A DNA stretch of 64,000 bases from an uncultured Pseudomonadota bacterium (GTDB lineage: Bacteria; Myxococcota_A; UBA796; GCA-2862545). Of this stretch, positions 1 through 64,000 are shown one piece after another. A program made the translations under genes and the position numbers. The DNA is taken from positions 62,001 to 126,000 of the forward strand of contig CAIOSP010000001.1 in the NCBI GenBank assembly GCA_903861005.1, in the 5' to 3' direction. How positions within the stretch are numbered: the first letter of the stretch is position 1; every line of letters starts with the position of its first letter. The notes under the pieces are model-generated. The model saw nothing but the letters and a program-made list of their open reading frames with translations, was not told the origin of the DNA and searched no databases.

Positions 1-1407
1 CCGGCGGTCACGATGCTCGCGGCGGCGTCCTGCGCGGTGATCGCCCTGGTCGCCCTCGCCAGCACGCTGTCCGAGCTTCGCGGCGGCGACGACCTGTGGA
101 GCTCGATGCAGCGCGTCGGCCTCGGCGCGCAGGACAGCAACGCCGCGCACGACGTGGACCGCGAGGTGTTCGCGCCGTCCGACCGTGGCGGTGCGTCGTG
201 GGCCGACGTCGGCTCCGGCCGCGCGTCGCGCGTGGAGGGCGCCCCCCCAGCCGGCACCGTCGAGGCGCCGGTGGTGGTGATCGTCGTGCGGATGATCCAC
301 CCCGACGAGCCCACGATCGTCGCGCTATCGCGGGTGCACGAGTGGTCGCCCATCCGCGTGTTCCCGATCCGCACCGATCGGTTCGATGAGCGCGCGTTCC
401 TCACCGACGACCCCACGCTCGCGAGCGCGCCGCAGTCGCTGCTCGCGCACATCGCGGCGCTCTCACCGGGCGTCCTCGACAACGTACGGATCGGCGCGGC
501 GCTCACCCCAGACGACGGCACCGCGGACCACGCGCGCACGGTCGCCGGACACGCCGCGACCCTTGCCCGCACCGCCGAGATCCGCTGGCATGACGACACG
601 TCGCGGCGCCTGTTCGCGCGCGGCGGGCTCCAGGTGGGCGAGCTCCGCGAGGCGCTCCAGCACCACGAGATCGTGACCCGTTTCCAGCCCATCTACGACA
701 GCCGCACCGGCGTCGTGCTCGGCGCGGAGCTGCTGGTCGAGTGGGAGCACCCCGAGCTGGGCCCGCTCTCCCCCGGGCGCTTCCTGCCGCGCTTCCAGCG
801 GATGACCGAGTTCTCGGCGCTCACACAGGAGGTCTTCGCCAACGCGTGCCGCAAGGTCGCCGGCTGGGAGGCCAAGCACGCGCGTCGGTTTCAGGTCGTG
901 GTGAACGCCGGCGTGCGTGACCTGTGCGCGCACGCGACCTTCGGCGTGGTGGCTCACCTGCTTCACCACGTCGGCGAGGGCCACGTGTGGGTGGACGTCG
1001 ACGTCGACGAGCTGCTCAAGGTGGACGACCGGCAGCGCGCCATGCTCATCGCCCACGGGGAGGTTGGCCTGGAGCTGCTCGCGACCGGCCTTCGCGCCGA
1101 GTCGCAGCTTGACGACTTGGAGGGCCTGCCCGTGGTGGGCGTGAAGATCGACGTCCACCGCTTGAGCCGCAAAGGCTGGAGCGAGGTGACGCGACTGGCG
1201 CACGCGGCTCGGATGCGGGGCTACGAGGTGCACGCCGTCCGGGTCGGAGATCCGGAGAGCCTGGAGCGCGTGGTGGCGATCGAGTCCATCGCGTTCGTGC
1301 AGGGCTACGCGCTGTCAGCGCCGGTCGACGAGGCGACGATGGACCGGATCGCCGCCCACCGCGCGCCTGTGCGGTCCGAGCGGGCCGCGCAGGCGAACGA
1401 CGGCTGA
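1..1407 (+). CDS. Degenerate GGDEF-EAL domain protein, 5' end cut by window
   Basis: The reading frame is open to the first base, so the true start probably lies outside; the first internal ATG is at 13. The beginning reads as a hydrophobic helix (LAAASCAVIALVALAS). A stretch around residues 90-190 resembles a diguanylate cyclase fold (VVVIVVRM, then RIGAALTPDDGT) but has no GGDEF motif. The last 250 residues resemble an EAL domain: GAELLVEW keeps the Glu of EAL, VVVNAG keeps the Asn, VKIDVH keeps Lys-Ile-Asp and QGYALSAPV closes the domain. The DDFGTG loop and the Glu of the ExE strand are missing, so c-di-GMP hydrolysis is unlikely. I infer a binding or scaffold role. It converges on the metallohydrolase downstream. 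Confidence 0.75.
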   Translation, partial: PAVTMLAAASCAVIALVALASTLSELRGGDDLWSSMQRVGLGAQDSNAAHDVDREVFAPSDRGGASWADVGSGRASRVEGAPPAGTVEAPVVVIVVRMIHPDEPTIVALSRVHEWSPIRVFPIRTDRFDERAFLTDDPTLASAPQSLLAHIAALSPGVLDNVRIGAALTPDDGTADHARTVAGHAATLARTAEIRWHDDTSRRLFARGGLQVGELREALQHHEIVTRFQPIYDSRTGVVLGAELLVEWEHPELGPLSPGRFLPRFQRMTEFSALTQEVFANACRKVAGWEAKHARRFQVVVNAGVRDLCAHATFGVVAHLLHHVGEGHVWVDVDVDELLKVDDRQRAMLIAHGEVGLELLATGLRAESQLDDLEGLPVVGVKIDVHRLSRKGWSEVTRLAHAARMRGYEVHAVRVGDPESLERVVAIESIAFVQGYALSAPVDEATMDRIAAHRAPVRSERAAQANDG

Positions 1408-1420
1408 TCGCGGGATCAGG

Positions 1421-2782
1421 TCACAGCAGGTCGACGACCTCACCGTACATCGGCACCTGCGCTTCCAGACCCAACGCCCCACGCACGCGCACCCGCATGG
1501 CGTCGCACGCCTCAGGCGTACCGTGGTTGAGCCAGATCTTCTTGGGTGGCGTGGGCGCGGTGGCCAGCCACGCCATCAGCTCGTCGGCGTCCGCGTGCGC
1601 GGAGAGGTTGTCGAGCGATTGCACCTCGCAGTGCACGGGCACGTACTCGCCGAAGATCTTGATCGACGCCTCACCGCGCAGCATCCGATCCCCGCGCGTG
1701 CCGCCCGCTTGGTAGCCGGTGAACAGCACGGTGTTGCGCGGGTCGGGCGCGAAGGCGCGCAGGTGGTGGACCACGCGACCGCCGGTCGCCATGCCCGACC
1801 CCGCCAGGATGATCGACGGCGTGGTGGACGCGGACAGCTTGGCCGACTGCTCGGCGGACTCGACGATGATCGGCAGGTCGCAGATCTCCTCGATCTCGCC
1901 GGGGTCGAACACGCCGCGCGGCGCGAGCTTGCGGAACACGCCCGTCGCGCGCGCGGCGAGCGGGCTGTCCAGGTAGACCGGCACGCGGGGGATCTTACCG
2001 GCCTTGAGCAAGCGGTTGAGGTGCAGGAGAACGCGCTGGGCACGGCCGACCGCAAACGTCGGTACGACGACCACGCCGCCGCGCGCCACGGTTCGGCACA
2101 CCACCTCGGCGAGCTCGTCCTCGGAGTCGTCTGTGGGGTGCGGCCGCGCGCCGTACGTGCTCTCGAGCACCATCGCGTCGCACGCGGGCGGCGCCTCAGG
2201 CGGGCCCAGCAGCGGGTCGACGGGTCGCCCGATGTCGCCCGAGAAGACGATCACCTTGCCGTCGATCTGCATGCGGACCATCGCCGCGCCCAGGATGTGA
2301 CCCACCGAGTGGAAGGACACCTGGATGTCGTCGGTTACGACGAGCGGCTCGTTGAACGGCACCGGGCGGATCAAGGAGATCGCGTGCTCGGCGTCGCGCA
2401 CCGTGTAGAGCGGCTTGGCGGGGCGGTGCTTGGACCAGCCGCCACGGTTGGCGTGCTCCGCCTCCTCCTGCTGGAGGTGGGCGGTGTCGGGGAGCAAGAT
2501 CGCGCACAGCGCCGCGGTGGCGGACGTGGCGTAGATCGGCCCCTTGTAGCCCTGAGACACCAGCAGCGGAAGGTAGCCGGTGTGGTCGATGTGCGCGTGC
2601 GTCAGCACCACCGCGTCCAGCGTGGACGGGTCGATCGGCGTGGGCTTCCAGTTCAACTCGCGCAGCTGCTTGAAGCCTTGAAAGAGCCCGCAGTCGATGA
2701 GCACGCGCGACCCGTTGTGCTCGACCAGGATCTTGGAGCCGGTGACCGTACCCGCAGCGCCAAGGAACGTGAGTCGGATCAT
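1421..2782 (-). CDS. MBL-fold beta-CASP metallohydrolase (RNase/exonuclease-like)
   Basis: 453 residues beginning MIRLTFLGAAGTVTGS, the usual opening of metallo-beta-lactamase/beta-CASP proteins. The zinc signature THAHIDHTGY is near residue 62, the second His at SVGHILGAAM, and FSGDIGRP supplies the Asp. The beta-CASP part contains VPTFAVGRAQ, and the RMMBL end contains LSAHADADEL and LNHGTPEA. Related proteins (archaeal CPSF-like, bacterial YSH1-type) are RNA endo/exonucleases in the cytoplasm. The ATG at 2782 was chosen because GAGGT lies 7 bases upstream and it starts the domain exactly; longer in-frame starts add unrelated sequence. It follows the cardiolipin synthase-like gene by 88 bases on the same strand. 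RNA as substrate is inferred from family. Confidence 0.88.
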   Translation of the reverse strand: MIRLTFLGAAGTVTGSKILVEHNGSRVLIDCGLFQGFKQLRELNWKPTPIDPSTLDAVVLTHAHIDHTGYLPLLVSQGYKGPIYATSATAALCAILLPDTAHLQQEEAEHANRGGWSKHRPAKPLYTVRDAEHAISLIRPVPFNEPLVVTDDIQVSFHSVGHILGAAMVRMQIDGKVIVFSGDIGRPVDPLLGPPEAPPACDAMVLESTYGARPHPTDDSEDELAEVVCRTVARGGVVVVPTFAVGRAQRVLLHLNRLLKAGKIPRVPVYLDSPLAARATGVFRKLAPRGVFDPGEIEEICDLPIIVESAEQSAKLSASTTPSIILAGSGMATGGRVVHHLRAFAPDPRNTVLFTGYQAGGTRGDRMLRGEASIKIFGEYVPVHCEVQSLDNLSAHADADELMAWLATAPTPPKKIWLNHGTPEACDAMRVRVRGALGLEAQVPMYGEVVDLL

Positions 2783-2870
2783 AAAGTGACCTCGGGGTGT
2801 GCGCGAGGCGACAGGCCAGCGCGTTCGATCGGTAGGCTGGATTGCAACCCGCGCGCCAAGCGGCGAACGC

Positions 2871-4313
2871 CTACAGGTAGGGCGCGAACAGGTGCGCGAT
2901 CCCGTCGCGGACCTGAAGCAGCAACGGACGCTCAAGGAGCGCGTCCTGGGTGAGCTCAGTGCCCCGATCTCGCCGCGCCTCGAACAGCTCTGTCAGCGTC
3001 GCCGCGAGCTCGGGCGAGTACGCCTCAACCAGCATCTCGAAGTTGAGCTTGAGGCTGCGCGGGTCCCAGTTGCACGAGCCCACGGCCGACCACTGCCCAT
3101 CCACGATCATCACCTTGGAGTGGTCGAACGGCGGCGGCTGCGTCCACACACGCACGCCCTGCGCGAGCACGTCCGGGAGGGCCGCGCCCATCGCCCACTG
3201 GGCCATCGGCTGGTTGGAGCGCTCGGGCAGCACCACCTCGACCGACACGCCGCGCCGCACGGCCGCGCCCATCGCCCATACCAGCGGCTCTTCGGGCAGG
3301 AAGTACGGCGTGAGAATGCACACGCGCTCCTGCGCGCAGGCGAGCGCCTGCAGGTAGGCGTGCGCGGCCTTGTCCTGGTCCTCGTCTGGGCCATCGGGGA
3401 TCACACGCGCGACCGTGTCGCCGGCGGGCGCGAGCGTCGGGAACCACGTGGGGCCTTCGAGCGCCTCGGCGGTCTCCCACTGCCAGTCCCACGCGAAGAG
3501 CGCCATCAGCTCGGCGACCACCGGCCCGTCAAAGCGGAAGTGCAGGTCGCGGTGCGCGTGCTGGCCCTGCTCAGACGCGACGAACCGTCCGCGCACGTTC
3601 ATGCCGCCGGTGAACCCGACCTCACCATCGACCACCAGCACCTTGCGGTGGTTGCGCAGGTTGATGAACGCCATGCGGAACGGGTCGAAGCTCCACAGGA
3701 AGCGATCCCAGCGAAGGTCGGCCGCGCGAAGGAGCGGGATGATGGTCGGCCACGAGAACCACACGCCGACGCCATCGAGCAGGACGCGCACCTCCACGCC
3801 GCGCGCCTTGGCCGCCGCCAGCGCGTCGACGAAGCGCCGCCCCCAGTCATCCCGATCCACGATGAAGGTCTGGAACGCCACGCTGGACTGGGCATGGGCG
3901 ATCGCGTCGAGCATGGCGGGGTACGCCTCGTCGCCGTCGATCAACACGCTGACCCGGTTGCCGGGCAGCAGCGGCGAGTCGACGATCTGGTCGATCGAGT
4001 GGCGCAGGGGCGCCAAGACCTCAGGGACAGACGGCTCGACGTGAGGCTCGACCACCGGCGCGCGCTCGGGCACATCGGCACGAATTCGCTCGGCCTTGCG
4101 CCGGATGCGGTTCACGCCCAACACCAGGTAGCTGACCGCGCCTACGAACGGAGACAGCCAGGTCAGCGCCAGCCAGCCGGCCGCCGACTGCGGGCGCTTT
4201 CGGCTGATCAGCACGTGGAAGCTGATCAGCAACGCCAGCAGGAGGTGAACGCCGAACAACGCGGCGGCGGCGGCGGTCGGGTCCTCGATCGAGGTCCAAT
4301 GGCGGACTGTCAA
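2871..4313 (-). CDS. Phospholipase D family / cardiolipin synthase-like protein
   Basis: 480 residues. Two N-terminal membrane segments (about residues 15-36 and 45-67) are followed by two phospholipase D catalytic motifs: NHRKVLVVDGEVGFTGG (His222) and DHSKVMIVDG (about residue 405), each HxKxxxxD followed by G/S-rich sequence. This layout is that of bacterial cardiolipin synthase, which joins two phosphatidylglycerols at the inner membrane. The start is a TTG at 4313 with GGAGG 10-12 bases upstream; no in-frame ATG or GTG fits before the first membrane segment. It is divergent from the EEP-family gene across an 81-base gap holding an 18-base palindrome. Another PLD-type lipid transferase is possible. 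Confidence 0.85.
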   Translation of the reverse strand: MTVRHWTSIEDPTAAAAALFGVHLLLALLISFHVLISRKRPQSAAGWLALTWLSPFVGAVSYLVLGVNRIRRKAERIRADVPERAPVVEPHVEPSVPEVLAPLRHSIDQIVDSPLLPGNRVSVLIDGDEAYPAMLDAIAHAQSSVAFQTFIVDRDDWGRRFVDALAAAKARGVEVRVLLDGVGVWFSWPTIIPLLRAADLRWDRFLWSFDPFRMAFINLRNHRKVLVVDGEVGFTGGMNVRGRFVASEQGQHAHRDLHFRFDGPVVAELMALFAWDWQWETAEALEGPTWFPTLAPAGDTVARVIPDGPDEDQDKAAHAYLQALACAQERVCILTPYFLPEEPLVWAMGAAVRRGVSVEVVLPERSNQPMAQWAMGAALPDVLAQGVRVWTQPPPFDHSKVMIVDGQWSAVGSCNWDPRSLKLNFEMLVEAYSPELAATLTELFEARRDRGTELTQDALLERPLLLQVRDGIAHLFAPYL

Positions 4314-4330
4314 CCCGATATGACCCTCCA

Positions 4331-4348
4331 GGGGTGGACATCCACCCC
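4331..4348. promoter_or_regulatory. 18-bp palindrome in divergent promoter gap
   Basis: GGGGTGGA-CA-TCCACCCC is a perfect inverted repeat with 8-bp arms and a 2-base centre. It sits in the 81 bases between the divergent starts at 4313 (minus) and 4395 (plus), just upstream of the SD of the cardiolipin synthase-like gene. The symmetry and position fit a dimeric repressor operator that could control both genes. No regulator is identified. Confidence 0.45.
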
Positions 4349-4394
4349 CTCACACGGGCACCCTACTTCAGTCCAAGCCGCCAGGGAGAGCCAA

Positions 4395-5309
4395 GTGCGA
4401 GCCATCACCGTGATGACCTGGAACGTGCGCTACTTCGGGCACGGCCTCCGGGGTCTGTCTTCGACCGAAGGTGGAATGCGACGCGTCGCCAAGGCGCTGG
4501 CCAGCCTGGAGACGCTGCCGGACCTGGTCGCGCTGCAGGAGGTGGAGACCCGGTCGTTCCGCGCGGGGCTGGGCGGCCTACCGCAGCTGGAGCGCTTCCT
4601 GCGCGTGCTGGACGAGGAGCTGGAGGTCCACGGACGCACGGAGCGCTTCTCGGGGCTGTACTACCCAGCGCACCGCTACAAGCTGGGTCCGATGCCACCG
4701 GTGTACACGACGGGGCTGGCCATGCTGGTCGGCACACGTCTGGAGGTCGACGTCGACAACGCGGACGCGCCGCATGACATCACGCACATTCGAATTCCGT
4801 CCTTCCGGCACCTCAAGCAGCGCCGGGTCGTGGCGCACGCGCGGGTGCGCTTGCGCGACACAACCGAGACGCTCGACGTGTTCAACACGCACATGTCGCT
4901 CCCGGCCTTCTTCGAGGTTGGCCCCACCAAGGTGTCGGAGCGCATGGGTGACGGGTCGAACCAGGTCGCCGAGGTGCGCGCGCTGCTCGACTATGTCGCC
5001 TCGCGACGCGCAGGCGCGGCGCTGATCGTCGGCGACTTCAACACCCGTCCCGGGTCGCCCACCTACCAGGAGATCACCACCGCCGGCTTCACCGACGGGT
5101 TCGCGCACGCCAACGCGCTCGACGACGCGGCTCTGCACGAGCACGCGACCGCCGGCTTCGCCCACCGTCGCATGCACATCGACCACATGTTCTCGTCGCC
5201 GGACGTGCGCTGGGCGAGCGTGGAGAGTGACCGATTCGGCACGCGCGGCCGGTTCCACGGCATCTCGGATCACACGCCCAAGATCGGCCAGCTGACGCTG
5301 ACCTTCTGA
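4395..5309 (+). CDS. Endonuclease/exonuclease/phosphatase (EEP) family protein
   Basis: 304 residues. EEP-fold motifs occur in order: MTWNVRYFG at the start, ALQEVE (metal-binding Glu), NTHMS, VGDFNTRPGS, HIDHMF and SDHTP at the end. The family contains DNase I-like nucleases, sphingomyelinases and inositol phosphatases; the substrate cannot be read from the motifs. No signal peptide is visible, so it is probably cytoplasmic. The GTG at 4395 was chosen because GGGAGAG lies 4-6 bases upstream and translation reaches the first motif within 10 residues. Its divergent partner is a phospholipase D-type protein, so a lipid or phosphodiester theme is possible but unproven. Confidence 0.85.
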   Translation: MRAITVMTWNVRYFGHGLRGLSSTEGGMRRVAKALASLETLPDLVALQEVETRSFRAGLGGLPQLERFLRVLDEELEVHGRTERFSGLYYPAHRYKLGPMPPVYTTGLAMLVGTRLEVDVDNADAPHDITHIRIPSFRHLKQRRVVAHARVRLRDTTETLDVFNTHMSLPAFFEVGPTKVSERMGDGSNQVAEVRALLDYVASRRAGAALIVGDFNTRPGSPTYQEITTAGFTDGFAHANALDDAALHEHATAGFAHRRMHIDHMFSSPDVRWASVESDRFGTRGRFHGISDHTPKIGQLTLTF

Positions 5310-5409
5310 CAAGTCGTGCACGCCGAACACGGCGGGCAACGGTCGCTTCCTTGCGACCCGTTCATGGACGCGCTACCTCGGCCAAACCTCACTCCAAGCG
5401 AGACTTTGC

Positions 5410-6198
5410 ATGCGCATCCCCTCCCTGCTCCCTGTCGCCTTCGCCCTCACGCTCGGCGGTTGCAGCTCCGGCACCACCTACGGCCTTTGGGTCATCTCCC
5501 TCGGCACGCCCGCCACCAGCGGCACGTCCAGCTGCGACGAGAACTACGACCACGCCCGCTGCCTGGAGAACTCCACGGACGGCAGCAGCAAGTGGACCAT
5601 CGAAGACAACGCCCAGGTCTCGGACGGTCTGCAGTTCGTCGAGGTGCTTGAGGGCACGGGCGACGGCGCGTTCCTCGTGTTCGACGGCCAGGTCTATCCG
5701 GGCACGCTCGACAAGGACGCCTTCACCTTCGAGTGGAAGTCCACCACCAAGTCGCTCCACTCCGAAGACTTCGAGGGCGACTACGAGTTCATCACGGACG
5801 AGAACTCGGTCATCAACACCAAGTTCACGTTCACGCTGGGCAAGGACGCCGGCACGCTGTCGGGTAAGCTCGCGCAGACCGTCACCTCCACGTACAACGT
5901 GAAGGAGACCGACCAGCCGAACAACGATCAGGTGCTCGGCTACGTCGGCCAGATCGACGACGACGCCACGCGCTACCTCGAGAACACGAACGACATCGGC
6001 GAAGCCGACGGCCGCTACAACTCCGCGGACCTGGAAGAGTGCCAGGCCACCGACTGTGAGATCGCCGTGGTCGAGAACACCACGACGAACTGGGACCTGT
6101 CCGGCAACTTCGCGACGGACCAGTCGATCGGCACCATCGGCGATTACCAGGACGTCGTGCAGACGCCCGGCGCCGACCCGGGCGACGTGCTGAACTAG
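5410..6198 (+). CDS. Putative lipoprotein, unknown function
   Basis: 262 residues starting MRIPSLLPVAFALTLGGC, a lipoprotein signal peptide with lipobox LGGC at Cys18. The mature part is rich in Asp, Thr and Ser, with segments such as EDNAQVSDGLQF and TFTLGKDAGTLSG that suggest beta-structure. I recognise no domain. No strong SD precedes the ATG. It converges on rpoN, with a 9-bp GC hairpin between the two genes. Probably exported and lipid-anchored, role unknown. Confidence 0.75.
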   Translation: MRIPSLLPVAFALTLGGCSSGTTYGLWVISLGTPATSGTSSCDENYDHARCLENSTDGSSKWTIEDNAQVSDGLQFVEVLEGTGDGAFLVFDGQVYPGTLDKDAFTFEWKSTTKSLHSEDFEGDYEFITDENSVINTKFTFTLGKDAGTLSGKLAQTVTSTYNVKETDQPNNDQVLGYVGQIDDDATRYLENTNDIGEADGRYNSADLEECQATDCEIAVVENTTTNWDLSGNFATDQSIGTIGDYQDVVQTPGADPGDVLN

Positions 6199-6213
6199 TT
6201 CCCGCGGCCGCGC

Positions 6214-6235
6214 GGCGTCGTGCTCGCACGACGCC
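6214..6235. terminator. Hairpin between convergent genes
   Basis: GGCGTCGTG-CTCG-CACGACGCC is a perfect 9-bp stem with a 4-base loop, placed between the lipoprotein stop at 6198 and the rpoN stop at 6240. No T-run follows on either strand, so if it terminates transcription it is not a classical intrinsic terminator. Confidence 0.5.
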
Positions 6236-6239
6236 CGAG

Positions 6240-7568
6240 CTAGCGAGCGGTGCGGCGGTCCCTGCTGGACGGGATGCCGATGCGCTCGCGGTGCTTGGCC
6301 ACCGTGCGACGCGCGACGCCGCTGAGCCCGCTCTTGGTGAGCAGCTCGGCGATGGCGTCGTCCGACAGCGGGCTGCGCTTGTCCTCGCGCGCCACGATGT
6401 CGCGAATGGCGGCGTGCAGGCCCGCCTCGGACGTGTCCTGGCCGCTGCCGCGGTTGGCGAACAGCTCGCGCAGCGCGACGGTGCCGCCGGACCAGCGGAA
6501 GTAGCGCCCGGTGACCGCGCGCGAGATGGTCGACGTGTCGCGCTGAAGGACCTCGCCCACCTCGGCCATGGTGAGGTTCTGCAAGTGGTCTGCGCCCTGC
6601 GAGAAGTACAGGTGCTGACGCTTCACGGCGATCTCGGCGACCTGCTTCACCAGGCTGTGGCGCTCTTCCAGGCAGCGCATGACCCAGCGCGCCTGCTCCA
6701 GCTTCTCCACGGCTTCGTCGCGGGGGGGGCCCGCAGGCAGCGCGCGCACGCGGGCCTCATAGGACGGGTCGAGCTTGACCTGGCTTCGCGCCGCGTCGTG
6801 CATCTCCACGCGCCACTCGCCGGTGTCCGGATCCTGGACGATGTCCATGGAGGGGCGGACGTAGTCGGCCTCTTGATCCGCGTAGCCGCGCGCGGGCGTG
6901 GAGCCGACCTCCTCGCGCAGCATGCGGTGGTACTCCTCGACGTCCTCGGGGTCCATGTCGAGGGCCTTGGCGATCGGCGCGTAGCGGCCGCGGGTCAGGT
7001 CTTCGAGGTGGTCGCGGATGATGTCGGGAAAGAACGGGTCCTCGGGCCACTGCTCGCGCACCATGTAGGTGAGGTACTGACGCAGGTTGGATGCGCCGCA
7101 CCCTGAAGGGTCGAGGCCCATGACCACAAGCTGCGCGCTCTCGGCGTCGCCCACGGTGACGCCCGCCTCAGCGGCCACATCCTCCAGGGTGACGCCAAGG
7201 AAGCCGCGCCCGTCGAGGTTGCCCAGGAGGTACATCCCGGCCTGCCGCTCCTCGTCCGTCGTCATCTCCAGGCGGAACTGGTCGGCCAGGTGCTCGAGCA
7301 GGTCCGCGGAGGCGGACATGCGGTCTTCAATGGGCGGGAGGTCGTCGTCCGTGGCGCGCCGCGCGAACGCCTTGCCCACCTCGGTGCCGCGGCCGGTGTC
7401 CACAATGCGGGACAAGGCCGGGTTGGAGGACACCACCTCGTCCAGGTAGCCTTCCATGGCCACGTCCGGCAGCTCGATCATCTCGACCAGCTGACGCTGC
7501 ATGGGCGTCAACGTCAGCGATTGCTGCTGACGCATCTCGCCGCGCATCACCATGCCGAGAGAAACCAA
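6240..7568 (-). CDS. rpoN: RNA polymerase sigma-54 factor RpoN
   Basis: 442 residues, slightly short for the family. Region I, which binds activators, is clear near the start: [19 protein letters not shown] followed by a helix ending SNPAL. The core-binding region follows, and the DNA-binding end carries the RpoN box [15 protein letters not shown], which reads the -24 element. Sigma-54 directs activator-dependent transcription from -24/-12 promoters. The start is TTG at 7568 with a perfect AGGAGG 8 bases upstream; the nearby ATG codons lack such a site. It is divergent from guaA. A near-consensus sigma-54 promoter lies about 60 bases upstream of the start codon (separate entry). Confidence 0.95.
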
Positions 7569-7628
7569 GTTCTTCGCCTCCTGTGGTGGGACTACTCCAC
7601 TTCATGCCACGGGGAGGAACGGCTTGCA

Positions 7629-7644
7629 AGCAAGATCCGTGCCA
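7629..7644 (-). promoter_or_regulatory. Sigma-54 (-24/-12) promoter driving rpoN
   Basis: The minus strand reads TGGCACG-GATC-TTGCT, matching the sigma-54 consensus TGGCACG-N4-TTGCW at every defined position. GG and GC are 10 bases apart, as required. It points to rpoN; transcription would begin near 7618, leaving a leader of about 50 bases before the TTG start. I saw no other -24/-12 match in the intergenic gaps of this window. Confidence 0.8.
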
Positions 7645-7736
7645 CAGTCCGTGCGACGCTAATCTTGCGGGTTCCGCTGCCCGTCGATACCCGGGCGCCC
7701 GGCACGGGCGCGTTCCCCGACCGGCGGAGGGCGCGC

Positions 7737-9287
<1,551 letters not shown>

Positions 9288-9300
9288 GCGCGTAGAGGCT

Positions 9301-9324
9301 GGGCGCCGCCACGTCGCGGCGCCC
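9301..9324. terminator. Hairpin between guaA and convergent gene
   Basis: GGGCGCCGC-CACGTC-GCGGCGCCC is a perfect 9-bp GC stem with a 6-base loop. It fills the 39-base gap between the guaA stop and the convergent stop at 9327. No T-run follows. Confidence 0.5.
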
Positions 9325-9326
9325 GC

Positions 9327-9824
9327 TCACGCGAACCGACGCCCCAGGTCCGCGCAGATCGCCTCCAGGCAGGCCTGATCGAGCGCGTCAAACGCCGCCG
9401 GATGGTCGCTGTCCAGGTCGAGCACGGCCAGCAGGCGGCCGTCCGGCGTCAGCACCGGCACCACGATCTCGCTGTTCGTCGTGCCGGAGCACGCGATGTG
9501 GTCAGGGTGCGCGTGTACGTCGGGCACCAGCTGCGTCACGCGCGTGCGGGCCGCGGCGCCGCACACGCCGCGCGAGAAGGCGATGCGCGTGCAGCCGTGG
9601 CCACCCTGGTAGGGGCCCACGATCAGCAGGTCGTCGGACACCGCGCGGTAGAAGCCGGTCCAGTGGAACCAGTCGAAGCCGTGGGACAGCTCGCAGGCGA
9701 CGGTGGCCAGCGCCGCGATCCAGTCGTCCTCACCGTCGAGCAGGCCGCCGATCGACAGCGCGACGTCGTCGTAGCGCTGAGCGCGCGCCGCGGGATCGGA
9801 GGGGAAGGAGAGTGGTACCAACAT
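9327..9824 (-). CDS. Free methionine-(R)-sulfoxide reductase (GAF domain)
   Basis: 165 residues forming a single GAF domain. The three family cysteines are present as Cys78 (GGHGC), Cys88 (RGVCGAA) and Cys112 (HIACSG); their spacing of 10 and 24 equals that of E. coli fRMsr (84, 94, 118). The domain closes with the typical SEIVVPV and GVLDLDS-like (AVLDLDS) strands. The enzyme repairs free methionine-R-sulfoxide in the cytoplasm after oxidative damage. The ATG at 9824 has GAGG 5 bases upstream. It is divergent from the YceI-like lipoprotein gene. Confidence 0.92.
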   Translation of the reverse strand: MLVPLSFPSDPAARAQRYDDVALSIGGLLDGEDDWIAALATVACELSHGFDWFHWTGFYRAVSDDLLIVGPYQGGHGCTRIAFSRGVCGAAARTRVTQLVPDVHAHPDHIACSGTTNSEIVVPVLTPDGRLLAVLDLDSDHPAAFDALDQACLEAICADLGRRFA

Positions 9825-9900
9825 GTCAGCCTCGCGGGTTCTGCACGAGTGGAGCGACCCTATCCGCGCAAACGGATGTAGAAGGCCCGGCACCAAACCC

Positions 9901-9916
9901 AAACGCCGAGGCGTTT
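9901..9916. promoter_or_regulatory. 16-bp palindrome ahead of the YceI-like gene
   Basis: AAACGCC-GA-GGCGTTT is a perfect inverted repeat ending 2 bases before the SD (AGGAGG) of the gene starting at 9930, inside the divergent gap 9825-9929. It could be an operator or a small leader hairpin next to the ribosome site. Confidence 0.4.
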
Positions 9917-9929
9917 CCAGGAGGTCCCC

Positions 9930-10571
9930 ATGCGTCTTCTCGCGATTCCGTTTGTGCTCGCCACGCTCGTCGCCTGCGCCGAGGACGTCGGCAAGGACAA
10001 GGCCGCCGCCACCGTGTCCGAGGTCCCCGCCGAGCCCGCTGTCGCCGAGCCCGCCGTCCCGCCGTCGTCCACCCTCAAGGCGCTGACCGTCGACGTCACC
10101 AAGTCGTCCGTCGACGCGGTCGCCGCGAAGATCACCGCGCAGCACCCGATCAAGTTCCCCGAGTTCAGCGGCAAGGTCGGCGTGGACGGCGACGCCGTGA
10201 AGTCGGTGTCCTTCGAGGTGAAGATCGCCACGCTGGCGGCCGACGCCGAGAAGCTGACCGAGCACCTGAAGAAGTCCGACTTCCTCGACGTTGAGAAGTT
10301 CCCCACCGCCACCTTCACCAGCACCGAGCTCAAGGCCGGCAGCGATCAGGCGGGCGCCACGCACACCGTCACCGGCGACTTCACGATCCACGGCGTCACC
10401 AAGCGCATCTCGTTCCCCGCCACGCTCGCCGTGACGCCCACCGAGGTCACCGCGAACAGCGAGTTCGTGCTCAACCGCCAGGACTTCGGCATCACCTACC
10501 CGGGCAAGCCGGACGATCTGATCCAGGACAACGTACGTCTGACCATCCACTTCGTGGCGCCGCGCGCCTGA
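9930..10571 (+). CDS. YceI-like lipoprotein
   Basis: 213 residues. The signal peptide MRLLAIPFVLATLVAC ends in the lipobox LVAC (Cys16), followed by an Ala/Pro/Val-rich linker to about residue 48. The remainder reads as a YceI domain: TVDVTKSSVDAVAAKI near the start, a long KLTEHLKKSDFLDVEKFPTA stretch, then FTSTELKAG, GDFTIHGVTK and FVLNRQDFGI. YceI-like proteins are lipocalin-shaped and bind isoprenoid-type lipids in the periplasm. AGGAGG lies 5 bases before the ATG. Membrane-anchored periplasmic or outer-membrane location is inferred from the lipobox. Confidence 0.88.
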   Translation: MRLLAIPFVLATLVACAEDVGKDKAAATVSEVPAEPAVAEPAVPPSSTLKALTVDVTKSSVDAVAAKITAQHPIKFPEFSGKVGVDGDAVKSVSFEVKIATLAADAEKLTEHLKKSDFLDVEKFPTATFTSTELKAGSDQAGATHTVTGDFTIHGVTKRISFPATLAVTPTEVTANSEFVLNRQDFGITYPGKPDDLIQDNVRLTIHFVAPRA

Positions 10572-10602
10572 TCGGGCTGGCCAAGCGGCCCGAACGGTGC
10601 CA

Positions 10603-10630
10603 CACTCCCGCGTCTTGAACCGCGGGAGTG
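10603..10630 (+). promoter_or_regulatory. Hairpin covering the SD of the following gene
   Basis: CACTCCCGCG-TCTTGAAC-CGCGGGAGTG is a perfect 10-bp stem with an 8-base loop. Its 3' arm contains GGGAG, the SD for the ATG at 10634. As RNA it would hide the ribosome site, so it may control translation of the lipoprotein. It could instead mark the 3' end of the YceI-like transcript, but no T-run follows. Confidence 0.5.
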
Positions 10631-10633
10631 CCA

Positions 10634-11110
10634 ATGCGCTGGCTTGCAATGGCGATGATCACGGGGCTGGCGGCGTGTACGTCCAGCCCCAAGACCGGCG
10701 ATGACACCGACGCGCCGGACGACTCCGACGGCGCGGACACGGACGTGGCGGGCGACACGAGCGCGCCAGCGGACACCGACGCGGTGGACACCGACGCCCT
10801 GGACACCGACGTCGCCGACACCGACGGGTACCAGGGCCCGATCGGCAGCTGCGACTTCCACCTGGGCTACTGCCAGGAGTACTGGACCGACGTGGCGACG
10901 ATGGCCGTGTACGAGGGCGCGTGCGCCGACGGCAGCGGCACCTGGGCTGACGCGGCCTGCTCGCACACGGACGTGGTCGGAGGCTGCCGCGACAGCTCGG
11001 CCGGCTGGATCATCCTTACAAACTGGTTCACCGCGGCCTCCGGCTACGCCGACGCCCACGCGGTGCGGACGGCCTGCCAGTCGGGCGGAGACACCTACGT
11101 CGGCCCGTGA
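10634..11110 (+). CDS. TD-rich lipoprotein, unknown function
   Basis: 158 residues from ATG 10634; the GTG at 10628 lies inside the SD and is less likely. Signal peptide with lipobox LAAC, then about 45 residues dominated by Thr, Asp and Ala (VDTDALDTDVADTD), a flexible acidic tether. The folded part holds six Cys (for example SCDFHLGYC, GACADGSG, AACSHTD), which suggests disulphides outside the cytoplasm. No domain recognised. The ribosome site lies in a 10-bp hairpin. Confidence 0.75.
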   Translation: MRWLAMAMITGLAACTSSPKTGDDTDAPDDSDGADTDVAGDTSAPADTDAVDTDALDTDVADTDGYQGPIGSCDFHLGYCQEYWTDVATMAVYEGACADGSGTWADAACSHTDVVGGCRDSSAGWIILTNWFTAASGYADAHAVRTACQSGGDTYVGP

Positions 11111-11207
11111 GCGCCGTTTTGGGCTGCCACGTTCGGTTGTGATCGAAGCGCTGGCCAAGTGGTCAGCGGATCGGGTATCGTGCGCGTTCCCCCCTCCGAG
11201 GTGTTTG

Positions 11208-12194
11208 ATGCGTGGGTCCGTCTTCCTGCTCGCCGTGCTGACCGCTTCCGCCTGCAACCCGCCGCCTCCGGCGCCGGAAGGCCTCGACGCGTCGGCCAAG
11301 TACATGGTGCGCAACTTCTACGCGGACGACGCCACCTTCCAAGCGGGCATCGAAGGCTTCCTGGCGTGGTTCGACGCCGAAGGGAAGGACCTGGTCGGCC
11401 TGGGCCCGGACGAGAACGCCGGCCGCCCGACGGACGCGTTCACCGTCAACGACCTGGAAGCCGACGACGTCGCGCTCCTTCCGCTCGACGCGGAGATCGT
11501 GCTCGCCGAGAACAACCCCGACGACGACGCGGACGATGAGATGGGCCCGCGCGACCTGTCCAAGGCCCCCGGCGTCGTGTCGGTCGCCGAGATGAACTGC
11601 ACCTGGAAGGACTCCGAGAAGCTGCTGGTCCGCCCGGATCAGAACAACGTCTTCGTCCTCGACTGGGAGGGCTACGAGCGCACCTACGTGACGCCTCGAG
11701 AGACCTTCGAGACCGCCACCACGGACGAGGTCTTCACCGAGATCAAGGAGGCGTTCAACCCGTCCGATGCCGGCTTCGTCGCCGATGACTACGCCAAGAG
11801 CGTGTTGCTCACCCAGAACATGGCCGACCCGACCGCGCTGATGGGCGTGAACATCCCCGCGTACCCGCTGCGCCTCGAGCTCCGCCACGGCGTCTTCACG
11901 CCCACGGACGGCGGCGACGACTTCGGCGTGTTCGCCATCCTGACCTACGACCCGGGCGCGGTCTGGGGCCCCACCGGCGACAACGGCCTGGTGCAGGAGT
12001 TCAGCATCGAGATCAACGTGCAGCGCCCCGGCAACAAGACGCTCCGCACCCTGGCCGTGTGGGCGCAGCCCGAGAGCCCGATCATCGGCGCCGACAGCGT
12101 GCTCGCCCTGAACTACGCGGTCAACAAGAGCCTGAAGTCTTCGCAGACGCTGTCGGACGTGTGCGACGGCACCACCGAGATCGTGCCCGAGTAG
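11208..12194 (+). CDS. Putative lipoprotein, unknown function
   Basis: 328 residues beginning MRGSVFLLAVLTASAC, a lipoprotein signal with lipobox ASAC, then a Pro-rich linker (NPPPPAPEG). The mature protein is acidic, with an Asp/Glu patch near residues 95-110 (NNPDDDADDEMG). I do not recognise a domain. GAGG lies 6 bases before the ATG at 11208. A reading frame extends further upstream but has no signal peptide there. It precedes the oligopeptidase on the same strand by 62 bases. Confidence 0.75.
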   Translation: MRGSVFLLAVLTASACNPPPPAPEGLDASAKYMVRNFYADDATFQAGIEGFLAWFDAEGKDLVGLGPDENAGRPTDAFTVNDLEADDVALLPLDAEIVLAENNPDDDADDEMGPRDLSKAPGVVSVAEMNCTWKDSEKLLVRPDQNNVFVLDWEGYERTYVTPRETFETATTDEVFTEIKEAFNPSDAGFVADDYAKSVLLTQNMADPTALMGVNIPAYPLRLELRHGVFTPTDGGDDFGVFAILTYDPGAVWGPTGDNGLVQEFSIEINVQRPGNKTLRTLAVWAQPESPIIGADSVLALNYAVNKSLKSSQTLSDVCDGTTEIVPE

Positions 12195-12256
12195 TCGCGG
12201 TGGTGCCGCCGATCGTGGCGCGCGCAAGTTAGGGGTCGGCGCTTCCGGGAGTGCCC

Positions 12257-14287
12257 TTGACCGACCCCAACCCGCTGCTCGATCGCGCCTTCGCGATCCC
12301 CTTCGATCGCATCCTGCCCGAGCACGTCGTCCCCGCGGTCGATGCGCTGTTGGCGTCTGGCCAGACCGGCCTGGACGTGCTCAAGGCGGATCCGGCGCCG
12401 CGCACCTGGACGTCCACGTTCGGCGCGTTCGAGGTGGCCCTGGAGCCGCTGGAGCGTGCCTGGGGCATCGTCGAGCACCTGCGGGCCGTCCGACACGACG
12501 ACGCGCTCGCCGCCGCGCACGGCGAGGTCCTGCCGCGAATCACCGACTTCTTCGCGGGCCTGGCGCTCGACGAGGACCTGTACGCGGTCATGAAGGACTA
12601 CGCGGCGACCGATGAGGCCCGCGCGCTCACCGGACCCGCGCGTCGCCACCTGGACCGCAGCCTGGAGGGCTTCCGTCGCTCAGGCGCCGACCTGCCGCCG
12701 GACCAGAAGGACCGCCTGCGCGCCATCGCCATGGAGCAGGCCGAGCTGGGCACCAAGTTCAGCATGAACGTGCTCCAGGCCACCACCGCCTGGGAGCTGG
12801 TGGTGACCGACGCGGCCAAGCTCGCGGGCCTGCCGGACTCGGCGCGCTCCATGGCGGCGGCCCTGGCCGCGCAGAAGGGCGTGGAGGGCTGGCGCTTCAC
12901 GCTCGACGCCCCCAGCGTCATCAGCGTCCTCACTTACCTAGACGACGCCACCACCCGCGAGCAGGTGTGGCGGGCCTACACGTCGCGCTGCGCGTCGGGT
13001 GACCTGGGCAACGGCCCGGTGATCGCCGACATGATCCGCCTGCGCCGCGAGCAGGCCGCGCTGCTCGGCTACGACGACTTCGCCGACTATGTGCTGGCCG
13101 AGCGCATGGCCAAGAAGGGCTCGCACGCGCTCGCCTTCCTGGAGCGCATCGAGGCGCGCGCCCGGCCCGCGTTCACCCGCGAGACCGAGGAGCTGCGCGC
13201 CTTCCGCAAGTCGGTCGACGGCGGCACGACGCTCGCGCCTTGGGACTTGGGCTACTACGCCGAGAAGCAGCGCCAGGCGCTGTACGACCTGGACGCCGAG
13301 GCGCTCCGCCCGTACTTCGCGGCGGACGCGGTGCTATCCGGCATCTTTGATCTGGTGGGCCGCCTGTACGGCATCACCGTAGCTACGGTCGAGATGCCGT
13401 CGTGGCACGTCGACGCCAAGACCTACGAGGTCCGCGACGCCGACGGCACCGTGCTCGGCGCCTTCTACGCCGACCTGTTCCCCCGCCCCGAAAAGCGCGC
13501 CGGCGCCTGGATGAACGCGCTCACCACCGGCGGCCCGCGCGCGGACGGCTCGTTCGCCCCACACCTGGGCCTGATCTGCGGCAACATGACCCCGCCGGTC
13601 GACGGCCACCCCGCGCTCCTGACCCACGACGAGGTGGAGACCGTCTTCCACGAGTTCGGCCACCTGCTGCACCACCTGCTCAGCCGGGTCGCGATCCGCG
13701 GGCAGGCCGGCACCAACGTCGCCTGGGACTTCGTGGAGCTGCCGTCGCAGATCATGGAGAACTGGTGCTGGACGCGCGAAGGCCTGGACCTGTTCGCCAA
13801 GCACTGGCAGACCGGCGAGCGCCTGCCCGACGTGCTGTTCGAGCGGATGCTCGCCGCCAAGAATTTCCGCGAGGGCAGCGCGCTCGTTCGCCAGCTCGGC
13901 TTCGGCGTGACCGATCTCGCCCTGCACACGCGCTTTGATCCGGCCCATGACGGCGACCCGCTGGCCTACGGCGAGAAGCTGATGTCGCAGTACGCTGCCG
14001 TCGAGGCCCCTCGCGGGCACGGCATCCTGCCCACCTTCCAGCACCTGTTCTCCGACGCCGTGGGCTACGCCGCCGGATACTACAGCTACATGTGGGCCGC
14101 CGTGCTCGACGCCGACGCGTTCACGCGCTTCGAGAAGGAGGGCCTGTTCTCTCGCACCGCAGGCCTGGCCTTCCGCGAGTCGGTCCTGTCCAAGGGCGAC
14201 AGCGACGACCCCGGCGTGCTCATCCGCAACTTCCTCGGCCGCGACCCGGACCCCGACGCGCTGCTGCGTCGCAGCGGTCTACTGTAG
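12257..14287 (+). CDS. M3-family zinc oligopeptidase (oligopeptidase A-like)
   Basis: 676 residues, the size of oligopeptidase A/PrlC. The zinc motif HEFGHLLHH (HExxH) is near residue 465 within THDEVETVFHEFGH, and the third ligand region is QIMENWCW downstream. The N-terminus (NPLLDRAFAIPFDRILPEHVVPAV) matches the family opening. It degrades short peptides, including cleaved signal peptides, in the cytoplasm. I chose TTG 12257 because GGGAG lies 5 bases ahead; GTG 12251 is in frame but overlaps that SD. An 8-bp inverted repeat (12232-12239 with 12261-12268) brackets the SD and start codon. Confidence 0.92.
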   Translation: MTDPNPLLDRAFAIPFDRILPEHVVPAVDALLASGQTGLDVLKADPAPRTWTSTFGAFEVALEPLERAWGIVEHLRAVRHDDALAAAHGEVLPRITDFFAGLALDEDLYAVMKDYAATDEARALTGPARRHLDRSLEGFRRSGADLPPDQKDRLRAIAMEQAELGTKFSMNVLQATTAWELVVTDAAKLAGLPDSARSMAAALAAQKGVEGWRFTLDAPSVISVLTYLDDATTREQVWRAYTSRCASGDLGNGPVIADMIRLRREQAALLGYDDFADYVLAERMAKKGSHALAFLERIEARARPAFTRETEELRAFRKSVDGGTTLAPWDLGYYAEKQRQALYDLDAEALRPYFAADAVLSGIFDLVGRLYGITVATVEMPSWHVDAKTYEVRDADGTVLGAFYADLFPRPEKRAGAWMNALTTGGPRADGSFAPHLGLICGNMTPPVDGHPALLTHDEVETVFHEFGHLLHHLLSRVAIRGQAGTNVAWDFVELPSQIMENWCWTREGLDLFAKHWQTGERLPDVLFERMLAAKNFREGSALVRQLGFGVTDLALHTRFDPAHDGDPLAYGEKLMSQYAAVEAPRGHGILPTFQHLFSDAVGYAAGYYSYMWAAVLDADAFTRFEKEGLFSRTAGLAFRESVLSKGDSDDPGVLIRNFLGRDPDPDALLRRSGLL

Positions 14288-14368
14288 GAATCCTGCCGAG
14301 CGGGCCGAAAACGTGGAGCGGATCGCGCTTCCCAGGCGTTAGGTTGCGGCCTCGCCTGGGATGATTCG

Positions 14369-15268
14369 ATGCGCGGTTGGCTGCTGCTTGGCCTGGCTGG
14401 TCTTGGTGCGTGCGCGGAGAAGGGTACGCTTGACGTCCCAGGCGGCGACGACGTCGACACCGACTTGGTCGCGGGCGTCGACCACGGCGGCGGTGGCGGT
14501 GGCGGTGGCGGCGGCGGCGGCGGCGGCGGTGGCAGTGGCGGTGGCGGCGGTGGTGGCGGTGGCGGCACGACCGACACGGACGACACCGACACCGTCGTCC
14601 AGGACACGGACACCGGCGGCGCGGCGCTCCCCACGTCGTGGACGCACGTCGTGAACTCGATGGCGCTGCTGCCGTCGACGCAGGGCTTCGACGTGGACGG
14701 TGACGGCACGATCGACAACGCGCTGGGCACGTTCCAGCCGCTGATCGGCAACATCCTCACGCAGGCGATCCGCGGCGCGAGCACCGTCGAGATCTACCAG
14801 ACCTGGGGCGTGAACGATGGGAACAACCGGGTGGAGCTGGGCATGCTGCTCGGCGGAGACCTGGACGCCATGACGTCGGACAACTTCAACGGGCACGAGG
14901 CGTTCTCGGTGACCAGCGGGCTGCTGCCGTCCGGTAAGGCGCAGCTCACCCTGCCCACGACGCTCAGCAGCCAGGGGGCGTTCTCGGGTCAGCTCCCGGT
15001 CGGCGTGTTTGTGGTGCTCGGCGTGCCGCTGCCCACCGTGAAGCCGATGTTTGTCACGGGGACCGTCACGGCCGCCTCGATCGACGGCCGCTTGGGTACG
15101 GCGCTGTCGGCCCAGATGCTGGCCGATGCGTTCACCGCGGCGGGTCTCAGCCTCGTCGCGCCGGTCATCCTCGCCGCGGCCGACATCGACACCAACCACG
15201 ACGGCACGAACGACGCTGTGTCGATGGCCGTGTCGATCACCGGCGTGCCCTGCTCGATCGCGCCCTAG
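14369..15268 (+). CDS. Gly-rich lipoprotein, paralogue of the one at 33348-34202
   Basis: 299 residues. Lipoprotein signal ending LGAC, a short acidic stretch, 16 Gly, one Ser, 10 Gly, then TTDTDDTDTVVQDTDTGG, and a folded domain of about 200 residues. That domain contains DVDGDGTIDNALG (calcium-loop-like), QTWGVNDGNNRVE, TSGLLPSGKA, VTGTVTAASIDGRLGTA and a terminal DTNHDGTNDAVSMAV with GVPCSI. The same blocks occur in order in the protein at 33348-34202. No described domain recognised. Probably a surface or periplasmic calcium-binding domain held off the membrane by a flexible linker. An 8-bp hairpin (14331-14338/14353-14360) ends just before the start region. Confidence 0.78.
   Translation: MRGWLLLGLAGLGACAEKGTLDVPGGDDVDTDLVAGVDHGGGGGGGGGGGGGGGGSGGGGGGGGGGTTDTDDTDTVVQDTDTGGAALPTSWTHVVNSMALLPSTQGFDVDGDGTIDNALGTFQPLIGNILTQAIRGASTVEIYQTWGVNDGNNRVELGMLLGGDLDAMTSDNFNGHEAFSVTSGLLPSGKAQLTLPTTLSSQGAFSGQLPVGVFVVLGVPLPTVKPMFVTGTVTAASIDGRLGTALSAQMLADAFTAAGLSLVAPVILAAADIDTNHDGTNDAVSMAVSITGVPCSIAP
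14486..14566 (+). repeat. GGC/GGT triplet repeat encoding poly-glycine
   Basis: 27 consecutive codons, all GGC or GGT except one AGT at 14534, encode 16 Gly, Ser, 10 Gly. Because the unit is three bases, slippage would change linker length without breaking the reading frame. Confidence 0.9.
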
Positions 15269-15351
15269 ACGGCCCACGGGGCCTCGGCGCGTCGGCGACG
15301 GGCCAAACCAGGCCCGCGCGCGCCGCGACGCGCACGAAGCGGAGAAAGCAA

Positions 15352-15381
15352 GACGGCGCGAGGGGTGACCCTCGCGCCGTC
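15352..15381. terminator. 13-bp hairpin between convergent genes
   Basis: GACGGCGCGAGGG-GTGA-CCCTCGCGCCGTC is a perfect 13-bp stem with a 4-base loop. On the minus strand it is followed by TTGCTTTC, a partial T-run, so it probably ends the ompA-family transcript. It may also block read-through from the Gly-rich lipoprotein gene. Confidence 0.7.
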
Positions 15382-15389
15382 GGTGTCTC

Positions 15390-15410
15390 ACGCCCGCGTG
15401 CCGCGGGCGT
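15390..15410 (-). terminator. Second hairpin 5 bases after the OmpA-family stop
   Basis: ACGCCCGCG-TGC-CGCGGGCGT is a perfect 9-bp stem with a 3-base loop, just downstream of the minus-strand stop at 15416 and ahead of the longer hairpin at 15352-15381. It could stabilise the mRNA 3' end. Confidence 0.5.
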
Positions 15411-15415
15411 AGGGA

Positions 15416-16975
15416 CTACTGGGCAGCCGGCGTGTCGCTCTGGATCTCGACGGCGGGCGCGGCGGGCGCGGCCTGACCTTCGTCGACCTGCACCTTGCGG
15501 GCGGTCTGCTCGAGGATGGACAGGGCGACGCGGCGGTTCTGCGCCTGACCGGCCTTGGTGGCGTTGTCGGCCACCGGCTTGGTCTCACCGAAGCCCTGGG
15601 CGACCAGGCGCTCCAGGGCGACGCCCTTGCCGACCAGGTACGTCACGACCGACTGGGCGCGGCGCTGCGACAGGTCGAGGTTCTTGGCGTCGTCGCCCAC
15701 GCTGTCCGTGTGGCCCTCGACCCGGATCTTGGTGATCTCCGGGTACTTCTGGAGGACCACGGCGACGTCGTTGAGCAAGCCGAACGAGGTGGAGCGGATC
15801 TTGTCCTTGCCGGTCTCGAAGAAGACCATCTCGGTCAGCTCGATGGTGCCGGCGGACACGAACACGCGCGACGGGCAGCCGTTGCTGCGCAGCGGGTCGA
15901 TGTTCTTGGCGGCGGGCTTGTCAGGGCACTCGTCGCGCACGTCCGGGACGCGGTCGCCATCACGGTCGGGGCAGCCGAAGGACTCCTTCGGGCCAGCCAC
16001 GGTGGGGCACTCGTCGTCGCCGTCACGCAGGCCGTCGCCGTCGGTGTCGGGGCAGCCGCCGAACTCGGCCGTGCCGGCCTGGGTCGGGCACTCGTCGTTC
16101 TTGTCGGCGATCAGGTCGCCGTCGGCGTCGGGGCAGCCGTCCGTGGCGGCGGTGCCCTTGTCGAGCGGGCAGGCGTCAACCTTGTCGAGCACGCCGTCGC
16201 CGTCGTTGTCCGGGTCGGGGCAGCCGTTGGCGTCTTCGAAGCCGTCGAGGTCCTCGGCCTCGTTCTTGCACTCGTCGACGTCATCCTTGATGCCGTCGGC
16301 GTCGTTGTCCAGATCCGGGCAGCCGTCCTCATCCTGGAACTGGTCGAAGTCCTCAGGATCGGTGGGGCACAGGTCGCCGTGCTTGTCGGGGATCTTGTCC
16401 TTGTCCGTGTCCTTGGCGAGCTTGATGTTCACGCCCAGGCCGGCGGTCCACAGGAAGTCGATGAACGGGCTGCGGTACAGCTCGTCTTCCTTGGCGGCGG
16501 TGACGAGCATGCGCGCGTCCGTGCGGAAGTGCAGCGGGCCGACGATCGGTATGATCAGGCCGGTGCCGAACGAGCCCATCGCCTCCATCCGGGTGTGGGC
16601 GTAGTCCTCGCCGCGCACGCCCTTGCCATCGATCATCTTGTCCCACAGGCCGACGCCCAGGGTGATGATCGGCTGCACGGGGGAGTGCTTCTCCTCCGGG
16701 ATCGGGTTGCCGACGAACTGCAGCTGCGGGGCGACCAGCAGGAACTTGTGGCCCGTGGCGTCTGTGTTGCCCGTGGAGAGGCCCACATCCACTTCGAGGC
16801 CGGCGCCGTGCGTGAACCAGACGCCCAGCTTGGGCGCGACATACCAGCTGGTGTGGATGGTATCGAGCTCGTCGACGAGGACGGCGCCAGCCTGGGCGCC
16901 CACCTCGAAGGCGGGGTCTCCGGCCAGCGCGGGTGCGGCGTAGAGCGCGGCGGCGAGGACGAGGAAGGGTCGCAT
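15416..16975 (-). CDS. OmpA-family outer membrane protein with TSP3 repeats
   Basis: 519 residues. Signal peptide MRPFLVLAAALYAAPALA, then a beta-barrel-like region to about residue 195 with many alternating strands. About six thrombospondin type-3 calcium repeats follow (DxDxDG with Cys-Pro, for example GCPDTDGDGLRDGDDECP), then a C-terminal OmpA peptidoglycan-binding domain (VEGHTDSVGDDAKNLDLSQRRA, then NRRVAL). It would link the outer membrane to the cell wall through a rigid calcium-stiffened stalk. The ATG at 16975 has GGAG 5 bases upstream. Its leader carries two inverted repeats. Confidence 0.92.
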   Translation of the reverse strand: MRPFLVLAAALYAAPALAGDPAFEVGAQAGAVLVDELDTIHTSWYVAPKLGVWFTHGAGLEVDVGLSTGNTDATGHKFLLVAPQLQFVGNPIPEEKHSPVQPIITLGVGLWDKMIDGKGVRGEDYAHTRMEAMGSFGTGLIIPIVGPLHFRTDARMLVTAAKEDELYRSPFIDFLWTAGLGVNIKLAKDTDKDKIPDKHGDLCPTDPEDFDQFQDEDGCPDLDNDADGIKDDVDECKNEAEDLDGFEDANGCPDPDNDGDGVLDKVDACPLDKGTAATDGCPDADGDLIADKNDECPTQAGTAEFGGCPDTDGDGLRDGDDECPTVAGPKESFGCPDRDGDRVPDVRDECPDKPAAKNIDPLRSNGCPSRVFVSAGTIELTEMVFFETGKDKIRSTSFGLLNDVAVVLQKYPEITKIRVEGHTDSVGDDAKNLDLSQRRAQSVVTYLVGKGVALERLVAQGFGETKPVADNATKAGQAQNRRVALSILEQTARKVQVDEGQAAPAAPAVEIQSDTPAAQ

Positions 16976-17009
16976 CGAGTCTCCGAGGCCCAGACAGGCG
17001 GGCTGGCTT

Positions 17010-17045
17010 CCGGACATCACCGTCCGGCAGTGTCGAATTCGACAC
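17010..17045. promoter_or_regulatory. Tandem inverted repeats in the OmpA-family leader
   Basis: CCGGAC-N6-GTCCGG (17010-17027) is followed two bases later by a perfect 16-bp palindrome GTGTCGAATTCGACAC (17030-17045). Both lie 35-70 bases upstream of the start codon at 16975. The palindrome is AT-richer than its surroundings and looks like an operator for a dimeric regulator. Confidence 0.5.
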
Positions 17046-17173
17046 CGAATTGGGGTGCCCTCCTATTTCAGCTTGGGGGCCAGTTGTCCAGGGTTCGCGC
17101 CGATCCACGGTGAGACATCGAACACGTCATTCCCTGGCCGCGCGCGCTCGCTCTGCCGAAACGGCCCGTTTTC

Positions 17174-17194
17174 CGCCGAAAGCGGCGTGTTTTT
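17174..17194 (+). terminator. Terminator-like hairpin in the ZnuA-like gene's leader
   Basis: CGCCG-AAAG-CGGCG followed by TG and five T residues. It reads toward the gene starting at 17282, about 90 bases away, and no plus-strand gene precedes it. This fits a leader attenuator, or the end of a short RNA. The 5-bp stem is modest. Confidence 0.4.
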
Positions 17195-17281
17195 GCCGCC
17201 GTGACCGACCGTGGCCAACTGGCGCTTGCGGAACCCCCACCCCCGTGCGACCGTGCCGGTCTAGACGCCATGAGGCCCTCG

Positions 17282-18217
17282 ATGTCCACGCGACACGCCC
17301 TGGTCGCCCTGCTGACCCTGGCCGCCTGCTCCGGAGAGTCGACCGAGGCCCCCGCGTCTGCGCCGCAACCGCTCGACGTGCGCGCGCTGTCCTTCCCGGC
17401 CGCGTGGCTGGTGCAGCGCGTCGCAGGTGATGCCGTGACGCTGACCAATGTGAACCCCCCGGGCGAGGACCCGCCCGCCTGGCAGCCGTCCGGCGATCTG
17501 GTGGCGGACCTGGGCAACGCCGATCTGATCGTCGCCAACGGGGCGAATTACGAGGCATGGGTGACGACCGCGTCGCTGCCGACGGCCAAGCTGCTCCAGC
17601 TCGCCGAGGAGCAGGACCTGATCACGCTGCCCGGGGTGACCCACAGCCACGGCAAGTCCGGCAGTCACAGCCACGCTGGGATCGACCCGCACACCTGGGC
17701 AGATCCGACGCTGCTCGCCAAGCAGGCGCTGGCGCTGCACGACCAGTTGGTCGCGATGGACCCGGGCCACAAGGCCACGTTCGACGATGGCCTCGCGCGC
17801 GTGCAGGCGGACCTCGAAGCGCTCGACAAGGAGCTGGCCGCCGCGCTCACGGGCGCCAAGGTCCACCGGATGGCCGCGTCGCACCCGGCGTTCAACTACC
17901 TGGCGCGGCGCTACGGGTTGGACGTGACCAGCTTCGGGTTCGACCCGTCCGAGTCGCCGGACGCCACCGCCAAGGCCCCGTTCGACGCCTGGACCGCCAC
18001 CGCGGGCGCAGACCCCGTGCTGCTGTGGGAGGCGGCGCCCGCCGACCCCGCGCGCGCCGCGTTCTCCGCGGAAGTCCGCCAGATCGTCCTCGACCCGCTG
18101 GAGCAGCCCGGCGCGGACGGATCGTACGACTATCTCGCGAAATCTCGCACCAACGTGGCCGTCTTCACGGGCCTGTTCCCGGCGAACGGTGCAAGTCCTG
18201 GTGCCGCAACGCCGTAG
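17282..18217 (+). CDS. ZnuA-like metal-binding lipoprotein (ABC transporter substrate-binding type)
   Basis: 311 residues. Signal peptide MSTRHALVALLTLAAC with lipobox LAAC. The mature part resembles the cluster 9 metal-binding family: a His-rich loop (HSHGKSGSHSH) followed by IDPHTWADP, a long connecting helix, then RMAASHPAFNYLARRYGL with the second His and a final Asp region (LDPLEQPGADG). Such proteins capture Zn or Mn in the periplasm for an ABC importer. No permease or ATPase gene adjoins it. ATG 17282 was chosen for GAGG 6 bases upstream; ATG 17270 is in frame but lacks one. A terminator-like hairpin follows the gene. Confidence 0.85.
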   Translation: MSTRHALVALLTLAACSGESTEAPASAPQPLDVRALSFPAAWLVQRVAGDAVTLTNVNPPGEDPPAWQPSGDLVADLGNADLIVANGANYEAWVTTASLPTAKLLQLAEEQDLITLPGVTHSHGKSGSHSHAGIDPHTWADPTLLAKQALALHDQLVAMDPGHKATFDDGLARVQADLEALDKELAAALTGAKVHRMAASHPAFNYLARRYGLDVTSFGFDPSESPDATAKAPFDAWTATAGADPVLLWEAAPADPARAAFSAEVRQIVLDPLEQPGADGSYDYLAKSRTNVAVFTGLFPANGASPGAATP

Positions 18218-18258
18218 ATCTGCCCAGCGCAGGCCTGGCGCTGTCCTCTTGCGGAATG

Positions 18259-18281
18259 CCCGGTTACCTCCACCGGGTTTT
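18259..18281 (+). terminator. Rho-independent terminator
   Basis: CCCGGT-TACCTCC-ACCGGG followed by TTTT, 42 bases after the ZnuA-like stop and before the protease gene. Short stem but proper T-run. Confidence 0.6.
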
Positions 18282-18315
18282 CGGAACGGAACTCCAACCA
18301 AGGTACGGAACGACG

Positions 18316-21300
18316 ATGACGCGTCCCTCCCTCTTTCTCGTCGGGCTGATGTCCCTCACGGTGGCCTCGGTCGCGCTGGCCGACAGCGTGCCGCCCAAGC
18401 CCACCATGGCGCCCCGTGTGCCCGCCTACAACCTGTCCACGCAGGTGTTTGACTTCCCCACGGGCCTGCGGATCATGTTCCAGTCCGACCGCAGCTACCC
18501 GGTCGTGTCGGTCTACTCGATCATCGCCCACGGCAGCTCGGATGATCCGCCCGACAAGAAGGAGGTCGCCCACTTCGTCGAGCACACCTGGTTCCGCTCG
18601 ATCCACGGCAGCCTGCCCCCCATCATGCAGGTCGTCAGCGATCTCTCGGGCGTGTTCAACGCGTCCACCTGGAGCGACTGGACCAACTACTCCACCGTCG
18701 CCGAGTCGCAGTACCTGCCCATCCTCATGCGCCTGGAGTCCCTGCGCCTGACGGAGTTCTACGCGGGCGTCACGCCGGACGTCACCACGACCGAGCGCGA
18801 GGTCATCCGCAACGAGTGGCGCCGCCGCAACGAGAACGGCAACGCGCTGCTGTTCGACTACGCCAACAACGTCGTCTACCCGGACACGCACCCGTACCAC
18901 GCGACGTCCACCCACGACTCGATCACGAACATCACGCTCGACGACATCAAGGCCTACGTCGACGCGTACTACAAGCCCTCCGAGACCACGGTCATCGTCG
19001 TCGGTGACGTGGACCCGCAGGCCGCGTCGAGCGCCATCTTCGAGAACTTCGACATCAAGAACCTGGACCCGAAGCTCACGCCCGAGATGATCGTGCGCTA
19101 CCCACGCCCAGGCGTCGCCAAGGCGGACCCGGCCAACCCCGCGGACTGGTTCATGGGCGCCTGCGAGCCGTCCACGTTCGTCGCGTCCACGGCGACCAAG
19201 CGGGGCACCTGCGAGCCGTACAAGTTCGTCACCGCGCCGCGCTCGCCGCGCGTCTCGCCCATGGCGAGCGAGCCGCCGCCGCTCGGCACCAAGGAGGTCG
19301 TCACGCGCGAAGCCCCGGTGGACAACCCCATCGTGCTGCTCGCGTGGTCGCTCCCCGGCGGCTACCGCGCCGACCACTTCGAGCTCGACACGCTCGGTCG
19401 CTTCGCCAACGGCATCGTCGGCAACGGCCTGTTCCAGCGCTACTCCAGCGCTGAGATCGGGGACACCGGCTGCTTCGTGCAGACCGAGGTCCTCGCCTCC
19501 ACGATGATCTGCCTCGCGGAAGTGAAGAGCAAGAAGGTCAACAAGGAGGAGGTGCTCGACACCATGCTGGACCAGGTGTCCACCCTCTGGTCGGCCGACG
19601 AGCTCGTCCACATGCAGCTCAACAACGCGCTGCAGAACGTGAAGAACGTCCAGATCGCCGACTCCCTGCTCCGCCTCGACAACATCGTGTCGATCTTTGG
19701 CGGTCGCGCGGACACGGTCGGCACGTACACACACCTCACCGGCTCGACCGAGTACTACAGCGACACCATCAACAAGCTCGGTCAGATCGACCTGGGCCGC
19801 ATGGTCAGCCTCGCGTCCAAGTACCTCAAGCGCGATCGCGCCGGCCGCCTGATCGTCAACAAGCTCCCGGACGACGACGTTGACAAGTCGAACAGCTCAT
19901 CGGGCTACGTCGGCGCGTCCAAGTCGGACGACCAGATCGCGTCGAGCGACGACCTCGCGCGCGTCACGCCGGACGCCATCCGCGCCGCGTACGTGCACCC
20001 CGACCTAAGCCAGGCCACCGACACGCGCCTGTCGAACGGCCTGCGCGTGGTGATCTTGCCGCACGGCGAGGCGCCCATGGTCAACGTGTCGCTCGTCGTG
20101 GGCGGCGGCACGCTCGGCGAAGGCAAGGCCATCACCGACTTGGTCCAGACCTTCACGCACGGCGCGGGCGTCGATCCGTCGACCGCCGCCTCGTCGATGA
20201 ACTACCCGGTCTTCAACCCGCAGCTCTACGGCCTGTTCACCGAGTCGGGCCCCGCGGTCAGCCTGCCGCTGGCCGGCACGATCGGCGGCACCACGGCGCG
20301 CCTCGCGTTCTCGGGCCCGTCGGGCAACCTCGACTCCGGCCTGTGGATCCTACGCGACGAGGTCGAGTCCATGGCCCCCAACATGGACGGCCTGGGCGAC
20401 TGGAAGAAGGACTTCCATGACGCGCTGATCGCCAGCTGGAAGTCCAAGGACACCAACATTGACTGGCACATCCAGGACATGGTCTCGCAGCATCTGTACC
20501 CGAGCACGCCCTCGCGCCACGAGTACACCTGGGCGGACTACCAGACCATCCTCGGCTACGGCTCGGGCTCGGTCACGGACTACCTGAAGTCGCACCTTTA
20601 CCCGGCCAACGCCGTGCTCCTGATCGTCGGCAACGTCGACGCCAAGGCCGCGCTCGCCACCGCCGAGTCCATGTTCGGCAGCTGGAAGGGCCGCAGCGAA
20701 GGCACGACCTTCCTGGCCGACGCGCCGCCGCCCGCCATGCCGGAAGAGGGCACCAAGGTGTACCTGTTCGACAACGAGCGCGCGACGCAGTCGCAGACCA
20801 ACATGTACTGCCGCCTGAACTACGCCGGTCACCAGGACGATGGCGTGGTCGACGTGCTCGGCAGCATCGCCGGCGAGCGCGTGTTCACCCAGCTCCGCGT
20901 GAAGGAGGCCCTCTCCTACACGCCCGGCGCCTTCGCCGGTCAGACCGCCGACCGCTCGGCCACGCTGACCTTCGACTCGCTGGCCCTCAACGTCGGCGTC
21001 GGTCGCACCATCCAGTACTTCATGGAGACGGCCAAGGCGCTCGAGGCCGGTGACGTGAAGTCGGACGAGGTGACCATGCACCAGCTGCGGTCGTCGCGTC
21101 AGGCCGGCCTGGGCCGGCAGTCGGTCGAGCAGCTGGCCGGCTCGCTGTCGCGCGCCGTCGCCAACAACGACAAGGACTGGAGCAGCATCACCAACTACGG
21201 TGGCGCCCTCGCAGACGTCACGAAGGCTCGCATCGCGTCCGTCATGCAGGGCTGCTCGGACCACGCCATCGTCGTGACGTCCGGCCCCAAGGACATGATC

Positions 21301-21504
21301 GGCGCCGAGCTCGACAAGCTGGGCATCAAGTACGAGCTGGTCGATTGGAAGGCCCGCGGCGACGCGCTCTACAACGCCGCCGATCCCAAGGGCTTCGCCG
21401 CCTACGCCAAGGCTCGCGCCAAGGCCGAGGCCAAGAAGGCGAAGGACGCCGAGAACAAGCCGGAAGCTCCCGCTCCCGCCGCTCCGACCACTCCCGCGCC
21501 GTAG
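18316..21504 (+). CDS. M16-family zinc metalloprotease, two-domain, secreted
   Basis: 1062 residues. Signal peptide to about residue 23 (ending SVALADS). The first M16 domain carries the inverted zinc motif HFVEH (His86, Glu89, His90) and a distal Glu in TEREVIRNEW near 160-167. A second M16-like half starts near residue 575 (LSNGLRVVILPHGE) but has DLVQTFTHG where HxxEH should be, so it is structural, as in pitrilysin-type fused proteins. The last 30 residues are Ala/Lys/Pro-rich. Probably periplasmic or secreted peptide degradation. ATG 18316 gives the signal peptide; earlier in-frame starts run through the previous gene. Confidence 0.9.
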   Translation: MTRPSLFLVGLMSLTVASVALADSVPPKPTMAPRVPAYNLSTQVFDFPTGLRIMFQSDRSYPVVSVYSIIAHGSSDDPPDKKEVAHFVEHTWFRSIHGSLPPIMQVVSDLSGVFNASTWSDWTNYSTVAESQYLPILMRLESLRLTEFYAGVTPDVTTTEREVIRNEWRRRNENGNALLFDYANNVVYPDTHPYHATSTHDSITNITLDDIKAYVDAYYKPSETTVIVVGDVDPQAASSAIFENFDIKNLDPKLTPEMIVRYPRPGVAKADPANPADWFMGACEPSTFVASTATKRGTCEPYKFVTAPRSPRVSPMASEPPPLGTKEVVTREAPVDNPIVLLAWSLPGGYRADHFELDTLGRFANGIVGNGLFQRYSSAEIGDTGCFVQTEVLASTMICLAEVKSKKVNKEEVLDTMLDQVSTLWSADELVHMQLNNALQNVKNVQIADSLLRLDNIVSIFGGRADTVGTYTHLTGSTEYYSDTINKLGQIDLGRMVSLASKYLKRDRAGRLIVNKLPDDDVDKSNSSSGYVGASKSDDQIASSDDLARVTPDAIRAAYVHPDLSQATDTRLSNGLRVVILPHGEAPMVNVSLVVGGGTLGEGKAITDLVQTFTHGAGVDPSTAASSMNYPVFNPQLYGLFTESGPAVSLPLAGTIGGTTARLAFSGPSGNLDSGLWILRDEVESMAPNMDGLGDWKKDFHDALIASWKSKDTNIDWHIQDMVSQHLYPSTPSRHEYTWADYQTILGYGSGSVTDYLKSHLYPANAVLLIVGNVDAKAALATAESMFGSWKGRSEGTTFLADAPPPAMPEEGTKVYLFDNERATQSQTNMYCRLNYAGHQDDGVVDVLGSIAGERVFTQLRVKEALSYTPGAFAGQTADRSATLTFDSLALNVGVGRTIQYFMETAKALEAGDVKSDEVTMHQLRSSRQAGLGRQSVEQLAGSLSRAVANNDKDWSSITNYGGALADVTKARIASVMQGCSDHAIVVTSGPKDMIGAELDKLGIKYELVDWKARGDALYNAADPKGFAAYAKARAKAEAKKAKDAENKPEAPAPAAPTTPAP

Positions 21505-21517
21505 TCGCCTGGCGACC

Positions 21518-21552
21518 TCGCGCTCCCGCCTACGTCATGGGCGGGAGCGCGA
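21518..21552. terminator. 13-bp hairpin between convergent genes
   Basis: A perfect 13-bp stem (21518-21530 pairs with 21540-21552) with a 9-base loop, filling the gap between the protease stop at 21504 and the convergent stop at 21585. No T-run follows on either side. Confidence 0.6.
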
Positions 21553-21584
21553 CGGTCACCGGCGCCGAAGCGCCGACTCGCTCT

Positions 21585-22145
21585 TCAGGCCAGCAGCTCT
21601 TCGAGCTTGCGGAGCGCCTCGCGCTCGTCCGCCGACACGCTGCCCAGGCCGAACAGGCCGCCGGACGCGCGCGCGATGCGGCGGGCCTTCTCGATCAGGT
21701 CGGCCTTGAGCTTCGCCCGGTCGGACTCCGACAGCTTGGGCAGGAGCGCCTGGTGGTAGGCCTTCCAGGTGTCGAACAGCTTGGGCTCGGGGGCGCGGGT
21801 CAGCCAGCCCTCGAGCAGCGAGTACGCGGCCGAGCCACGGAACACGCCGCCCGCGACGGCCTCGACGAGGATGGCGTCGCGCTCGGACGAGTCGAGCACC
21901 TTGTCCGACCAGGCCACGTGCAGCAGGGGCACCAAGCTGAAGGCGGCGAGGGTCTCAGACGTCACGCCGAGGCCGGCGATGGTCTGCAGCACGCTCGTGT
22001 CGGACACGCCCGTGATGCTGCCGATGTCCACGGCGGCCTGCTCCTTGGCAGCGGCGTCACGAAGGGCGTTGATCAGCTTGCGGTCGCGCTCCGCGAAGAA
22101 CATGTCTTCGAGCGCCTTGCCCCGCTCGTGCAGCGTGTCGGTCAT
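21585..22145 (-). CDS. TerB-like helical protein
   Basis: 186 residues, all-helical by composition. The middle contains AWSDKVLDSSERDAILVEAV, which resembles the metal-binding helix turn of TerB/DUF533 proteins (Asp, then E of the next helix). No signal peptide, so cytoplasmic. The ATG at 22145 has AGGAG 6 bases upstream; a much longer frame upstream has no supporting start. It is divergent from the membrane-protein pair at 22303. Function unknown; TerB-like assignment is tentative. Confidence 0.7.
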   Translation of the reverse strand: MTDTLHERGKALEDMFFAERDRKLINALRDAAAKEQAAVDIGSITGVSDTSVLQTIAGLGVTSETLAAFSLVPLLHVAWSDKVLDSSERDAILVEAVAGGVFRGSAAYSLLEGWLTRAPEPKLFDTWKAYHQALLPKLSESDRAKLKADLIEKARRIARASGGLFGLGSVSADEREALRKLEELLA

Positions 22146-22302
22146 CGGTGGCTCCTGTTTCAGCTTAAGGACGCGCCTGGCGCCCGCAAAGGGCAAGCCG
22201 GGTAACGGGTCCGCCGTGCATCCACCACATGCAGTTCGCATGCCCGCGACGACAGCGGCGGCGGCGTCCCCTGACGAGTAGAATAGCCGCTCTGGAGGCG
22301 AG

Positions 22303-22668
22303 ATGGAGCGCAGCGCCTGCGACGAGGTGGACCGGTGGAACGACTGGTCGCACGATGTGGACCGTCTGGATGCCGACATTGTCGGCGATCTGCCACCGCT
22401 TCCTCCCATAGAAGAGCCAGGAGAACGGCCACCCCGGTCGTCCTCGGCGAGGCCCGCACCGCCCGCCCCCGAGCTCCCGTGGCGCTGGCTCTTCGCCGCG
22501 CTCGCCACCATGGCGGCGCCTTTCGCGCTGCAGATCTTTGCGCTCAACCTCGGCGCCTCCCAAGGCACCGCCGCCGCGATGACGCTCTCGTTCGCCCTCA
22601 CGGTCGTGTTCTCGGTGCCCCTGCTGATCGGGCGCGCTTGGGTTGAACGGCACCGGAGGCCCGCATGA
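22303..22668 (+). CDS. Small membrane protein with two transmembrane segments
   Basis: 121 residues. An acidic soluble N-terminus (residues 1-58, Pro-rich after 30) is followed by two hydrophobic segments near 60-80 and 88-110 and a short basic tail. No family recognised. GGAGG lies 5 bases before the ATG. Its stop overlaps the next start as ATGA, so the two proteins are translationally coupled and probably act together. Confidence 0.75.
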   Translation: MERSACDEVDRWNDWSHDVDRLDADIVGDLPPLPPIEEPGERPPRSSSARPAPPAPELPWRWLFAALATMAAPFALQIFALNLGASQGTAAAMTLSFALTVVFSVPLLIGRAWVERHRRPA

Positions 22669-23678
22669 CTGACACCGGAGCGGAGCCCCTCCCAGGCGCA
22701 GCCCTGCACCGCGGCGAGCTCGCCAAAGCCGCGGAGGGCTGGTGGCAGGCCGCCCGACAGACCCGCGACGCGCAGGCCGGGCGACACGCCACCGCATGGT
22801 CCGCCGTGGCCTCAGCGCTCGCCGGCGACCGCCCTCGACTGGACCGCGCCCGGGCCGTGCTTGCCCGCTGCGCGCCGCCCGCCACCGCCGTGGAGCGCCT
22901 CGCCGACGCCGCCCAGGCCGCCCTGGAGGGCCGCGCGGAGCAGGTCACGCAGCTCGCCCAGTCCGCGAGCGCGCTCGCCTCGTCCGACGCCGACGTCCGC
23001 GCGTGGGCGGAGCTGCTGACGGCGGAGGCGCAGGCGTCCTTGGGCCACCCGAGCGCGCGCGTGCACGCCGAGCAGGCCCGCGCCGCTGCGGAGCAGGCAG
23101 GCCTGCCCTACGTGATCGGTCGACTCGACCTGCTGCGGGCGGACCGCGCGGTCCACGCAGGCGACGCAGGCACGGTGTCCGAGTCCCGCGCGCCGACCGA
23201 CCCCCTCCCCGCGGTCCAGGGCCGACGTCTTGGGGTGCTCGCGCGCGCCGCCCTGGTCGAGGGCCGTCACCTGGACGCGCGGCGGCTCCACGAGCGCGCC
23301 ATCGCGTTGCTGGGCGAGGTCGGAGACGGCCCCGGCGTGGCCGCCAGCGTGGGCGGCGTCGGCCTTTGCCGCGTGGCTGCGAGCGCGAACGCCGAGGCGG
23401 TCGCCTGGCTCACCCAGGCGATCCATCGGGCCGGCAAGATGGGCGCGCTCTCCGACGAGCTGCTCTGGCGCAGCCACCTCGACGACGTGCTCGGCCGCCT
23501 CAACCGTAACGAGACGCGCGTGTCGGACTTGCTCGCGGCAATCTCGCTCGCCCGCAAGCTCGGCCGCCCCGATGAGGAGGCGGCGCTGTGGCGCACGCGC
23601 CTAGCCTGCTGCGAAGACGTGTTCGACCGTCCGGGGGCCGAGGCCTGCCGTCAGGCGTTGGCGACGCTCTTAGACTGA
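22665..23678 (+). CDS. Helical-repeat (TPR-like) protein
   Basis: 337 residues, strongly Ala/Arg/Leu-rich with repeated helix pairs (for example GRHLDARRLHERAIALLGEVGDGPGVAASVGGVGLC), which suggest a TPR-like superhelix that binds a partner. No catalytic motif or signal peptide. It starts within the stop of the preceding membrane-protein gene, so I infer that it is recruited to that protein. It converges on the response regulator with a 9-base gap. Confidence 0.75.
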   Translation: MTDTGAEPLPGAALHRGELAKAAEGWWQAARQTRDAQAGRHATAWSAVASALAGDRPRLDRARAVLARCAPPATAVERLADAAQAALEGRAEQVTQLAQSASALASSDADVRAWAELLTAEAQASLGHPSARVHAEQARAAAEQAGLPYVIGRLDLLRADRAVHAGDAGTVSESRAPTDPLPAVQGRRLGVLARAALVEGRHLDARRLHERAIALLGEVGDGPGVAASVGGVGLCRVAASANAEAVAWLTQAIHRAGKMGALSDELLWRSHLDDVLGRLNRNETRVSDLLAAISLARKLGRPDEEAALWRTRLACCEDVFDRPGAEACRQALATLLD

Positions 23679-23687
23679 GCGCCCCGG

Positions 23688-24137
23688 TCAGCTGCCGCTG
23701 CGCAGCGCGGCTTCGACGGCTTCGACCACGTTGAAGCCGGCGCCGCTCTTCTGCACGAACTCGACATCCGTGAAGCCGCCGACCGCGGCGATCGCGTCCT
23801 TGTCGTAGCCGGTCATGGCCAGAACCTTGGTGTGGCCGTGCTGCCGCGCCAGCGCGAGCGCCTCGCGCCAGCCGTCCGAGCCATCCGACAGGCGGCTGTC
23901 CGCCACGATCAGGTCGACGGGGGTGCTGCGGAGCGTCTCGGCGAGCTGCTCGGTGTCATCCACTTCGATGACGTCGTAGCGCTCGCTGCGAAGGACACGC
24001 GCGACGCCGCGACGGAACAGGAGGTCGTCGTCCAGCACGACGATCGTCGCCCGCGGCGGGTTCGCCGACTGGAGCGCCTCATTGGGGCGATTTCCACCCT
24101 GCTGCTGCCCGGTGCTGTTGCTTACCGCCATGGTCAT
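23688..24137 (-). CDS. Single-domain response regulator (CheY-like receiver)
   Basis: 149 residues. A polar N-terminal extension of about 30 residues precedes a receiver domain: acidic pocket VLDDDLLF, phospho-acceptor Asp in LIVADSRLSDGSDGW, the Thr of VLAMTGYD and the Lys of FVQKSGAGF. There is no output domain, so it probably signals by protein contact. No histidine kinase lies nearby. Start at 24137 assumed; ATG 24131 is equally possible. The SD is weak. Confidence 0.88.
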   Translation of the reverse strand: MTMAVSNSTGQQQGGNRPNEALQSANPPRATIVVLDDDLLFRRGVARVLRSERYDVIEVDDTEQLAETLRSTPVDLIVADSRLSDGSDGWREALALARQHGHTKVLAMTGYDKDAIAAVGGFTDVEFVQKSGAGFNVVEAVEAALRSGS

Positions 24138-24208
24138 CCCAACCCAGTGAGGTGCGAACTTACCACGACCGAGGCCGCGGCGACCGCCTGAGTTGCATTT
24201 CCACGGCC

Positions 24209-26146
24209 TTAGGGGGCCGTCTGAGGTACGGTCAACACCTGATCGGCCGCCACGTCGTCGAGCGTCTGGTGGGTTCCGTCAGGCCAGATCACCTCGATGT
24301 GATCGACTTTGCTGGCACCGGCCAGCCCGAAGTGAAGGCGCCCGAAGTTCTGCGCCATGTAGTGCGTGCCGCCGCCCGCCTCTCGCATCTGCGTCAGCCC
24401 GCCCGCCGTGACCAGCGCCGTGGATCCGATGGCCTCGTGGTTCGACGTGGTCCCGACCAGGTCGATCTCCAGCCAGTGGTTGGTGTTGCCCACGTTGTGG
24501 AAGAGCTGGTGAGGTCCGTCGTTAAACGGGGGCGCGGCGTACCCGTTGGTGACGAACAGATCGACGAAGCCATCGCGATCGTAGTCGGCGACCGCCACCG
24601 AGTCGCCGCGGCCCAGCAGCGAGCCCGACGCGCCGAAGTCCTGCACCTCGGTGAAGTGGCCGTCGCCGTCGTTGAGCAGCAGCCGATCGGGGAGGTTCTC
24701 GACCGGGGTCGCGCAGACCATGAACAGGTCCAGGTCACCGTCGTTGTCAAAGTCGGCCGCCGCGGCGGACGTGCACGTCGTCGGCTCGCGGATGCCGCGA
24801 TTCCAGCCCTCGTCCTTCCAGCCCGCGTCGGTATTCATCCACAGGCGGTCGCGGTCGTAGGACAGCACCTCGTCCTCGGTGAGCGGCGTGACGTCCAGCT
24901 GCAGCCCCTCCAGGGCCTCGGTGCTGCGCAGGGTGAGGTTGCCGCGGTCATAGGAGTCCGTCGCCAGGCGGAGGGTCCACTCGCCGCCCACGCGCCCCAC
25001 GAACAGGCCGCGATCGACGCCCTCGGTGAAGGCGCAGTTGCCCTCCGCGCCCGGCTCGTCGTTGGCGATGACCTGCGTCAGCGACGTCGCGCGCGTGCAC
25101 GCGCCGCCCACGCGGATCTCGTTCGCGCGCCAGAACCACGGCGGGTCGAGCTGCACGGTGATGTCGCCTGCAGTGCGGAAGCGCACGCCCTCGGCCACGC
25201 CGAACAAGCGCATCGCCAGCCGGACGCCCTTGCCGTCGTCGTCGACCACCGCCTCGGACGCCTCCTCCCACCGGGAGATGAAGAAGTCGTTGCGCAGGTC
25301 ATTGTCGAAGTCGGCCACGATCACGTCGAACGGCCGGTTGGTCGCGGGCACGCCCAGCTCGGCGGTCACGTCGCGCAGCTCGCCGGAGCGCGCGTCGTGC
25401 GCCGACAACCCGTTCGGCCGACCAAAGCGGACCAGCTCCAGCACGTGGTCGCCGTTGAGGTCCGCGAGGAACCCACACAGCGCGGTCGCCTGCTCAGACG
25501 CCGTGGGGATGGTCGACTGGAGCGAGAAGTGGCCGTCAGCGCCCTGCGTGAACAGCGCCGTGGGCTGCATGCCGTCTGGCCGGGGCTGGTTCACCAGCAG
25601 GACGTCCAGGCGACCGTCCTGGTTCCAGTCGTAGGCCACCGGGCAGCGCCCCGAGTTGCCCGAGTAGGCCAAGCCGCTCGCGACCGCGACCTCGGAGAAG
25701 GCGCCCGCGTTCTGCACGAACAGCCGGTTGGACCCACCGCCCGTGCCGGACAGCGACCCGGCCGACACCAGCAGCTCGTCCTTCCCGTCGTTGTCCAGGT
25801 CGAGCATGGACAGGCCGTGCGCGTCGAACGTGCGGTCGCTTGGGAGCCAGGTCTGCGACTCCTCCCTGAACGTGCCGTCGCCCTGGTTCATGTACAGGCT
25901 GGGCTCGGCCGCGTGGTTGCCGCTCCACATGTCGGGCAGGCCGTCGCCGTTGAGATCACCCCAGCCCATGCCGAACGTGCTGCCGTGCCCGGTGACCCCG
26001 GCGGCCACGCTCACGTCCTCGAACGCGACGGTGTGGACCACGGCCGGCGCGTCGGTGTCGGAGCCGTCCTTGCCGCCGTCCACGTTGTGCAGCCAGCCTT
26101 GGCAACCCCCGCTCAACAGCAGCATGGACCAGGACAGCCAACGCAT
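24209..26146 (-). CDS. FG-GAP/VCBS repeat lipoprotein with ASPIC/UnbV domain
   Basis: 645 residues. Lipoprotein signal MRWLSWSMLLLSGGC, a short DGSDTD tether, then repeated FG-GAP blades with calcium loops (GDLNGDGLPDMW, DLDNDGKDELL, DYNQDGRLD-like DWNQDGRLD, DFDNDGDLDLF, DYDRDGFVDLF) forming a beta-propeller. The last 85 residues are an ASPIC/UnbV domain (LVGTTSNHEAIGSTALV, then IEVIWPDG). The CRTAC1-like family is extracellular and often adhesive. GGAGG lies 5 bases before the ATG at 26146; a longer frame upstream enters the next gene. Confidence 0.9.
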   Translation of the reverse strand: MRWLSWSMLLLSGGCQGWLHNVDGGKDGSDTDAPAVVHTVAFEDVSVAAGVTGHGSTFGMGWGDLNGDGLPDMWSGNHAAEPSLYMNQGDGTFREESQTWLPSDRTFDAHGLSMLDLDNDGKDELLVSAGSLSGTGGGSNRLFVQNAGAFSEVAVASGLAYSGNSGRCPVAYDWNQDGRLDVLLVNQPRPDGMQPTALFTQGADGHFSLQSTIPTASEQATALCGFLADLNGDHVLELVRFGRPNGLSAHDARSGELRDVTAELGVPATNRPFDVIVADFDNDLRNDFFISRWEEASEAVVDDDGKGVRLAMRLFGVAEGVRFRTAGDITVQLDPPWFWRANEIRVGGACTRATSLTQVIANDEPGAEGNCAFTEGVDRGLFVGRVGGEWTLRLATDSYDRGNLTLRSTEALEGLQLDVTPLTEDEVLSYDRDRLWMNTDAGWKDEGWNRGIREPTTCTSAAAADFDNDGDLDLFMVCATPVENLPDRLLLNDGDGHFTEVQDFGASGSLLGRGDSVAVADYDRDGFVDLFVTNGYAAPPFNDGPHQLFHNVGNTNHWLEIDLVGTTSNHEAIGSTALVTAGGLTQMREAGGGTHYMAQNFGRLHFGLAGASKVDHIEVIWPDGTHQTLDDVAADQVLTVPQTAP

Positions 26147-26205
26147 CTGGACCTCCGCTCCCAAGCGTAGCCACCGATCGGACGACCGACGACAGCCGTC
26201 CGCGA

Positions 26206-26955
26206 TCACCCGGTCAACTTCCGGTTTCCGGGGCCGCCCTTGAGCGCCGGGTCGACCTCGGTCTCGAAGCCCGCTCGGTAGCCTTCGGGCGATCCTGGGG
26301 TGACGCCCTGCGGTCGCGACCGGTAGCGTACGCCGGACTGCCGCATCCACGACGCCAGCTCTCGGCGCTGACGGGCGCTCGCCGTGCCCGCGACGGCGTC
26401 GGTCGACAGCTCCTCGTGGCGCTCCCGCTCCAGCCGCTCCTTCACGCCCAGCACGAACGACACGCAGAACTGGTTGCGCACGTCGAGCTGCGCGGGCTTG
26501 CCCATCGCCGACCAGATCGCCTCGTCCTGGAGGTACGTGACCCGCGCCTTCCACGCCGTCTGCAGCGAGCGGATGTAGACTACAAACGCGTACTCGACGA
26601 GCGGCAGCGCGTGCGCCGGGCCGAACACCTCGACGGCCTCGCTCTTGTCGCGGTGCAGCGCCACGCAGTCGAACGCGTCGGCGATCGCGTGGACCAGCGT
26701 CAGCCGCCAGGCCTCAGCGCGCCCGACCTCGACCGAGCGCTTCTTGAAGTCGCCGTCCTCGACGCCGATCTCCAGGCCCACGCGGGTGAGGCCGTGCTGC
26801 GCGAGCAGGGCCTCGGCCGTCGCGAGCGCGGTGCGACCCTCCGGCGTGTCCGCCTGATCTTCCGCCAAGCGCAGCAGCTTGCGCGCGCGCGACATCGCGC
26901 GCAGTCGGCGCGTGGTGACGTCGGCGTCTTCGTAGAGCGGCGGGGGTCGGATCAA
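26206..26955 (-). CDS. DUF2786 domain protein
   Basis: 249 residues. Residues 20-55 (RARKLLRLAEDQADTPEGRTALATAEALLAQHGL) match the DUF2786 pattern of a Lys/Arg-rich helix plus a helix ending near HGL. The rest is soluble with no catalytic motif I can name. TTG 26955 was chosen because TGAGG lies 5 bases upstream and the gene then begins 7 bases after the preceding stop at 26963; an upstream start would overlap that gene. It is probably co-transcribed with the lipoprotein gene before it. Function unknown. Confidence 0.78.
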   Translation of the reverse strand: MIRPPPLYEDADVTTRRLRAMSRARKLLRLAEDQADTPEGRTALATAEALLAQHGLTRVGLEIGVEDGDFKKRSVEVGRAEAWRLTLVHAIADAFDCVALHRDKSEAVEVFGPAHALPLVEYAFVVYIRSLQTAWKARVTYLQDEAIWSAMGKPAQLDVRNQFCVSFVLGVKERLERERHEELSTDAVAGTASARQRRELASWMRQSGVRYRSRPQGVTPGSPEGYRAGFETEVDPALKGGPGNRKLTG

Positions 26956-26962
26956 CGACGCC

Positions 26963-27496
26963 TCAGGGTGCGGGCGGCGGAGCGGCGTCCGCCGGGGCCG
27001 CCTTCTTGTAGACCAGCTGTACGACCTGCTCGGCGCCGTCACCCATGAAGTTGACGGCGAGCGTCTGGTACTTCGGGATGTCCGCGCACTGGAACGTGGT
27101 CATGCCCGGCATCTGCGCGAAGTTGGGCGTCGCGCAGCCCAGCCGCACCAACTCGCCCTTGAAGTAGGTGTCCAGCCCGGTGGCGCCCGCAGGCGGCTTC
27201 ACGGTGATCATGGTGCCCTCGGGCGTGGAGATCACCATCTGCGTCTCCCAGCCGCCCGCGGGCAGCGCGATGGGCAGATCCTCGGGCAGCTTGGCGTTCG
27301 CGCCGATCACGGCGCTGCCGTTCTCGGTCTGCACCTTGATCTCGCCGTCGGCGCCGTTGAGGTCCACGTCCACCTTGCCGGCGCCGTCGGCCTCAGCTGC
27401 CTTCTCGACCGCCACTTCGCCGGCCTTGTTCAGGACGCCGCTGCACGCCAGACACCAGGCTGCCGTCACACCGAGCACCATTGCGGACCTGCGCAT
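26963..27496 (-). CDS. Putative lipoprotein, unknown function
   Basis: 177 residues. Signal peptide MRRSAMVLGVTAAWCLAC with lipobox CLAC, then an acidic Ala-rich stretch and a beta-rich part (GAGKVDVDLNGADGEIKVQ) that could form strands, ending in an Ala/Pro tail. No domain recognised. GGAGG lies 5 bases before the ATG. It is followed after 7 bases by the DUF2786 gene, suggesting an operon, and preceded by the membrane-anchored protein gene 61 bases away. Confidence 0.75.
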   Translation of the reverse strand: MRRSAMVLGVTAAWCLACSGVLNKAGEVAVEKAAEADGAGKVDVDLNGADGEIKVQTENGSAVIGANAKLPEDLPIALPAGGWETQMVISTPEGTMITVKPPAGATGLDTYFKGELVRLGCATPNFAQMPGMTTFQCADIPKYQTLAVNFMGDGAEQVVQLVYKKAAPADAAPPPAP

Positions 27497-27557
27497 GGAG
27501 ACCTCCAGACGGGCGGAGTGTGCCCGCTTGCACGCGACCAAGCAAGGTCCGAACCGA

Positions 27558-28718
27558 TCAGTACTCGTGCGTTGGACCGCCGCCGCCCTTGCGGATCATG
27601 GTCACGATCAGGCCGGCCAAGCCGAGCAACAGCAGCGCCGGCACGATCACCATCGGCGAGAACGGGCGGTAATTGAGGTAGTACGTGAAGTACTGACCGA
27701 AGCCCGCCGGGTGCTGGCCCTCGAACTTGCTATCGGTGAGCAGCGTGCGAACGGTGGCCTCAAAGCCCGGGTCCTTCTCGACCGGGGCGTAGGCGTACAC
27801 GCGCGCGACACCGGCGCCGAAGGGCACGATGCCCGACACGAGCGTGCCCGCGGCGGTGTCGAACGTGTACAGGAAGCCCAGGTGGCCATCCTGGCTCACC
27901 ACCTTCTCGACGGCGCGCAGCGGCGCACCCTTGAAGAAGCGCTCGCGGACCTGCGCGTCCACGCCATCAAAGCTGAAGTCGTCAACCACGCCGAGGTTCA
28001 CCTTGCCGGGGCAAGCGACCAGCACATCGGGCTCGGCGTTCGCGTGGCCGCGGACCGCGGTCCAGCAGCCGGTCAGGTCCTCGATTCCAAAGCCGCGCGC
28101 GGGGCCCTGCAGCTCGGTCGCCTCGACCTCCAGCGGGATGTGCCAGCCCGCCGGCAGCTTGCTCGTGATGCCGGGCGCGGTGAGCTCGGCGCCTTCGACC
28201 GCGGCCTTGGGCGGCTTGCGGTACTCGGCCTTGGCGAGGATGGCGTCGAGCGACTTGGCGCCCTCAGCAGCCTTGGCGCCGAGAGACACCAGCCCGACGT
28301 GCACCACCTGGCCCTCGACCGTGAAGGTGGCGCCGGACAATGCGTACTTGGTGGCGCCCATCGCGTAGTCGATCTCGAAGCGAGCGACCGGGTGGCCGGC
28401 GATCTCGCGGACCTCCTTGACGCGCACGGAGGGATCCCGGCCCTTCAGCGCTTCGATCTTGTCCAGGTAGACCTTGGACCACGCGTCCAGATCCTCGGAG
28501 CGGATGTCGACCTGGACCTCCTTGCCCCACACGTAGATCAGCTGGCTGAGATCGACCTTGTTGCCGTCAAACGCCCAGTCCGACCACGCCGTGTTGTTCC
28601 AGTCGTCGCCCAGGTTCAGCTTAAAGCCGAAGTCACCGAGCAGGTACTTCTCATCCTCCGCGCGCGCCGTAGCGCTGGCGAGCATGAACGCGACGAACAG
28701 GGCTGACAACCGACGCAT
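27558..28718 (-). CDS. Exported, C-terminally membrane-anchored protein, unknown
   Basis: 386 residues. Signal peptide to about residue 20 (MRRLSALFVAFMLASATARA), two similar mixed alpha/beta regions that each contain a statement-like SKLPAGWHI or FKLNLGDDW strand, and a single C-terminal hydrophobic helix (MVIVPALLLLGLAGLIVTMI) followed by a basic Gly-rich tail. The topology is a periplasmic domain with a C-terminal anchor. No family recognised. CGGAGG lies 4 bases before the ATG. It heads a set of three minus-strand genes. Confidence 0.75.
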   Translation of the reverse strand: MRRLSALFVAFMLASATARAEDEKYLLGDFGFKLNLGDDWNNTAWSDWAFDGNKVDLSQLIYVWGKEVQVDIRSEDLDAWSKVYLDKIEALKGRDPSVRVKEVREIAGHPVARFEIDYAMGATKYALSGATFTVEGQVVHVGLVSLGAKAAEGAKSLDAILAKAEYRKPPKAAVEGAELTAPGITSKLPAGWHIPLEVEATELQGPARGFGIEDLTGCWTAVRGHANAEPDVLVACPGKVNLGVVDDFSFDGVDAQVRERFFKGAPLRAVEKVVSQDGHLGFLYTFDTAAGTLVSGIVPFGAGVARVYAYAPVEKDPGFEATVRTLLTDSKFEGQHPAGFGQYFTYYLNYRPFSPMVIVPALLLLGLAGLIVTMIRKGGGGPTHEY

Positions 28719-28828
28719 GGAGCCTCCGAGCGGGGCCCGAAATCGCCCGTAGAGGCCATAGAGTCCAGCCTACTCGCGCGTCCTCACCACGTCCTGACGT
28801 CATTGCGCGCAGACGCGGCGTTTGACGA

Positions 28829-29284
28829 CTACCAGCCGGTGTCGGTCACGTCGGCCGACTGGGTCGGATCGGCGGTCGGCGTGGAAGGCGCGGCCGCAGG
28901 CTGAGGCGACGCGACCGGCGAAGGCGTCGACGGTCGCTCGGCCTTACGCAGCCCGTTGACCGCGGCCGGACGAGAGCGCGCGCCCGACGGCGTGGCCACC
29001 AGCGTGGACGCAGGCGACGCGTAGTCTGGGCAGGCCACACCACCTCGCCCCGGCGCGTCCGGGCAGCTGTCCGACACGTCCGGAACGCCGTCAGCGTCGT
29101 TGTCGCGATCCGGGCACCCATCGCGGTCGCGAAACCCGTCCTGGTCCTCGGCCACCGTCGGGCACGCGTCGGCGCTGTTCGGCACGCCGTCGCCGTCCTT
29201 GTCCGCGCCCGCCGCGTACGCGACGCCCGCGATCGTCAGGCCAATCGCCAGCGTGAAGCGCCGCGCGCGACGGTGGTGAAGCAT
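28829..29284 (-). CDS. Small exported protein with TSP3 calcium repeats
   Basis: 151 residues. Signal peptide ending GVAYA, then two to three TSP3-type loops (DKDGDGVPNSADACP, DRDGCPDRDNDADGVPDVSDSCP), then a 65-residue low-complexity Ser/Thr/Pro/Ala tail. The repeats bind calcium and stiffen; the tail may lie in or span the cell wall. GGAGG lies 8 bases before the ATG. Divergent from the metallophosphoesterase gene. Confidence 0.78.
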   Translation of the reverse strand: MLHHRRARRFTLAIGLTIAGVAYAAGADKDGDGVPNSADACPTVAEDQDGFRDRDGCPDRDNDADGVPDVSDSCPDAPGRGGVACPDYASPASTLVATPSGARSRPAAVNGLRKAERPSTPSPVASPQPAAAPSTPTADPTQSADVTDTGW

Positions 29285-29369
29285 CGAGACGCCCTCCGAC
29301 CGAACGATACCACGGTTCAACGGGGGTCGCGCGCACTCGAAGACCCGGACACACCCGTCGCAGGATAGC

Positions 29370-30923
29370 GTGTCCACCATGGACGCCGGTCGACCGCACA
29401 CCCTCGTGTTCAGTGACATACATCTGTCGACCGCCGAGCCGGTCGACCCGGCGCGGCCGTTGTGGAAGCGGTACAAGCAGCGCGACCTGTTCGTCGACGA
29501 CACCATCGCGCGCATGCTCCGCGCCGCCCGCGACATGGTGCACGGCCGACTGGAGCTGATCCTCGACGGCGACGTCTTCGACTTTGACGCGGTCACGCAG
29601 ATTCCCTCGCCGGAGCCCTGGCCCGTGAGCTGGCTCGAGCGGAGCCGCGGCTTGAACCCCACCGAGTCCAAGTCCGCCTGGAAGATGGCGCGCATCCTGG
29701 ACGACCACCCCATCTTCGTCGCCGCGCTGCGCGACCTGCTGGAGGCCGGGCACCGGCTAGTGTTCGTGATCGGGAACCACGACATCGAGCTGTTCTGGCC
29801 CGCCGTGCAGAAGGTGCTCCGCGAGCGCCTGGACGTGCCCGACGCCGACCTTCGCGTGTGCGAGTGGTTCTACGTCTCCAACGGCGACACGCTGGTCGAG
29901 CACGGCAACCAGTACGACGCCTACTGCCTGTGCTCGGACCCGCTCTTCCCCACCATCCGAATCCCGCCGGTGGGCGACCCGCGCGTTCGCCTGCCGTTTG
30001 GCAGCTACGCCGCCCGCTACATGGTCAACGGGATGGGCTTTATCAACCCGCACGTCTCGTCCGCGTGGATCATGTCCATGTGGGACTGGCTGGTGTTCTT
30101 CTACAAGCACGTGGCGGCCAACCAGCCCTTCCTGTTGTTCACCTGGCTGTGGGGCGCCGCCGTCAGCCTGTACGCCAGCCTGCGCGACGGCATCTTGCCG
30201 TCCGAGGCGGACGTGCTGGAGCTCGACGACCGGGTCGACGCCATCGCCGAGCGCGCGCAGTCGACGCCGCGCGTGACGCGCGCGCTCAACGCGCTCAAGG
30301 CGCAGTCGGCGGTGTTCTTCCCCTGGAAGATCGCCCGAGAACTATGGCTTGACCGTGTCTTCCTGCTGATCGCCATTTTCCTGGTGACGCTGGAGATCCA
30401 CGGGTTCGTGCAGCTGTTCGCGACGCTCGGCGTGTTCTGGTGGTTCGCGCTCATCGCGCTCGTGATGCCCGCGTTCGTCTTCTACGCCCGCACCATCCAG
30501 TCCGACGTCGACAACCTGGACTGGCAGATCCGACAGCGCCTGCCCACCGTGGCGCGCCTGCTCAACGTGAAGCGCGTGGTGCTGGGGCACACCCACCGCG
30601 AGGGTCACCAGTTCGTGGAGGGCGTGGAGCTGCTCAACGCGGGGACGTGGTCGCCCGCCTTCTCCGACGTCGCCTGCACCGAGCCGGTCGGCCGCCGCTG
30701 CGTGGTGTGGGTGCGACCGGACGGTCCGGACACTCGCACCGCCAGCGTCGAGGCCTGGACCGAGCAAGGCTTCGTCGTGGTCCCGCCCGAGACCCACGTC
30801 GACTCAAGCCCGCTGCCGAAGTTCCCCAAGCTGCCGAAGCTGCCCAAGATCCCGATGGGCAGGCTGCCCAAGATGAACATGAGGCGGCCCAAGATGCCCC
30901 GTCGGCGTGCCGCCTCGGGCTGA
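29370..30923 (+). CDS. Metallophosphoesterase with internal membrane segments
   Basis: 517 residues. The calcineurin-like motifs are FSDIHLS (near 15), LDGDVFDF (near 66) and VIGNHD (near 133), but the last motif GHTHREG comes only near residue 408. Between them lie hydrophobic stretches: one near 235-270 and two clear helices near 330-370. The end is a Pro/Lys/Arg-rich repeat (KLPKLPKIPMG). The active site would therefore be assembled across a membrane insert. A lipid-linked phosphate substrate, such as UDP-diacylglucosamine or a polyprenyl phosphate, is a guess. GTG 29370 has AGGA 4 bases upstream; ATG 29379 is the alternative. Confidence 0.83.
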   Translation: MSTMDAGRPHTLVFSDIHLSTAEPVDPARPLWKRYKQRDLFVDDTIARMLRAARDMVHGRLELILDGDVFDFDAVTQIPSPEPWPVSWLERSRGLNPTESKSAWKMARILDDHPIFVAALRDLLEAGHRLVFVIGNHDIELFWPAVQKVLRERLDVPDADLRVCEWFYVSNGDTLVEHGNQYDAYCLCSDPLFPTIRIPPVGDPRVRLPFGSYAARYMVNGMGFINPHVSSAWIMSMWDWLVFFYKHVAANQPFLLFTWLWGAAVSLYASLRDGILPSEADVLELDDRVDAIAERAQSTPRVTRALNALKAQSAVFFPWKIARELWLDRVFLLIAIFLVTLEIHGFVQLFATLGVFWWFALIALVMPAFVFYARTIQSDVDNLDWQIRQRLPTVARLLNVKRVVLGHTHREGHQFVEGVELLNAGTWSPAFSDVACTEPVGRRCVVWVRPDGPDTRTASVEAWTEQGFVVVPPETHVDSSPLPKFPKLPKLPKIPMGRLPKMNMRRPKMPRRRAASG

Positions 30924-30924
30924 C

Positions 30925-31836
30925 CTAAAGCGCGGTCGGCCCGTGCTTGGCGGGCGCGGTCTGGTCGATCCTGTCCAGGTGCATGATCATCTGTCCGTCC
31001 GGGCCGCGCTCGATCATGTCGACGAAGCCCTGGCCAAACCGGAGCGCCTCAGGCGCGTAGAGCGTGCGGGCGTGGACCGTCTGCGCGAACGTCTCGTCCG
31101 TGCCGCTCACGTTCACCACGATGCCCATCAAGCGCGAGTTGGCGGTCTCCGCGGTGATGCCAAACAGCGGGCTATCGCGATCGAGCTTGTGCATGATCGT
31201 CCACGTCAGCGAGAACATCGGCTGGGTGTCGCGCTCCAGGCGTAGATCGCGCACGCGCCTGAGATGTTGACCCTCCGACGTGACCTCGTCGATCAGCGCG
31301 TTCACCGTCGCGCGCGCCTCGGCGATCTGGTTGCCCCGCTCGTTGGCCAGACGAATCAGCAGGTAGGGCGCGCCGTCGCGATCATGAATCACCGCCACCT
31401 GGCTGAACCGCACCCGCGCGGAGGGTCGGGAGAACTTGGCGAACACCAGCCCCGTGCCCAGCGCCACCGCCACCATCCCGGTGAACGACTCGATCATCAC
31501 CAGCGTGTGCGCGTAGAGGGTCTTGGGCGCCAGCGCGCCGTACCCGATCGTCGCAAAGGTCTGAACGCTGAACGCGAACGCGTCGAGCGGGGTGAGGCGC
31601 TCGATGCCGCTCAGGCTCTCTGGCTGCGCGAGGAACAGCGCGCCGAACACCAGGTTGATGGCGATGTAGGCGGCGAAGCCCAGCGCGAACAGCGTGCGCC
31701 ACCGGATGCGCAGCATCCAGTGGTAGACGTCCACGAACCCCGTCTGCTCCTGACCACGAATCACGGGACGGAAGTTCGCCATCCCCGTCAGTACCGGTCG
31801 AGGCGGCGCCTGCTCTTCCTGCTGCTCGTTCGACAT
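30925..31836 (-). CDS. KirBac-type inward-rectifier potassium channel
   Basis: 303 residues. Two membrane helices flank a pore loop with the selectivity filter TIGYGAL (near residue 97). The cytoplasmic beta-sandwich follows, with family blocks SARVRFSQVAVI, LLIRLANERGNQI and LTWTIMHKLDRDSPL. This is the bacterial Kir family of the inner membrane. ATG 31836 has a G-rich SD (GGGGG) 6 bases upstream; ATG 31857 in frame has none. Its stop lies one base from the convergent metallophosphoesterase stop. Confidence 0.92.
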   Translation of the reverse strand: MSNEQQEEQAPPRPVLTGMANFRPVIRGQEQTGFVDVYHWMLRIRWRTLFALGFAAYIAINLVFGALFLAQPESLSGIERLTPLDAFAFSVQTFATIGYGALAPKTLYAHTLVMIESFTGMVAVALGTGLVFAKFSRPSARVRFSQVAVIHDRDGAPYLLIRLANERGNQIAEARATVNALIDEVTSEGQHLRRVRDLRLERDTQPMFSLTWTIMHKLDRDSPLFGITAETANSRLMGIVVNVSGTDETFAQTVHARTLYAPEALRFGQGFVDMIERGPDGQMIMHLDRIDQTAPAKHGPTAL

Positions 31837-31883
31837 GCGCACCCCCAAGGCGCGCATGTTCGCACGATCCCGGGGCGAGCGCC

Positions 31884-33056
31884 CTAGAAAGAGGCGTTCA
31901 TCGACAGGCTGATCTCGTCGTTGTCGACCTTCGGGCCCTCGGTCTCCTGCTTGAGCGCATACGCGAACACGGCGCGGAGGTCGTGGATCGTCTTGAACAT
32001 GGGCTTGTTGGCGTACAAGCCGATGCCGATGGTCGACTTCCGGAAGGCCTGGCCGCCGTCGAGCGCCGGGATCTCGCCGGGGTCGCCGTCGGTGATCTTC
32101 GCGTCGCCCTGCTCCACGCGCGCGAGCACCGCGAGGTGATCCTGCGCCCAGGGCACCGCCATCGGGAACACCGCGGCGGACACGTAGAAGCCGCTCTGCT
32201 TGAAGTCGCTGCCGGCCACGTCGACCGCGTCGATCGTCCGGTAGGTGAACTCGCCGTTCACCGTGAAGAATCGGTACGCGACCATCGCCTCGGCGTTGTG
32301 CGCCAGCGTGTGCGTGACCGCGTCCTTGGCGCCCTGCACCGCGTACGACGCCGAGTAGCCGAGCGAGAAGGTCGGCATCTGCTGACCCTTCTTGTTGGTC
32401 TCGCCCGCGTCGCGGAGGACCTCGGCCTTGGTGCCCGGGCCGCCGAGCGGGCTGAACACGAGGCGACCGGCGTACAGCATGCCGGGGTTCACGTCCTTGG
32501 TGACGTTCGAGCCGTCACCGCCCCACACGCCGGCCTCCCAGTCCACCACGTGCTTGCCGTAGAAGCCGAAGAACTGCGCGCCGATGTCGCGGTCCGGGCC
32601 CCACTTCGCGAACGCGTCGCGGTCCGGGAACATGGTGGCGGAGTCGCTGGTGAGGTTGCCGCGGTGCACCGGCACCTTGAATTGGCCGACGCGGAACTGG
32701 ATCAGGTCGCCGAACGAGAAGTCGACGTAGGCGTCCTTGAGCTCGGGCGTGGGGACCAGCTCGACAGAGAACTTGTTGTGCATCGAGAAGCCGAACTTGC
32801 CGTCGCCGCGGGCGAGCAGGTCGCCCTTGAACTCAAGGCGCATGCGCTGGACGTAGATCGTGGTCTCGGGATCGATCGGCAGGTCCGCGTCGGGGAAGAC
32901 GTACTTGAAGCGCGGCTGGAAGAAGCCACCGACGCCCACCTTCAGGCGGCCGAACGGCCCCTTCTCCACCGGCTGGTCGTAGACATCCCAAGCCCGAGCG
33001 TCGGTCTCGGTCCAAAACAGCATGACGGCAGCAAGGAAGGGGGCGACTCGACGCAT
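31884..33056 (-). CDS. Outer-membrane porin, OprO/OprP (phosphate-selective) family
   Basis: 390 residues. Signal peptide to about residue 22, then alternating beta-strands characteristic of a 16-stranded barrel, with porin O/P-like blocks: YVQRMRLEFKGDLL, DAYVDFSFGDLIQFRVGQFKVP and DRDIGAQFFG, ending in a terminal Phe (SLSMNASF) as outer-membrane barrels do. Some relatives select phosphate or polyphosphate; specificity here is inferred only from family. AGGAG lies 5 bases before the ATG at 33056. Upstream is a cluster of TTCAC/GTCAC boxes. Confidence 0.85.
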   Translation of the reverse strand: MRRVAPFLAAVMLFWTETDARAWDVYDQPVEKGPFGRLKVGVGGFFQPRFKYVFPDADLPIDPETTIYVQRMRLEFKGDLLARGDGKFGFSMHNKFSVELVPTPELKDAYVDFSFGDLIQFRVGQFKVPVHRGNLTSDSATMFPDRDAFAKWGPDRDIGAQFFGFYGKHVVDWEAGVWGGDGSNVTKDVNPGMLYAGRLVFSPLGGPGTKAEVLRDAGETNKKGQQMPTFSLGYSASYAVQGAKDAVTHTLAHNAEAMVAYRFFTVNGEFTYRTIDAVDVAGSDFKQSGFYVSAAVFPMAVPWAQDHLAVLARVEQGDAKITDGDPGEIPALDGGQAFRKSTIGIGLYANKPMFKTIHDLRAVFAYALKQETEGPKVDNDEISLSMNASF

Positions 33057-33347
33057 GGGGGCTCCTGGGTGTGCGCGTGTTCAGACGTGCCCGGCTTACC
33101 GGGGACGTCGGCATACGACACCATGCCGTCACACACGAAATGACTCCGGGAACGTGACGCGTGGCGTGATTCGGCGTCTATCCCACCCTCTTCACCGGAC
33201 CGTCACCATTTGTGACACGCATTGTTCACGTTGGCGTCACGTCGTCACACAACCGACGCAAATGCGGCGACACGGCGTCACGAAGCTGGGCGAACGGCAC
33301 ACAAGCGCCGCGTTCACGCCACTCTGCGCTCACGGGTCCGCCACGCG
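33057..33347. other. Intergenic region upstream of the porin gene, 291 bases
   Basis: No convincing gene; a plus-strand open frame across it has no SD and no recognisable product. AT-richer than its surroundings. It holds nine TTCAC/GTCAC/GTGAC pentamers between 33128 and 33281, described in the next entry. Confidence 0.6.
33189..33248 (+). promoter_or_regulatory. Phased TTCAC/GTCAC direct repeats (Pho-box-like)
   Basis: TTCAC at 33191 and GTCAC at 33202 are 11 bases apart, as are TTCAC at 33225 and GTCAC at 33236; another GTCAC follows at 33244. GTCAC-N5-GTGAC also forms an inverted repeat at 33202-33216. Direct repeats one helical turn apart are typical sites for OmpR/PhoB-type regulators, and the half-site resembles the end of the Pho box (TGTCAC). 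They read on the strand opposite to the porin gene, 135-200 bases from its start. Confidence 0.4.
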
Positions 33348-34202
33348 CTAGGGCGCGACGGCCACGATCGTGCAGGGCACGCCCTTGAAGGCCACGGCCA
33401 GTGAGATCGAGTCGTCCGTACCGTCGCCGTCGACGTCCACGTCCGCCGCACCATCGACCAACCCAGTGAGGAAGCCCAGGCCGTTCTGATCGAGCAGGTC
33501 GGTGATCACCTGCGTGGGGATCGCCGTGCCAATCTGTCCGTCGATCGCGTCCTTGGTCACGGTGCCCGAGATGAACACGTCGGTCGACGTCGGCAGCGTG
33601 AACCCGGCGATGGTGAACGACCCAGCGGCGATGCGCGCCTCAAAGGTGTTGGCCGGGTCCAGGGCGGTCGCCGCCACGATCTCGGCGCGGCCATTCGGCA
33701 GCAGGCCGCTGCTCACGTCAAAGGACTCGGACCCTGAGAAGTTGTCCGACGGGTCATTGTCCGTGTCGGTGCCCGACACGATGCCGATCTGAACTCGGTT
33801 GTTCCCGTCGTTGACGCCCCAGGTCTGGATGATCCCGACCGTGCCCGCGTTCTGGACCAGCCCAGACAGCGCGCCGCCCAGGTAGCGAGCGAACCCGCCC
33901 AACGCGTTGTCGATCTGGCCGTCGCCGTCCAAGTCGAACCCCTGGCCCGATCCCAGCAGCGTCAGCTCGCCAAGCGCGTGGTCCCAGGACTCGACCGGGC
34001 CGCCACCACCACCGCCGCTGCCCGTGTCCCCGTCCGTGTCTTGACCGCCGCCGCCGCCCGCGTCCGTGTCCTGGATGTCGGTGTCGGTCGCCGTCGTGTC
34101 GTCCCCGCCGAGCCCGTTGGGGTCAGCCACCACGAGGGTGCCCGTGTCCGCACACGCGATCAAGATGGTCAAAGGGGCGAGGGCAAACAGCTGAAAACGC
34201 AT
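33348..34202 (-). CDS. Gly-rich lipoprotein, paralogue of the one at 14369-15268
   Basis: 284 residues. Signal MRFQLFALAPLTILIAC, lipobox LIAC, then DDTTATDTDIQDTDAGGGGG and a second Gly run, and a domain of about 200 residues sharing blocks with the 14369 protein: DLDGDGQIDNALGG, QTWGVNDGNNRV, SDNFSGSESFDVSSGLL, FISGTVTKDAIDGQIGTA, DVDGDGTDDSISLAV and GVPCTI. ATG 34202 was chosen for GGAGG 6 bases upstream; the longer ATG at 34226 spoils the signal peptide. Probably calcium-binding and outside the cytoplasm; function unknown. Confidence 0.8.
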   Translation of the reverse strand: MRFQLFALAPLTILIACADTGTLVVADPNGLGGDDTTATDTDIQDTDAGGGGGQDTDGDTGSGGGGGGPVESWDHALGELTLLGSGQGFDLDGDGQIDNALGGFARYLGGALSGLVQNAGTVGIIQTWGVNDGNNRVQIGIVSGTDTDNDPSDNFSGSESFDVSSGLLPNGRAEIVAATALDPANTFEARIAAGSFTIAGFTLPTSTDVFISGTVTKDAIDGQIGTAIPTQVITDLLDQNGLGFLTGLVDGAADVDVDGDGTDDSISLAVAFKGVPCTIVAVAP

Positions 34203-34289
34203 AGGGGGCCTCCGGCAGGCGTGCACAGCCTACTCCTTGAGAGCTCCCCCGATTGTCACCAATTCGTCCGCCGCGCGGACGACAGTCGA

Positions 34290-34634
34290 TCAGCCGCCGA
34301 ACGCGTCGTGCATGTAGGCCATGACGTCGGCGATCTGCTGGTCCTCCAGGGCGTCGCCGAACGCGGTCATCTCGCCTTCGCCGGTGATGATGGTCCCGAT
34401 GAAGTCGTGCTCGCCGTTCGGCTCGTCGATCAGGAGCTGGACCAGGTCGACGCCCTGGCCGCCATTGCTGTCGCCGGTGCCGTCCTCAAGATGACAGACG
34501 GCGCAGTTGTCGGCGTACACGGTCTCGCCAGCCGCCACATCGCCAGTCAGGCCCTCGATGCTGGTGGCGCGGTCGCCGCCATCGGACCCGCAAGCCATCG
34601 CACCCAGAGCCACCAGAGCAAACTCGAAACGCAT
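34290..34634 (-). CDS. Cytochrome c lipoprotein
   Basis: 114 residues. Lipoprotein signal MRFEFALVALGAMAC, then a class I cytochrome c domain: haem-attachment motif CAVCH near residue 44, and a Met ligand in GEMTAFGDAL near residue 90. The C-terminal helix QQIADVMAYMHDAF is typical. A membrane-anchored electron carrier in the periplasm. GAGGAGG lies 5 bases before the ATG. Partner enzymes are not adjacent. Confidence 0.9.
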   Translation of the reverse strand: MRFEFALVALGAMACGSDGGDRATSIEGLTGDVAAGETVYADNCAVCHLEDGTGDSNGGQGVDLVQLLIDEPNGEHDFIGTIITGEGEMTAFGDALEDQQIADVMAYMHDAFGG

Positions 34635-34712
34635 CGTTCCTCCTCTTCGCGCAGGGTTGCGCGGCGCACGCGTTTTGCCACAGCGCGCGAAGAACGAAAG
34701 CAACAAATTCGT

Positions 34713-35702
34713 TCAGCGCGATCGACGCCACGCGCGCAGCAATTCCTCCGCGGCAGCGACCGGGGACTCGCTGTCCGCCTCGACGTTCGCCTCGACACGC
34801 TCGACGCAGCTCGCGACGCCCGGATCCTCGCGGAAAGCGCGCAGCACTTCATCTCGGGTGATCGCCCACATCCACGAGACGCGCTGGTGCTTGCGACGAG
34901 CATCGAACTCGCCCGTCTGGGTCATCGCCGCGCGGTGCGCCTCCACGCCGGCCCACACCTCGGCCAGCCCGTCGCCCGTCACGGCGCTGCACGTGAGCAC
35001 GGGCGGGGTCCACCCCTTGGAGCGCGGCGTGACGAACCGCAGCGCGGCCTCGATCTCGCGGCGCGCCAGCTCGGCGAGCGTGACCTTGTCGCCGTCGGCC
35101 TTGTTGACGGCGAGCACGTCCGCCACCTCCAGGATGCCCTTCTTGATCCCCTGGAGCTCGTCGCCGGCGCCCCCGATCAGCAGGACCAGGAAGGTGTCGA
35201 CCATGTCGGCGACCTCGATCTCCGACTGCCCGACCCCCACCGTCTCGATGAGCACCACGTCAAAGCCGGCGGCCTCCAGCACCCGCATGGACTCGCGCGT
35301 GCGCCGGTGTACGCCGCCCAGCGTGCCGCCCGACGGCGAGGGCCGCACGAACGCGCGCGGATCGGTCGCCAGCCGGTTCATGCGCGTCTTGTCACCCAGG
35401 ATGCTGCCGCCGGTGCGCGTGCTGCTCGGGTCGATCGCCAGGACCGCGACGCGGTGGCCCGCCTCGACCAGCCGCATGCCCAGCGCCTCGACGAACGTGC
35501 TCTTGCCGGCGCCCGGGGGGCCGGAGATTCCGACGCGGAGCGACGCGCCCGCGTGCGGCAGCAGCCCCGCCAGCACCGTCGCCGCCAGCGCGCGGTGGTC
35601 TGGTTTGGACGACTCCATCAGGGTGATCGCCCGGGCCACGGCCACCCGATCGCCCGCGAGGACGCCGGAGATGTGGTCTTGGGCCGAGAGGTTCGCTGCC
35701 AT
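34713..35702 (-). CDS. meaB: Methylmalonyl-CoA mutase-associated GTPase MeaB (ArgK family)
   Basis: 329 residues. Walker A GPPGAGKST at 61-69, then AIDPSSTRTGGSILGDKTRM, family block VETVGVGQSE (switch region) and the nucleotide specificity motif NKAD. MeaB is a GTP-dependent chaperone that loads and protects the B12 enzyme methylmalonyl-CoA mutase. The mutase genes are not in this window. ATG 35702 has a weak GGGG site; a longer frame continues antisense through the neighbouring gene and is not used. Divergent from the manC-like gene. It implies a B12-using cell. Confidence 0.93.
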   Translation of the reverse strand: MAANLSAQDHISGVLAGDRVAVARAITLMESSKPDHRALAATVLAGLLPHAGASLRVGISGPPGAGKSTFVEALGMRLVEAGHRVAVLAIDPSSTRTGGSILGDKTRMNRLATDPRAFVRPSPSGGTLGGVHRRTRESMRVLEAAGFDVVLIETVGVGQSEIEVADMVDTFLVLLIGGAGDELQGIKKGILEVADVLAVNKADGDKVTLAELARREIEAALRFVTPRSKGWTPPVLTCSAVTGDGLAEVWAGVEAHRAAMTQTGEFDARRKHQRVSWMWAITRDEVLRAFREDPGVASCVERVEANVEADSESPVAAAEELLRAWRRSR

Positions 35703-35759
35703 CGCAGCCCCGCTGTATCCCCTCCTCGGGCGAGCAGTTAGATCGCCTCGGGAGACGCG

Positions 35760-36797
35760 ATGTCTGCGTGGGTGGTCCCAGTGCTGCTGTGTGGCGGCAG
35801 CGGCACGCGCCTCTGGCCGCTGTCGCGTCCGGACAGGCCCAAGCAGGTCCTGTCGCTCACCACCGAGCGCACCCTGTTCGCCGAGACCCTCCACCGGCTG
35901 GACGGGTTCGCCCTGGGCACCACCATCGCCATCACCGGCGCGGCCACCGCGGACCTCGTCGCCGCCGAGCTCCCGCCCGACGCCCGCATGATGATCGAGC
36001 CCGAAGGCCGTGGTACCGCCGCCGCCATCGCGCTCGCCGCGTTGGAGGTCGTGGCCGACGACCCCGTCCTGGTCGTGCTCCCCACCGATCACCACGTCGC
36101 CGACCCCGTCGCGTGGCGCGCAGCACTCGACGTCGCGATCCACGCCGCCTCGCAGGATGAGGTGGTGCTGCTGGGCGTGAAGCCCACCCGCCCTGAGACC
36201 GGCTACGGATGGATCCACGCGCCCCAAGGCACCACGCCCGCGCTCCCGATCGTCCGCTTCGTCGAGAAGCCGCCGCTCGCGGTGGCCCAGGGGCTGCTCG
36301 ACGAGGGTGGCTGGTGGTGGAACGCAGGCGTGTTCGTCGTGCGCGCCAAAGTGGCGCTCGCCCTGCTGGAGCTCCACGCGCCCGACGTGCTCGACGCCGC
36401 CAGGCTCGCCCACGCCGAGATCGTGCGCGATGGCTCGCTGCGCCTCGGCGACCGCTTTCGCGCCATCCCCAACATCCCGTTCGATCGCGCGGTCATGGAG
36501 CGCACCACCGCCGCGCGCTGCGTCCCAGTCGACGCCGGCTGGACCGACCTCGGATCGTTTGACGCCTTGTGGCAGACCACCGCGCACGATCCGTCGGACA
36601 ATGCCACCCGCGGCGACGTCCTCCTGCACGACGCCCACGGATGCTACGTGCACGCCACCCACCGCCGCGTCGTCGTCGTCGGCGCACAGGATCTGGTCGT
36701 CATCGAGACGGCCGACGAGATCCTGGTCGTCCCACGCGCCCGCGCCCAAGAGGTCCGCGACGCCGTCGCCCGCCTTGGAGATCCCAAGTGCCGGTGA
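35760..36797 (+). CDS. manC: Mannose-1-phosphate guanylyltransferase
   Basis: 345 residues. The nucleotidyltransferase signature LCGGSGTRLWPLSRPDRPKQ spans about residues 10-29, the metal/nucleotide region is VLPTDHHVAD, and FVEKPPL and WNAGVFV follow. It makes GDP-mannose from mannose-1-phosphate for glycans. It is the short form, without the phosphomannose isomerase domain found in AlgA-type fusions. GGAG lies 5 bases before the ATG. The next gene starts inside its last ten bases, so the two are translationally coupled. Confidence 0.9.
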   Translation: MSAWVVPVLLCGGSGTRLWPLSRPDRPKQVLSLTTERTLFAETLHRLDGFALGTTIAITGAATADLVAAELPPDARMMIEPEGRGTAAAIALAALEVVADDPVLVVLPTDHHVADPVAWRAALDVAIHAASQDEVVLLGVKPTRPETGYGWIHAPQGTTPALPIVRFVEKPPLAVAQGLLDEGGWWWNAGVFVVRAKVALALLELHAPDVLDAARLAHAEIVRDGSLRLGDRFRAIPNIPFDRAVMERTTAARCVPVDAGWTDLGSFDALWQTTAHDPSDNATRGDVLLHDAHGCYVHATHRRVVVVGAQDLVVIETADEILVVPRARAQEVRDAVARLGDPKCR

Positions 36798-37567
36798 TCC
36801 GCCCGCTGCGCTGCCGCGTGGTCGTCCCCTGCCATAACGAGGCCGCGCGCCTCGACTCCGACGCGTTCGACGCCTTCGCCGCCGCCAACCCGCACGTCAC
36901 CTTCCTTCTGGTCGACGACGGCAGCACGGACGACACGCTGGCCGTGCTGTCCGCGCTCGCCACGCGCCGCGCCGCGTCGTTCGAGGTCCTCGCACTCACG
37001 CCCAACCGCGGCAAGGGTGAGGCCGTGCGCGCGGGCCTGCGCCAAGCGCTCAACGCCACCTGCGACGCCGTCGGCTACTGGGACGCCGACCTCGCCACGC
37101 CGCTCAACGCGTTCCCGCTCTTCCACGACCTGCTCCGCGACCGCCCCGAGATCGAGATCGCGATGGGCGCGCGCGTGAAGCTCCTCGGCCGCGACGTCGA
37201 CCGCCCCTGGAACCGCCACGTGTTCGGCCGCGTCGCCGCCACCGCCGCGTCGTCCATCCTGCACTTGCCCGTGTACGACACGCAGTGCGGCGCCAAGCTG
37301 CTTCGCAAGACCGACACCCTCAAGCTCATCCTCAAGCGCCCGTTCCTGAGCCGTTGGGCGTTCGATGTGGAGCTGCTGAAGCGCTGGCTGGTCGCACACG
37401 GCAACCTGGCGGAGGGCGAGGTCGAGCGCCGCATCGTGGAGATCCCGCTCCACTCCTGGCACGACGTCCGTGGCTCCAAGGTCACCGCCGGCGACATGGC
37501 CAAGGCCCCGCTCGACCTGCTCCGCATCTGGTGGGACGGCGGCGCGGTGGACAGCAAGGCCCGCTAG
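36788..37567 (+). CDS. Family 2 glycosyltransferase (polyprenyl/dolichyl-phosphate sugar synthase-like)
   Basis: 259 residues. GT-A motifs: VVVPCHNEAARLD near the start, LLVDDGSTDDT, the catalytic DxD-like WDADLATPL, and DTQCGAKLL, which is typical of dolichyl-phosphate glucosyltransferase (ALG5)-type enzymes. No transmembrane segment. It probably moves a sugar from a nucleotide to a polyprenyl phosphate. GTG 36788 has GGAG 7 bases upstream and overlaps the manC-like stop by 10 bases. Coupling to a GDP-mannose maker suggests GDP-mannose as donor, an inference. Confidence 0.88.
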   Translation: MPVIRPLRCRVVVPCHNEAARLDSDAFDAFAAANPHVTFLLVDDGSTDDTLAVLSALATRRAASFEVLALTPNRGKGEAVRAGLRQALNATCDAVGYWDADLATPLNAFPLFHDLLRDRPEIEIAMGARVKLLGRDVDRPWNRHVFGRVAATAASSILHLPVYDTQCGAKLLRKTDTLKLILKRPFLSRWAFDVELLKRWLVAHGNLAEGEVERRIVEIPLHSWHDVRGSKVTAGDMAKAPLDLLRIWWDGGAVDSKAR

Positions 37568-37623
37568 TGGCCTTCGCCGTCGCGATCGGCTCGCGATAGC
37601 CAGCGCTCGGAGCGCGCTGCGTC

Positions 37624-38187
37624 ATGGCCCACTTCTTCACGAGCGACCTGCACTTCGGACACGCGAACGTCATCCGCTACGCCGGGCGTCCGTTCGCCAG
37701 CGCTGAGGAGATGAACGACGCGCTCGTCGACCGGTGGAACGAGGTCGTCACCGCGCACGACGAGGTCTACGTCGTCGGTGACTTCGCGCTGTGTCGGCGT
37801 GAGGACGCGGTGCGCCACGCGCGACGGCTGAACGGCCAGAAGTTCCTGGTGCGGGGCAACCATGACAAGGGCATGCACCACGAGCTGGAGGCTTGCTTTG
37901 GCTGGGTCAAGGACCTCTACACCGTGAAGGTCCCCGACGCGGACGCGCCGGACGGCGTGCAGCGGATCGTCCTGTGCCACTACGCCATGCGGGTGTGGGA
38001 CATGTCGCACTACGGCGCCTGGCACCTGTACGGCCACAGCCACGGTTCGCTCCCCGACGACCCGTTCGCCCGCTCGATCGACGTGGGCGTGGACTGCTGG
38101 GACTACAGCCCCGTGTCCTACGAGCAGGTGAAGGCGCGCATGGCGCTCAAGCAGTACCGGCCGGTCGACCACCACGCGGACCGGTAG
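37624..38187 (+). CDS. Small metallophosphoesterase
   Basis: 187 residues. Calcineurin-like motifs in order: FTSDLHFGHANVI (Asp, His), VVGDFAL, VRGNHDKG, CHYAM and GHSHGSLPD. This short cytoplasmic form is common in bacteria and phages; the substrate is unknown. A GGAG sequence lies about 12 bases before the ATG, a loose spacing. It follows the glycosyltransferase gene by 56 bases on the same strand. Confidence 0.88.
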   Translation: MAHFFTSDLHFGHANVIRYAGRPFASAEEMNDALVDRWNEVVTAHDEVYVVGDFALCRREDAVRHARRLNGQKFLVRGNHDKGMHHELEACFGWVKDLYTVKVPDADAPDGVQRIVLCHYAMRVWDMSHYGAWHLYGHSHGSLPDDPFARSIDVGVDCWDYSPVSYEQVKARMALKQYRPVDHHADR

Positions 38188-38261
38188 GCGGCGCGCTCGC
38201 GGGGATGCCCAAGATCGGATAGGACAACGGGTCCCGCCGATTCGTTGCATCCGGAGCCGTC

Positions 38262-39608
38262 ATGAGCATGCAGAAGGTCCACGTCGTCTCGCTTGGCTGT
38301 CCCAAGGCCCGCGTCGACACGGAGGTCATGGTCGGCCTGATGAAGCGCGCCGACTTCGAGCTCACCGACGACCCGTCCGAGGCCGACGCGATCGTCGTGA
38401 ACACCTGCAGCTTCCTGGAGTCTGCGGTCAACGAGTCGATCGAGACCATCCTGGAGATGGCGCGCATCAAGGGCAAGAGCCCCAAGAAGCTCGTCGTCAC
38501 CGGCTGCCTGCCCTCTCGCTACGGGCAGGAGCTGGTCGACGGCATGCCTGAGGTCGACACCTTCCTCGGCACGTCGGACCTGCACCGCATCGCGGACGCC
38601 ATCACCGGCAAGCTGCCGGACCGCGCCTACATCCGCCAGGGCTACTCGCACCTCTACGAAGACGTGGAGGACGCGCGCATCACCACCACGCGCGGCTCCA
38701 GTGCCTTCCTCAAGCTGGGCGAAGGTTGCAACCGCACCTGCACGTTCTGCATCATCCCGCAGATCCGCGGCAAGCAGCGTTCGCGCCCCGTGCAGACGGT
38801 GGTGGAAGAGGCCAAGCGCCTGGCCGGTCAGGGCATCCAGGAGCTGGTGCTCGTGGCGCAGGATCTCACCAGCTACGGCACGGACCTCGGCGACAAGCGC
38901 AGCCTCGTGAAGCTGATCGACGACCTGGAGAAGGTCGACGGCATCCGCTGGATCCGGATGATGTACGCCTACCCGTGGAACTTCACCGACGAGCTGATCG
39001 ACCGCCTGGGCTCAGGCGGCAAGCTCGTACGCTACGTAGACATGCCGCTGCAGCACATCCACGAGCGCGTGCTCACCGACATGCGCCGCAGCATCCAGCG
39101 CGACGCGCAGGCCCGCCTGCTCGAGCGCCTGCGCGCGGTCGACGGCATGGTCCTGCGCACCACGTTCATCACCGGCTTCCCGGGCGAGACGGACGAGGAG
39201 TTCCAGGCGCTCTACGACTGGGCCCAGCAGATCCGCTTCGACCGCCTCGGCGTGTTCGCCTACAGCCAGGAGGCCGGCACCCCCGCGGGCGAACGCAAGG
39301 ATCAGGTGCCTGAGAAGATCCGCGCCCAGCGCCGCGACGCCCTGCTCGCTGCGCAGCAGAAGATCCACCGCGAGAAGATGAGCGCGATGGTCGGCGAGGA
39401 GATCGAGGTCCTGATCGACGGCACCAGCGAGGAGCACGAGCTGGTCTTCGAGGGCCGCTACTACGGCCAGGCGCCCGAGATCGACGGCACCGTCATCCTG
39501 TCGATCGACGACCCCGAGATCGAGGTCCGCCCTGGTCAGTTCGTGCGCGCGCGCGTCACGTCGCACGCCGACTACGACCTGGCGGCGGACGTCCTAGGCG
39601 TCATCTAG
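38262..39608 (+). CDS. rimO: Ribosomal protein uS12 methylthiotransferase
   Basis: 448 residues. An N-terminal UPF0004 domain holds Cys13 (SLGCPKARVD), Cys49 (VNTCSFLE) and Cys82 (VTGCLPSRYG) for one iron-sulphur cluster. The radical-SAM cluster is Cys156, Cys160 and Cys163 (CNRTCTFC), and a TRAM domain ends the protein. It methylthiolates Asp of ribosomal protein S12. The SLGCPK opening and the sequence around ERLRAVDGMVLRTTFITGFPGET fit RimO rather than MiaB. It converges on the short MYXO-CTERM-like gene with a 6-base gap. Confidence 0.95.
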   Translation: MSMQKVHVVSLGCPKARVDTEVMVGLMKRADFELTDDPSEADAIVVNTCSFLESAVNESIETILEMARIKGKSPKKLVVTGCLPSRYGQELVDGMPEVDTFLGTSDLHRIADAITGKLPDRAYIRQGYSHLYEDVEDARITTTRGSSAFLKLGEGCNRTCTFCIIPQIRGKQRSRPVQTVVEEAKRLAGQGIQELVLVAQDLTSYGTDLGDKRSLVKLIDDLEKVDGIRWIRMMYAYPWNFTDELIDRLGSGGKLVRYVDMPLQHIHERVLTDMRRSIQRDAQARLLERLRAVDGMVLRTTFITGFPGETDEEFQALYDWAQQIRFDRLGVFAYSQEAGTPAGERKDQVPEKIRAQRRDALLAAQQKIHREKMSAMVGEEIEVLIDGTSEEHELVFEGRYYGQAPEIDGTVILSIDDPEIEVRPGQFVRARVTSHADYDLAADVLGVI

Positions 39609-39614
39609 CTCCGA

Positions 39615-39866
39615 TCAGCGCCGCCGACGCCGCCACGCGAGCAGCCCCAGCGCGACCGCGCCAAGGCCCGCGTCCGGCGACATCGCGCAGCCCTTCTCGG
39701 GCGGGTTCGGGTCGACGACCTCGTTGCAGTCCTCGTCGAGCATGAAGCCGTCCTTCACACACTGGTGGCCGCGGCAGTACTCGCCGTGCTTGCCGGGTCC
39801 ACAGACGGGCGGCGGGCCGACGTCGGCCTCGGCCGTGGCCAGGAGCGCGGTCAACAGGACGAACAT
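39615..39866 (-). CDS. Short exported protein with MYXO-CTERM-like tail
   Basis: 83 residues. Short signal peptide MFVLLTALLATAEA, a Cys-containing middle (VCGPGKHGEYCRGHQC, then DEDCNE), and a tail GCAMSPDAGLGAVALGLLAWRRRRR: Cys, a hydrophobic helix and an Arg cluster. That is the tripartite pattern of the MYXO-CTERM surface-sorting signal. GGAGG lies 5 bases before the ATG at 39866. Probably exported and then processed at the tail; role unknown. Confidence 0.75.
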   Translation of the reverse strand: MFVLLTALLATAEADVGPPPVCGPGKHGEYCRGHQCVKDGFMLDEDCNEVVDPNPPEKGCAMSPDAGLGAVALGLLAWRRRRR

Positions 39867-39968
39867 GGGCACCTCCGAAGGGCACCGTAGCACCGAACGA
39901 GGACACCGCGCGACGGCTCACGTTGGCCGCGCGCAGTCATCCATGCTGCGCGCCGACCAGGGGCCGCC

Positions 39969-40187
39969 TTACTTGTGGCGGAAGACGATGCGACCCTTCG
40001 ACAGGTCGTACGGGCTCACCGCGACCGTCACCCGGTCGCCGAGCACCACGCGGATGTGGAAGCGGCGCAGCTTGCCAGCCAGGTGCGCGTGCACCTCGGT
40101 GTTGGCTTCGGTTTCGACGAGGAAATTCCCGCCCGGGAACACCTCCTTGATCACGCCCTCGATCTCGATCAGATCCTCAGCAGCCAC
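39969..40187 (-). CDS. infA: Translation initiation factor IF-1
   Basis: 72 residues, the usual length. An S1/OB fold with family blocks EDLIEIEGVIKEVFPGGNFLVE, VHAHLAGKLRRFHIRVVLGD and VAVSPYDLSKGRIVFRHK. It binds the 30S A site during initiation. The start is GTG 40187 with GGAGG 6 bases upstream; the protein begins AAEDLIE as IF-1 should. It is on the same strand as tgt, 81 bases downstream of that gene's stop. Confidence 0.96.
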   Translation of the reverse strand: MAAEDLIEIEGVIKEVFPGGNFLVETEANTEVHAHLAGKLRRFHIRVVLGDRVTVAVSPYDLSKGRIVFRHK

Positions 40188-40268
40188 TAAGCGCCTCCAT
40201 AGACGACGGCACGCGGGGTAACGCCGATCGGACCCCTACGCCAACCGGAGGGTCCCGGAATTGGCGCT

Positions 40269-41456
40269 TCAACCGCCGCTGCGTGAGCGTCGGGGCGGCT
40301 GTTGAGTCCGTCCGCCCGACTTTCCCTGGCCCTCGCCCTCGGGGTTCTCGGGCTCGCCTTCGTCATCCAGATCGCGGACCGACTTGCGGAAGGACTCGAA
40401 GGTCCCGTCCAGGATGCTGGCGCGCATGGTGCCCATGAATTGGTGGAACCAGGCGATGTTGTGCACGGCCGCCAGCGTGGCGCCCAGCACCTCGCCCACC
40501 CGGAACAGGTGGTGCAGGTAGGCGCGCGTGTAGGTCTGGCAGGTGGAGCAGGTGCACTTCTCGTCCACCGGGCGCATGTCCTTGCGGTAGCGCTTGTCGG
40601 TGACGCGCATGCGGCCGTGCCACGACCACATCACGCCGGACCGGGCGTGGCGGGTCTGGATCACGCAGTCGAACATGTCGATGCCGCGTGCCACACCCTC
40701 GACCAGGTCGAGCGGGCGACCGACGCCCATCAGGTACCGGGCGTGGTTCCAGGGCATGTGCGGCGTGGTGACGTCGAGCACGTCGCACATCTTCTGGTGG
40801 CCCTCACCCACCGACAGGCCGCCGACCGCGTAGCCATCGAACCCGATGTCCGCGATCTCCTCGGCGCTGCGCTTGCGCAGGTCGGCCCAGAAGCCGCCCT
40901 GGACAATGCCGAACAGGCTCTGGTCCGTGCGACCGTGCGCCACCTTGCTGCGCGCCTCCCACCGGGTGGTGCGGGCCACGCTGGCCTCGACGTACTTGCG
41001 GTCCTGGCCGAACGCGACGCACTCGTCGAACACCATGGCGATGTCGGCGCCCAGCTTCTGCTGGATCTCCATCGACACCTCGGGCGACAGGAAGGTCCGC
41101 TGCCCGTCCACCTCGTAGGCGAACGTGACGCCGTCCTCGGTGACGTCCTTCTCCAGGCTGAAGACCTGGAACCCGCCCGAGTCCGTGAGCAGCGGGAGCT
41201 CCGTGCCCATGAACCGGTGCAGGCCGCCGTGGCGGGCCACGAGGTCCTCACCCGGCCGCTGATGCAGGTGGTAGGTGTTGGCCAGCATGATCTGCGTGCC
41301 GGTGCCGTGCATGAGGTCCATGTGGACCCCGCGCACCGCGCCCTGCGTGCCGACCGGCATCCACACCGGGGTCTGGACCGTGCCGCGCGCCAGCTTGAGC
41401 GTCGTCGCCCGAGCCTGACCCACTGCGCCATCGATGGAGAAGGGAATGCTTCGCAT
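40269..41456 (-). CDS. tgt: tRNA-guanine transglycosylase
   Basis: 395 residues. It exchanges guanine-34 of certain tRNAs for the queuosine precursor. Asp92 (LLTDSGGFQV) and the nucleophile Asp263 (MFDCVIQTRHARSG) are present; this second block usually reads DCV-MPTR-like, and here the Pro is Gln. Zinc ligands Cys301, Cys303, Cys306 and His332 match the C-x-C-x2-C-x25-H pattern. A 30-residue Gly/Arg/Glu-rich tail is added. The ATG 41456 has no strong SD. It lies upstream of infA on the same strand. Confidence 0.95.
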   Translation of the reverse strand: MRSIPFSIDGAVGQARATTLKLARGTVQTPVWMPVGTQGAVRGVHMDLMHGTGTQIMLANTYHLHQRPGEDLVARHGGLHRFMGTELPLLTDSGGFQVFSLEKDVTEDGVTFAYEVDGQRTFLSPEVSMEIQQKLGADIAMVFDECVAFGQDRKYVEASVARTTRWEARSKVAHGRTDQSLFGIVQGGFWADLRKRSAEEIADIGFDGYAVGGLSVGEGHQKMCDVLDVTTPHMPWNHARYLMGVGRPLDLVEGVARGIDMFDCVIQTRHARSGVMWSWHGRMRVTDKRYRKDMRPVDEKCTCSTCQTYTRAYLHHLFRVGEVLGATLAAVHNIAWFHQFMGTMRASILDGTFESFRKSVRDLDDEGEPENPEGEGQGKSGGRTQQPPRRSRSGG

Positions 41457-41546
41457 GGCGGCCCGATTAGCGCGGGTTGAGCGTTCGCGCCGCTGTCCGC
41501 CTGCGGGTGGAGGCGGGTCGACGCCCGATCCGGTGATCTGCGACCG

Positions 41547-42545
41547 CTACGGGCAGTCCAGGACGAAGGTAATCGAGCCCTGGCTGCCGCCCTGGAGCTG
41601 GCCCGTCGCCAGCGTGGCGCCGTCGCCCACCCGCACCACCTCGTAGGTGGCCGTGTCGTTGCGCCCGGTCCAGCCGTCGCCCGCGGAGTCCAGCTGGAAG
41701 AAGCGGTAGTCGCCGTCGGTGAGCGTGAGCGGCGTCGCCTCGGTCGTGGCCGCCGTTTGGAAGCTGCCCGAGGCCATCTCCTGAATCGGCCGCCCCTCGT
41801 AGGACTCCAGCCGCCAGCCGACCTCGGCCGGGAACAGGCCGGTGTAGATCCGGACTTCGACCCGGCACTGTCCCCCGTTCAGCCACACGTTCTGCTTGGG
41901 CGGCGTGAACGCGCTGCCCACCTTGGGGTGGAAGCAGAACGACTCACCGCCGACGTAGTCGCCGCCCTCCCACTCCGCGAGCTTGAGCTGGCGCTGGAGG
42001 TTGAAAACGATCCCGCGGCTGCCGCCGTCGCCGAACGCGTCCTGCACCACGAGGCAGCTCTCCTCGTCGCCGTTGACCTGCACCTCCTGGAAGTACCCGT
42101 CCCCCGCGGACCGGAAGTTCCCGAGCGCCGCGGTCGCGCCGTCCGCGGTCTGCAGCGCCCAGTCAATGTCCTCGTAGAACACGTCAGCCTGCACGCCGAT
42201 CCAGACCGACTCGGCGCAGGCGTTGGTGGCGTCACCCGGACACGGGTCGGACGTGTCACAGAGCCCGTCCGCGTCCTCATCCACGTCGGTCACGCCCGGG
42301 CACAGGTCGCAGGCGTCGGGAACACCGTCGGCGTCCACGTCTTCGGCGTCGCTGCCGGTGGCGCACAGGTCGTCTGGCGCACACACGCCGTCCTCATCCG
42401 CGTCGTCCTCCGGGTCCGCCGGGCACGGGTCGTCCTCGTCGCAGCTCCCGTCTCCGTCTGAGTCGTCGCAGGCGAACGGGTCGACCGGCGGACGCACGAT
42501 GCACGCCGACCCGAAGAGCGCGAGCCCCAGCCAGCGCCGCCTCAT
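41547..42545 (-). CDS. Asp-rich lipoprotein with TSP3-like calcium loops
   Basis: 332 residues. Lipoprotein signal MRRRWLGLALFGSAC. Residues 20-110 are a string of Cys/Pro/Asp loops (DSDGDGSCDEDDPCP, DVDADGVPDACDLCP, DEDADGLCDTSDPCP), TSP3-like calcium repeats. A C-terminal region of about 200 residues is beta-rich, with LDSAGDGWTGRND and a final Cys; I do not recognise it. Its ATG overlaps the preceding gene's stop as ATGA, so the two are coupled and probably co-transcribed. Confidence 0.78.
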   Translation of the reverse strand: MRRRWLGLALFGSACIVRPPVDPFACDDSDGDGSCDEDDPCPADPEDDADEDGVCAPDDLCATGSDAEDVDADGVPDACDLCPGVTDVDEDADGLCDTSDPCPGDATNACAESVWIGVQADVFYEDIDWALQTADGATAALGNFRSAGDGYFQEVQVNGDEESCLVVQDAFGDGGSRGIVFNLQRQLKLAEWEGGDYVGGESFCFHPKVGSAFTPPKQNVWLNGGQCRVEVRIYTGLFPAEVGWRLESYEGRPIQEMASGSFQTAATTEATPLTLTDGDYRFFQLDSAGDGWTGRNDTATYEVVRVGDGATLATGQLQGGSQGSITFVLDCP

Positions 42546-43417
42546 GGCGTGCGCTCCGGAAAGCGGGCGACGTGCAGCGGGTCAGCGATCCGGAACATGC
42601 GGCCCTCCTCGTTGGTGATGAGCACACCGCCGCCATCCCACGCGACGCCCTCACACTGACGCATCACACCCTGGTTGAAGTCGACGCGGTGGACCAGCTG
42701 CCCGAGCCAGCTCTTGCCATCGGCGGGGCGCTCGAACACGAACAGCGCATGGTAGCTCAGCAGCGCCAGATAGCGGCCCGTTGGGTCAAGGTCCGCGCCC
42801 GTCGCGCTGCCTCCGTAATGGTTGGGGTCGCCGCCCAAGTCGAAGTCCTGCACGCGCTCCAGGGCCACGTCGCCGCTGAGTGCGGGAAACCGGTACAGCA
42901 CGGTCTTGAGGTCGCTGCGGTGCTTGGTCAGCAGCCAGAGCGTGCCGTCCGCCCAGAACAGTGACTCCGCGTCATAGTTCCGGGACGCCGGATCCGGGAA
43001 CCCGCGCTGCTCCGGGTAGGACACGTGGATCAACGCGTCCGCGCGCCCCCCGCCGGTGCCTGCTGGATCCGGCTCCGGCAGGCCGTAGACCGTGAGGTCG
43101 CGGCGGTCGTTCCCGTTGTTGCCCGTGTCGGCGATCCACAGCCGACCCGGCTCGCCCACGGCGATGTCCTCCCAGTCCACGTTCTTGGCGCCCTCGACCG
43201 CCACCTCACGCACCAGGGCGCCGTTTGACCGCACCGCAAAAATGCGCGGGGCATCGCCAGAGTCGTTGTGAGTCCAGAACACCCCGGGCCATGCCCGACT
43301 CTCGACCAGCCCGCTGGACTCGTCGATCCGAGCGTCGAGCTGGCCTGTCGCCGCCGCCGGCGCGGCGTGAGCACACCCCGCGAGCCCCATCATGAGCAGC
43401 CGCAGCGCGCAGTCCAA
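42542..43417 (-). CDS. Putative lipoprotein with beta-propeller-like repeats
   Basis: 291 residues from TTG 43417, chosen because GGAGG lies 5 bases upstream and the next 14 residues then give a lipoprotein signal (lipobox LAGC). The body has repeated strands and Asp-rich turns: SGLVESRAWPGVFWTHNDSGD, IAVGEPGRLWIADTGNNGNDRRD, YDAESLFWADGTLWLLTK. These resemble the propeller of PE-PGRS/esterase-like secreted proteins, but no family is certain. Translationally coupled to the calcium-loop lipoprotein that follows. Divergent from the 45-residue lipoprotein gene. Confidence 0.75.
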   Translation of the reverse strand: MDCALRLLMMGLAGCAHAAPAAATGQLDARIDESSGLVESRAWPGVFWTHNDSGDAPRIFAVRSNGALVREVAVEGAKNVDWEDIAVGEPGRLWIADTGNNGNDRRDLTVYGLPEPDPAGTGGGRADALIHVSYPEQRGFPDPASRNYDAESLFWADGTLWLLTKHRSDLKTVLYRFPALSGDVALERVQDFDLGGDPNHYGGSATGADLDPTGRYLALLSYHALFVFERPADGKSWLGQLVHRVDFNQGVMRQCEGVAWDGGGVLITNEEGRMFRIADPLHVARFPERTP

Positions 43418-43500
43418 CAGCCCCTCCGCAGCCCCTGGCCGTAGCCGCTCCTCGGTCGGAATGCACCGGCCAGCGGCCAAAACACAACTGTCAGTGCGAA

Positions 43501-43577
43501 TTTTGCATGGCCAACCCGATCACAGTCTGCTAAGGTCGGCCGCGTGCCATGATCTACGGGCACAATTAGGAGACGAC
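43501..43577 (+). promoter_or_regulatory. AT-rich promoter-like leader of the 45-residue lipoprotein
   Basis: The stretch from about 43481 to 43540 is unusually AT-rich for this genome (AACACAACTGTC, then GCGAATTTTGCATGG, then TGCTAAGGT). TTGCAT at 43503 and an extended -10-like TGCTAAGGT ending near 43536 are candidate elements but their spacing is 22, so the promoter is not resolved. SD TAGGAG lies 5-7 bases before the ATG at 43578. Confidence 0.35.
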
Positions 43578-43715
43578 ATGTCCACCAGCCTTCGCAGCCT
43601 GATCAACCTCCGCGTTGCCGCCCTCCTGGCGGCCGTTGCCATCGCCGCCACCGCTTGCGGCACCAAGGACGACTCGGGCGACACCGACGCGGCCGACACC
43701 GACGTCGCCGCGTGA
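43578..43715 (+). CDS. Very small TD-rich lipoprotein (45 residues)
   Basis: 45 residues: MSTSLRSLINLRVAALLAA then a hydrophobic run to the lipobox ATAC (Cys26 region), leaving a mature peptide of about 19 residues, GTKDDSGDTDAADTDVAA. It has a good SD (TAGGAG) and its own strong terminator, so it is a monocistronic unit. A lipid-anchored acidic peptide this short could only act by charge, calcium binding or contact. The TD run is the same tether seen in larger lipoproteins here, so it may be a remnant or a stand-alone tether. Confidence 0.75.
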   Translation: MSTSLRSLINLRVAALLAAVAIAATACGTKDDSGDTDAADTDVAA

Positions 43716-43764
43716 TTCAGGCTCCGTGAGGGTTCGCTCTCGCGGCTGTTGGAATCGCAGTACA

Positions 43765-43808
43765 ACAACCCCCGTGCAGCTTCGGCTTCACGGGGGTTGT
43801 CTGTTTTG
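43765..43808 (+). terminator. Strong Rho-independent terminator
   Basis: Twelve perfect pairs (ACAACCCCCGTG at 43765-43776 with CACGGGGGTTGT at 43789-43800). The loop itself folds as AGC-TTCG-GCT with a UUCG tetraloop. CTGTTTTG follows. It ends the transcript of the 45-residue lipoprotein and isolates clpB. Confidence 0.9.
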
Positions 43809-43915
43809 TGGGTCTGACGCTGGGCCCTTCCCCCTCCCCAGTTCGTGGCTAATCTTGGTGCATCAACGGCATCCGGCGCGCCTCCTGCGCCACGAGATGC
43901 CAGGAGCACCCATCC

Positions 43916-46513
<2,598 letters not shown>

Positions 46514-46522
46514 GACCCTGGT

Positions 46523-46556
46523 CCGACCTCGTCCGCGTTTTAGGTGGACGGGTCGG
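46523..46556 (+). terminator. Hairpin after clpB
   Basis: CCGACC (46523-46528), one bulged T, CGTCC (46530-46534) pairs with GGACG and GGTCGG (46546-46556): 11 bp with an 11-base loop. No T-run follows. Probable 3' end of the clpB message. Confidence 0.45.
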
Positions 46557-46828
46557 CCAGAACACGCCCGTCGACATGAATGTCAAGCATGACGATTCGT
46601 CCCACGGAAACTACGTTCTAGTCGCATTCTGACCCAACTCGTAGAACCAAACTGGATCCGCAAGGCGAGCCGTCAATAGGCCGCGGCCTAACTGCGTAAA
46701 AACAAATTCGAGACTGGCTCACGTTAAACTTTCGCGGCTGGCATAGCGTCGGTAAAAACTACACTTTAAGCTCGTGAGTCAACGCGCACCGGCCACGTCA
46801 CGCACCTCGAATTCGCGTGATGCTACGT

Positions 46829-46857
46829 TTGACGCCGGTTGTTTGCGTGTGTACGAA
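46829..46857 (+). promoter_or_regulatory. Sigma-70-like promoter
   Basis: TTGACG (46829-46834, 5 of 6 bases of the -35 consensus), a 17-base spacer, then TACGAA (46852-46857, 3 of 6 of the -10 consensus). Transcription would begin near 46863, 30 bases before the ATG at 46893. It lies at the end of the AT-rich intergenic block. Confidence 0.45.
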
Positions 46858-46892
46858 TGGGTGCGGCCAATTGGTCGGCCCTTGGAGGTCTT

Positions 46893-47330
46893 ATGATCCG
46901 CGAACGACTCCGCGAAGTGCAGCAGGTTCCCCATCACCTCGTCACCCTCAGCGAAGGTGCCCGTGAGTGGGCGCTCCGTCGGGTGAGCGGCGCTCGTGAG
47001 CAGAGCGAGCAGCGCCTCTGGACCCTCCAGATGTCGGCCCTTGAGGGTGCCTCCAACCTCATTGACCGCGCCGCCAAGGTGCCGGCCCTCGAGCGCGTGA
47101 TCCCCAACGCCCGTGACCTGCTCACGGCCGTCGAGAAGGCCACGACCACCCCGCCCATGGTCGACTACGACGAGCTCAACGTCCGCAAGATCCTCGGGTC
47201 GCTGCACACGTTTGATCGCCTCGGCCTGTTGCGCATCCAGCACCATGAGGCCGCGGGCAAGAACCGCAAGACCATCCTCGACGCCGTGCAGCGCGAACTC
47301 GACCGCCGCATCCGCCTCGCCGCAGCCTAG
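46893..47330 (+). CDS. Hypothetical cytoplasmic protein, helical
   Basis: 145 residues from the ATG at 46893, with GGAGG 4 bases upstream. Two helical halves: residues 1-75 are Glu/Arg/Leu-rich amphipathic (REQSEQRLWTLQMSALEGA), residues 90-140 hold DYDELNVRKILGSLHTFDRLGLLRIQHHEAAGKNRKT. The amphipathic pattern vaguely recalls granule-associated phasin-like proteins, but I cannot support a family. It has its own promoter-like and terminator-like signals, so it is probably monocistronic. Confidence 0.75.
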   Translation: MIRERLREVQQVPHHLVTLSEGAREWALRRVSGAREQSEQRLWTLQMSALEGASNLIDRAAKVPALERVIPNARDLLTAVEKATTTPPMVDYDELNVRKILGSLHTFDRLGLLRIQHHEAAGKNRKTILDAVQRELDRRIRLAAA

Positions 47331-47338
47331 CGCTTCGT

Positions 47339-47386
47339 CGCCGTCCGGCTTCGTCGCGCGCGCTTGACGACGGAGCCTGGACGGCG
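47339..47386 (+). terminator. Long interrupted hairpin
   Basis: CGCCGTCC (47339-47346) pairs with GGACGGCG (47379-47386); inside, GGCT pairs with AGCC and TCGTC with GACGA, with small bulges, around a GC-rich loop. It begins 8 bases after the stop at 47330. No T-run. Confidence 0.5.
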
Positions 47387-47473
47387 CACGTTCCGGGGCT
47401 CGCACGTAGACGCGCGCGCGACGGGTCGTCTTCTTCGGAATGCGGTCCCCGTCGCGACCCGTCCGGGGAAGCC

Positions 47474-48733
47474 TTGACCACGAGCCCGCGCACCTTCGAC
47501 CTGACGCTTCAGCCCATCCGGCTGGAGGCGGGTGTCGCCCTGCGCTCGCTGGTCGTGCACGGCTGGTGGTCCGGGCCTGAGCAAGACCTGGAGGCGCTGG
47601 CCGCCCTCGGTGCCACCGAGCCTGGGCCGGACGAGGGCCAATCGGTGCTCCCACCCAAGTCGGATGAGCCCAAGCTGCGGGTCGCGCTGGACCCCGCCGT
47701 GCCCACCATCCTTTGTGTACACGCGCTCACCGGAGACGCGCGCGCCGGCGGGCCCGGCGGCTGGTGGGAGCCGCTGATCGGCCCGGGCGGCGCCATCGAC
47801 ACCACGCGCTTCCGCGTGCTCGGCTTCAACAACCTCGGCAGCTGCTACGGCACCACCGGCCCCGTGGACCCTGAGTTCCCCCGGCTGGCACAGGTGCCCG
47901 GCGCCATAGCCGCGGCGGGCAAGGGCGGCTTTGAGCTCCCCGAGGCCGAGATGCCGGCGCCCATCACCACCTGGGACCAGGCCCGCACCATCCTGCTCGC
48001 CCTCGACGCGCTGGGCGTGGGAGAGGTCGCGCTGGTCTGCGGCGGGTCGGTGGGCGGCATGATCGCGACGGCGCTGGCCACGTTAGCGCCGGAGCGATTC
48101 CCCCGCGTGCTCGCCCTGGCGGCGCTCGATCGCGCCACGCCCTGGATCATCGGGTGGAACCACATCGGCCGCCAGGCCATCGCCGAGGCCCTCCGCTACG
48201 GCGAGGACCCGTCACGCATGTTGGCCCTGGCTCGTCAGATCGCGCACATGACCTACCGCGCGGGCGCGGGGCTGATGGAGCGACACGGACGCCGCATGGT
48301 CGGCACCGACGCCACGTGGTCACCGCGCGCGCCCTACGCCGTGCAGACCTACCTGGAGCACCAAGGCACACGGCTGGTGCGTCGCTACCACCCCCTCGCC
48401 TACCTCTGCCAGATCGACGCGATGGACCACCATGATCTGGCGCGACGGCCACCGGACCCGGACCCGCACGAGACCTGGACCGTGCAAGACCCTTGGCCGG
48501 GCCTGGGCCGCATGAGCGGGCGACTCGATGCCATCGCCATCGACACCGACGAGCTGTTCTTCGCCCGTGAGATCCACGACATGGTCGTACGGCACCGCAT
48601 GCACGGCCACGACGCAACCTGGGAGCTCCTGTCCAGCCCACATGGCCATGACGCCTTCCTGCTCGCGTGGGAGCCCTTGCAGCGCATGGTGGAAGCCTGC
48701 GTGCGTCGAATCACCCCCCAGGAGCGTCCGTGA
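47474..48733 (+). CDS. metX: Homoserine O-acetyltransferase-family enzyme (MetX)
   Basis: 419 residues, alpha/beta hydrolase fold. The nucleophile elbow is GGSVGGM (Ser192; usually GGSMGGM), the acid is in AIDTDELF and the His in SPHGHDAFL. It activates homoserine with acetyl-CoA (or succinyl-CoA in some family members) for methionine synthesis in the cytoplasm. TTG 47474 has GGGGAA 5 bases upstream. Its stop overlaps the next start as GTGA, so it is translationally coupled to thrA, which supplies homoserine. Confidence 0.9.
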   Translation: MTTSPRTFDLTLQPIRLEAGVALRSLVVHGWWSGPEQDLEALAALGATEPGPDEGQSVLPPKSDEPKLRVALDPAVPTILCVHALTGDARAGGPGGWWEPLIGPGGAIDTTRFRVLGFNNLGSCYGTTGPVDPEFPRLAQVPGAIAAAGKGGFELPEAEMPAPITTWDQARTILLALDALGVGEVALVCGGSVGGMIATALATLAPERFPRVLALAALDRATPWIIGWNHIGRQAIAEALRYGEDPSRMLALARQIAHMTYRAGAGLMERHGRRMVGTDATWSPRAPYAVQTYLEHQGTRLVRRYHPLAYLCQIDAMDHHDLARRPPDPDPHETWTVQDPWPGLGRMSGRLDAIAIDTDELFFAREIHDMVVRHRMHGHDATWELLSSPHGHDAFLLAWEPLQRMVEACVRRITPQERP

Positions 48734-51228
48734 CTCGGATCCGCGTGTTGAAATTCGGCGGCTCCGCCTTCGTCGGCGCCGACCGCGCTGAGCAGGCCTT
48801 TGCCCTCCTCCAACGAGAGTTGGCGCTCGGCCCCATCGCCGTCGTCGTGTCCGCGATCGGGCACACCACGGACCGGCTCCTGAGCGCTGCGCGCCTGGCG
48901 TCCCGCGGCCTGGAGGTCGAGGCCGAGCGCGAGGTCGACGCGATCGTCGCCTACGTCTTCAATGAGCCCGCTCTGGCGGCCGCGCTGACGGACGACGCCC
49001 AGCGGCAGCTCGACGGCCTGATCGGCGAGCTTCGCAAGCTCCTGTACGGCGTGAGCCTTCTGCGCGAGCACTCCGCCGCCAGCCTCGACTTGATCCTGAG
49101 CTTTGGCGAACGGATCGCCGCCCACGCGGTCTCCGCGGTGCTGGCCTCACGTCAGATCGCGGCCATGCCTGTCGACGCGCGCGACCTGATCTGCACGAAC
49201 GTTCGCTTCGGCGACGCGCTCGTGGACTGGGACCGCACCGCCGCCAGCATCCACGACGCGGCAATCGCCTGGAACGGCAAGGTGCCCGTGATCACGGGCT
49301 TCCTGGGTCGCGCGCCGGATGGTCGCACGACCACGCTCGGTCGCAACGGCTCCGACTACACGGCGACCCTGCTCGCCCGCGCGCTGGGCGCCGCCGAGGT
49401 CCAGTTCTGGTCGGATGTCCCCGGCGTCATGACCGCCGATCCGGCCCTGGTGGACGAGGCGTGGCCGCTCGCACGCATGACGTACGCGGAGGCCTTGGAG
49501 CTCGCGACCTTCGGGGCGCGCGTCTTCCACCCCCGAACCATGATCCCGCTGATGGAGTCGGGCATCCCGCTGCGTCTGCGCAACACGCTGGAGCCCGACG
49601 CCCCCGGCACCCGCGTCGACGCGGCCGGAGACTTGAACAGCCAGCGCGCCACCTGCGTCACCTCGCTGGAGAACCAGGCGATGCTCGACGTCCAGGCGCG
49701 CCGCCTGGAGCACCACGCCGGGGTCGCCGAGCGCGTGCAGTCCGCCTTGGCCCAAGACAACGTGTCGGTCTGGATGATGACCCAGTCCGCGATGGGCCAG
49801 GCGATCAGCGCGGTCGTCCCGATGGCCGACGCCGACCGCGCCATCCAGGCCATCGAGCGCGCCCTCGCGCCCGAGCTGTCGCGCGGCGACTTCCTGCCAA
49901 TCGGCGTTCAGCGTCCGGTCACGTTGCTCACGCTCGTCGCCGAGGCCATGGGACGCACCCCCAACGTCGCCGGCCGGATGTTCAGCGCGCTGGGCAACAT
50001 CGGCATCTCGGTTCACGCGATCGGCCAGTCCGCGTCGTCTCGCTCCGTGAGCTGCGTGGTCCACGCGCGCGACACCCGCGACGCGGTCCGCGCGGTGCAC
50101 GCCGGGTTCAACCTCACCCACCAGCGTATCAGCATGCTGGTGATGGGCACCGGCGTCGTGGGCGCCGAGCTGATCGGCCAAGTGCGCGACCAGGCCGCGG
50201 GCCTTCGGGATCGCAACGACTTGTTCCCCGTGATCGTTGGTCTCGCGACCTCACGTCGGATCGTCTTCGATCCGGACGGTCTGGACGCCGCCCGCGCCAA
50301 CGAGCTCCTCGCCGACACGCCCGAGGTCAAGCATGGCCCTGGCGGGCCCGTGAGCCCCGCGGTGCTGGACCGCCTCGCGCGCCTCACGGCACCGGTCCTG
50401 GTCGACTGCACCGGCGCCGACGGAATGGAGTCGCTTTACGAGGCTGCGTTCGCGCGCGGCATCCACGTGGTCGCGGCCAACAAGAAGCCGCTCACGCTGC
50501 CCACCGCGCAGCGCGACGCCCTGCTCGACTCGGCCCGCAAGCACCACCGCGCCTACCGATACGAGACGACCGTCGGCGCCAGCCTGCCCGTGATCGAGAC
50601 GCTGCAGAACCTCGTCCAGACCGGCGACACGGTAGAGTTGATCGAGGGCTCGTTCTCCGGCACGCTGGGCTACCTCACCAACGAGCTGATGGCGGGCGTG
50701 CCGCTCGACAAGGCCGTACGCGTGGCCAAGGAGCTGGGCTACACCGAGCCGCTCCCGCAGGACGACCTGTCGGGCCTGGACGTGGCCCGCAAGGCGATCA
50801 TCCTCGCCCGTGAGCTCGGCATGCAGGTGGAGCTGGCCGACATCCAACTCACGCCGCTCGTCCCCGACCACGTCCTCGCCAACCGTGACCTCACGTCCTT
50901 TTTCCAGGCGTTGGCCGACTACGCGCCGACCATGGAGGAGACCGTGAGCCGCTATCGGACGGAGGGCAAGGTGCTTCGGTACCTGGCCCGCGTGGATCCG
51001 GGCGCCGCAGCGCGCGGTGAGCCCGCACTCACGGTGGGCCCGGTGGGCGTGCCTCTCGACCACCCGGGCGCGCGTCTGCGCGGGAGCGAGGCCTTCGTGG
51101 CGTTCACCACCCACCGCTACAAGACCTACCCGCTGCTGGTGCAGGGCTCCGGAGCCGGGGGCGCGGTCACCGCCGCGGGCGTGCTCGCCGACGTGCTCCG
51201 CATCGTCGCGACGCTGCGCGGCCGATGA
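48730..51228 (+). CDS. thrA: Bifunctional aspartokinase / homoserine dehydrogenase
   Basis: 832 residues, the size of E. coli ThrA. Aspartokinase: KFGGSAFVGADRA at the start (usually KFGGTS), then LGRNGSDYTATLLA and FGARVFHPRT. Two ACT regions around 320-470 allow feedback binding. Homoserine dehydrogenase starts near 475 with the NAD(P) motif GTGVVGAELIG and has NKKPLTLP and EGSFSGTLGYL. It catalyses the first and third steps from aspartate to homoserine. GTG 48730 has AGGAG 5 bases upstream. Coupled to metX. Confidence 0.95.
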   Translation: MTRIRVLKFGGSAFVGADRAEQAFALLQRELALGPIAVVVSAIGHTTDRLLSAARLASRGLEVEAEREVDAIVAYVFNEPALAAALTDDAQRQLDGLIGELRKLLYGVSLLREHSAASLDLILSFGERIAAHAVSAVLASRQIAAMPVDARDLICTNVRFGDALVDWDRTAASIHDAAIAWNGKVPVITGFLGRAPDGRTTTLGRNGSDYTATLLARALGAAEVQFWSDVPGVMTADPALVDEAWPLARMTYAEALELATFGARVFHPRTMIPLMESGIPLRLRNTLEPDAPGTRVDAAGDLNSQRATCVTSLENQAMLDVQARRLEHHAGVAERVQSALAQDNVSVWMMTQSAMGQAISAVVPMADADRAIQAIERALAPELSRGDFLPIGVQRPVTLLTLVAEAMGRTPNVAGRMFSALGNIGISVHAIGQSASSRSVSCVVHARDTRDAVRAVHAGFNLTHQRISMLVMGTGVVGAELIGQVRDQAAGLRDRNDLFPVIVGLATSRRIVFDPDGLDAARANELLADTPEVKHGPGGPVSPAVLDRLARLTAPVLVDCTGADGMESLYEAAFARGIHVVAANKKPLTLPTAQRDALLDSARKHHRAYRYETTVGASLPVIETLQNLVQTGDTVELIEGSFSGTLGYLTNELMAGVPLDKAVRVAKELGYTEPLPQDDLSGLDVARKAIILARELGMQVELADIQLTPLVPDHVLANRDLTSFFQALADYAPTMEETVSRYRTEGKVLRYLARVDPGAAARGEPALTVGPVGVPLDHPGARLRGSEAFVAFTTHRYKTYPLLVQGSGAGGAVTAAGVLADVLRIVATLRGR

Positions 51229-51350
51229 GCTCCCGTGAGCCAATGCTCACCGGCATTCTCGGGGTTCGGCCGCGCGGACCCATGTCGGCGGACCGCCAAT
51301 TTCCATCTCGAGCATCGAGGGCCAGTGGGTGGTGGTGTTACCGCCCATCC

Positions 51351-51710
51351 ATGCGCTTGATCTGTCTGCTCCCCGCGCTCTTGGGTGCGTGCGCCATGTC
51401 AGAGGACCACTTCGGAGACGAGGTGGCCGACCGTTGGTGCGTCCGTCAGAAGGCCTGTGACGAGGACGCGTTCTTCGAGCAGTGGCTGCTCGGTACGCCC
51501 GACTGCCGCGCCGCCGTGTCCGATCAGGTCGACGACAACCGCTACGGGAACGGCGACGCCGCCTGCAGCTACGACGCGGACCTGGCCAAGGACTGCGTGA
51601 CCCAAGTCGAGGACGCCACCTGCGACGAACTGCTGGCGAGCAACTTCGTCGACCACTGCGCGCGGGACGTCTGGGACTGCATCTCCATCGTCAACCCGGG
51701 TGCACCATGA
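51351..51710 (+). CDS. Cys-rich lipoprotein, unknown function
   Basis: 119 residues. Signal MRLICLLPALLGAC with lipobox LGAC. The mature part has ten further Cys in spaced pairs (CVRQKAC, then TPDCRA, AACSYDADLAKDCV, ATCDE, HCARDVWDC), probably disulphide-bonded outside the cytoplasm. It resembles the lipoprotein at 56602 in its Cys-x5-Cys start and its ACxYDxxLxxxCV-like middle. The SD is weak. Stop and next start overlap as ATGA. Confidence 0.75.
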   Translation: MRLICLLPALLGACAMSEDHFGDEVADRWCVRQKACDEDAFFEQWLLGTPDCRAAVSDQVDDNRYGNGDAACSYDADLAKDCVTQVEDATCDELLASNFVDHCARDVWDCISIVNPGAP

Positions 51711-52537
51711 AGCTCACGCTTGGACTCACGCTGTTCCTGGCGGGCTGTACGTGCAGCTCCCCCGCGACGCCGCCCCCCGTGGCCGAGGCTCCGGCGGTCG
51801 CCCCCGCGCCTGAGGCCCCCCAGCCTGTCGACCACGGCGCGGTGATGTACGAGTGGCACACGCGCCTGCCGACGGGTGCGTTCACCGGCTTGCGCGCGTT
51901 TGCAGATGGCGCCGTCGAGATTGGCGGCACAGGTCCGCGCGGCCTGTCCTGGGCGCCGCTGCGGCAGATGGGTCCAGGCGAGCTCGTGCTGTTCGAAAAC
52001 ATCCGGAACGGGCCCAACCTGGCCGGTCTCCCCAAGCTCATCCCTGACGCCGCCGCGCCCATCGACGAGCGCGTGAGCTATACCCTCACGACCACGGCCG
52101 GTGAGCGGAATATCCTGGTCGAAGGCGCCCGACGGACGCGCATCCCGGCGCTCGAGGAGCTCGACCACCTGCTGTCGGGTGACGCGGGGCTTCCGCGACG
52201 CTCGTGGGTCACGGCGACCACGGCCGGTGGCCCGCGTGAGGTGGCCGTGGCCTGTGACGCGCTGTCTCAGCGCGCGTTCCGTGGTGTGGCGATGGCGATC
52301 CAGGGCGTCCCCACGCCGGACACCCAGGCGCCGACCAGCACCGCGATCGTCCGGATAGAGAACGTGTCCCTGCTGCGCAGCGACGTCCTTGAGGTCCGTG
52401 AGGATGGCGCGCTCGTTCGCCAGGACGACGAGGGCGCGATGCACGTGGGGCGCCTCGACGCCGCCCATCTGGCGACGCTACGCTCCGCGCTCGACAGCCT
52501 GCCGTGGGACAAGACCGACACGCTCTGCGTGCCCTGA
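51707..52537 (+). CDS. Putative lipoprotein, unknown function
   Basis: 276 residues. Signal MKLTLGLTLFLAGC, lipobox LAGC, then CTCSSPATPPP and a Pro/Ala-rich linker to about residue 42. The domain after it is beta-rich, with repeated strand/turn stretches (GAFTGLRAFADGAVEIGG, then DVLEVREDGALVRQDDEGAMHVG). No family recognised. It is translationally coupled to the Cys-rich lipoprotein before it. Confidence 0.75.
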   Translation: MKLTLGLTLFLAGCTCSSPATPPPVAEAPAVAPAPEAPQPVDHGAVMYEWHTRLPTGAFTGLRAFADGAVEIGGTGPRGLSWAPLRQMGPGELVLFENIRNGPNLAGLPKLIPDAAAPIDERVSYTLTTTAGERNILVEGARRTRIPALEELDHLLSGDAGLPRRSWVTATTAGGPREVAVACDALSQRAFRGVAMAIQGVPTPDTQAPTSTAIVRIENVSLLRSDVLEVREDGALVRQDDEGAMHVGRLDAAHLATLRSALDSLPWDKTDTLCVP

Positions 52538-52606
52538 GCACCTTCGACCGTCGTCGTTCCTCCGCCGGCGTGGGCAGCCCGAGATACAATCGCGCTGAGG
52601 TCGACG

Positions 52607-53518
52607 ATGGACATCGCGATCACGAACGTAGGCCTGGATCTTGGCGGCGAGCGCCGCGGCACCGACATGGGGCCCAGCGCCATCCATGTGGCGGGCGTCG
52701 TGCCCAGGCTGCGGGCGCTCGGTCATCAGGTGGCGGTCGTTCGCGACGTGAAGGTCGGCTCGTACGAGGCCTCGGCGGCCGACGTGGGTGACCCGCGCGC
52801 GCGCTTCCTCCCCCAAATCCGGGACTGCGTCGCCCACATCGCGAAGCACGTGTTCAGCGACGCGCAGCAGGGTCTGTTCCCTGTCGTGCTCGGTGGCGAT
52901 CACGCGCAGGCGATGGGCACGGTGGCAGGGCTCGCGAAGCACTACCGCCAGACCGGACGCAAGCTCGGCCTGGTCTGGGTGGACGCCCACACCGACATGA
53001 ACACGCCGGGCTCCACGCCCTCGGGCAATATCCACGGGATGCCGTTGGCGGTGCTGTTGGGGCACGGGCCGCAGTCGCTGCTGGACGCGTGCGGCGAGTC
53101 TCCGGTCGTCGACCCGGCGAACGTCGTGATCTTGGGCGTGCGCGACGTGGACGCGACCGAGCTCCCACTGGTCAAGCAGCTCGGGGTGCGCGTCTACACC
53201 ATGAGCGAGCTGGACGCGCGCGGCACCAACGTCTGCGTCCAAGAGGCCTTCGAGGGCTTGCGGTCCCGCACGGACGGCATCCACCTGTCCTTCGACCTGG
53301 ACGGCGTGGACCCCTCCGAGGCGCCAGGGGTGGGCACGCCCGTGCCCGGCGGCCTCTCGCTGCGCGAGTCACTTTTCCTGTGCGAGGTCGCCCACCGAAC
53401 GGGCCGCCTGGCCGGCATGGAGCTGGTGGAGCTGAACCCGACCCTCGATGTGCGGAACCAGACCGGCCAGCTGGCAGTGTGGCTGCTGCTGTCGGCGCTC
53501 GGAAAGTCGATCCTGTGA
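52607..53518 (+). CDS. Arginase
   Basis: 303 residues of the ureohydrolase fold. Manganese ligands: His99 in GGDHA, Asp126, His128 and Asp130 in WVDAHTDMN, and two Asp in SFDLDGVDP near residues 230-235. The loop NTPGSTPSGNIHGMP is typical of true arginases (substrate Asn and Ser) rather than agmatinases. It converts arginine to ornithine and urea in the cytoplasm. GAGG lies 6 bases before the ATG. No ornithine-using gene is adjacent, so it may stand alone. Confidence 0.93.
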   Translation: MDIAITNVGLDLGGERRGTDMGPSAIHVAGVVPRLRALGHQVAVVRDVKVGSYEASAADVGDPRARFLPQIRDCVAHIAKHVFSDAQQGLFPVVLGGDHAQAMGTVAGLAKHYRQTGRKLGLVWVDAHTDMNTPGSTPSGNIHGMPLAVLLGHGPQSLLDACGESPVVDPANVVILGVRDVDATELPLVKQLGVRVYTMSELDARGTNVCVQEAFEGLRSRTDGIHLSFDLDGVDPSEAPGVGTPVPGGLSLRESLFLCEVAHRTGRLAGMELVELNPTLDVRNQTGQLAVWLLLSALGKSIL

Positions 53519-53612
53519 GGTACGGCCGTAAGGCATCCGCGAGATCGCCGTTGGGGTGGGCAAGCGGAGACGCGCGCCCGACGACCCGTCGCAGCCGGCC
53601 CGCGGAGACCTC

Positions 53613-54146
53613 ATGCCGCGCTTGATCGCCCTCCTGCTGCTCGCGTCGTGCGCCAAGGCGGTGCCTGTCGAGGCGACCGCACAGGCCCTCGAACCCAACG
53701 AAGTGACCGTGCAGAAGGACCCGAACGCACTGCACAAGGCCAGCGACGTCATCGAGGTTGGACCCGGGGGCGCCTACCTGCCCCCCTGCGTGGCCGATCT
53801 CACGCTGGGCATGCCCATGGCGAGCGTCGAGCCGCTCCACGCCATGACGCCGGCCGACTCGCTCCTCGACTTCCGACTGCAGCGTGAGCAGGCTTTCGCT
53901 GCTGGACCTGTGTCCAACGTCACCTACTACTTCGACGGTGATCTGCCGGGTCACCCGCTCTACGAGCTGATCGTCGAGTGGCGCGTCCCCGCCGAGCGCG
54001 ACCTCTGGCTCAAGGCCACGCTCGGCGCACCCAACGCGGGGGACCAGTGGTCGGTCTCCGGGCTTGAGTGGCCGGTCCGCGCCTGGGTTTTCGACAACCG
54101 CTACGTGGTCGCCGCCGGGATGCCCGGCACCGAGTGGGCCGAGTAG
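53613..54146 (+). CDS. Putative lipoprotein, unknown function
   Basis: 177 residues. Short signal MPRLIALLLLASC, lipobox LASC. The mature part has LPPCVADLTLGMPMASVEPLHAM and strand-rich YYFDGDLPGHPLYELIVEWRV, resembling small periplasmic proteins with a helix-sheet fold, but no family is certain. ATG 53613 was chosen for GGAG 5 bases upstream. It follows arginase by 94 bases and converges on the next small gene with a 6-base gap. Confidence 0.75.
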   Translation: MPRLIALLLLASCAKAVPVEATAQALEPNEVTVQKDPNALHKASDVIEVGPGGAYLPPCVADLTLGMPMASVEPLHAMTPADSLLDFRLQREQAFAAGPVSNVTYYFDGDLPGHPLYELIVEWRVPAERDLWLKATLGAPNAGDQWSVSGLEWPVRAWVFDNRYVVAAGMPGTEWAE

Positions 54147-54152
54147 GCCTCG

Positions 54153-54422
54153 CTAGTGAACGGCGGCCGCCGTGGACTTCATCTCGACGTCGAAGTTGGT
54201 CCGGTACTGGGTCATGGGGTCGAAGGCGCTCATGCGGCGGTCCATGATCGGCGTGATCTGCGGCTTCACGATCGTCGCGTCGATCAGCGTCGGGTCCATG
54301 ATGTCGATCCGGGTCTCCTTGGCGTAGATCACGGCCACGCCGGTCTCTGGGTCGGTCTCGACTTCCTGGGCGGCGGCGGCCGTGGCGAGCGCGAGGCCCG
54401 CGAGGATGATCCAAGTGCGCAT
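54153..54422 (-). CDS. Small exported protein, unknown function
   Basis: 89 residues. Signal peptide MRTWIILAGLALATAAAAQ, cleaved after Ala. The mature 70 residues are acidic/Met-rich (RIDIMDPTLIDATIVKPQITPIMDRRM). No family recognised. AGGAGG lies 5 bases before the ATG at 54422; the SD overlaps the foot of a bulged inverted repeat (54431-54441 with 54448-54461). Confidence 0.75.
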   Translation of the reverse strand: MRTWIILAGLALATAAAAQEVETDPETGVAVIYAKETRIDIMDPTLIDATIVKPQITPIMDRRMSAFDPMTQYRTNFDVEMKSTAAAVH

Positions 54423-54668
54423 GCACACCTCCTGATGGCGGGGAAGACCGCCACGATCAGGATGCGCTCGCCGGAACCAAGCCGCAGTCAGCGGACCGTC
54501 AACCGCGTTGAACGGTGCGACTTCTCACCACGCCGCGCCCCACCTGTCCGGGTGGGCGCGCCGTCGCATGGCTGGCGGCCCAGCCACGGGGCTTGAACGT
54601 GACGGATGCGCGCCGAATGCGCCCGAGCCCGCGGATCTGCGTTAGTCGGCGCCGCCCGAGGAGAGCCC

Positions 54669-55790
54669 ATGACCGCGCCCCTGCTGCTCACGCCTGGCCC
54701 GCTGACCACGTCTGACGCCGTCCGCGCCGCGATGACGGTGGACTGGGGCTCCCGCGACCCTTTGTTCGTCGCCATGTCCGACGAGGTCCGCGCCACGGTC
54801 GCCACGCTCGCAGGCCCGGCCGACCAGGTCGTGTGTGTACCCGTACAGGGCAGCGGCACCTTCGCGGTCGAGGCGACGATCGGCACGCTGCTCCCGCGCG
54901 ACGGGCGGCTGCTGGTGCTCGTGAACGGCGCGTACGGTCATCGCATGGTGCAGATCGCGCGCACGGTGGGCCGCAGCGTCACCGCCTATGAGTGGGTGGA
55001 AGACGCGCCGGTCGACCCCACGCAGGTCGACGCGTTGCTCGCGGCGGACGCAGCCATCACCCACGTCGCCGTCGTGTACTGCGAGACCACCACCGGCATC
55101 CTCAACCCGCTGCGGGAGATCGCCGCCGTGGTCGCGCGACACGGTCGGCGCCTGCTGATCGACGCGATGTCCGCGTTCGGCGCGCTGCCGCTGACGCTTG
55201 CCGACGTGCCCTTTGACGCGGTGATGGCGTCCTCCAACAAGTGCCTGGAGGGCGTGCCCGGCATCGGCTTCGTCATTGTGCGCCGTGAGGTCCTGGCCAC
55301 CTGCAAGGGCAACGCGCACTCGGTCGCGCTCGATCTGTACGACCAGGCCGCGCGCTTCGAAAAGGACGGGCAGTGGCGCTTCACGCCGCCGACGCACGTG
55401 CTCGCCGCGCTCCACGCGGCGATCGTCGCACACCGCGCCGAGGGTGGCGTGGCGGGCCGTGGCGGACGCTACCTGGAGAACCGCGACATCCTCATGGCCG
55501 GCATGCGCGCGCTGGGGTTCCAGACGCTGCTGCCCGACGCGCTGCAGGCCCCGATCATCATCACGTTCCTGCAGCCCGCCTCGACTTCGTACGAGTTCGA
55601 GCGCTTCTACGACGCGCTTCGTCGGCGCGGCTTCGCGATCTACCCGGGCAAGCTCACCGTCGCGGACACGTTCCGCGTGGGCTGCATCGGGCAGGTGTTC
55701 CCCGACGACATCCGCCGCTTCCTCGTCGCCGTCCGCGAGGCGATGAACGAGCTGGGCATGACCGACGGCGCCGCCGTCACCGTGGAGTGA
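54669..55790 (+). CDS. phnW: 2-Aminoethylphosphonate:pyruvate transaminase
   Basis: 373 residues, fold type I PLP enzyme. The PLP lysine is Lys191 in ASSNKCLEGVPG; LLTPGPLTTSDAVR opens the protein and DAMSAFGALP holds the PLP-binding Asp. It transfers the amino group of 2-aminoethylphosphonate to pyruvate, giving phosphonoacetaldehyde. GGAG lies 5 bases before ATG 54669. phnX begins 2 bases after its stop, so the two form the complete two-step AEP breakdown pathway. Confidence 0.95.
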   Translation: MTAPLLLTPGPLTTSDAVRAAMTVDWGSRDPLFVAMSDEVRATVATLAGPADQVVCVPVQGSGTFAVEATIGTLLPRDGRLLVLVNGAYGHRMVQIARTVGRSVTAYEWVEDAPVDPTQVDALLAADAAITHVAVVYCETTTGILNPLREIAAVVARHGRRLLIDAMSAFGALPLTLADVPFDAVMASSNKCLEGVPGIGFVIVRREVLATCKGNAHSVALDLYDQAARFEKDGQWRFTPPTHVLAALHAAIVAHRAEGGVAGRGGRYLENRDILMAGMRALGFQTLLPDALQAPIIITFLQPASTSYEFERFYDALRRRGFAIYPGKLTVADTFRVGCIGQVFPDDIRRFLVAVREAMNELGMTDGAAVTVE

Positions 55791-55792
55791 GC

Positions 55793-56593
55793 ATGAGCCC
55801 GATCAAGGCCGTCGTGTTGGACTGGGCGGGCACCACCGTCGATCACGGCTCGCTCGCGCCGGTGGGCGTGTTCGTCGAGCTGTTCCGCCGTGAGGGCGTG
55901 CCGGTCACGATGGAGATCGCGCGTGGCCCGATGGGCGTGCACAAGCGCGACCACATCAAGCAGGTCATCGAGCTGCCGGAGGTCACCGCGCGCTGGACCG
56001 CGACCAAGGGCGCGCCGCCCACCGACGCCGACATCGACCGCATGTACGCGGCCGCCACGCCGATGCAGATCGAGGTGCTCCCGCACTACAGCGAGCTCAT
56101 CGACGGCCTGATCGACACGGTCGCCGCGCTGCGCGCCAAGGGGATCCGCATCGGCAGCACCAGCGGCTACAACCGCGAGATGTTGGACGTCGTGGAGAAG
56201 CTGGCCGCCGCCAAGGGCTACACGCCAGACTGCGCGATCGCCGCGAGCGAGGTGCCGCAGGGCAGGCCCGCGCCGTTCCTGAATTGGCGCGCCGCCGAAC
56301 GCATGGGCGTGTGGCCCGCGTCCGCGTGCGTCGCGGTCGGCGACACCCTCGTCGACGTGCAGGCCGGGCGCACCGCCGGGTTCTGGAGCGTGGGCATCGC
56401 CCGCACCGGCAACATGGTCGGCGTGAACGCCGCCGACTGGGCCGCGCTGCCCGCCGCCGAGCAGGAGGCCCGCCTCACGCGCGCCCGCGCGGCGCTGACC
56501 GAGGCCGGGGCGCACCTGGTGATCGACACCATCGCCGACCTGCCCGGCGCGATCGAGGCCCTGGAGTTGCGCGCGGCGTCCCAGGGAGCGTAG
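55793..56593 (+). CDS. phnX: Phosphonoacetaldehyde hydrolase (phosphonatase)
   Basis: 266 residues, HAD superfamily. The nucleophile is Asp10 in VLDWAGTTVD, and Lys51 in MGVHKRDHIK forms the Schiff base that marks this enzyme. SGYNREM and GDTLVDVQAG are the later HAD motifs. It splits phosphonoacetaldehyde into acetaldehyde and phosphate, completing AEP use. GGAG overlaps the phnW stop. The products feed phosphate and carbon. Confidence 0.95.
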   Translation: MSPIKAVVLDWAGTTVDHGSLAPVGVFVELFRREGVPVTMEIARGPMGVHKRDHIKQVIELPEVTARWTATKGAPPTDADIDRMYAAATPMQIEVLPHYSELIDGLIDTVAALRAKGIRIGSTSGYNREMLDVVEKLAAAKGYTPDCAIAASEVPQGRPAPFLNWRAAERMGVWPASACVAVGDTLVDVQAGRTAGFWSVGIARTGNMVGVNAADWAALPAAEQEARLTRARAALTEAGAHLVIDTIADLPGAIEALELRAASQGA

Positions 56594-56601
56594 GAGCGGG
56601 C

Positions 56602-56925
56602 ATGCGCTCGCTCACGCCCCTGCTGCTCGTCCTGTCCGCCTGCGGGTACCCCAAGGCCACGTTCGTGCAGGACCGCAACGAGGCGCTTTGCGCGCTCTAC
56701 GTGGACTGCTTCGGCCTGTACGCGGACGCGGACGCCTGCGCGTCGGCGCAGCGGCGCGACCCGGAGCGCCCTTGCCATGGCTATGAGCCCGCCACCGCCG
56801 CGCTGTGCGTCGCCCAGCTCAAGCAAGAGGCCAAGGACTGCCCCACCGACGACGTAAACCTGTGGCAGGTGCCGCCGCGCTGCGCGGACGCGTGCACCTA
56901 CCCAGTGTGGGACACAGACCTCTGA
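56602..56925 (+). CDS. Cys-rich lipoprotein, unknown function
   Basis: 107 residues. Signal MRSLTPLLLVLSAC, lipobox LSAC. Mature part with eight Cys: CALYVDCFGLYADADAC, RPCHGYEPATAALCV, DCPTDD, and RCADAC near the end. It is similar in pattern to the protein at 51351. GGAG lies 5 bases before the ATG and it starts 8 bases after phnX, so it is probably in the phn operon, though a link to phosphonates is not shown. Confidence 0.78.
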   Translation: MRSLTPLLLVLSACGYPKATFVQDRNEALCALYVDCFGLYADADACASAQRRDPERPCHGYEPATAALCVAQLKQEAKDCPTDDVNLWQVPPRCADACTYPVWDTDL

Positions 56926-56932
56926 CCCCGGA

Positions 56933-58045
56933 TCAGGGGAGCAGGCGCGTCCAGGGGAAGCCGCCCGGGTAGGCGCCGCCACAGCCGGCGTTGGCCGGGT
57001 CGGTCGGGTCCGCCTCCGTCACCTCGACCGCGTCCGACTCACGCGCCGCGTCGTACGCGGACTGGCAGTACCAGAGCGTGCCCACGCCGTCGGTCGTCCA
57101 GTCGAACCGGCTCCACAGGCCCGGGAAGAACGCGTTGCTGGCGTCGTTCTGCGCGACCAGGAAGTTCCGCGCGGCGTACCACTGGGTGATGTTCCAGGTG
57201 CCGTAGGCCGACACCCAGGTGTGCTCGTCGATCACGTAGGCGTCGGCATAGTCGTCGGTCCACTGGCCGGTGACAGGCAGGTCGGCGACCTGCAGCCGCG
57301 TCCACGCAAAGCCGCCCGGGTAGGCGCCGCCGCAGCCTGCCGTCGTCGGGTCCGTGTCGTCCGCGCGCGGCGTGTTGAGCGCGTCCGTCAGGGTGGCGGC
57401 GTTGTAGGCGGTCTGGCAGTACCAGTCGAAGCCGCTGGCGTCGGTGGTCCAGTCGAATCGGCTCCACAGGCCCGCGCCGAACGTGTCCGGGCCGTTGTGC
57501 GCGACCACCCAGCGCTGCCTGTTGGAGAAGCGCTCCACCTCGTAGCTGCCGAAGTCGAACCAGACGTGGTTGTCGATGTCGTGGCCGTAGCCGTAGTCGT
57601 CGACCCACGACCCCATCAGCGCGAGCGGGTCGGAGACGTGGCGCTGAACGGTCGCGGTCTTGCGAGCGCGACCGCCGCCGTAGACCACCGCCTGGAACAC
57701 CGACGTGCTGTGCGCCGCGCGGGCCGGCACGTTCACCCGGATCTGCGCGCGGCCGTCCGCGCCCACGGTGCCCCGACCCACAAGCGCCGGGTTGAGGATG
57801 TCGAGGCACACGCCGGAGCAGGGCCCCGCGCCGACGCGGCCGCCCTGAAACAGCATCACGCCCGCGCCGATCGACGTGCTGGTCACGGTGATCGTGACGC
57901 GGTCGCCGTGCACCACGGTCGGGACCGACAGCGCGGGCGCCGCCACCGGCGGTGGCGCAACGTCGGTCGGCGCAACCAGGGGAGTCAGGGCCGCGGACTC
58001 GGGCGTACAGGCCGCAAGCGCGACAAAAAACAGAGGGCGGAACAT
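56933..58045 (-). CDS. B12-riboswitch-controlled lipoprotein with two tandem domains
   Basis: 370 residues. Signal MFRPLFFVALAAC, lipobox LAAC, a Pro/Ala linker, an Ig-like strand-rich region (about 45-140; GDRVTITVTSTSIGAGVMLF), then two copies of a domain of about 100 residues. Both copies contain GLWSRFDWTTD, W-Y-C-Q in (F/L)WYCQ(T/S)AY, and GCGGAYPGGF(A/P)WTRL, with Asp/Trp-rich starts (GSWVDDYGYGHDID / GQWTDDYADAYVID). Two Cys per copy could form a disulphide. No described family recognised. AGGAG lies 5 bases before the ATG but is inside a hairpin under a cobalamin riboswitch. Role in corrinoid capture is inferred. Confidence 0.85.
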   Translation of the reverse strand: MFRPLFFVALAACTPESAALTPLVAPTDVAPPPVAAPALSVPTVVHGDRVTITVTSTSIGAGVMLFQGGRVGAGPCSGVCLDILNPALVGRGTVGADGRAQIRVNVPARAAHSTSVFQAVVYGGGRARKTATVQRHVSDPLALMGSWVDDYGYGHDIDNHVWFDFGSYEVERFSNRQRWVVAHNGPDTFGAGLWSRFDWTTDASGFDWYCQTAYNAATLTDALNTPRADDTDPTTAGCGGAYPGGFAWTRLQVADLPVTGQWTDDYADAYVIDEHTWVSAYGTWNITQWYAARNFLVAQNDASNAFFPGLWSRFDWTTDGVGTLWYCQSAYDAARESDAVEVTEADPTDPANAGCGGAYPGGFPWTRLLP

Positions 58046-58046
58046 A

Positions 58047-58068
58047 GGAACTCCTGCTCGGGAGTCCC
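58047..58068 (-). promoter_or_regulatory. SD-sequestering hairpin (riboswitch expression platform)
   Basis: On the minus strand GGGACTCC-CGAGCA-GGAGTTCC forms eight pairs (one G-U). The 3' arm contains GGAG of the ribosome site (58051-58055), and the start codon follows one base later. A competing pairing exists: TCCCCGG (minus 58130-58124) with CCGGGGA (58071-58065), seven bases, which would open this hairpin. That is the layout of a translational OFF switch. Confidence 0.75.
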
Positions 58069-58141
58069 CGGATCACGGCGGAACGAAGACGCGGCTGTGC
58101 CACGCCCTCCCTCCATCCCTGGACCGGGGATGTGGGTGGAA

Positions 58142-58300
58142 CGTCGACGCACCAGGTCTCCCGACTGACGGCCATTCTCCCCACCGCCTTCCCGGGCCTG
58201 TGCCCAGTGGCTTCGTGGTGGGGCTCGACCGCTCACGGTGGCGGCACCGTGCCGGAATTGCACCGGCTTCCCTCTTGCGCTCCTCCGGAGAGGAGCGAAT
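58142..58300 (-). promoter_or_regulatory. Cobalamin (B12) riboswitch aptamer
   Basis: Read on the minus strand, conserved blocks of the cobalamin riboswitch occur in order: AGAGGGAAGCCGGTGCAATTCC, GCCGCCACCGTGAGCGG, GAAGCCACTGGGC, GGGAAGGCGG, GAATGGCCGTCAG and GGGAGACCTGG. The P3 arm region GCCGGTG-CAATT-CCGGC pairs, as does CCGCCACCGTGAGCGG. The aptamer ends about 100 bases before the lipoprotein ATG at 58045. The exact outer boundary (P1) is uncertain by about 10 bases. Confidence 0.93.
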
Positions 58301-58312
58301 GCGACGAACAAG

Positions 58313-58336
58313 ATCGCGAACGCGATGTCCGCGGAC
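58313..58336. promoter_or_regulatory. Adjacent palindromes in the bioB/riboswitch gap
   Basis: ATCGCG-AA-CGCGAT (58313-58326) is directly followed by GTCCGCGGAC (58327-58336), a perfect 10-bp palindrome. They lie between the two divergent transcripts and may be operator sites. A half-site-like TTTACAA follows at 58338, resembling one half of a BirA operator, but its partner is absent. Confidence 0.4.
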
Positions 58337-58380
58337 TTTACAACTGCCGGGCCACAGGCGCAATCCCGACGCTTGGTGAC

Positions 58381-58430
58381 CTCGGCGCCGTGCACGCACG
58401 CGCCGAGGGGGCTACGACGAGGGCCCCCTC
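58381..58430 (+). promoter_or_regulatory. Two overlapping hairpins in the bioB leader
   Basis: CTCGGCGC (58381-58388) pairs with GCGCCGAG (58400-58407); GAGGGGGC (58405-58412) pairs with GCCCCCTC (58423-58430). They share three bases, so only one can form fully. The second ends right before the bioB SD (GGAGG). This could regulate bioB, but GC richness makes chance pairing plausible. Confidence 0.35.
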
Positions 58431-58439
58431 GGAGGCCCG

Positions 58440-59453
58440 ATGAACGCCCCCGCCGTCCGTCATGACTGGACGACCGAAGAAGTGCTCGCCCTGTTTCAGC
58501 TGCCCTTCCTGGCGCTGCTGGACCGTGCGCGCGACACCCACCGCGCCTTTCAGGACCCGACCAAGGTCCAGCTGGCCACGCTCGCGAACATCAAGCCGGG
58601 CGGCTGCACCGAGGACTGCGCGTACTGCCCGCAGGCAGCTCGGTACTCCACCGGCGTGAAGCCCGGCAAGCTGATGCAGGTGGAAGAGGTGGTCCGCGCC
58701 GCCAAGGCCGCCAAGGAGGCTGGCGCCAGCCGCTTCTGCATGGGCGCCGCGTGGCGCGAGGTGCGTGAAGGTGCCGCCTTCGATCGCGTCGTCGACATGG
58801 TCCGCGAGGTCAACGCCTTGGGCGTCGAGGTGTGCGTCACGTTGGGCATGCTCGACGGCCCGCAGATCCAGCGCCTCAAGGAGGCCGGCCTGTCGGCGTA
58901 CAACCACAACCTCGACACCAGCCGCGAATTCTACGACGACATCATCTCCACGCGCACCTACGACGACCGCCTCAAGACGCTCGCCCACGTGCGCGAGGCC
59001 GGGGTGAGCGTGTGCTGCGGCGGGATCGTCGGCATGGGCGAGACGCTGCGCGACCGCGCTGGCCTGATCGCCACGCTCGGCAACCTCAACCCGCACCCTG
59101 AGTCCGTGCCGATCAACAAGCTGGTGCAGGCCAAGGGCACGCCGCTCGAGGGTCAGCCTGAGCTGGACAGCGTCGAGTACGTTCGCACGGTCGCCGTGGC
59201 CCGCATCGTCATGCCGCGCTCGATGGTGCGCCTGGCGGCCGGTCGCCTGTCGCTCTCGCGCGAGGCGCGCATCTTGGCCTTTCAGGCTGGCGCCAACAGC
59301 ATCTTCTACGGCGAGACGCTGCTCACCACCGCAAACCCCGCGGTGGACGAAGACCTGGCGCTGCTCAAGGAGCTCGGCCTCACCCCGATGGAGGCGCGCT
59401 GCGCCATCTCCGTGCCGGTGGTGCACGAGCACGATCACGACGCGCATGCGTGA
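58440..59453 (+). CDS. bioB: Biotin synthase
   Basis: 337 residues, radical SAM. The 4Fe-4S ligands are Cys56, Cys60 and Cys63 in [28 protein letters not shown] and [34 protein letters not shown] are family blocks (AGRLSLSRE carries the conserved Arg of the 2Fe-2S site). It inserts sulphur into dethiobiotin. A His/Asp-rich tail (EHDHDAHA) ends it. GGAGG lies 4 bases before the ATG. It overlaps bioF by 8 bases. Confidence 0.97.
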
Positions 59454-60552
59454 CCTGCGCGCCCGCCTGGACGCGCTCGCGGCGCGCGACCAGCGCCGCG
59501 AGCTGAGATCGACGCACGGCGTCGATCTCACCAGCAACGACTACCTCGGCCTGTCGACGCACCCGCGCATCCGCGACGCGCTGATCGACGCGCTGACGCG
59601 CGGCGCGCCGCACGGTGGGACCGGGTCACGGCTGTTGAGCGGGCAGCACGCGGCGTGGTCGGACCTGGAGGCGCGCTTCGCGGCCTGGCAGGGCGCGGAT
59701 GCGGCGCTCTACTTTGCCACCGGGTTCGGCGCGAACACGGGCCTGATCGCCTCGCTCGCCCAGCCCGACGACGTGATCGTGAGCGACGCGCTCAACCACG
59801 CGAGCCTGATCGACGGCGCGCGCCTGTCGCGCGCCGAGCGCGTGATCGTGCCGCACGGCGACGTCCACGCGGTGGACGCGGCGCTCACCGCGCGTCCCGG
59901 TCGCAACGCCTGGGTGGTGATCGAGAGCCTGCACAGCATGGAAGGAGACGAGCCCGCGCTCCTCCCCTACGTGGAGGTGTGCGAGCGCCACGGCGCGCGT
60001 CTGATCGTCGACGACGCGCACGCGACGGGGCTGGACGGGCCGCAAGGTCAGGGCCTCGTGGTCCGCGACGGCTTGCGCGAGCGCGTGTTCGCGAGCGTCC
60101 ACACCTGCGGCAAGGCGCTAGGCCAGAGCGGCGCGTTCGTCGTCGGGTCGCAGGACCTGATCGACTGGCTGGTGAACGCGGCGCGGCCCTTCATCTTCTC
60201 GACCGCGCCGGCGCCGTTCCTGGCCGCAGGCCTGCACGCGGCGATCGACGTGGTCTCGAGCGACCCTGAGCTTCGGGCGCGCCCGAGAGCGCTCGCGGAC
60301 CGCCTGCGCAATGGACTGCGGGGTCGGGTGGACACCGGGCGGTCAACAGGTCCCATCGTACCTCTAATTGTCGGCACGAACGCCGCGGCACTCGCGTTGC
60401 AGTCCAAACTTGCGACGCGGGGCTGGGATGCCCGCGCCATTCGACCGCCTACCGTCGCCGAAGGAGCCAGCAGGGTGCGCGTGGTCATGCGCGCGCCGCT
60501 CACCGAGGCCCAGGTCGATTCACTCGTGGGGGACGTGTGCGCAGCAATCTGA
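59446..60552 (+). CDS. bioF: 8-Amino-7-oxononanoate synthase
   Basis: 368 residues, PLP alpha-oxoamine synthase. The PLP Lys is Lys223 in [24 protein letters not shown] near the start and [15 protein letters not shown] hold cofactor contacts. It joins pimeloyl-ACP (or -CoA) and alanine, the first ring-building step of biotin synthesis. Start overlaps bioB by 8 bases, and it overlaps bioD by 16, giving tight coupling. Confidence 0.96.
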
Positions 60553-61169
60553 ACCACGTGTGGCCCAACCCGCTCTACGTCACCGGGACCGACACACACG
60601 TGGGCAAGACCTACGCGTGCGCGGCGCTCTGTGCGGCGCTCGGGCGGGACTACTGGAAGCCCGTGCAGGCCGGCCTGGACGGTCCAACCGACTCTGAGAT
60701 CGTCGCGAAGCTGTCGGGCGCGCGCGTCTGGCCTGAGCGCTACCGCCTGCGCCGCGCCGCGAGCCCGCACGCCGGGTCACGCGACGAGGGCGTCGTCATC
60801 CAGCCGACCGACTTCGTGGCGCCCACCGCGCGGCCGCTCGTCGTCGAAGGCGCGGGCGGGTGGATGGTCCCCTACGCCACCCACCCGATGGTGTGGCAGT
60901 CCGACGTGGTCCGCGCGCTGGAGCTGCCCGTGGTCGTCGTCGCGCGCACGAGCCTCGGCACGCTGAACCACACGCTCTCGACGCTCCGCGCGATCCGCGC
61001 CGACAGCGTGCGCGTGGCGGGCCTGATCCTGGTCGGCGAGTCGCACCCGGAGAACGAGGCGGACCTGGCCATCATGGGCGAGACCACCGTGCTCGCGCGG
61101 CTTCCACGGCTGGACGAGACCGGCGCCCAATTCGCCACGCTCGTGGAGACGATCAGGGCGTACAGGTAG
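60537..61169 (+). CDS. bioD: Dethiobiotin synthetase
   Basis: 210 residues. P-loop VTGTDTHVGKTYAC near 14-27, KPVQAGL and VVEGAGGWMVP are family motifs. It closes the ureido ring of dethiobiotin using ATP and CO2. GTG 60537 has GGGGG 4 bases upstream and lies inside bioF. The end overlaps the convergent lipoprotein gene by 17 bases. bioA (the step between BioF and BioD) is not in this window. Confidence 0.94.
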   Translation: MRSNLNHVWPNPLYVTGTDTHVGKTYACAALCAALGRDYWKPVQAGLDGPTDSEIVAKLSGARVWPERYRLRRAASPHAGSRDEGVVIQPTDFVAPTARPLVVEGAGGWMVPYATHPMVWQSDVVRALELPVVVVARTSLGTLNHTLSTLRAIRADSVRVAGLILVGESHPENEADLAIMGETTVLARLPRLDETGAQFATLVETIRAYR

Positions 61170-61599
61170 CCTCGTCCGTGTCGCCCTCGGGCGGCTGCGA
61201 GAACCACGGCATGTTCCAGCACACGCCGACCGCGCGGCAGTCCACGGCGTCCTGAGCGCACGTGATCGCGGCCTCGTCGGGTGCGCAGGCGGAGTGCTGG
61301 CATGACTCCATGCAGAGGGAGTCCGTCGGGCACAGCGCCATCTCGGCCGCGCAGAAGCGCTCGCAGAGCACGAGCTCTTCGTTCACCGTGGTGTCGGTGC
61401 GGTCCGTGTCTTCGTCCAACGTGAGATCGACGTCGGTGATGCCGTCACAGACGCTGTCTGGCACCACCGGCAGATCGTGGTCGGCGCACAGGCCTCGCTC
61501 CGACAGCACGGGATCGCCGTTGTCGCGGCTGCAGCACACCACGTCCGAGCGGCAGCCCGCCGCCGACAGGAGCAAACCGAGCCACAAAGACTTTGTCAT
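61153..61599 (-). CDS. Cys-rich TD-tether lipoprotein, unknown function
   Basis: 148 residues. Signal MTKSLWLGLLLSAAGC, lipobox AAGC. Mature part with about 14 Cys (VVCCSRDN, LVLCERFCAAEMALC, SLCMESCQHSAC, ITCAQDAVDC, GVCWN) and an acidic EDTDRTDTTV stretch. Probably a compact disulphide-bonded exported protein. GGGGG lies 6 bases before the ATG. Third Cys-rich lipoprotein of the window. Confidence 0.78.
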   Translation of the reverse strand: MTKSLWLGLLLSAAGCRSDVVCCSRDNGDPVLSERGLCADHDLPVVPDSVCDGITDVDLTLDEDTDRTDTTVNEELVLCERFCAAEMALCPTDSLCMESCQHSACAPDEAAITCAQDAVDCRAVGVCWNMPWFSQPPEGDTDEATCTP

Positions 61600-61656
61600 C
61601 GAGCACCCCCAGAGATGCCTTGGATCCTAGCGGATGCGGGGCGCGAGGTCACGCGA

Positions 61657-62055
61657 TCAGCGCGCGATCCCACACACGGACATCGCCTCGTCCGAGGCGA
61701 TCTGCACGTTGCGGGCGATCCCGAGCGCCGAGTCGCCCACGTACACGAACGTGCTGTCCGCTCGGGCGACGAAGCCGTACGACACGCGCAGACCGAACAC
61801 GCCCGTGTAGACGCGACGATAGCCGCGGTCGAGCGCCGCCCACGCGGCGCAGGGGATCGCCGCGACCTCGTCGGGGGTGTCGATCGCGCCGCTGTGGTCC
61901 GCATCCCAGGTGGACGTCATGAGCCCGCGCGCCGACGCGGCCCAGGTCTCATCCTGCGGCAGCTTGTGGATCTTGCCGACGACGCCCGCCCACGCCGGCG
62001 TCGCCATCGCGAGCGCGACGAGGACCACCGCGCCGACGCGCGCCGCCTGGTTCAT
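61657..62055 (-). CDS. Small exported protein with EF-hand-like loop
   Basis: 132 residues. Signal peptide MNQAARVGAVVLVALAMATPAWA. DADHSGAIDTPDE near residue 55 resembles an EF-hand calcium loop (Asp1, Asp3, Ser5, Gly6, Ile8, acidic 12), followed by helices with two Cys. Probably calcium-binding outside the cytoplasm. Its start overlaps the previous gene's stop (ATGA), so it is coupled to the beta-helix protein and may assist or bind it. Confidence 0.75.
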   Translation of the reverse strand: MNQAARVGAVVLVALAMATPAWAGVVGKIHKLPQDETWAASARGLMTSTWDADHSGAIDTPDEVAAIPCAAWAALDRGYRRVYTGVFGLRVSYGFVARADSTFVYVGDSALGIARNVQIASDEAMSVCGIAR

Positions 62056-64000
62056 CGGCAGCCCGTGGTGTCGCAGATCAGCGACGTGACCAGCGATCCG
62101 CTCCAGGTCGCGCCCGTCGACGTCTCGATGTCGTTCGGGCGGTTGTCGTACTGCGCGGGAGTCCACTCGGTCATCGCCGCCGAGAGCGTCCCGCCCTGCA
62201 GGTACACGCCGCCGCCGCGCGTGGCCTCATTGTTGCGCAGCGCGCAGGTGTCGAAGGAGAGCGCGCCGAGCGAGTAGACACCACCGCCATCGGTCGCCGT
62301 GTTGCCGTCGACCGCGAGCGCGTCGAGGTGCAGCCGCGCGCTGGTGCCGAGCCACACGCCGCCGCCGGTGGGCGCGTGGTTGTGGGCGATCTCGACCTCA
62401 TTCAGCGTCACGCCCTGAACGCCGGAGGCCACGCGCAGGCCGCCGCCGCGCAGCGACGCCGCGTTGTCGCGCAGCGTGCCGCCGGTCCAAACCAAGGAGG
62501 GTATCGGCCCGCCGACCTCCTCGACCAGCACGCCCGCGGCGTCCTCGCCGGTGTTGCCTTCCACCGACACGCGGGTCAGCGTCGCGCGCGCGCCGACCAA
62601 GAGCGCGCCGCCCAGGTCGGCGTCGTTTCCGGAGAACGCGACGTCGGTGAGCGAGAGCGTGCCGTCGCCAAACCACACGCCGCCGCCTTCGGTCGCGCCA
62701 CCGTCGATGATCGCGGAGCGCGCTGCGGTGACGTCGCCCAGGTTGTGCAGGCCGCCACCCTGCAAGAGCGCCGTGTTGCGCCGCAGCGTGCTGTCGGCGA
62801 GGTCGAGCGCCCCGCCCGAGGCGACGAACAGGCCCGCGCCGTCATCGGCCGCGTTGTCGTCGATCGACACGCTACCCAGCGTCAGCGTGCCGCCAGACGA
62901 CACAAACGCGCCGCCGCCCGCCGCCGCGACGTTGCCGTCGATCGTGGTCGCAGAGAGCGTCGCGACGCCGCCGTCGCCCATCCAGACGCCGCCGCCCGCG
63001 ATGGACGCGGCGTTGCCAAACAGGCCGCTCGAGTCCAGCGTCAGCGACCCCAAAACGCGCACGCCAGCCCCGAACTTGCCGCGGTTGTCGCGCACGGTGA
63101 GGCCCGCGCCGTCGAGCGAGCCGACCGCGCCGATCCACAGGCCGGCGCCCTCCACGGCGGCGTTGTCCGACACCTCGCCGCCACTCCACGTCGCGGCGCC
63201 GCCGAGCCACACTGCGCCGCCGCGCGTCGCGCTGTTGCCCAACAGGTTCACGCTGCGCAGCGTCAGCTCCGACCCGACGACCGCGTACAGGCCTCCGCCC
63301 TCGGTCCCCAAGCTGTCGGTGAGCGTCAGATCGTCGAGCGTGACGGGATCGGTCGAGGTGACGCGCAGCGCGCCGCCCGCCGCCGCCACGCCGTTCGTCA
63401 GCGTCAGGCCGGAGACGTGCACCGGACCGCCGGCGCCCGGTCGGATCCACAGCGCCGAGTCCACGCCGCCACCGTCGATCACCACGTTCGCCGTGCCGCC
63501 CATGCCGTGCAGCTCGTGACCGCCGTCGAGCACCAGCGGCCCCGCCCAGGTGCCCTTGCACACGTAGACCTCGCCGCCGGAAGCCGTCGCGTCGATCAGC
63601 GCCTGGAGGTTCGTGTCGGACAGGCCCGCGTCATTGCTCGCAGTGCCGTCTTCCGAGGTGGCCTCGTCGCAGTCGTCGTCGAGGCCGTTGCAGATCTCGG
63701 TGCCGCCGGGGTGCACGCTCGCGTGAGCGTCGTCGCAGTCGTCGCCCGTGGTCGACTCGTCCGCGAGGCACACGCCGTTCACGCGCAGGCGGATCGTGCC
63801 GCCGTGTCCGTCGCCGTCCGCGTCGCGCCAGCAGGTCACGGTGTCGGCGCCGTTGCAGTCCTGGTCGACGCCGTCGTCGTAGACCTCGGGCGCGCCCGGG
63901 CGCGTGGTCGCGACCGCGTCGTCGCAGTCTCCGGTGCGCGGCGCGCTGCCCGGAGCGCAGACCGCCTCGGGCGAGGTGGCCGCGAAGTCCACGCCCACGC
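62052..64000 (-). CDS. MopE-like beta-helix surface protein, 5' end cut by window
   Basis: At least 648 residues; the N-terminus lies beyond the right edge. The visible start has MopE-type metal-binding repeats (GDCDDAVATTRPGAPEVYDDGVDQDCNG, then DDCDDAHASVHPGGTEICNGLDDDCDE), common in Myxococcota surface proteins. About 450 residues of right-handed beta-helix follow, with repeated GGG(V/L)W and short turns (NAAVEGAGLWIG, NVAAAGGGAFVSSGGTL, NTATDGGGVYSLG), like Pmp-type autotransported passengers. The C-terminus ends CDTTGCR, with no barrel or anchor. Translationally coupled to the small EF-hand-like gene. Confidence 0.88.
   Translation of the reverse strand, partial: VGVDFAATSPEAVCAPGSAPRTGDCDDAVATTRPGAPEVYDDGVDQDCNGADTVTCWRDADGDGHGGTIRLRVNGVCLADESTTGDDCDDAHASVHPGGTEICNGLDDDCDEATSEDGTASNDAGLSDTNLQALIDATASGGEVYVCKGTWAGPLVLDGGHELHGMGGTANVVIDGGGVDSALWIRPGAGGPVHVSGLTLTNGVAAAGGALRVTSTDPVTLDDLTLTDSLGTEGGGLYAVVGSELTLRSVNLLGNSATRGGAVWLGGAATWSGGEVSDNAAVEGAGLWIGAVGSLDGAGLTVRDNRGKFGAGVRVLGSLTLDSSGLFGNAASIAGGGVWMGDGGVATLSATTIDGNVAAAGGGAFVSSGGTLTLGSVSIDDNAADDGAGLFVASGGALDLADSTLRRNTALLQGGGLHNLGDVTAARSAIIDGGATEGGGVWFGDGTLSLTDVAFSGNDADLGGALLVGARATLTRVSVEGNTGEDAAGVLVEEVGGPIPSLVWTGGTLRDNAASLRGGGLRVASGVQGVTLNEVEIAHNHAPTGGGVWLGTSARLHLDALAVDGNTATDGGGVYSLGALSFDTCALRNNEATRGGGVYLQGGTLSAAMTEWTPAQYDNRPNDIETSTGATWSGSLVTSLICDTTGCR

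Follow-up and report, generated by a model that had tools for sequence, protein, structure and literature searches.

A lipoprotein gene preceded by a cobalamin riboswitch, found in the window (the whole stretch of DNA that was analysed, 64,000 nucleotides long), probably represents a new family of B12-repressed outer-membrane lipoproteins for corrinoid acquisition that work together with a LIC13355-like partner and BtuB. B12-capturing surface lipoproteins that serve BtuB have been described in detail for gut Bacteroides. There is now strong genomic evidence for a separate capture set, made of different domains and distributed across a phylum of environmental bacteria. The pairing also provides a testable function for two protein families of unknown role, one of which is absent from Pfam, and suggests a B12-related role for a gene pair of Leptospira, one of whose products has been investigated as an adhesin.

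The riboswitch that the original prediction placed on the minus strand ahead of the lipoprotein proved to be real, and the coordinates given for it were accurate to a few tens of bases. A covariance-model search with RF00174 returned a strong match that spans model positions 1-189 of 189 and scores 103.8 bits in cmscan, compared with a gathering score of 31.5 (Table 1). This is the single Rfam match in the whole window and also the only B12 switch in the window genome, an assembly of 5.8 Mb that is 96.7% complete. The aptamer is followed after 91 nt by the ATG of the lipoprotein gene, on the same strand and with no gene between them. Because bioB upstream is divergent and the gene downstream is convergent, the lipoprotein gene is the only plausible target of the riboswitch. 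Both flanks were read from the sequence: on one side lies a look-alike pair of 2-aminoethylphosphonate transaminase and phosphonoacetaldehyde hydrolase (window 54606-56593, plus strand), and on the other a bioB-bioF-bioD cluster (window 58440-61169, plus strand).

Table 1. Features of the riboswitch-lipoprotein locus, in window coordinates.
Feature	Position	Strand	Basis
Cobalamin riboswitch aptamer, RF00174, complete	58136-58316	minus	cmscan, 103.8 bits, E 6.8e-25
Hairpin CATCCC-CGGTCCA-GGGATG, directly 3' of the aptamer	58114-58132	minus	sequence reading
Possible ligand-free helix, CCCCGG (58124-58129) / CCGGGG (58066-58071)	58066-58129	minus	predicted, minimum-free-energy fold
Candidate hairpin hiding the ribosome-binding site, GGGGACTCC-CGAGCA-GGAGTTCCT	58046-58069	minus	predicted, forced fold
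B12-switched lipoprotein, 370 aa	56933-58045	minus	ORF; one copy in genome; no Pfam family
Short signal peptide with lipobox MFRPLFFVALAAC (LAAC; lipidated Cys13)	58007-58045	minus	sequence reading
N-terminal module (about aa 36-140)	57626-57940	minus	homologue comparison
Trp/Cys domain copy 1 (about aa 143-251)	57293-57619	minus	profile match, 112.8 bits
Trp/Cys domain copy 2 (about aa 258-368)	56942-57274	minus	profile match, 126.6 bits

The same arrangement recurs widely. Among 379 sampled Myxococcota genomes, 118 encode the Trp/Cys domain of the lipoprotein. Within the order of the window genome, matches to the domain and to RF00174 were compared in the same 58 genomes, and a co-oriented B12 switch precedes the domain at 29 of 40 loci (29 of the 35 that are assessable), always within about 1.1 kb and typically 75-500 nt from the domain match. 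Five of the 11 loci without a switch are truncated where a contig stops; the other six are mostly additional copies, belonging to genomes that hold another copy of the domain. Beyond the order, a survey of the phylum fetched 60 loci, of which 54 offered 600 nt or more of upstream sequence and were assessed; at 38 of these a switch reaches the cut-off, directly upstream and on the same strand, and at three further loci (L172, L185 and L188) one falls just below it (E 0.0005-0.006). A separate scan of named genomes with a close 9-row alignment of the domain gave the same pattern, with the cultured Enhygromyxa salina (L074) and a genome from the Bradymonadales (L072) among the cases. A minority of the homologues have no detectable switch, and one closely related genome (G001, 85% complete) is devoid of switch, Trp/Cys domain and LIC13355-like partner alike. 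The expectation that homologues would be found near B12 switches or transport genes is thus borne out, with a switch directly upstream at most assessable loci.

The switches, counted from the other side, lead to a short list of genes. Across the 58 genomes, the first targets of 84 switches are a BtuB-like TonB receptor in 37 cases, the Trp/Cys domain in 27 and a LIC13355-like protein in 6; of the 14 others, three lie ahead of loci that contain cbiC. Since a genome holds only about 1.4 B12 switches, linkage to a given gene by chance is expected at about 1e-4. The view that the switch arose by chance or has decayed, and has no functional tie to the gene behind it, is hardly credible against a complete model match of such a score and an arrangement repeated at dozens of divergent loci, and on the same two grounds a chance or mis-called switch was rejected.

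Individual loci in these surveys showed further peculiarities. L149, L152 and L154, which all come from a single family, have a cluster of tRNA genes and the small SRP RNA immediately ahead of the switch-lipoprotein gene. In a genome with four B12 switches, one switch stands ahead of a WD40-type beta-propeller protein (L033:3-1481; G037:C85), which is possibly a BtuG-like protein outside Bacteroidota. Another genome carries a switch with a BtuB-like receptor twice on one contig (G038:C215:10149-11803 and 20086-21740), inverted and with identical scores, either through a recent inverted duplication or as an assembly artefact. Finally, the locus L065 lies on a contig deposited as part of a Bifidobacterium breve MAG (CALQBK020000289.1) and is nearly identical to L064, the source of which is a lake MAG labelled 'uncultured proteobacterium' from the same order as the window; the Bifidobacterium breve label looks wrong.

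How the switch acts can be approached by modelling the leader. A search of the leader from aptamer to ATG turned up no terminator, and according to the modelled folds the control mode is most likely repression of translation by cobalamin. The hairpin directly 3' of the aptamer sits where known cobalamin switches have P13/L13, from which its name is taken by analogy, and at many related loci the aptamer is likewise followed by a hairpin with a CGG-containing loop. In the minimum-free-energy fold of the leader (-54.0 kcal/mol), CCCCGG, which comprises the 5' arm and loop of this P13-type hairpin, is predicted to pair with CCGGGG just upstream of the ribosome-binding site. When P13 is forced to form (-45.0 kcal/mol), the model contains a 9-pair hairpin that would hide the ribosome-binding site: AGGAG at 58051-58055 lies inside it, and its end adjoins the ATG at 58045. 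CCGGGG is also part of this hiding hairpin, which makes the two pairings mutually exclusive, and the predicted ligand-free fold prefers the CCCCGG/CCGGGG helix by these energies. In related leaders the helix pair reads CCTCGG/CCGAGG (L003, L015 and L021) or CCCCGG/CCGGGG (L006 and L166), a variation that is suggestive of covariation. Equivalents of the hiding hairpin are present in the minimum-free-energy folds of L006, L015 and L021, and at these loci the lowest-energy structure is already the hidden one; the folding model is therefore not uniform, and the expression platform it describes agrees with the window and with some relatives without extending to every locus. Under this model, the ribosome-binding site would be left accessible and the lipoprotein made when B12 is scarce, and as adenosyl- or another cobalamin builds up the aptamer would close and translation would be repressed.

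The product of the gene has a modular architecture. Behind a signal peptide with a lipobox, a feature present in many of its homologues, come an N-terminal module and two tandem copies of the Trp/Cys domain of ~110 aa each, and the domain is confined to this one gene in the window genome. The reading of the protein as carrying two copies of an unrecognised Trp/Cys-rich domain was confirmed, as the copies are 52% identical to each other and no Pfam family matches the lipoprotein even at permissive E, a result that also ruled out a known Pfam domain as the identity of the Trp/Cys domain. A search of the PDB with the family profile found no sequence relatives of the domain, and the idea that it is a sequence relative of a solved structure was rejected. 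Plasmid records contained no relatives. In other homologues, acidic or Gly-rich linkers or EGF-like segments take the place of the N-terminal module. This module alone weakly matches parts of unrelated-looking proteins in four relatives (G014, G019, G017 and G010) and, judging from these similarities, may represent a domain found generally in proteins that Myxococcota export.

The nearest named family came from NCBIfam, where two stretches of the lipoprotein weakly match NF047669, the 'LIC13354 family exoprotein'. The match scores 26.8 bits (E 5.3e-6) and does not reach the curated cut-off of 130 bits, so that by sequence comparison the lipoprotein is a distant relative of NF047669 and a non-member by the NCBI definition. 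Across the family, proteins carry one to three or more copies of the domain, usually behind a lipobox and a linker. In an alignment of 164 Trp/Cys domains, two Cys and one Trp are invariant, and W20, W59, N43, D89 and A82 are nearly so; as the domain is exported, the invariant Cys pair points to a disulfide. The AlphaFold2 model of copy 2, built from 29 sequences, is all beta with a mean pLDDT of 91.7. Its best Foldseek matches are Bacteroides lipocalin-like proteins, followed by CRABP and avidin-type barrels, and the match to the lipocalin/calycin fold is weak and below significance (E 0.065, TM about 0.37).

A capture system of this kind would suit the physiology predicted for the host. The window genome encodes MetH with its reactivation domain, and neither MetE nor CbiC was found in it at 96.7% completeness, which predicts a reliance on imported B12. 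Of the 58 relatives, 55 lack CbiC, and most relatives examined seem incapable of B12 synthesis. Genes for a BtuB-like receptor and a FecCD-type permease, which could serve import, are present in the window genome. Subject to the incompleteness of the genomes, gene content indicates that the window organism and its relatives should depend on imported corrinoid.

Two points would allow a periplasmic location: the FecCD-type permease in the genome, and lipoprotein sorting that is unreadable from sequence here. A periplasmic corrinoid carrier, a lipid-anchored substitute for BtuF that relays its cargo to an ABC importer, is nevertheless improbable. Among the loci inspected, ABC importer genes never share an operon with a homologue, whose operon companions are lipoproteins and the outer-membrane receptor, and the long acidic, Gly-rich or EGF-like linkers that follow the lipobox suit an outward-facing tether. 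An outer-membrane acquisition protein remains the preferred reading, and its partners can be named.

The usual partner is a LIC13355-like protein, from a second family of surface lipoproteins. In the 58 genomes, 35 have both this family and the Trp/Cys domain, 20 have neither, and the discordant cases number 1 and 2, an agreement in 55 of 58 genomes (Fisher P 2.5e-12). The partner is adjacent at 25 of the 40 domain loci of the order, and fusions of the two are found at L080 and L144, which represent a single gene, and at L063, L071, L083, L163 and L174. In two relatives (G004:C39 and G016:C71), an apparent operon runs from the switch through the Trp/Cys lipoprotein and the LIC13355-like protein to a BtuB-type TonB receptor. 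The operon of G004 spans L208:6630-11660 and has a further ORF at its end (6630-7724); a reading of this ORF as a repeat beta-propeller lipoprotein was discarded, as it came from a resemblance seen by eye that no family or PDB match backs. In the window genome the LIC13355-like protein is encoded on contig C91 and the BtuB-like receptor on C82, neither with a switch, and the lipoprotein stands alone, apart from both. The original prediction had called the lipoprotein solitary, which holds for the window genome but not elsewhere, where it usually travels with the LIC13355-like lipoprotein.

The window genome's copy on C91 was detected by a profile built in this analysis, and the Leptospira model NF033170 gave no match to it. 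Matches to NF033170 were obtained in 21 of 21 partners, and matches to NF047669 in 20 of 29 Trp/Cys domains; sequence comparison therefore supports equating the two families with those of the Leptospira pair. The AlphaFold model of the LIC13355-like domain (pLDDT 89.6) matches only one PDB chain below E 0.001, namely BtuG1 of the B. theta BtuB1-BtuG1 complex (8blw_B; E 2.3e-4, TM 0.55), the match being given for the chain as a whole. BtuG1 is a BtuG-BtuH fusion (PMC10404256), and no sequence link was found between the LIC13355-like domain and solved BtuH structures.

That the fold match to a known B12-uptake complex lies in the partner and not in the Trp/Cys domain favours a different division of labour, in which the Trp/Cys protein is no binder but an accessory, a lid, adaptor or spacer that serves as structural or assembly partner of a corrinoid-binding LIC13355-like protein and BtuB. 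Precedents exist in B. theta, where the Btu lipoproteins BtuL and BtuK2 showed no cobalamin binding (PMC12751083), and the number of tandem copies varies from 1 to 3 or more. We consider the accessory role unlikely, although it deserves to be weighed seriously: the Trp/Cys domain comes with a switch of its own and can occur by itself, which is the case in the window; the partner is not co-regulated in the window genome; and the conserved polar and aromatic residues of the domain (N43, R56, W59 and W108) exceed what a spacer would need.

A second phylum provides an independent view of the two families. Leptospira LIC13354 (NF047669) and LIC_13355 (NF033170) are distant homologues of the Trp/Cys domain and its partner, respectively. 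Their genes, LA_4202 (LIC13354) and LA_4203 (LIC13355), lie side by side at the start of the five-gene cob II cluster, ahead of cobT, cobS and cobC, and they are present in all 20 Leptospira species compared, saprophytes included (in the saprophyte L. biflexa the likely orthologues are LEPBI_I2857/I2858); the authors of that study remarked that they 'may or may not participate in B12 biosynthesis' (PMC4758666). The position at the head of the cobTSC cluster holds for infectious species. Unlike the Myxococcota loci, the Leptospira pair has no reported B12 switch, the two known switches of Leptospira preceding btuB and the cob I/III cluster instead. In the papers found, a B12 function was never assigned to the pair. 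Because the two genes are adjacent and lie in a cobTSC cluster, both the family pairing and the B12 link recur in this second phylum, in a different arrangement.

Leptospira also supplies the evidence for a function other than uptake. LIC_13355 has been studied as an adhesin, with reported binding to laminin, plasminogen and endothelial cells (PMC11891782), and by extension the family could consist of surface proteins such as adhesins or lytic or predation factors, which B12 represses merely as a signal of nutrient status. We give this very little credence. The protein used in the adhesin assays had been refolded from an insoluble form (PMC11891782), saprophytic species carry the genes too, and linkage to B12 genes is seen in two phyla, where the pair is kept with BtuB or with cobTSC.

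Corrinoid acquisition thus remains the preferred function. The proposed role in corrinoid-related capture at the surface or in the periplasm is supported by switches throughout the phylum, BtuB operons in two relatives and the Leptospira cobTSC cluster. The link to corrinoids, originally drawn from the switch alone, stands, although its basis is wider than that and now includes the partner, the BtuB operons and cobTSC. In the scheme that we favour, the lipoprotein would be tethered to the outer membrane through its lipidated Cys and probably be exposed to the outside. One to three or more small, disulfide-stabilised, beta-barrel-like domains would capture corrinoids together with the LIC13355-like jelly-roll lipoprotein, and the captured corrinoids would be handed to a BtuB-type TonB receptor. 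Here we infer direct binding and hand-over of corrinoids by the lipoprotein, as well as its surface location, the direction of regulation and the translational mechanism. A bolder proposal is that the Trp/Cys domain is a new corrinoid-binding fold with no kinship to BtuG, BtuH or BtuJ and constitutes, with the LIC13355-like protein, a second, independently evolved system for surface B12 capture in Myxococcota and Leptospira; we put it forward tentatively, at slightly below an even chance. If it is true, Leptospira proteins now studied as adhesins would be B12-acquisition proteins.

Among known systems, a likeness is seen to BtuG of Bacteroides, also a lipoprotein under cobalamin-riboswitch control in B12-scavenging bacteria. 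In the open-licence literature, we found no paper describing a B12-switched lipoprotein of the present kind outside Bacteroidota. The link to BtuB is seen here in relatives: G004:C39 and G016:C71 share the BtuG-like gene layout that pairs lipoprotein and BtuB, whereas the window has switch and lipoprotein only, with BtuB elsewhere. The proteins themselves differ, BtuG being a seven-bladed beta-propeller and the window protein consisting of tandem 110-aa all-beta domains with an invariant Cys pair; no propeller family in Pfam matches the lipoprotein. BtuH and BtuJ (DUF4465) of Bacteroides provide a second comparison, as extra switch-regulated capture lipoproteins beside BtuB-BtuG. Their domains differ from the Trp/Cys domain, which has no Pfam match or PDB sequence match to them and no such fold among the Foldseek matches listed, and the BtuG/BtuH fold match belongs to the LIC13355-like partner alone. 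The small antiparallel beta fold of the lipocalin/calycin superfamily offers a third likeness, with scores for the Trp/Cys domain that are not significant. In Bacteroides, BtuG and BtuH domains may be joined in one protein (PMC10404256, PMC12751083), in parallel with the Trp/Cys-LIC13355-like fusions. Taken at the level of sequence and gene order, these comparisons are best explained by a lipoprotein family that would be analogous, and not related, to BtuG, BtuH and BtuJ.
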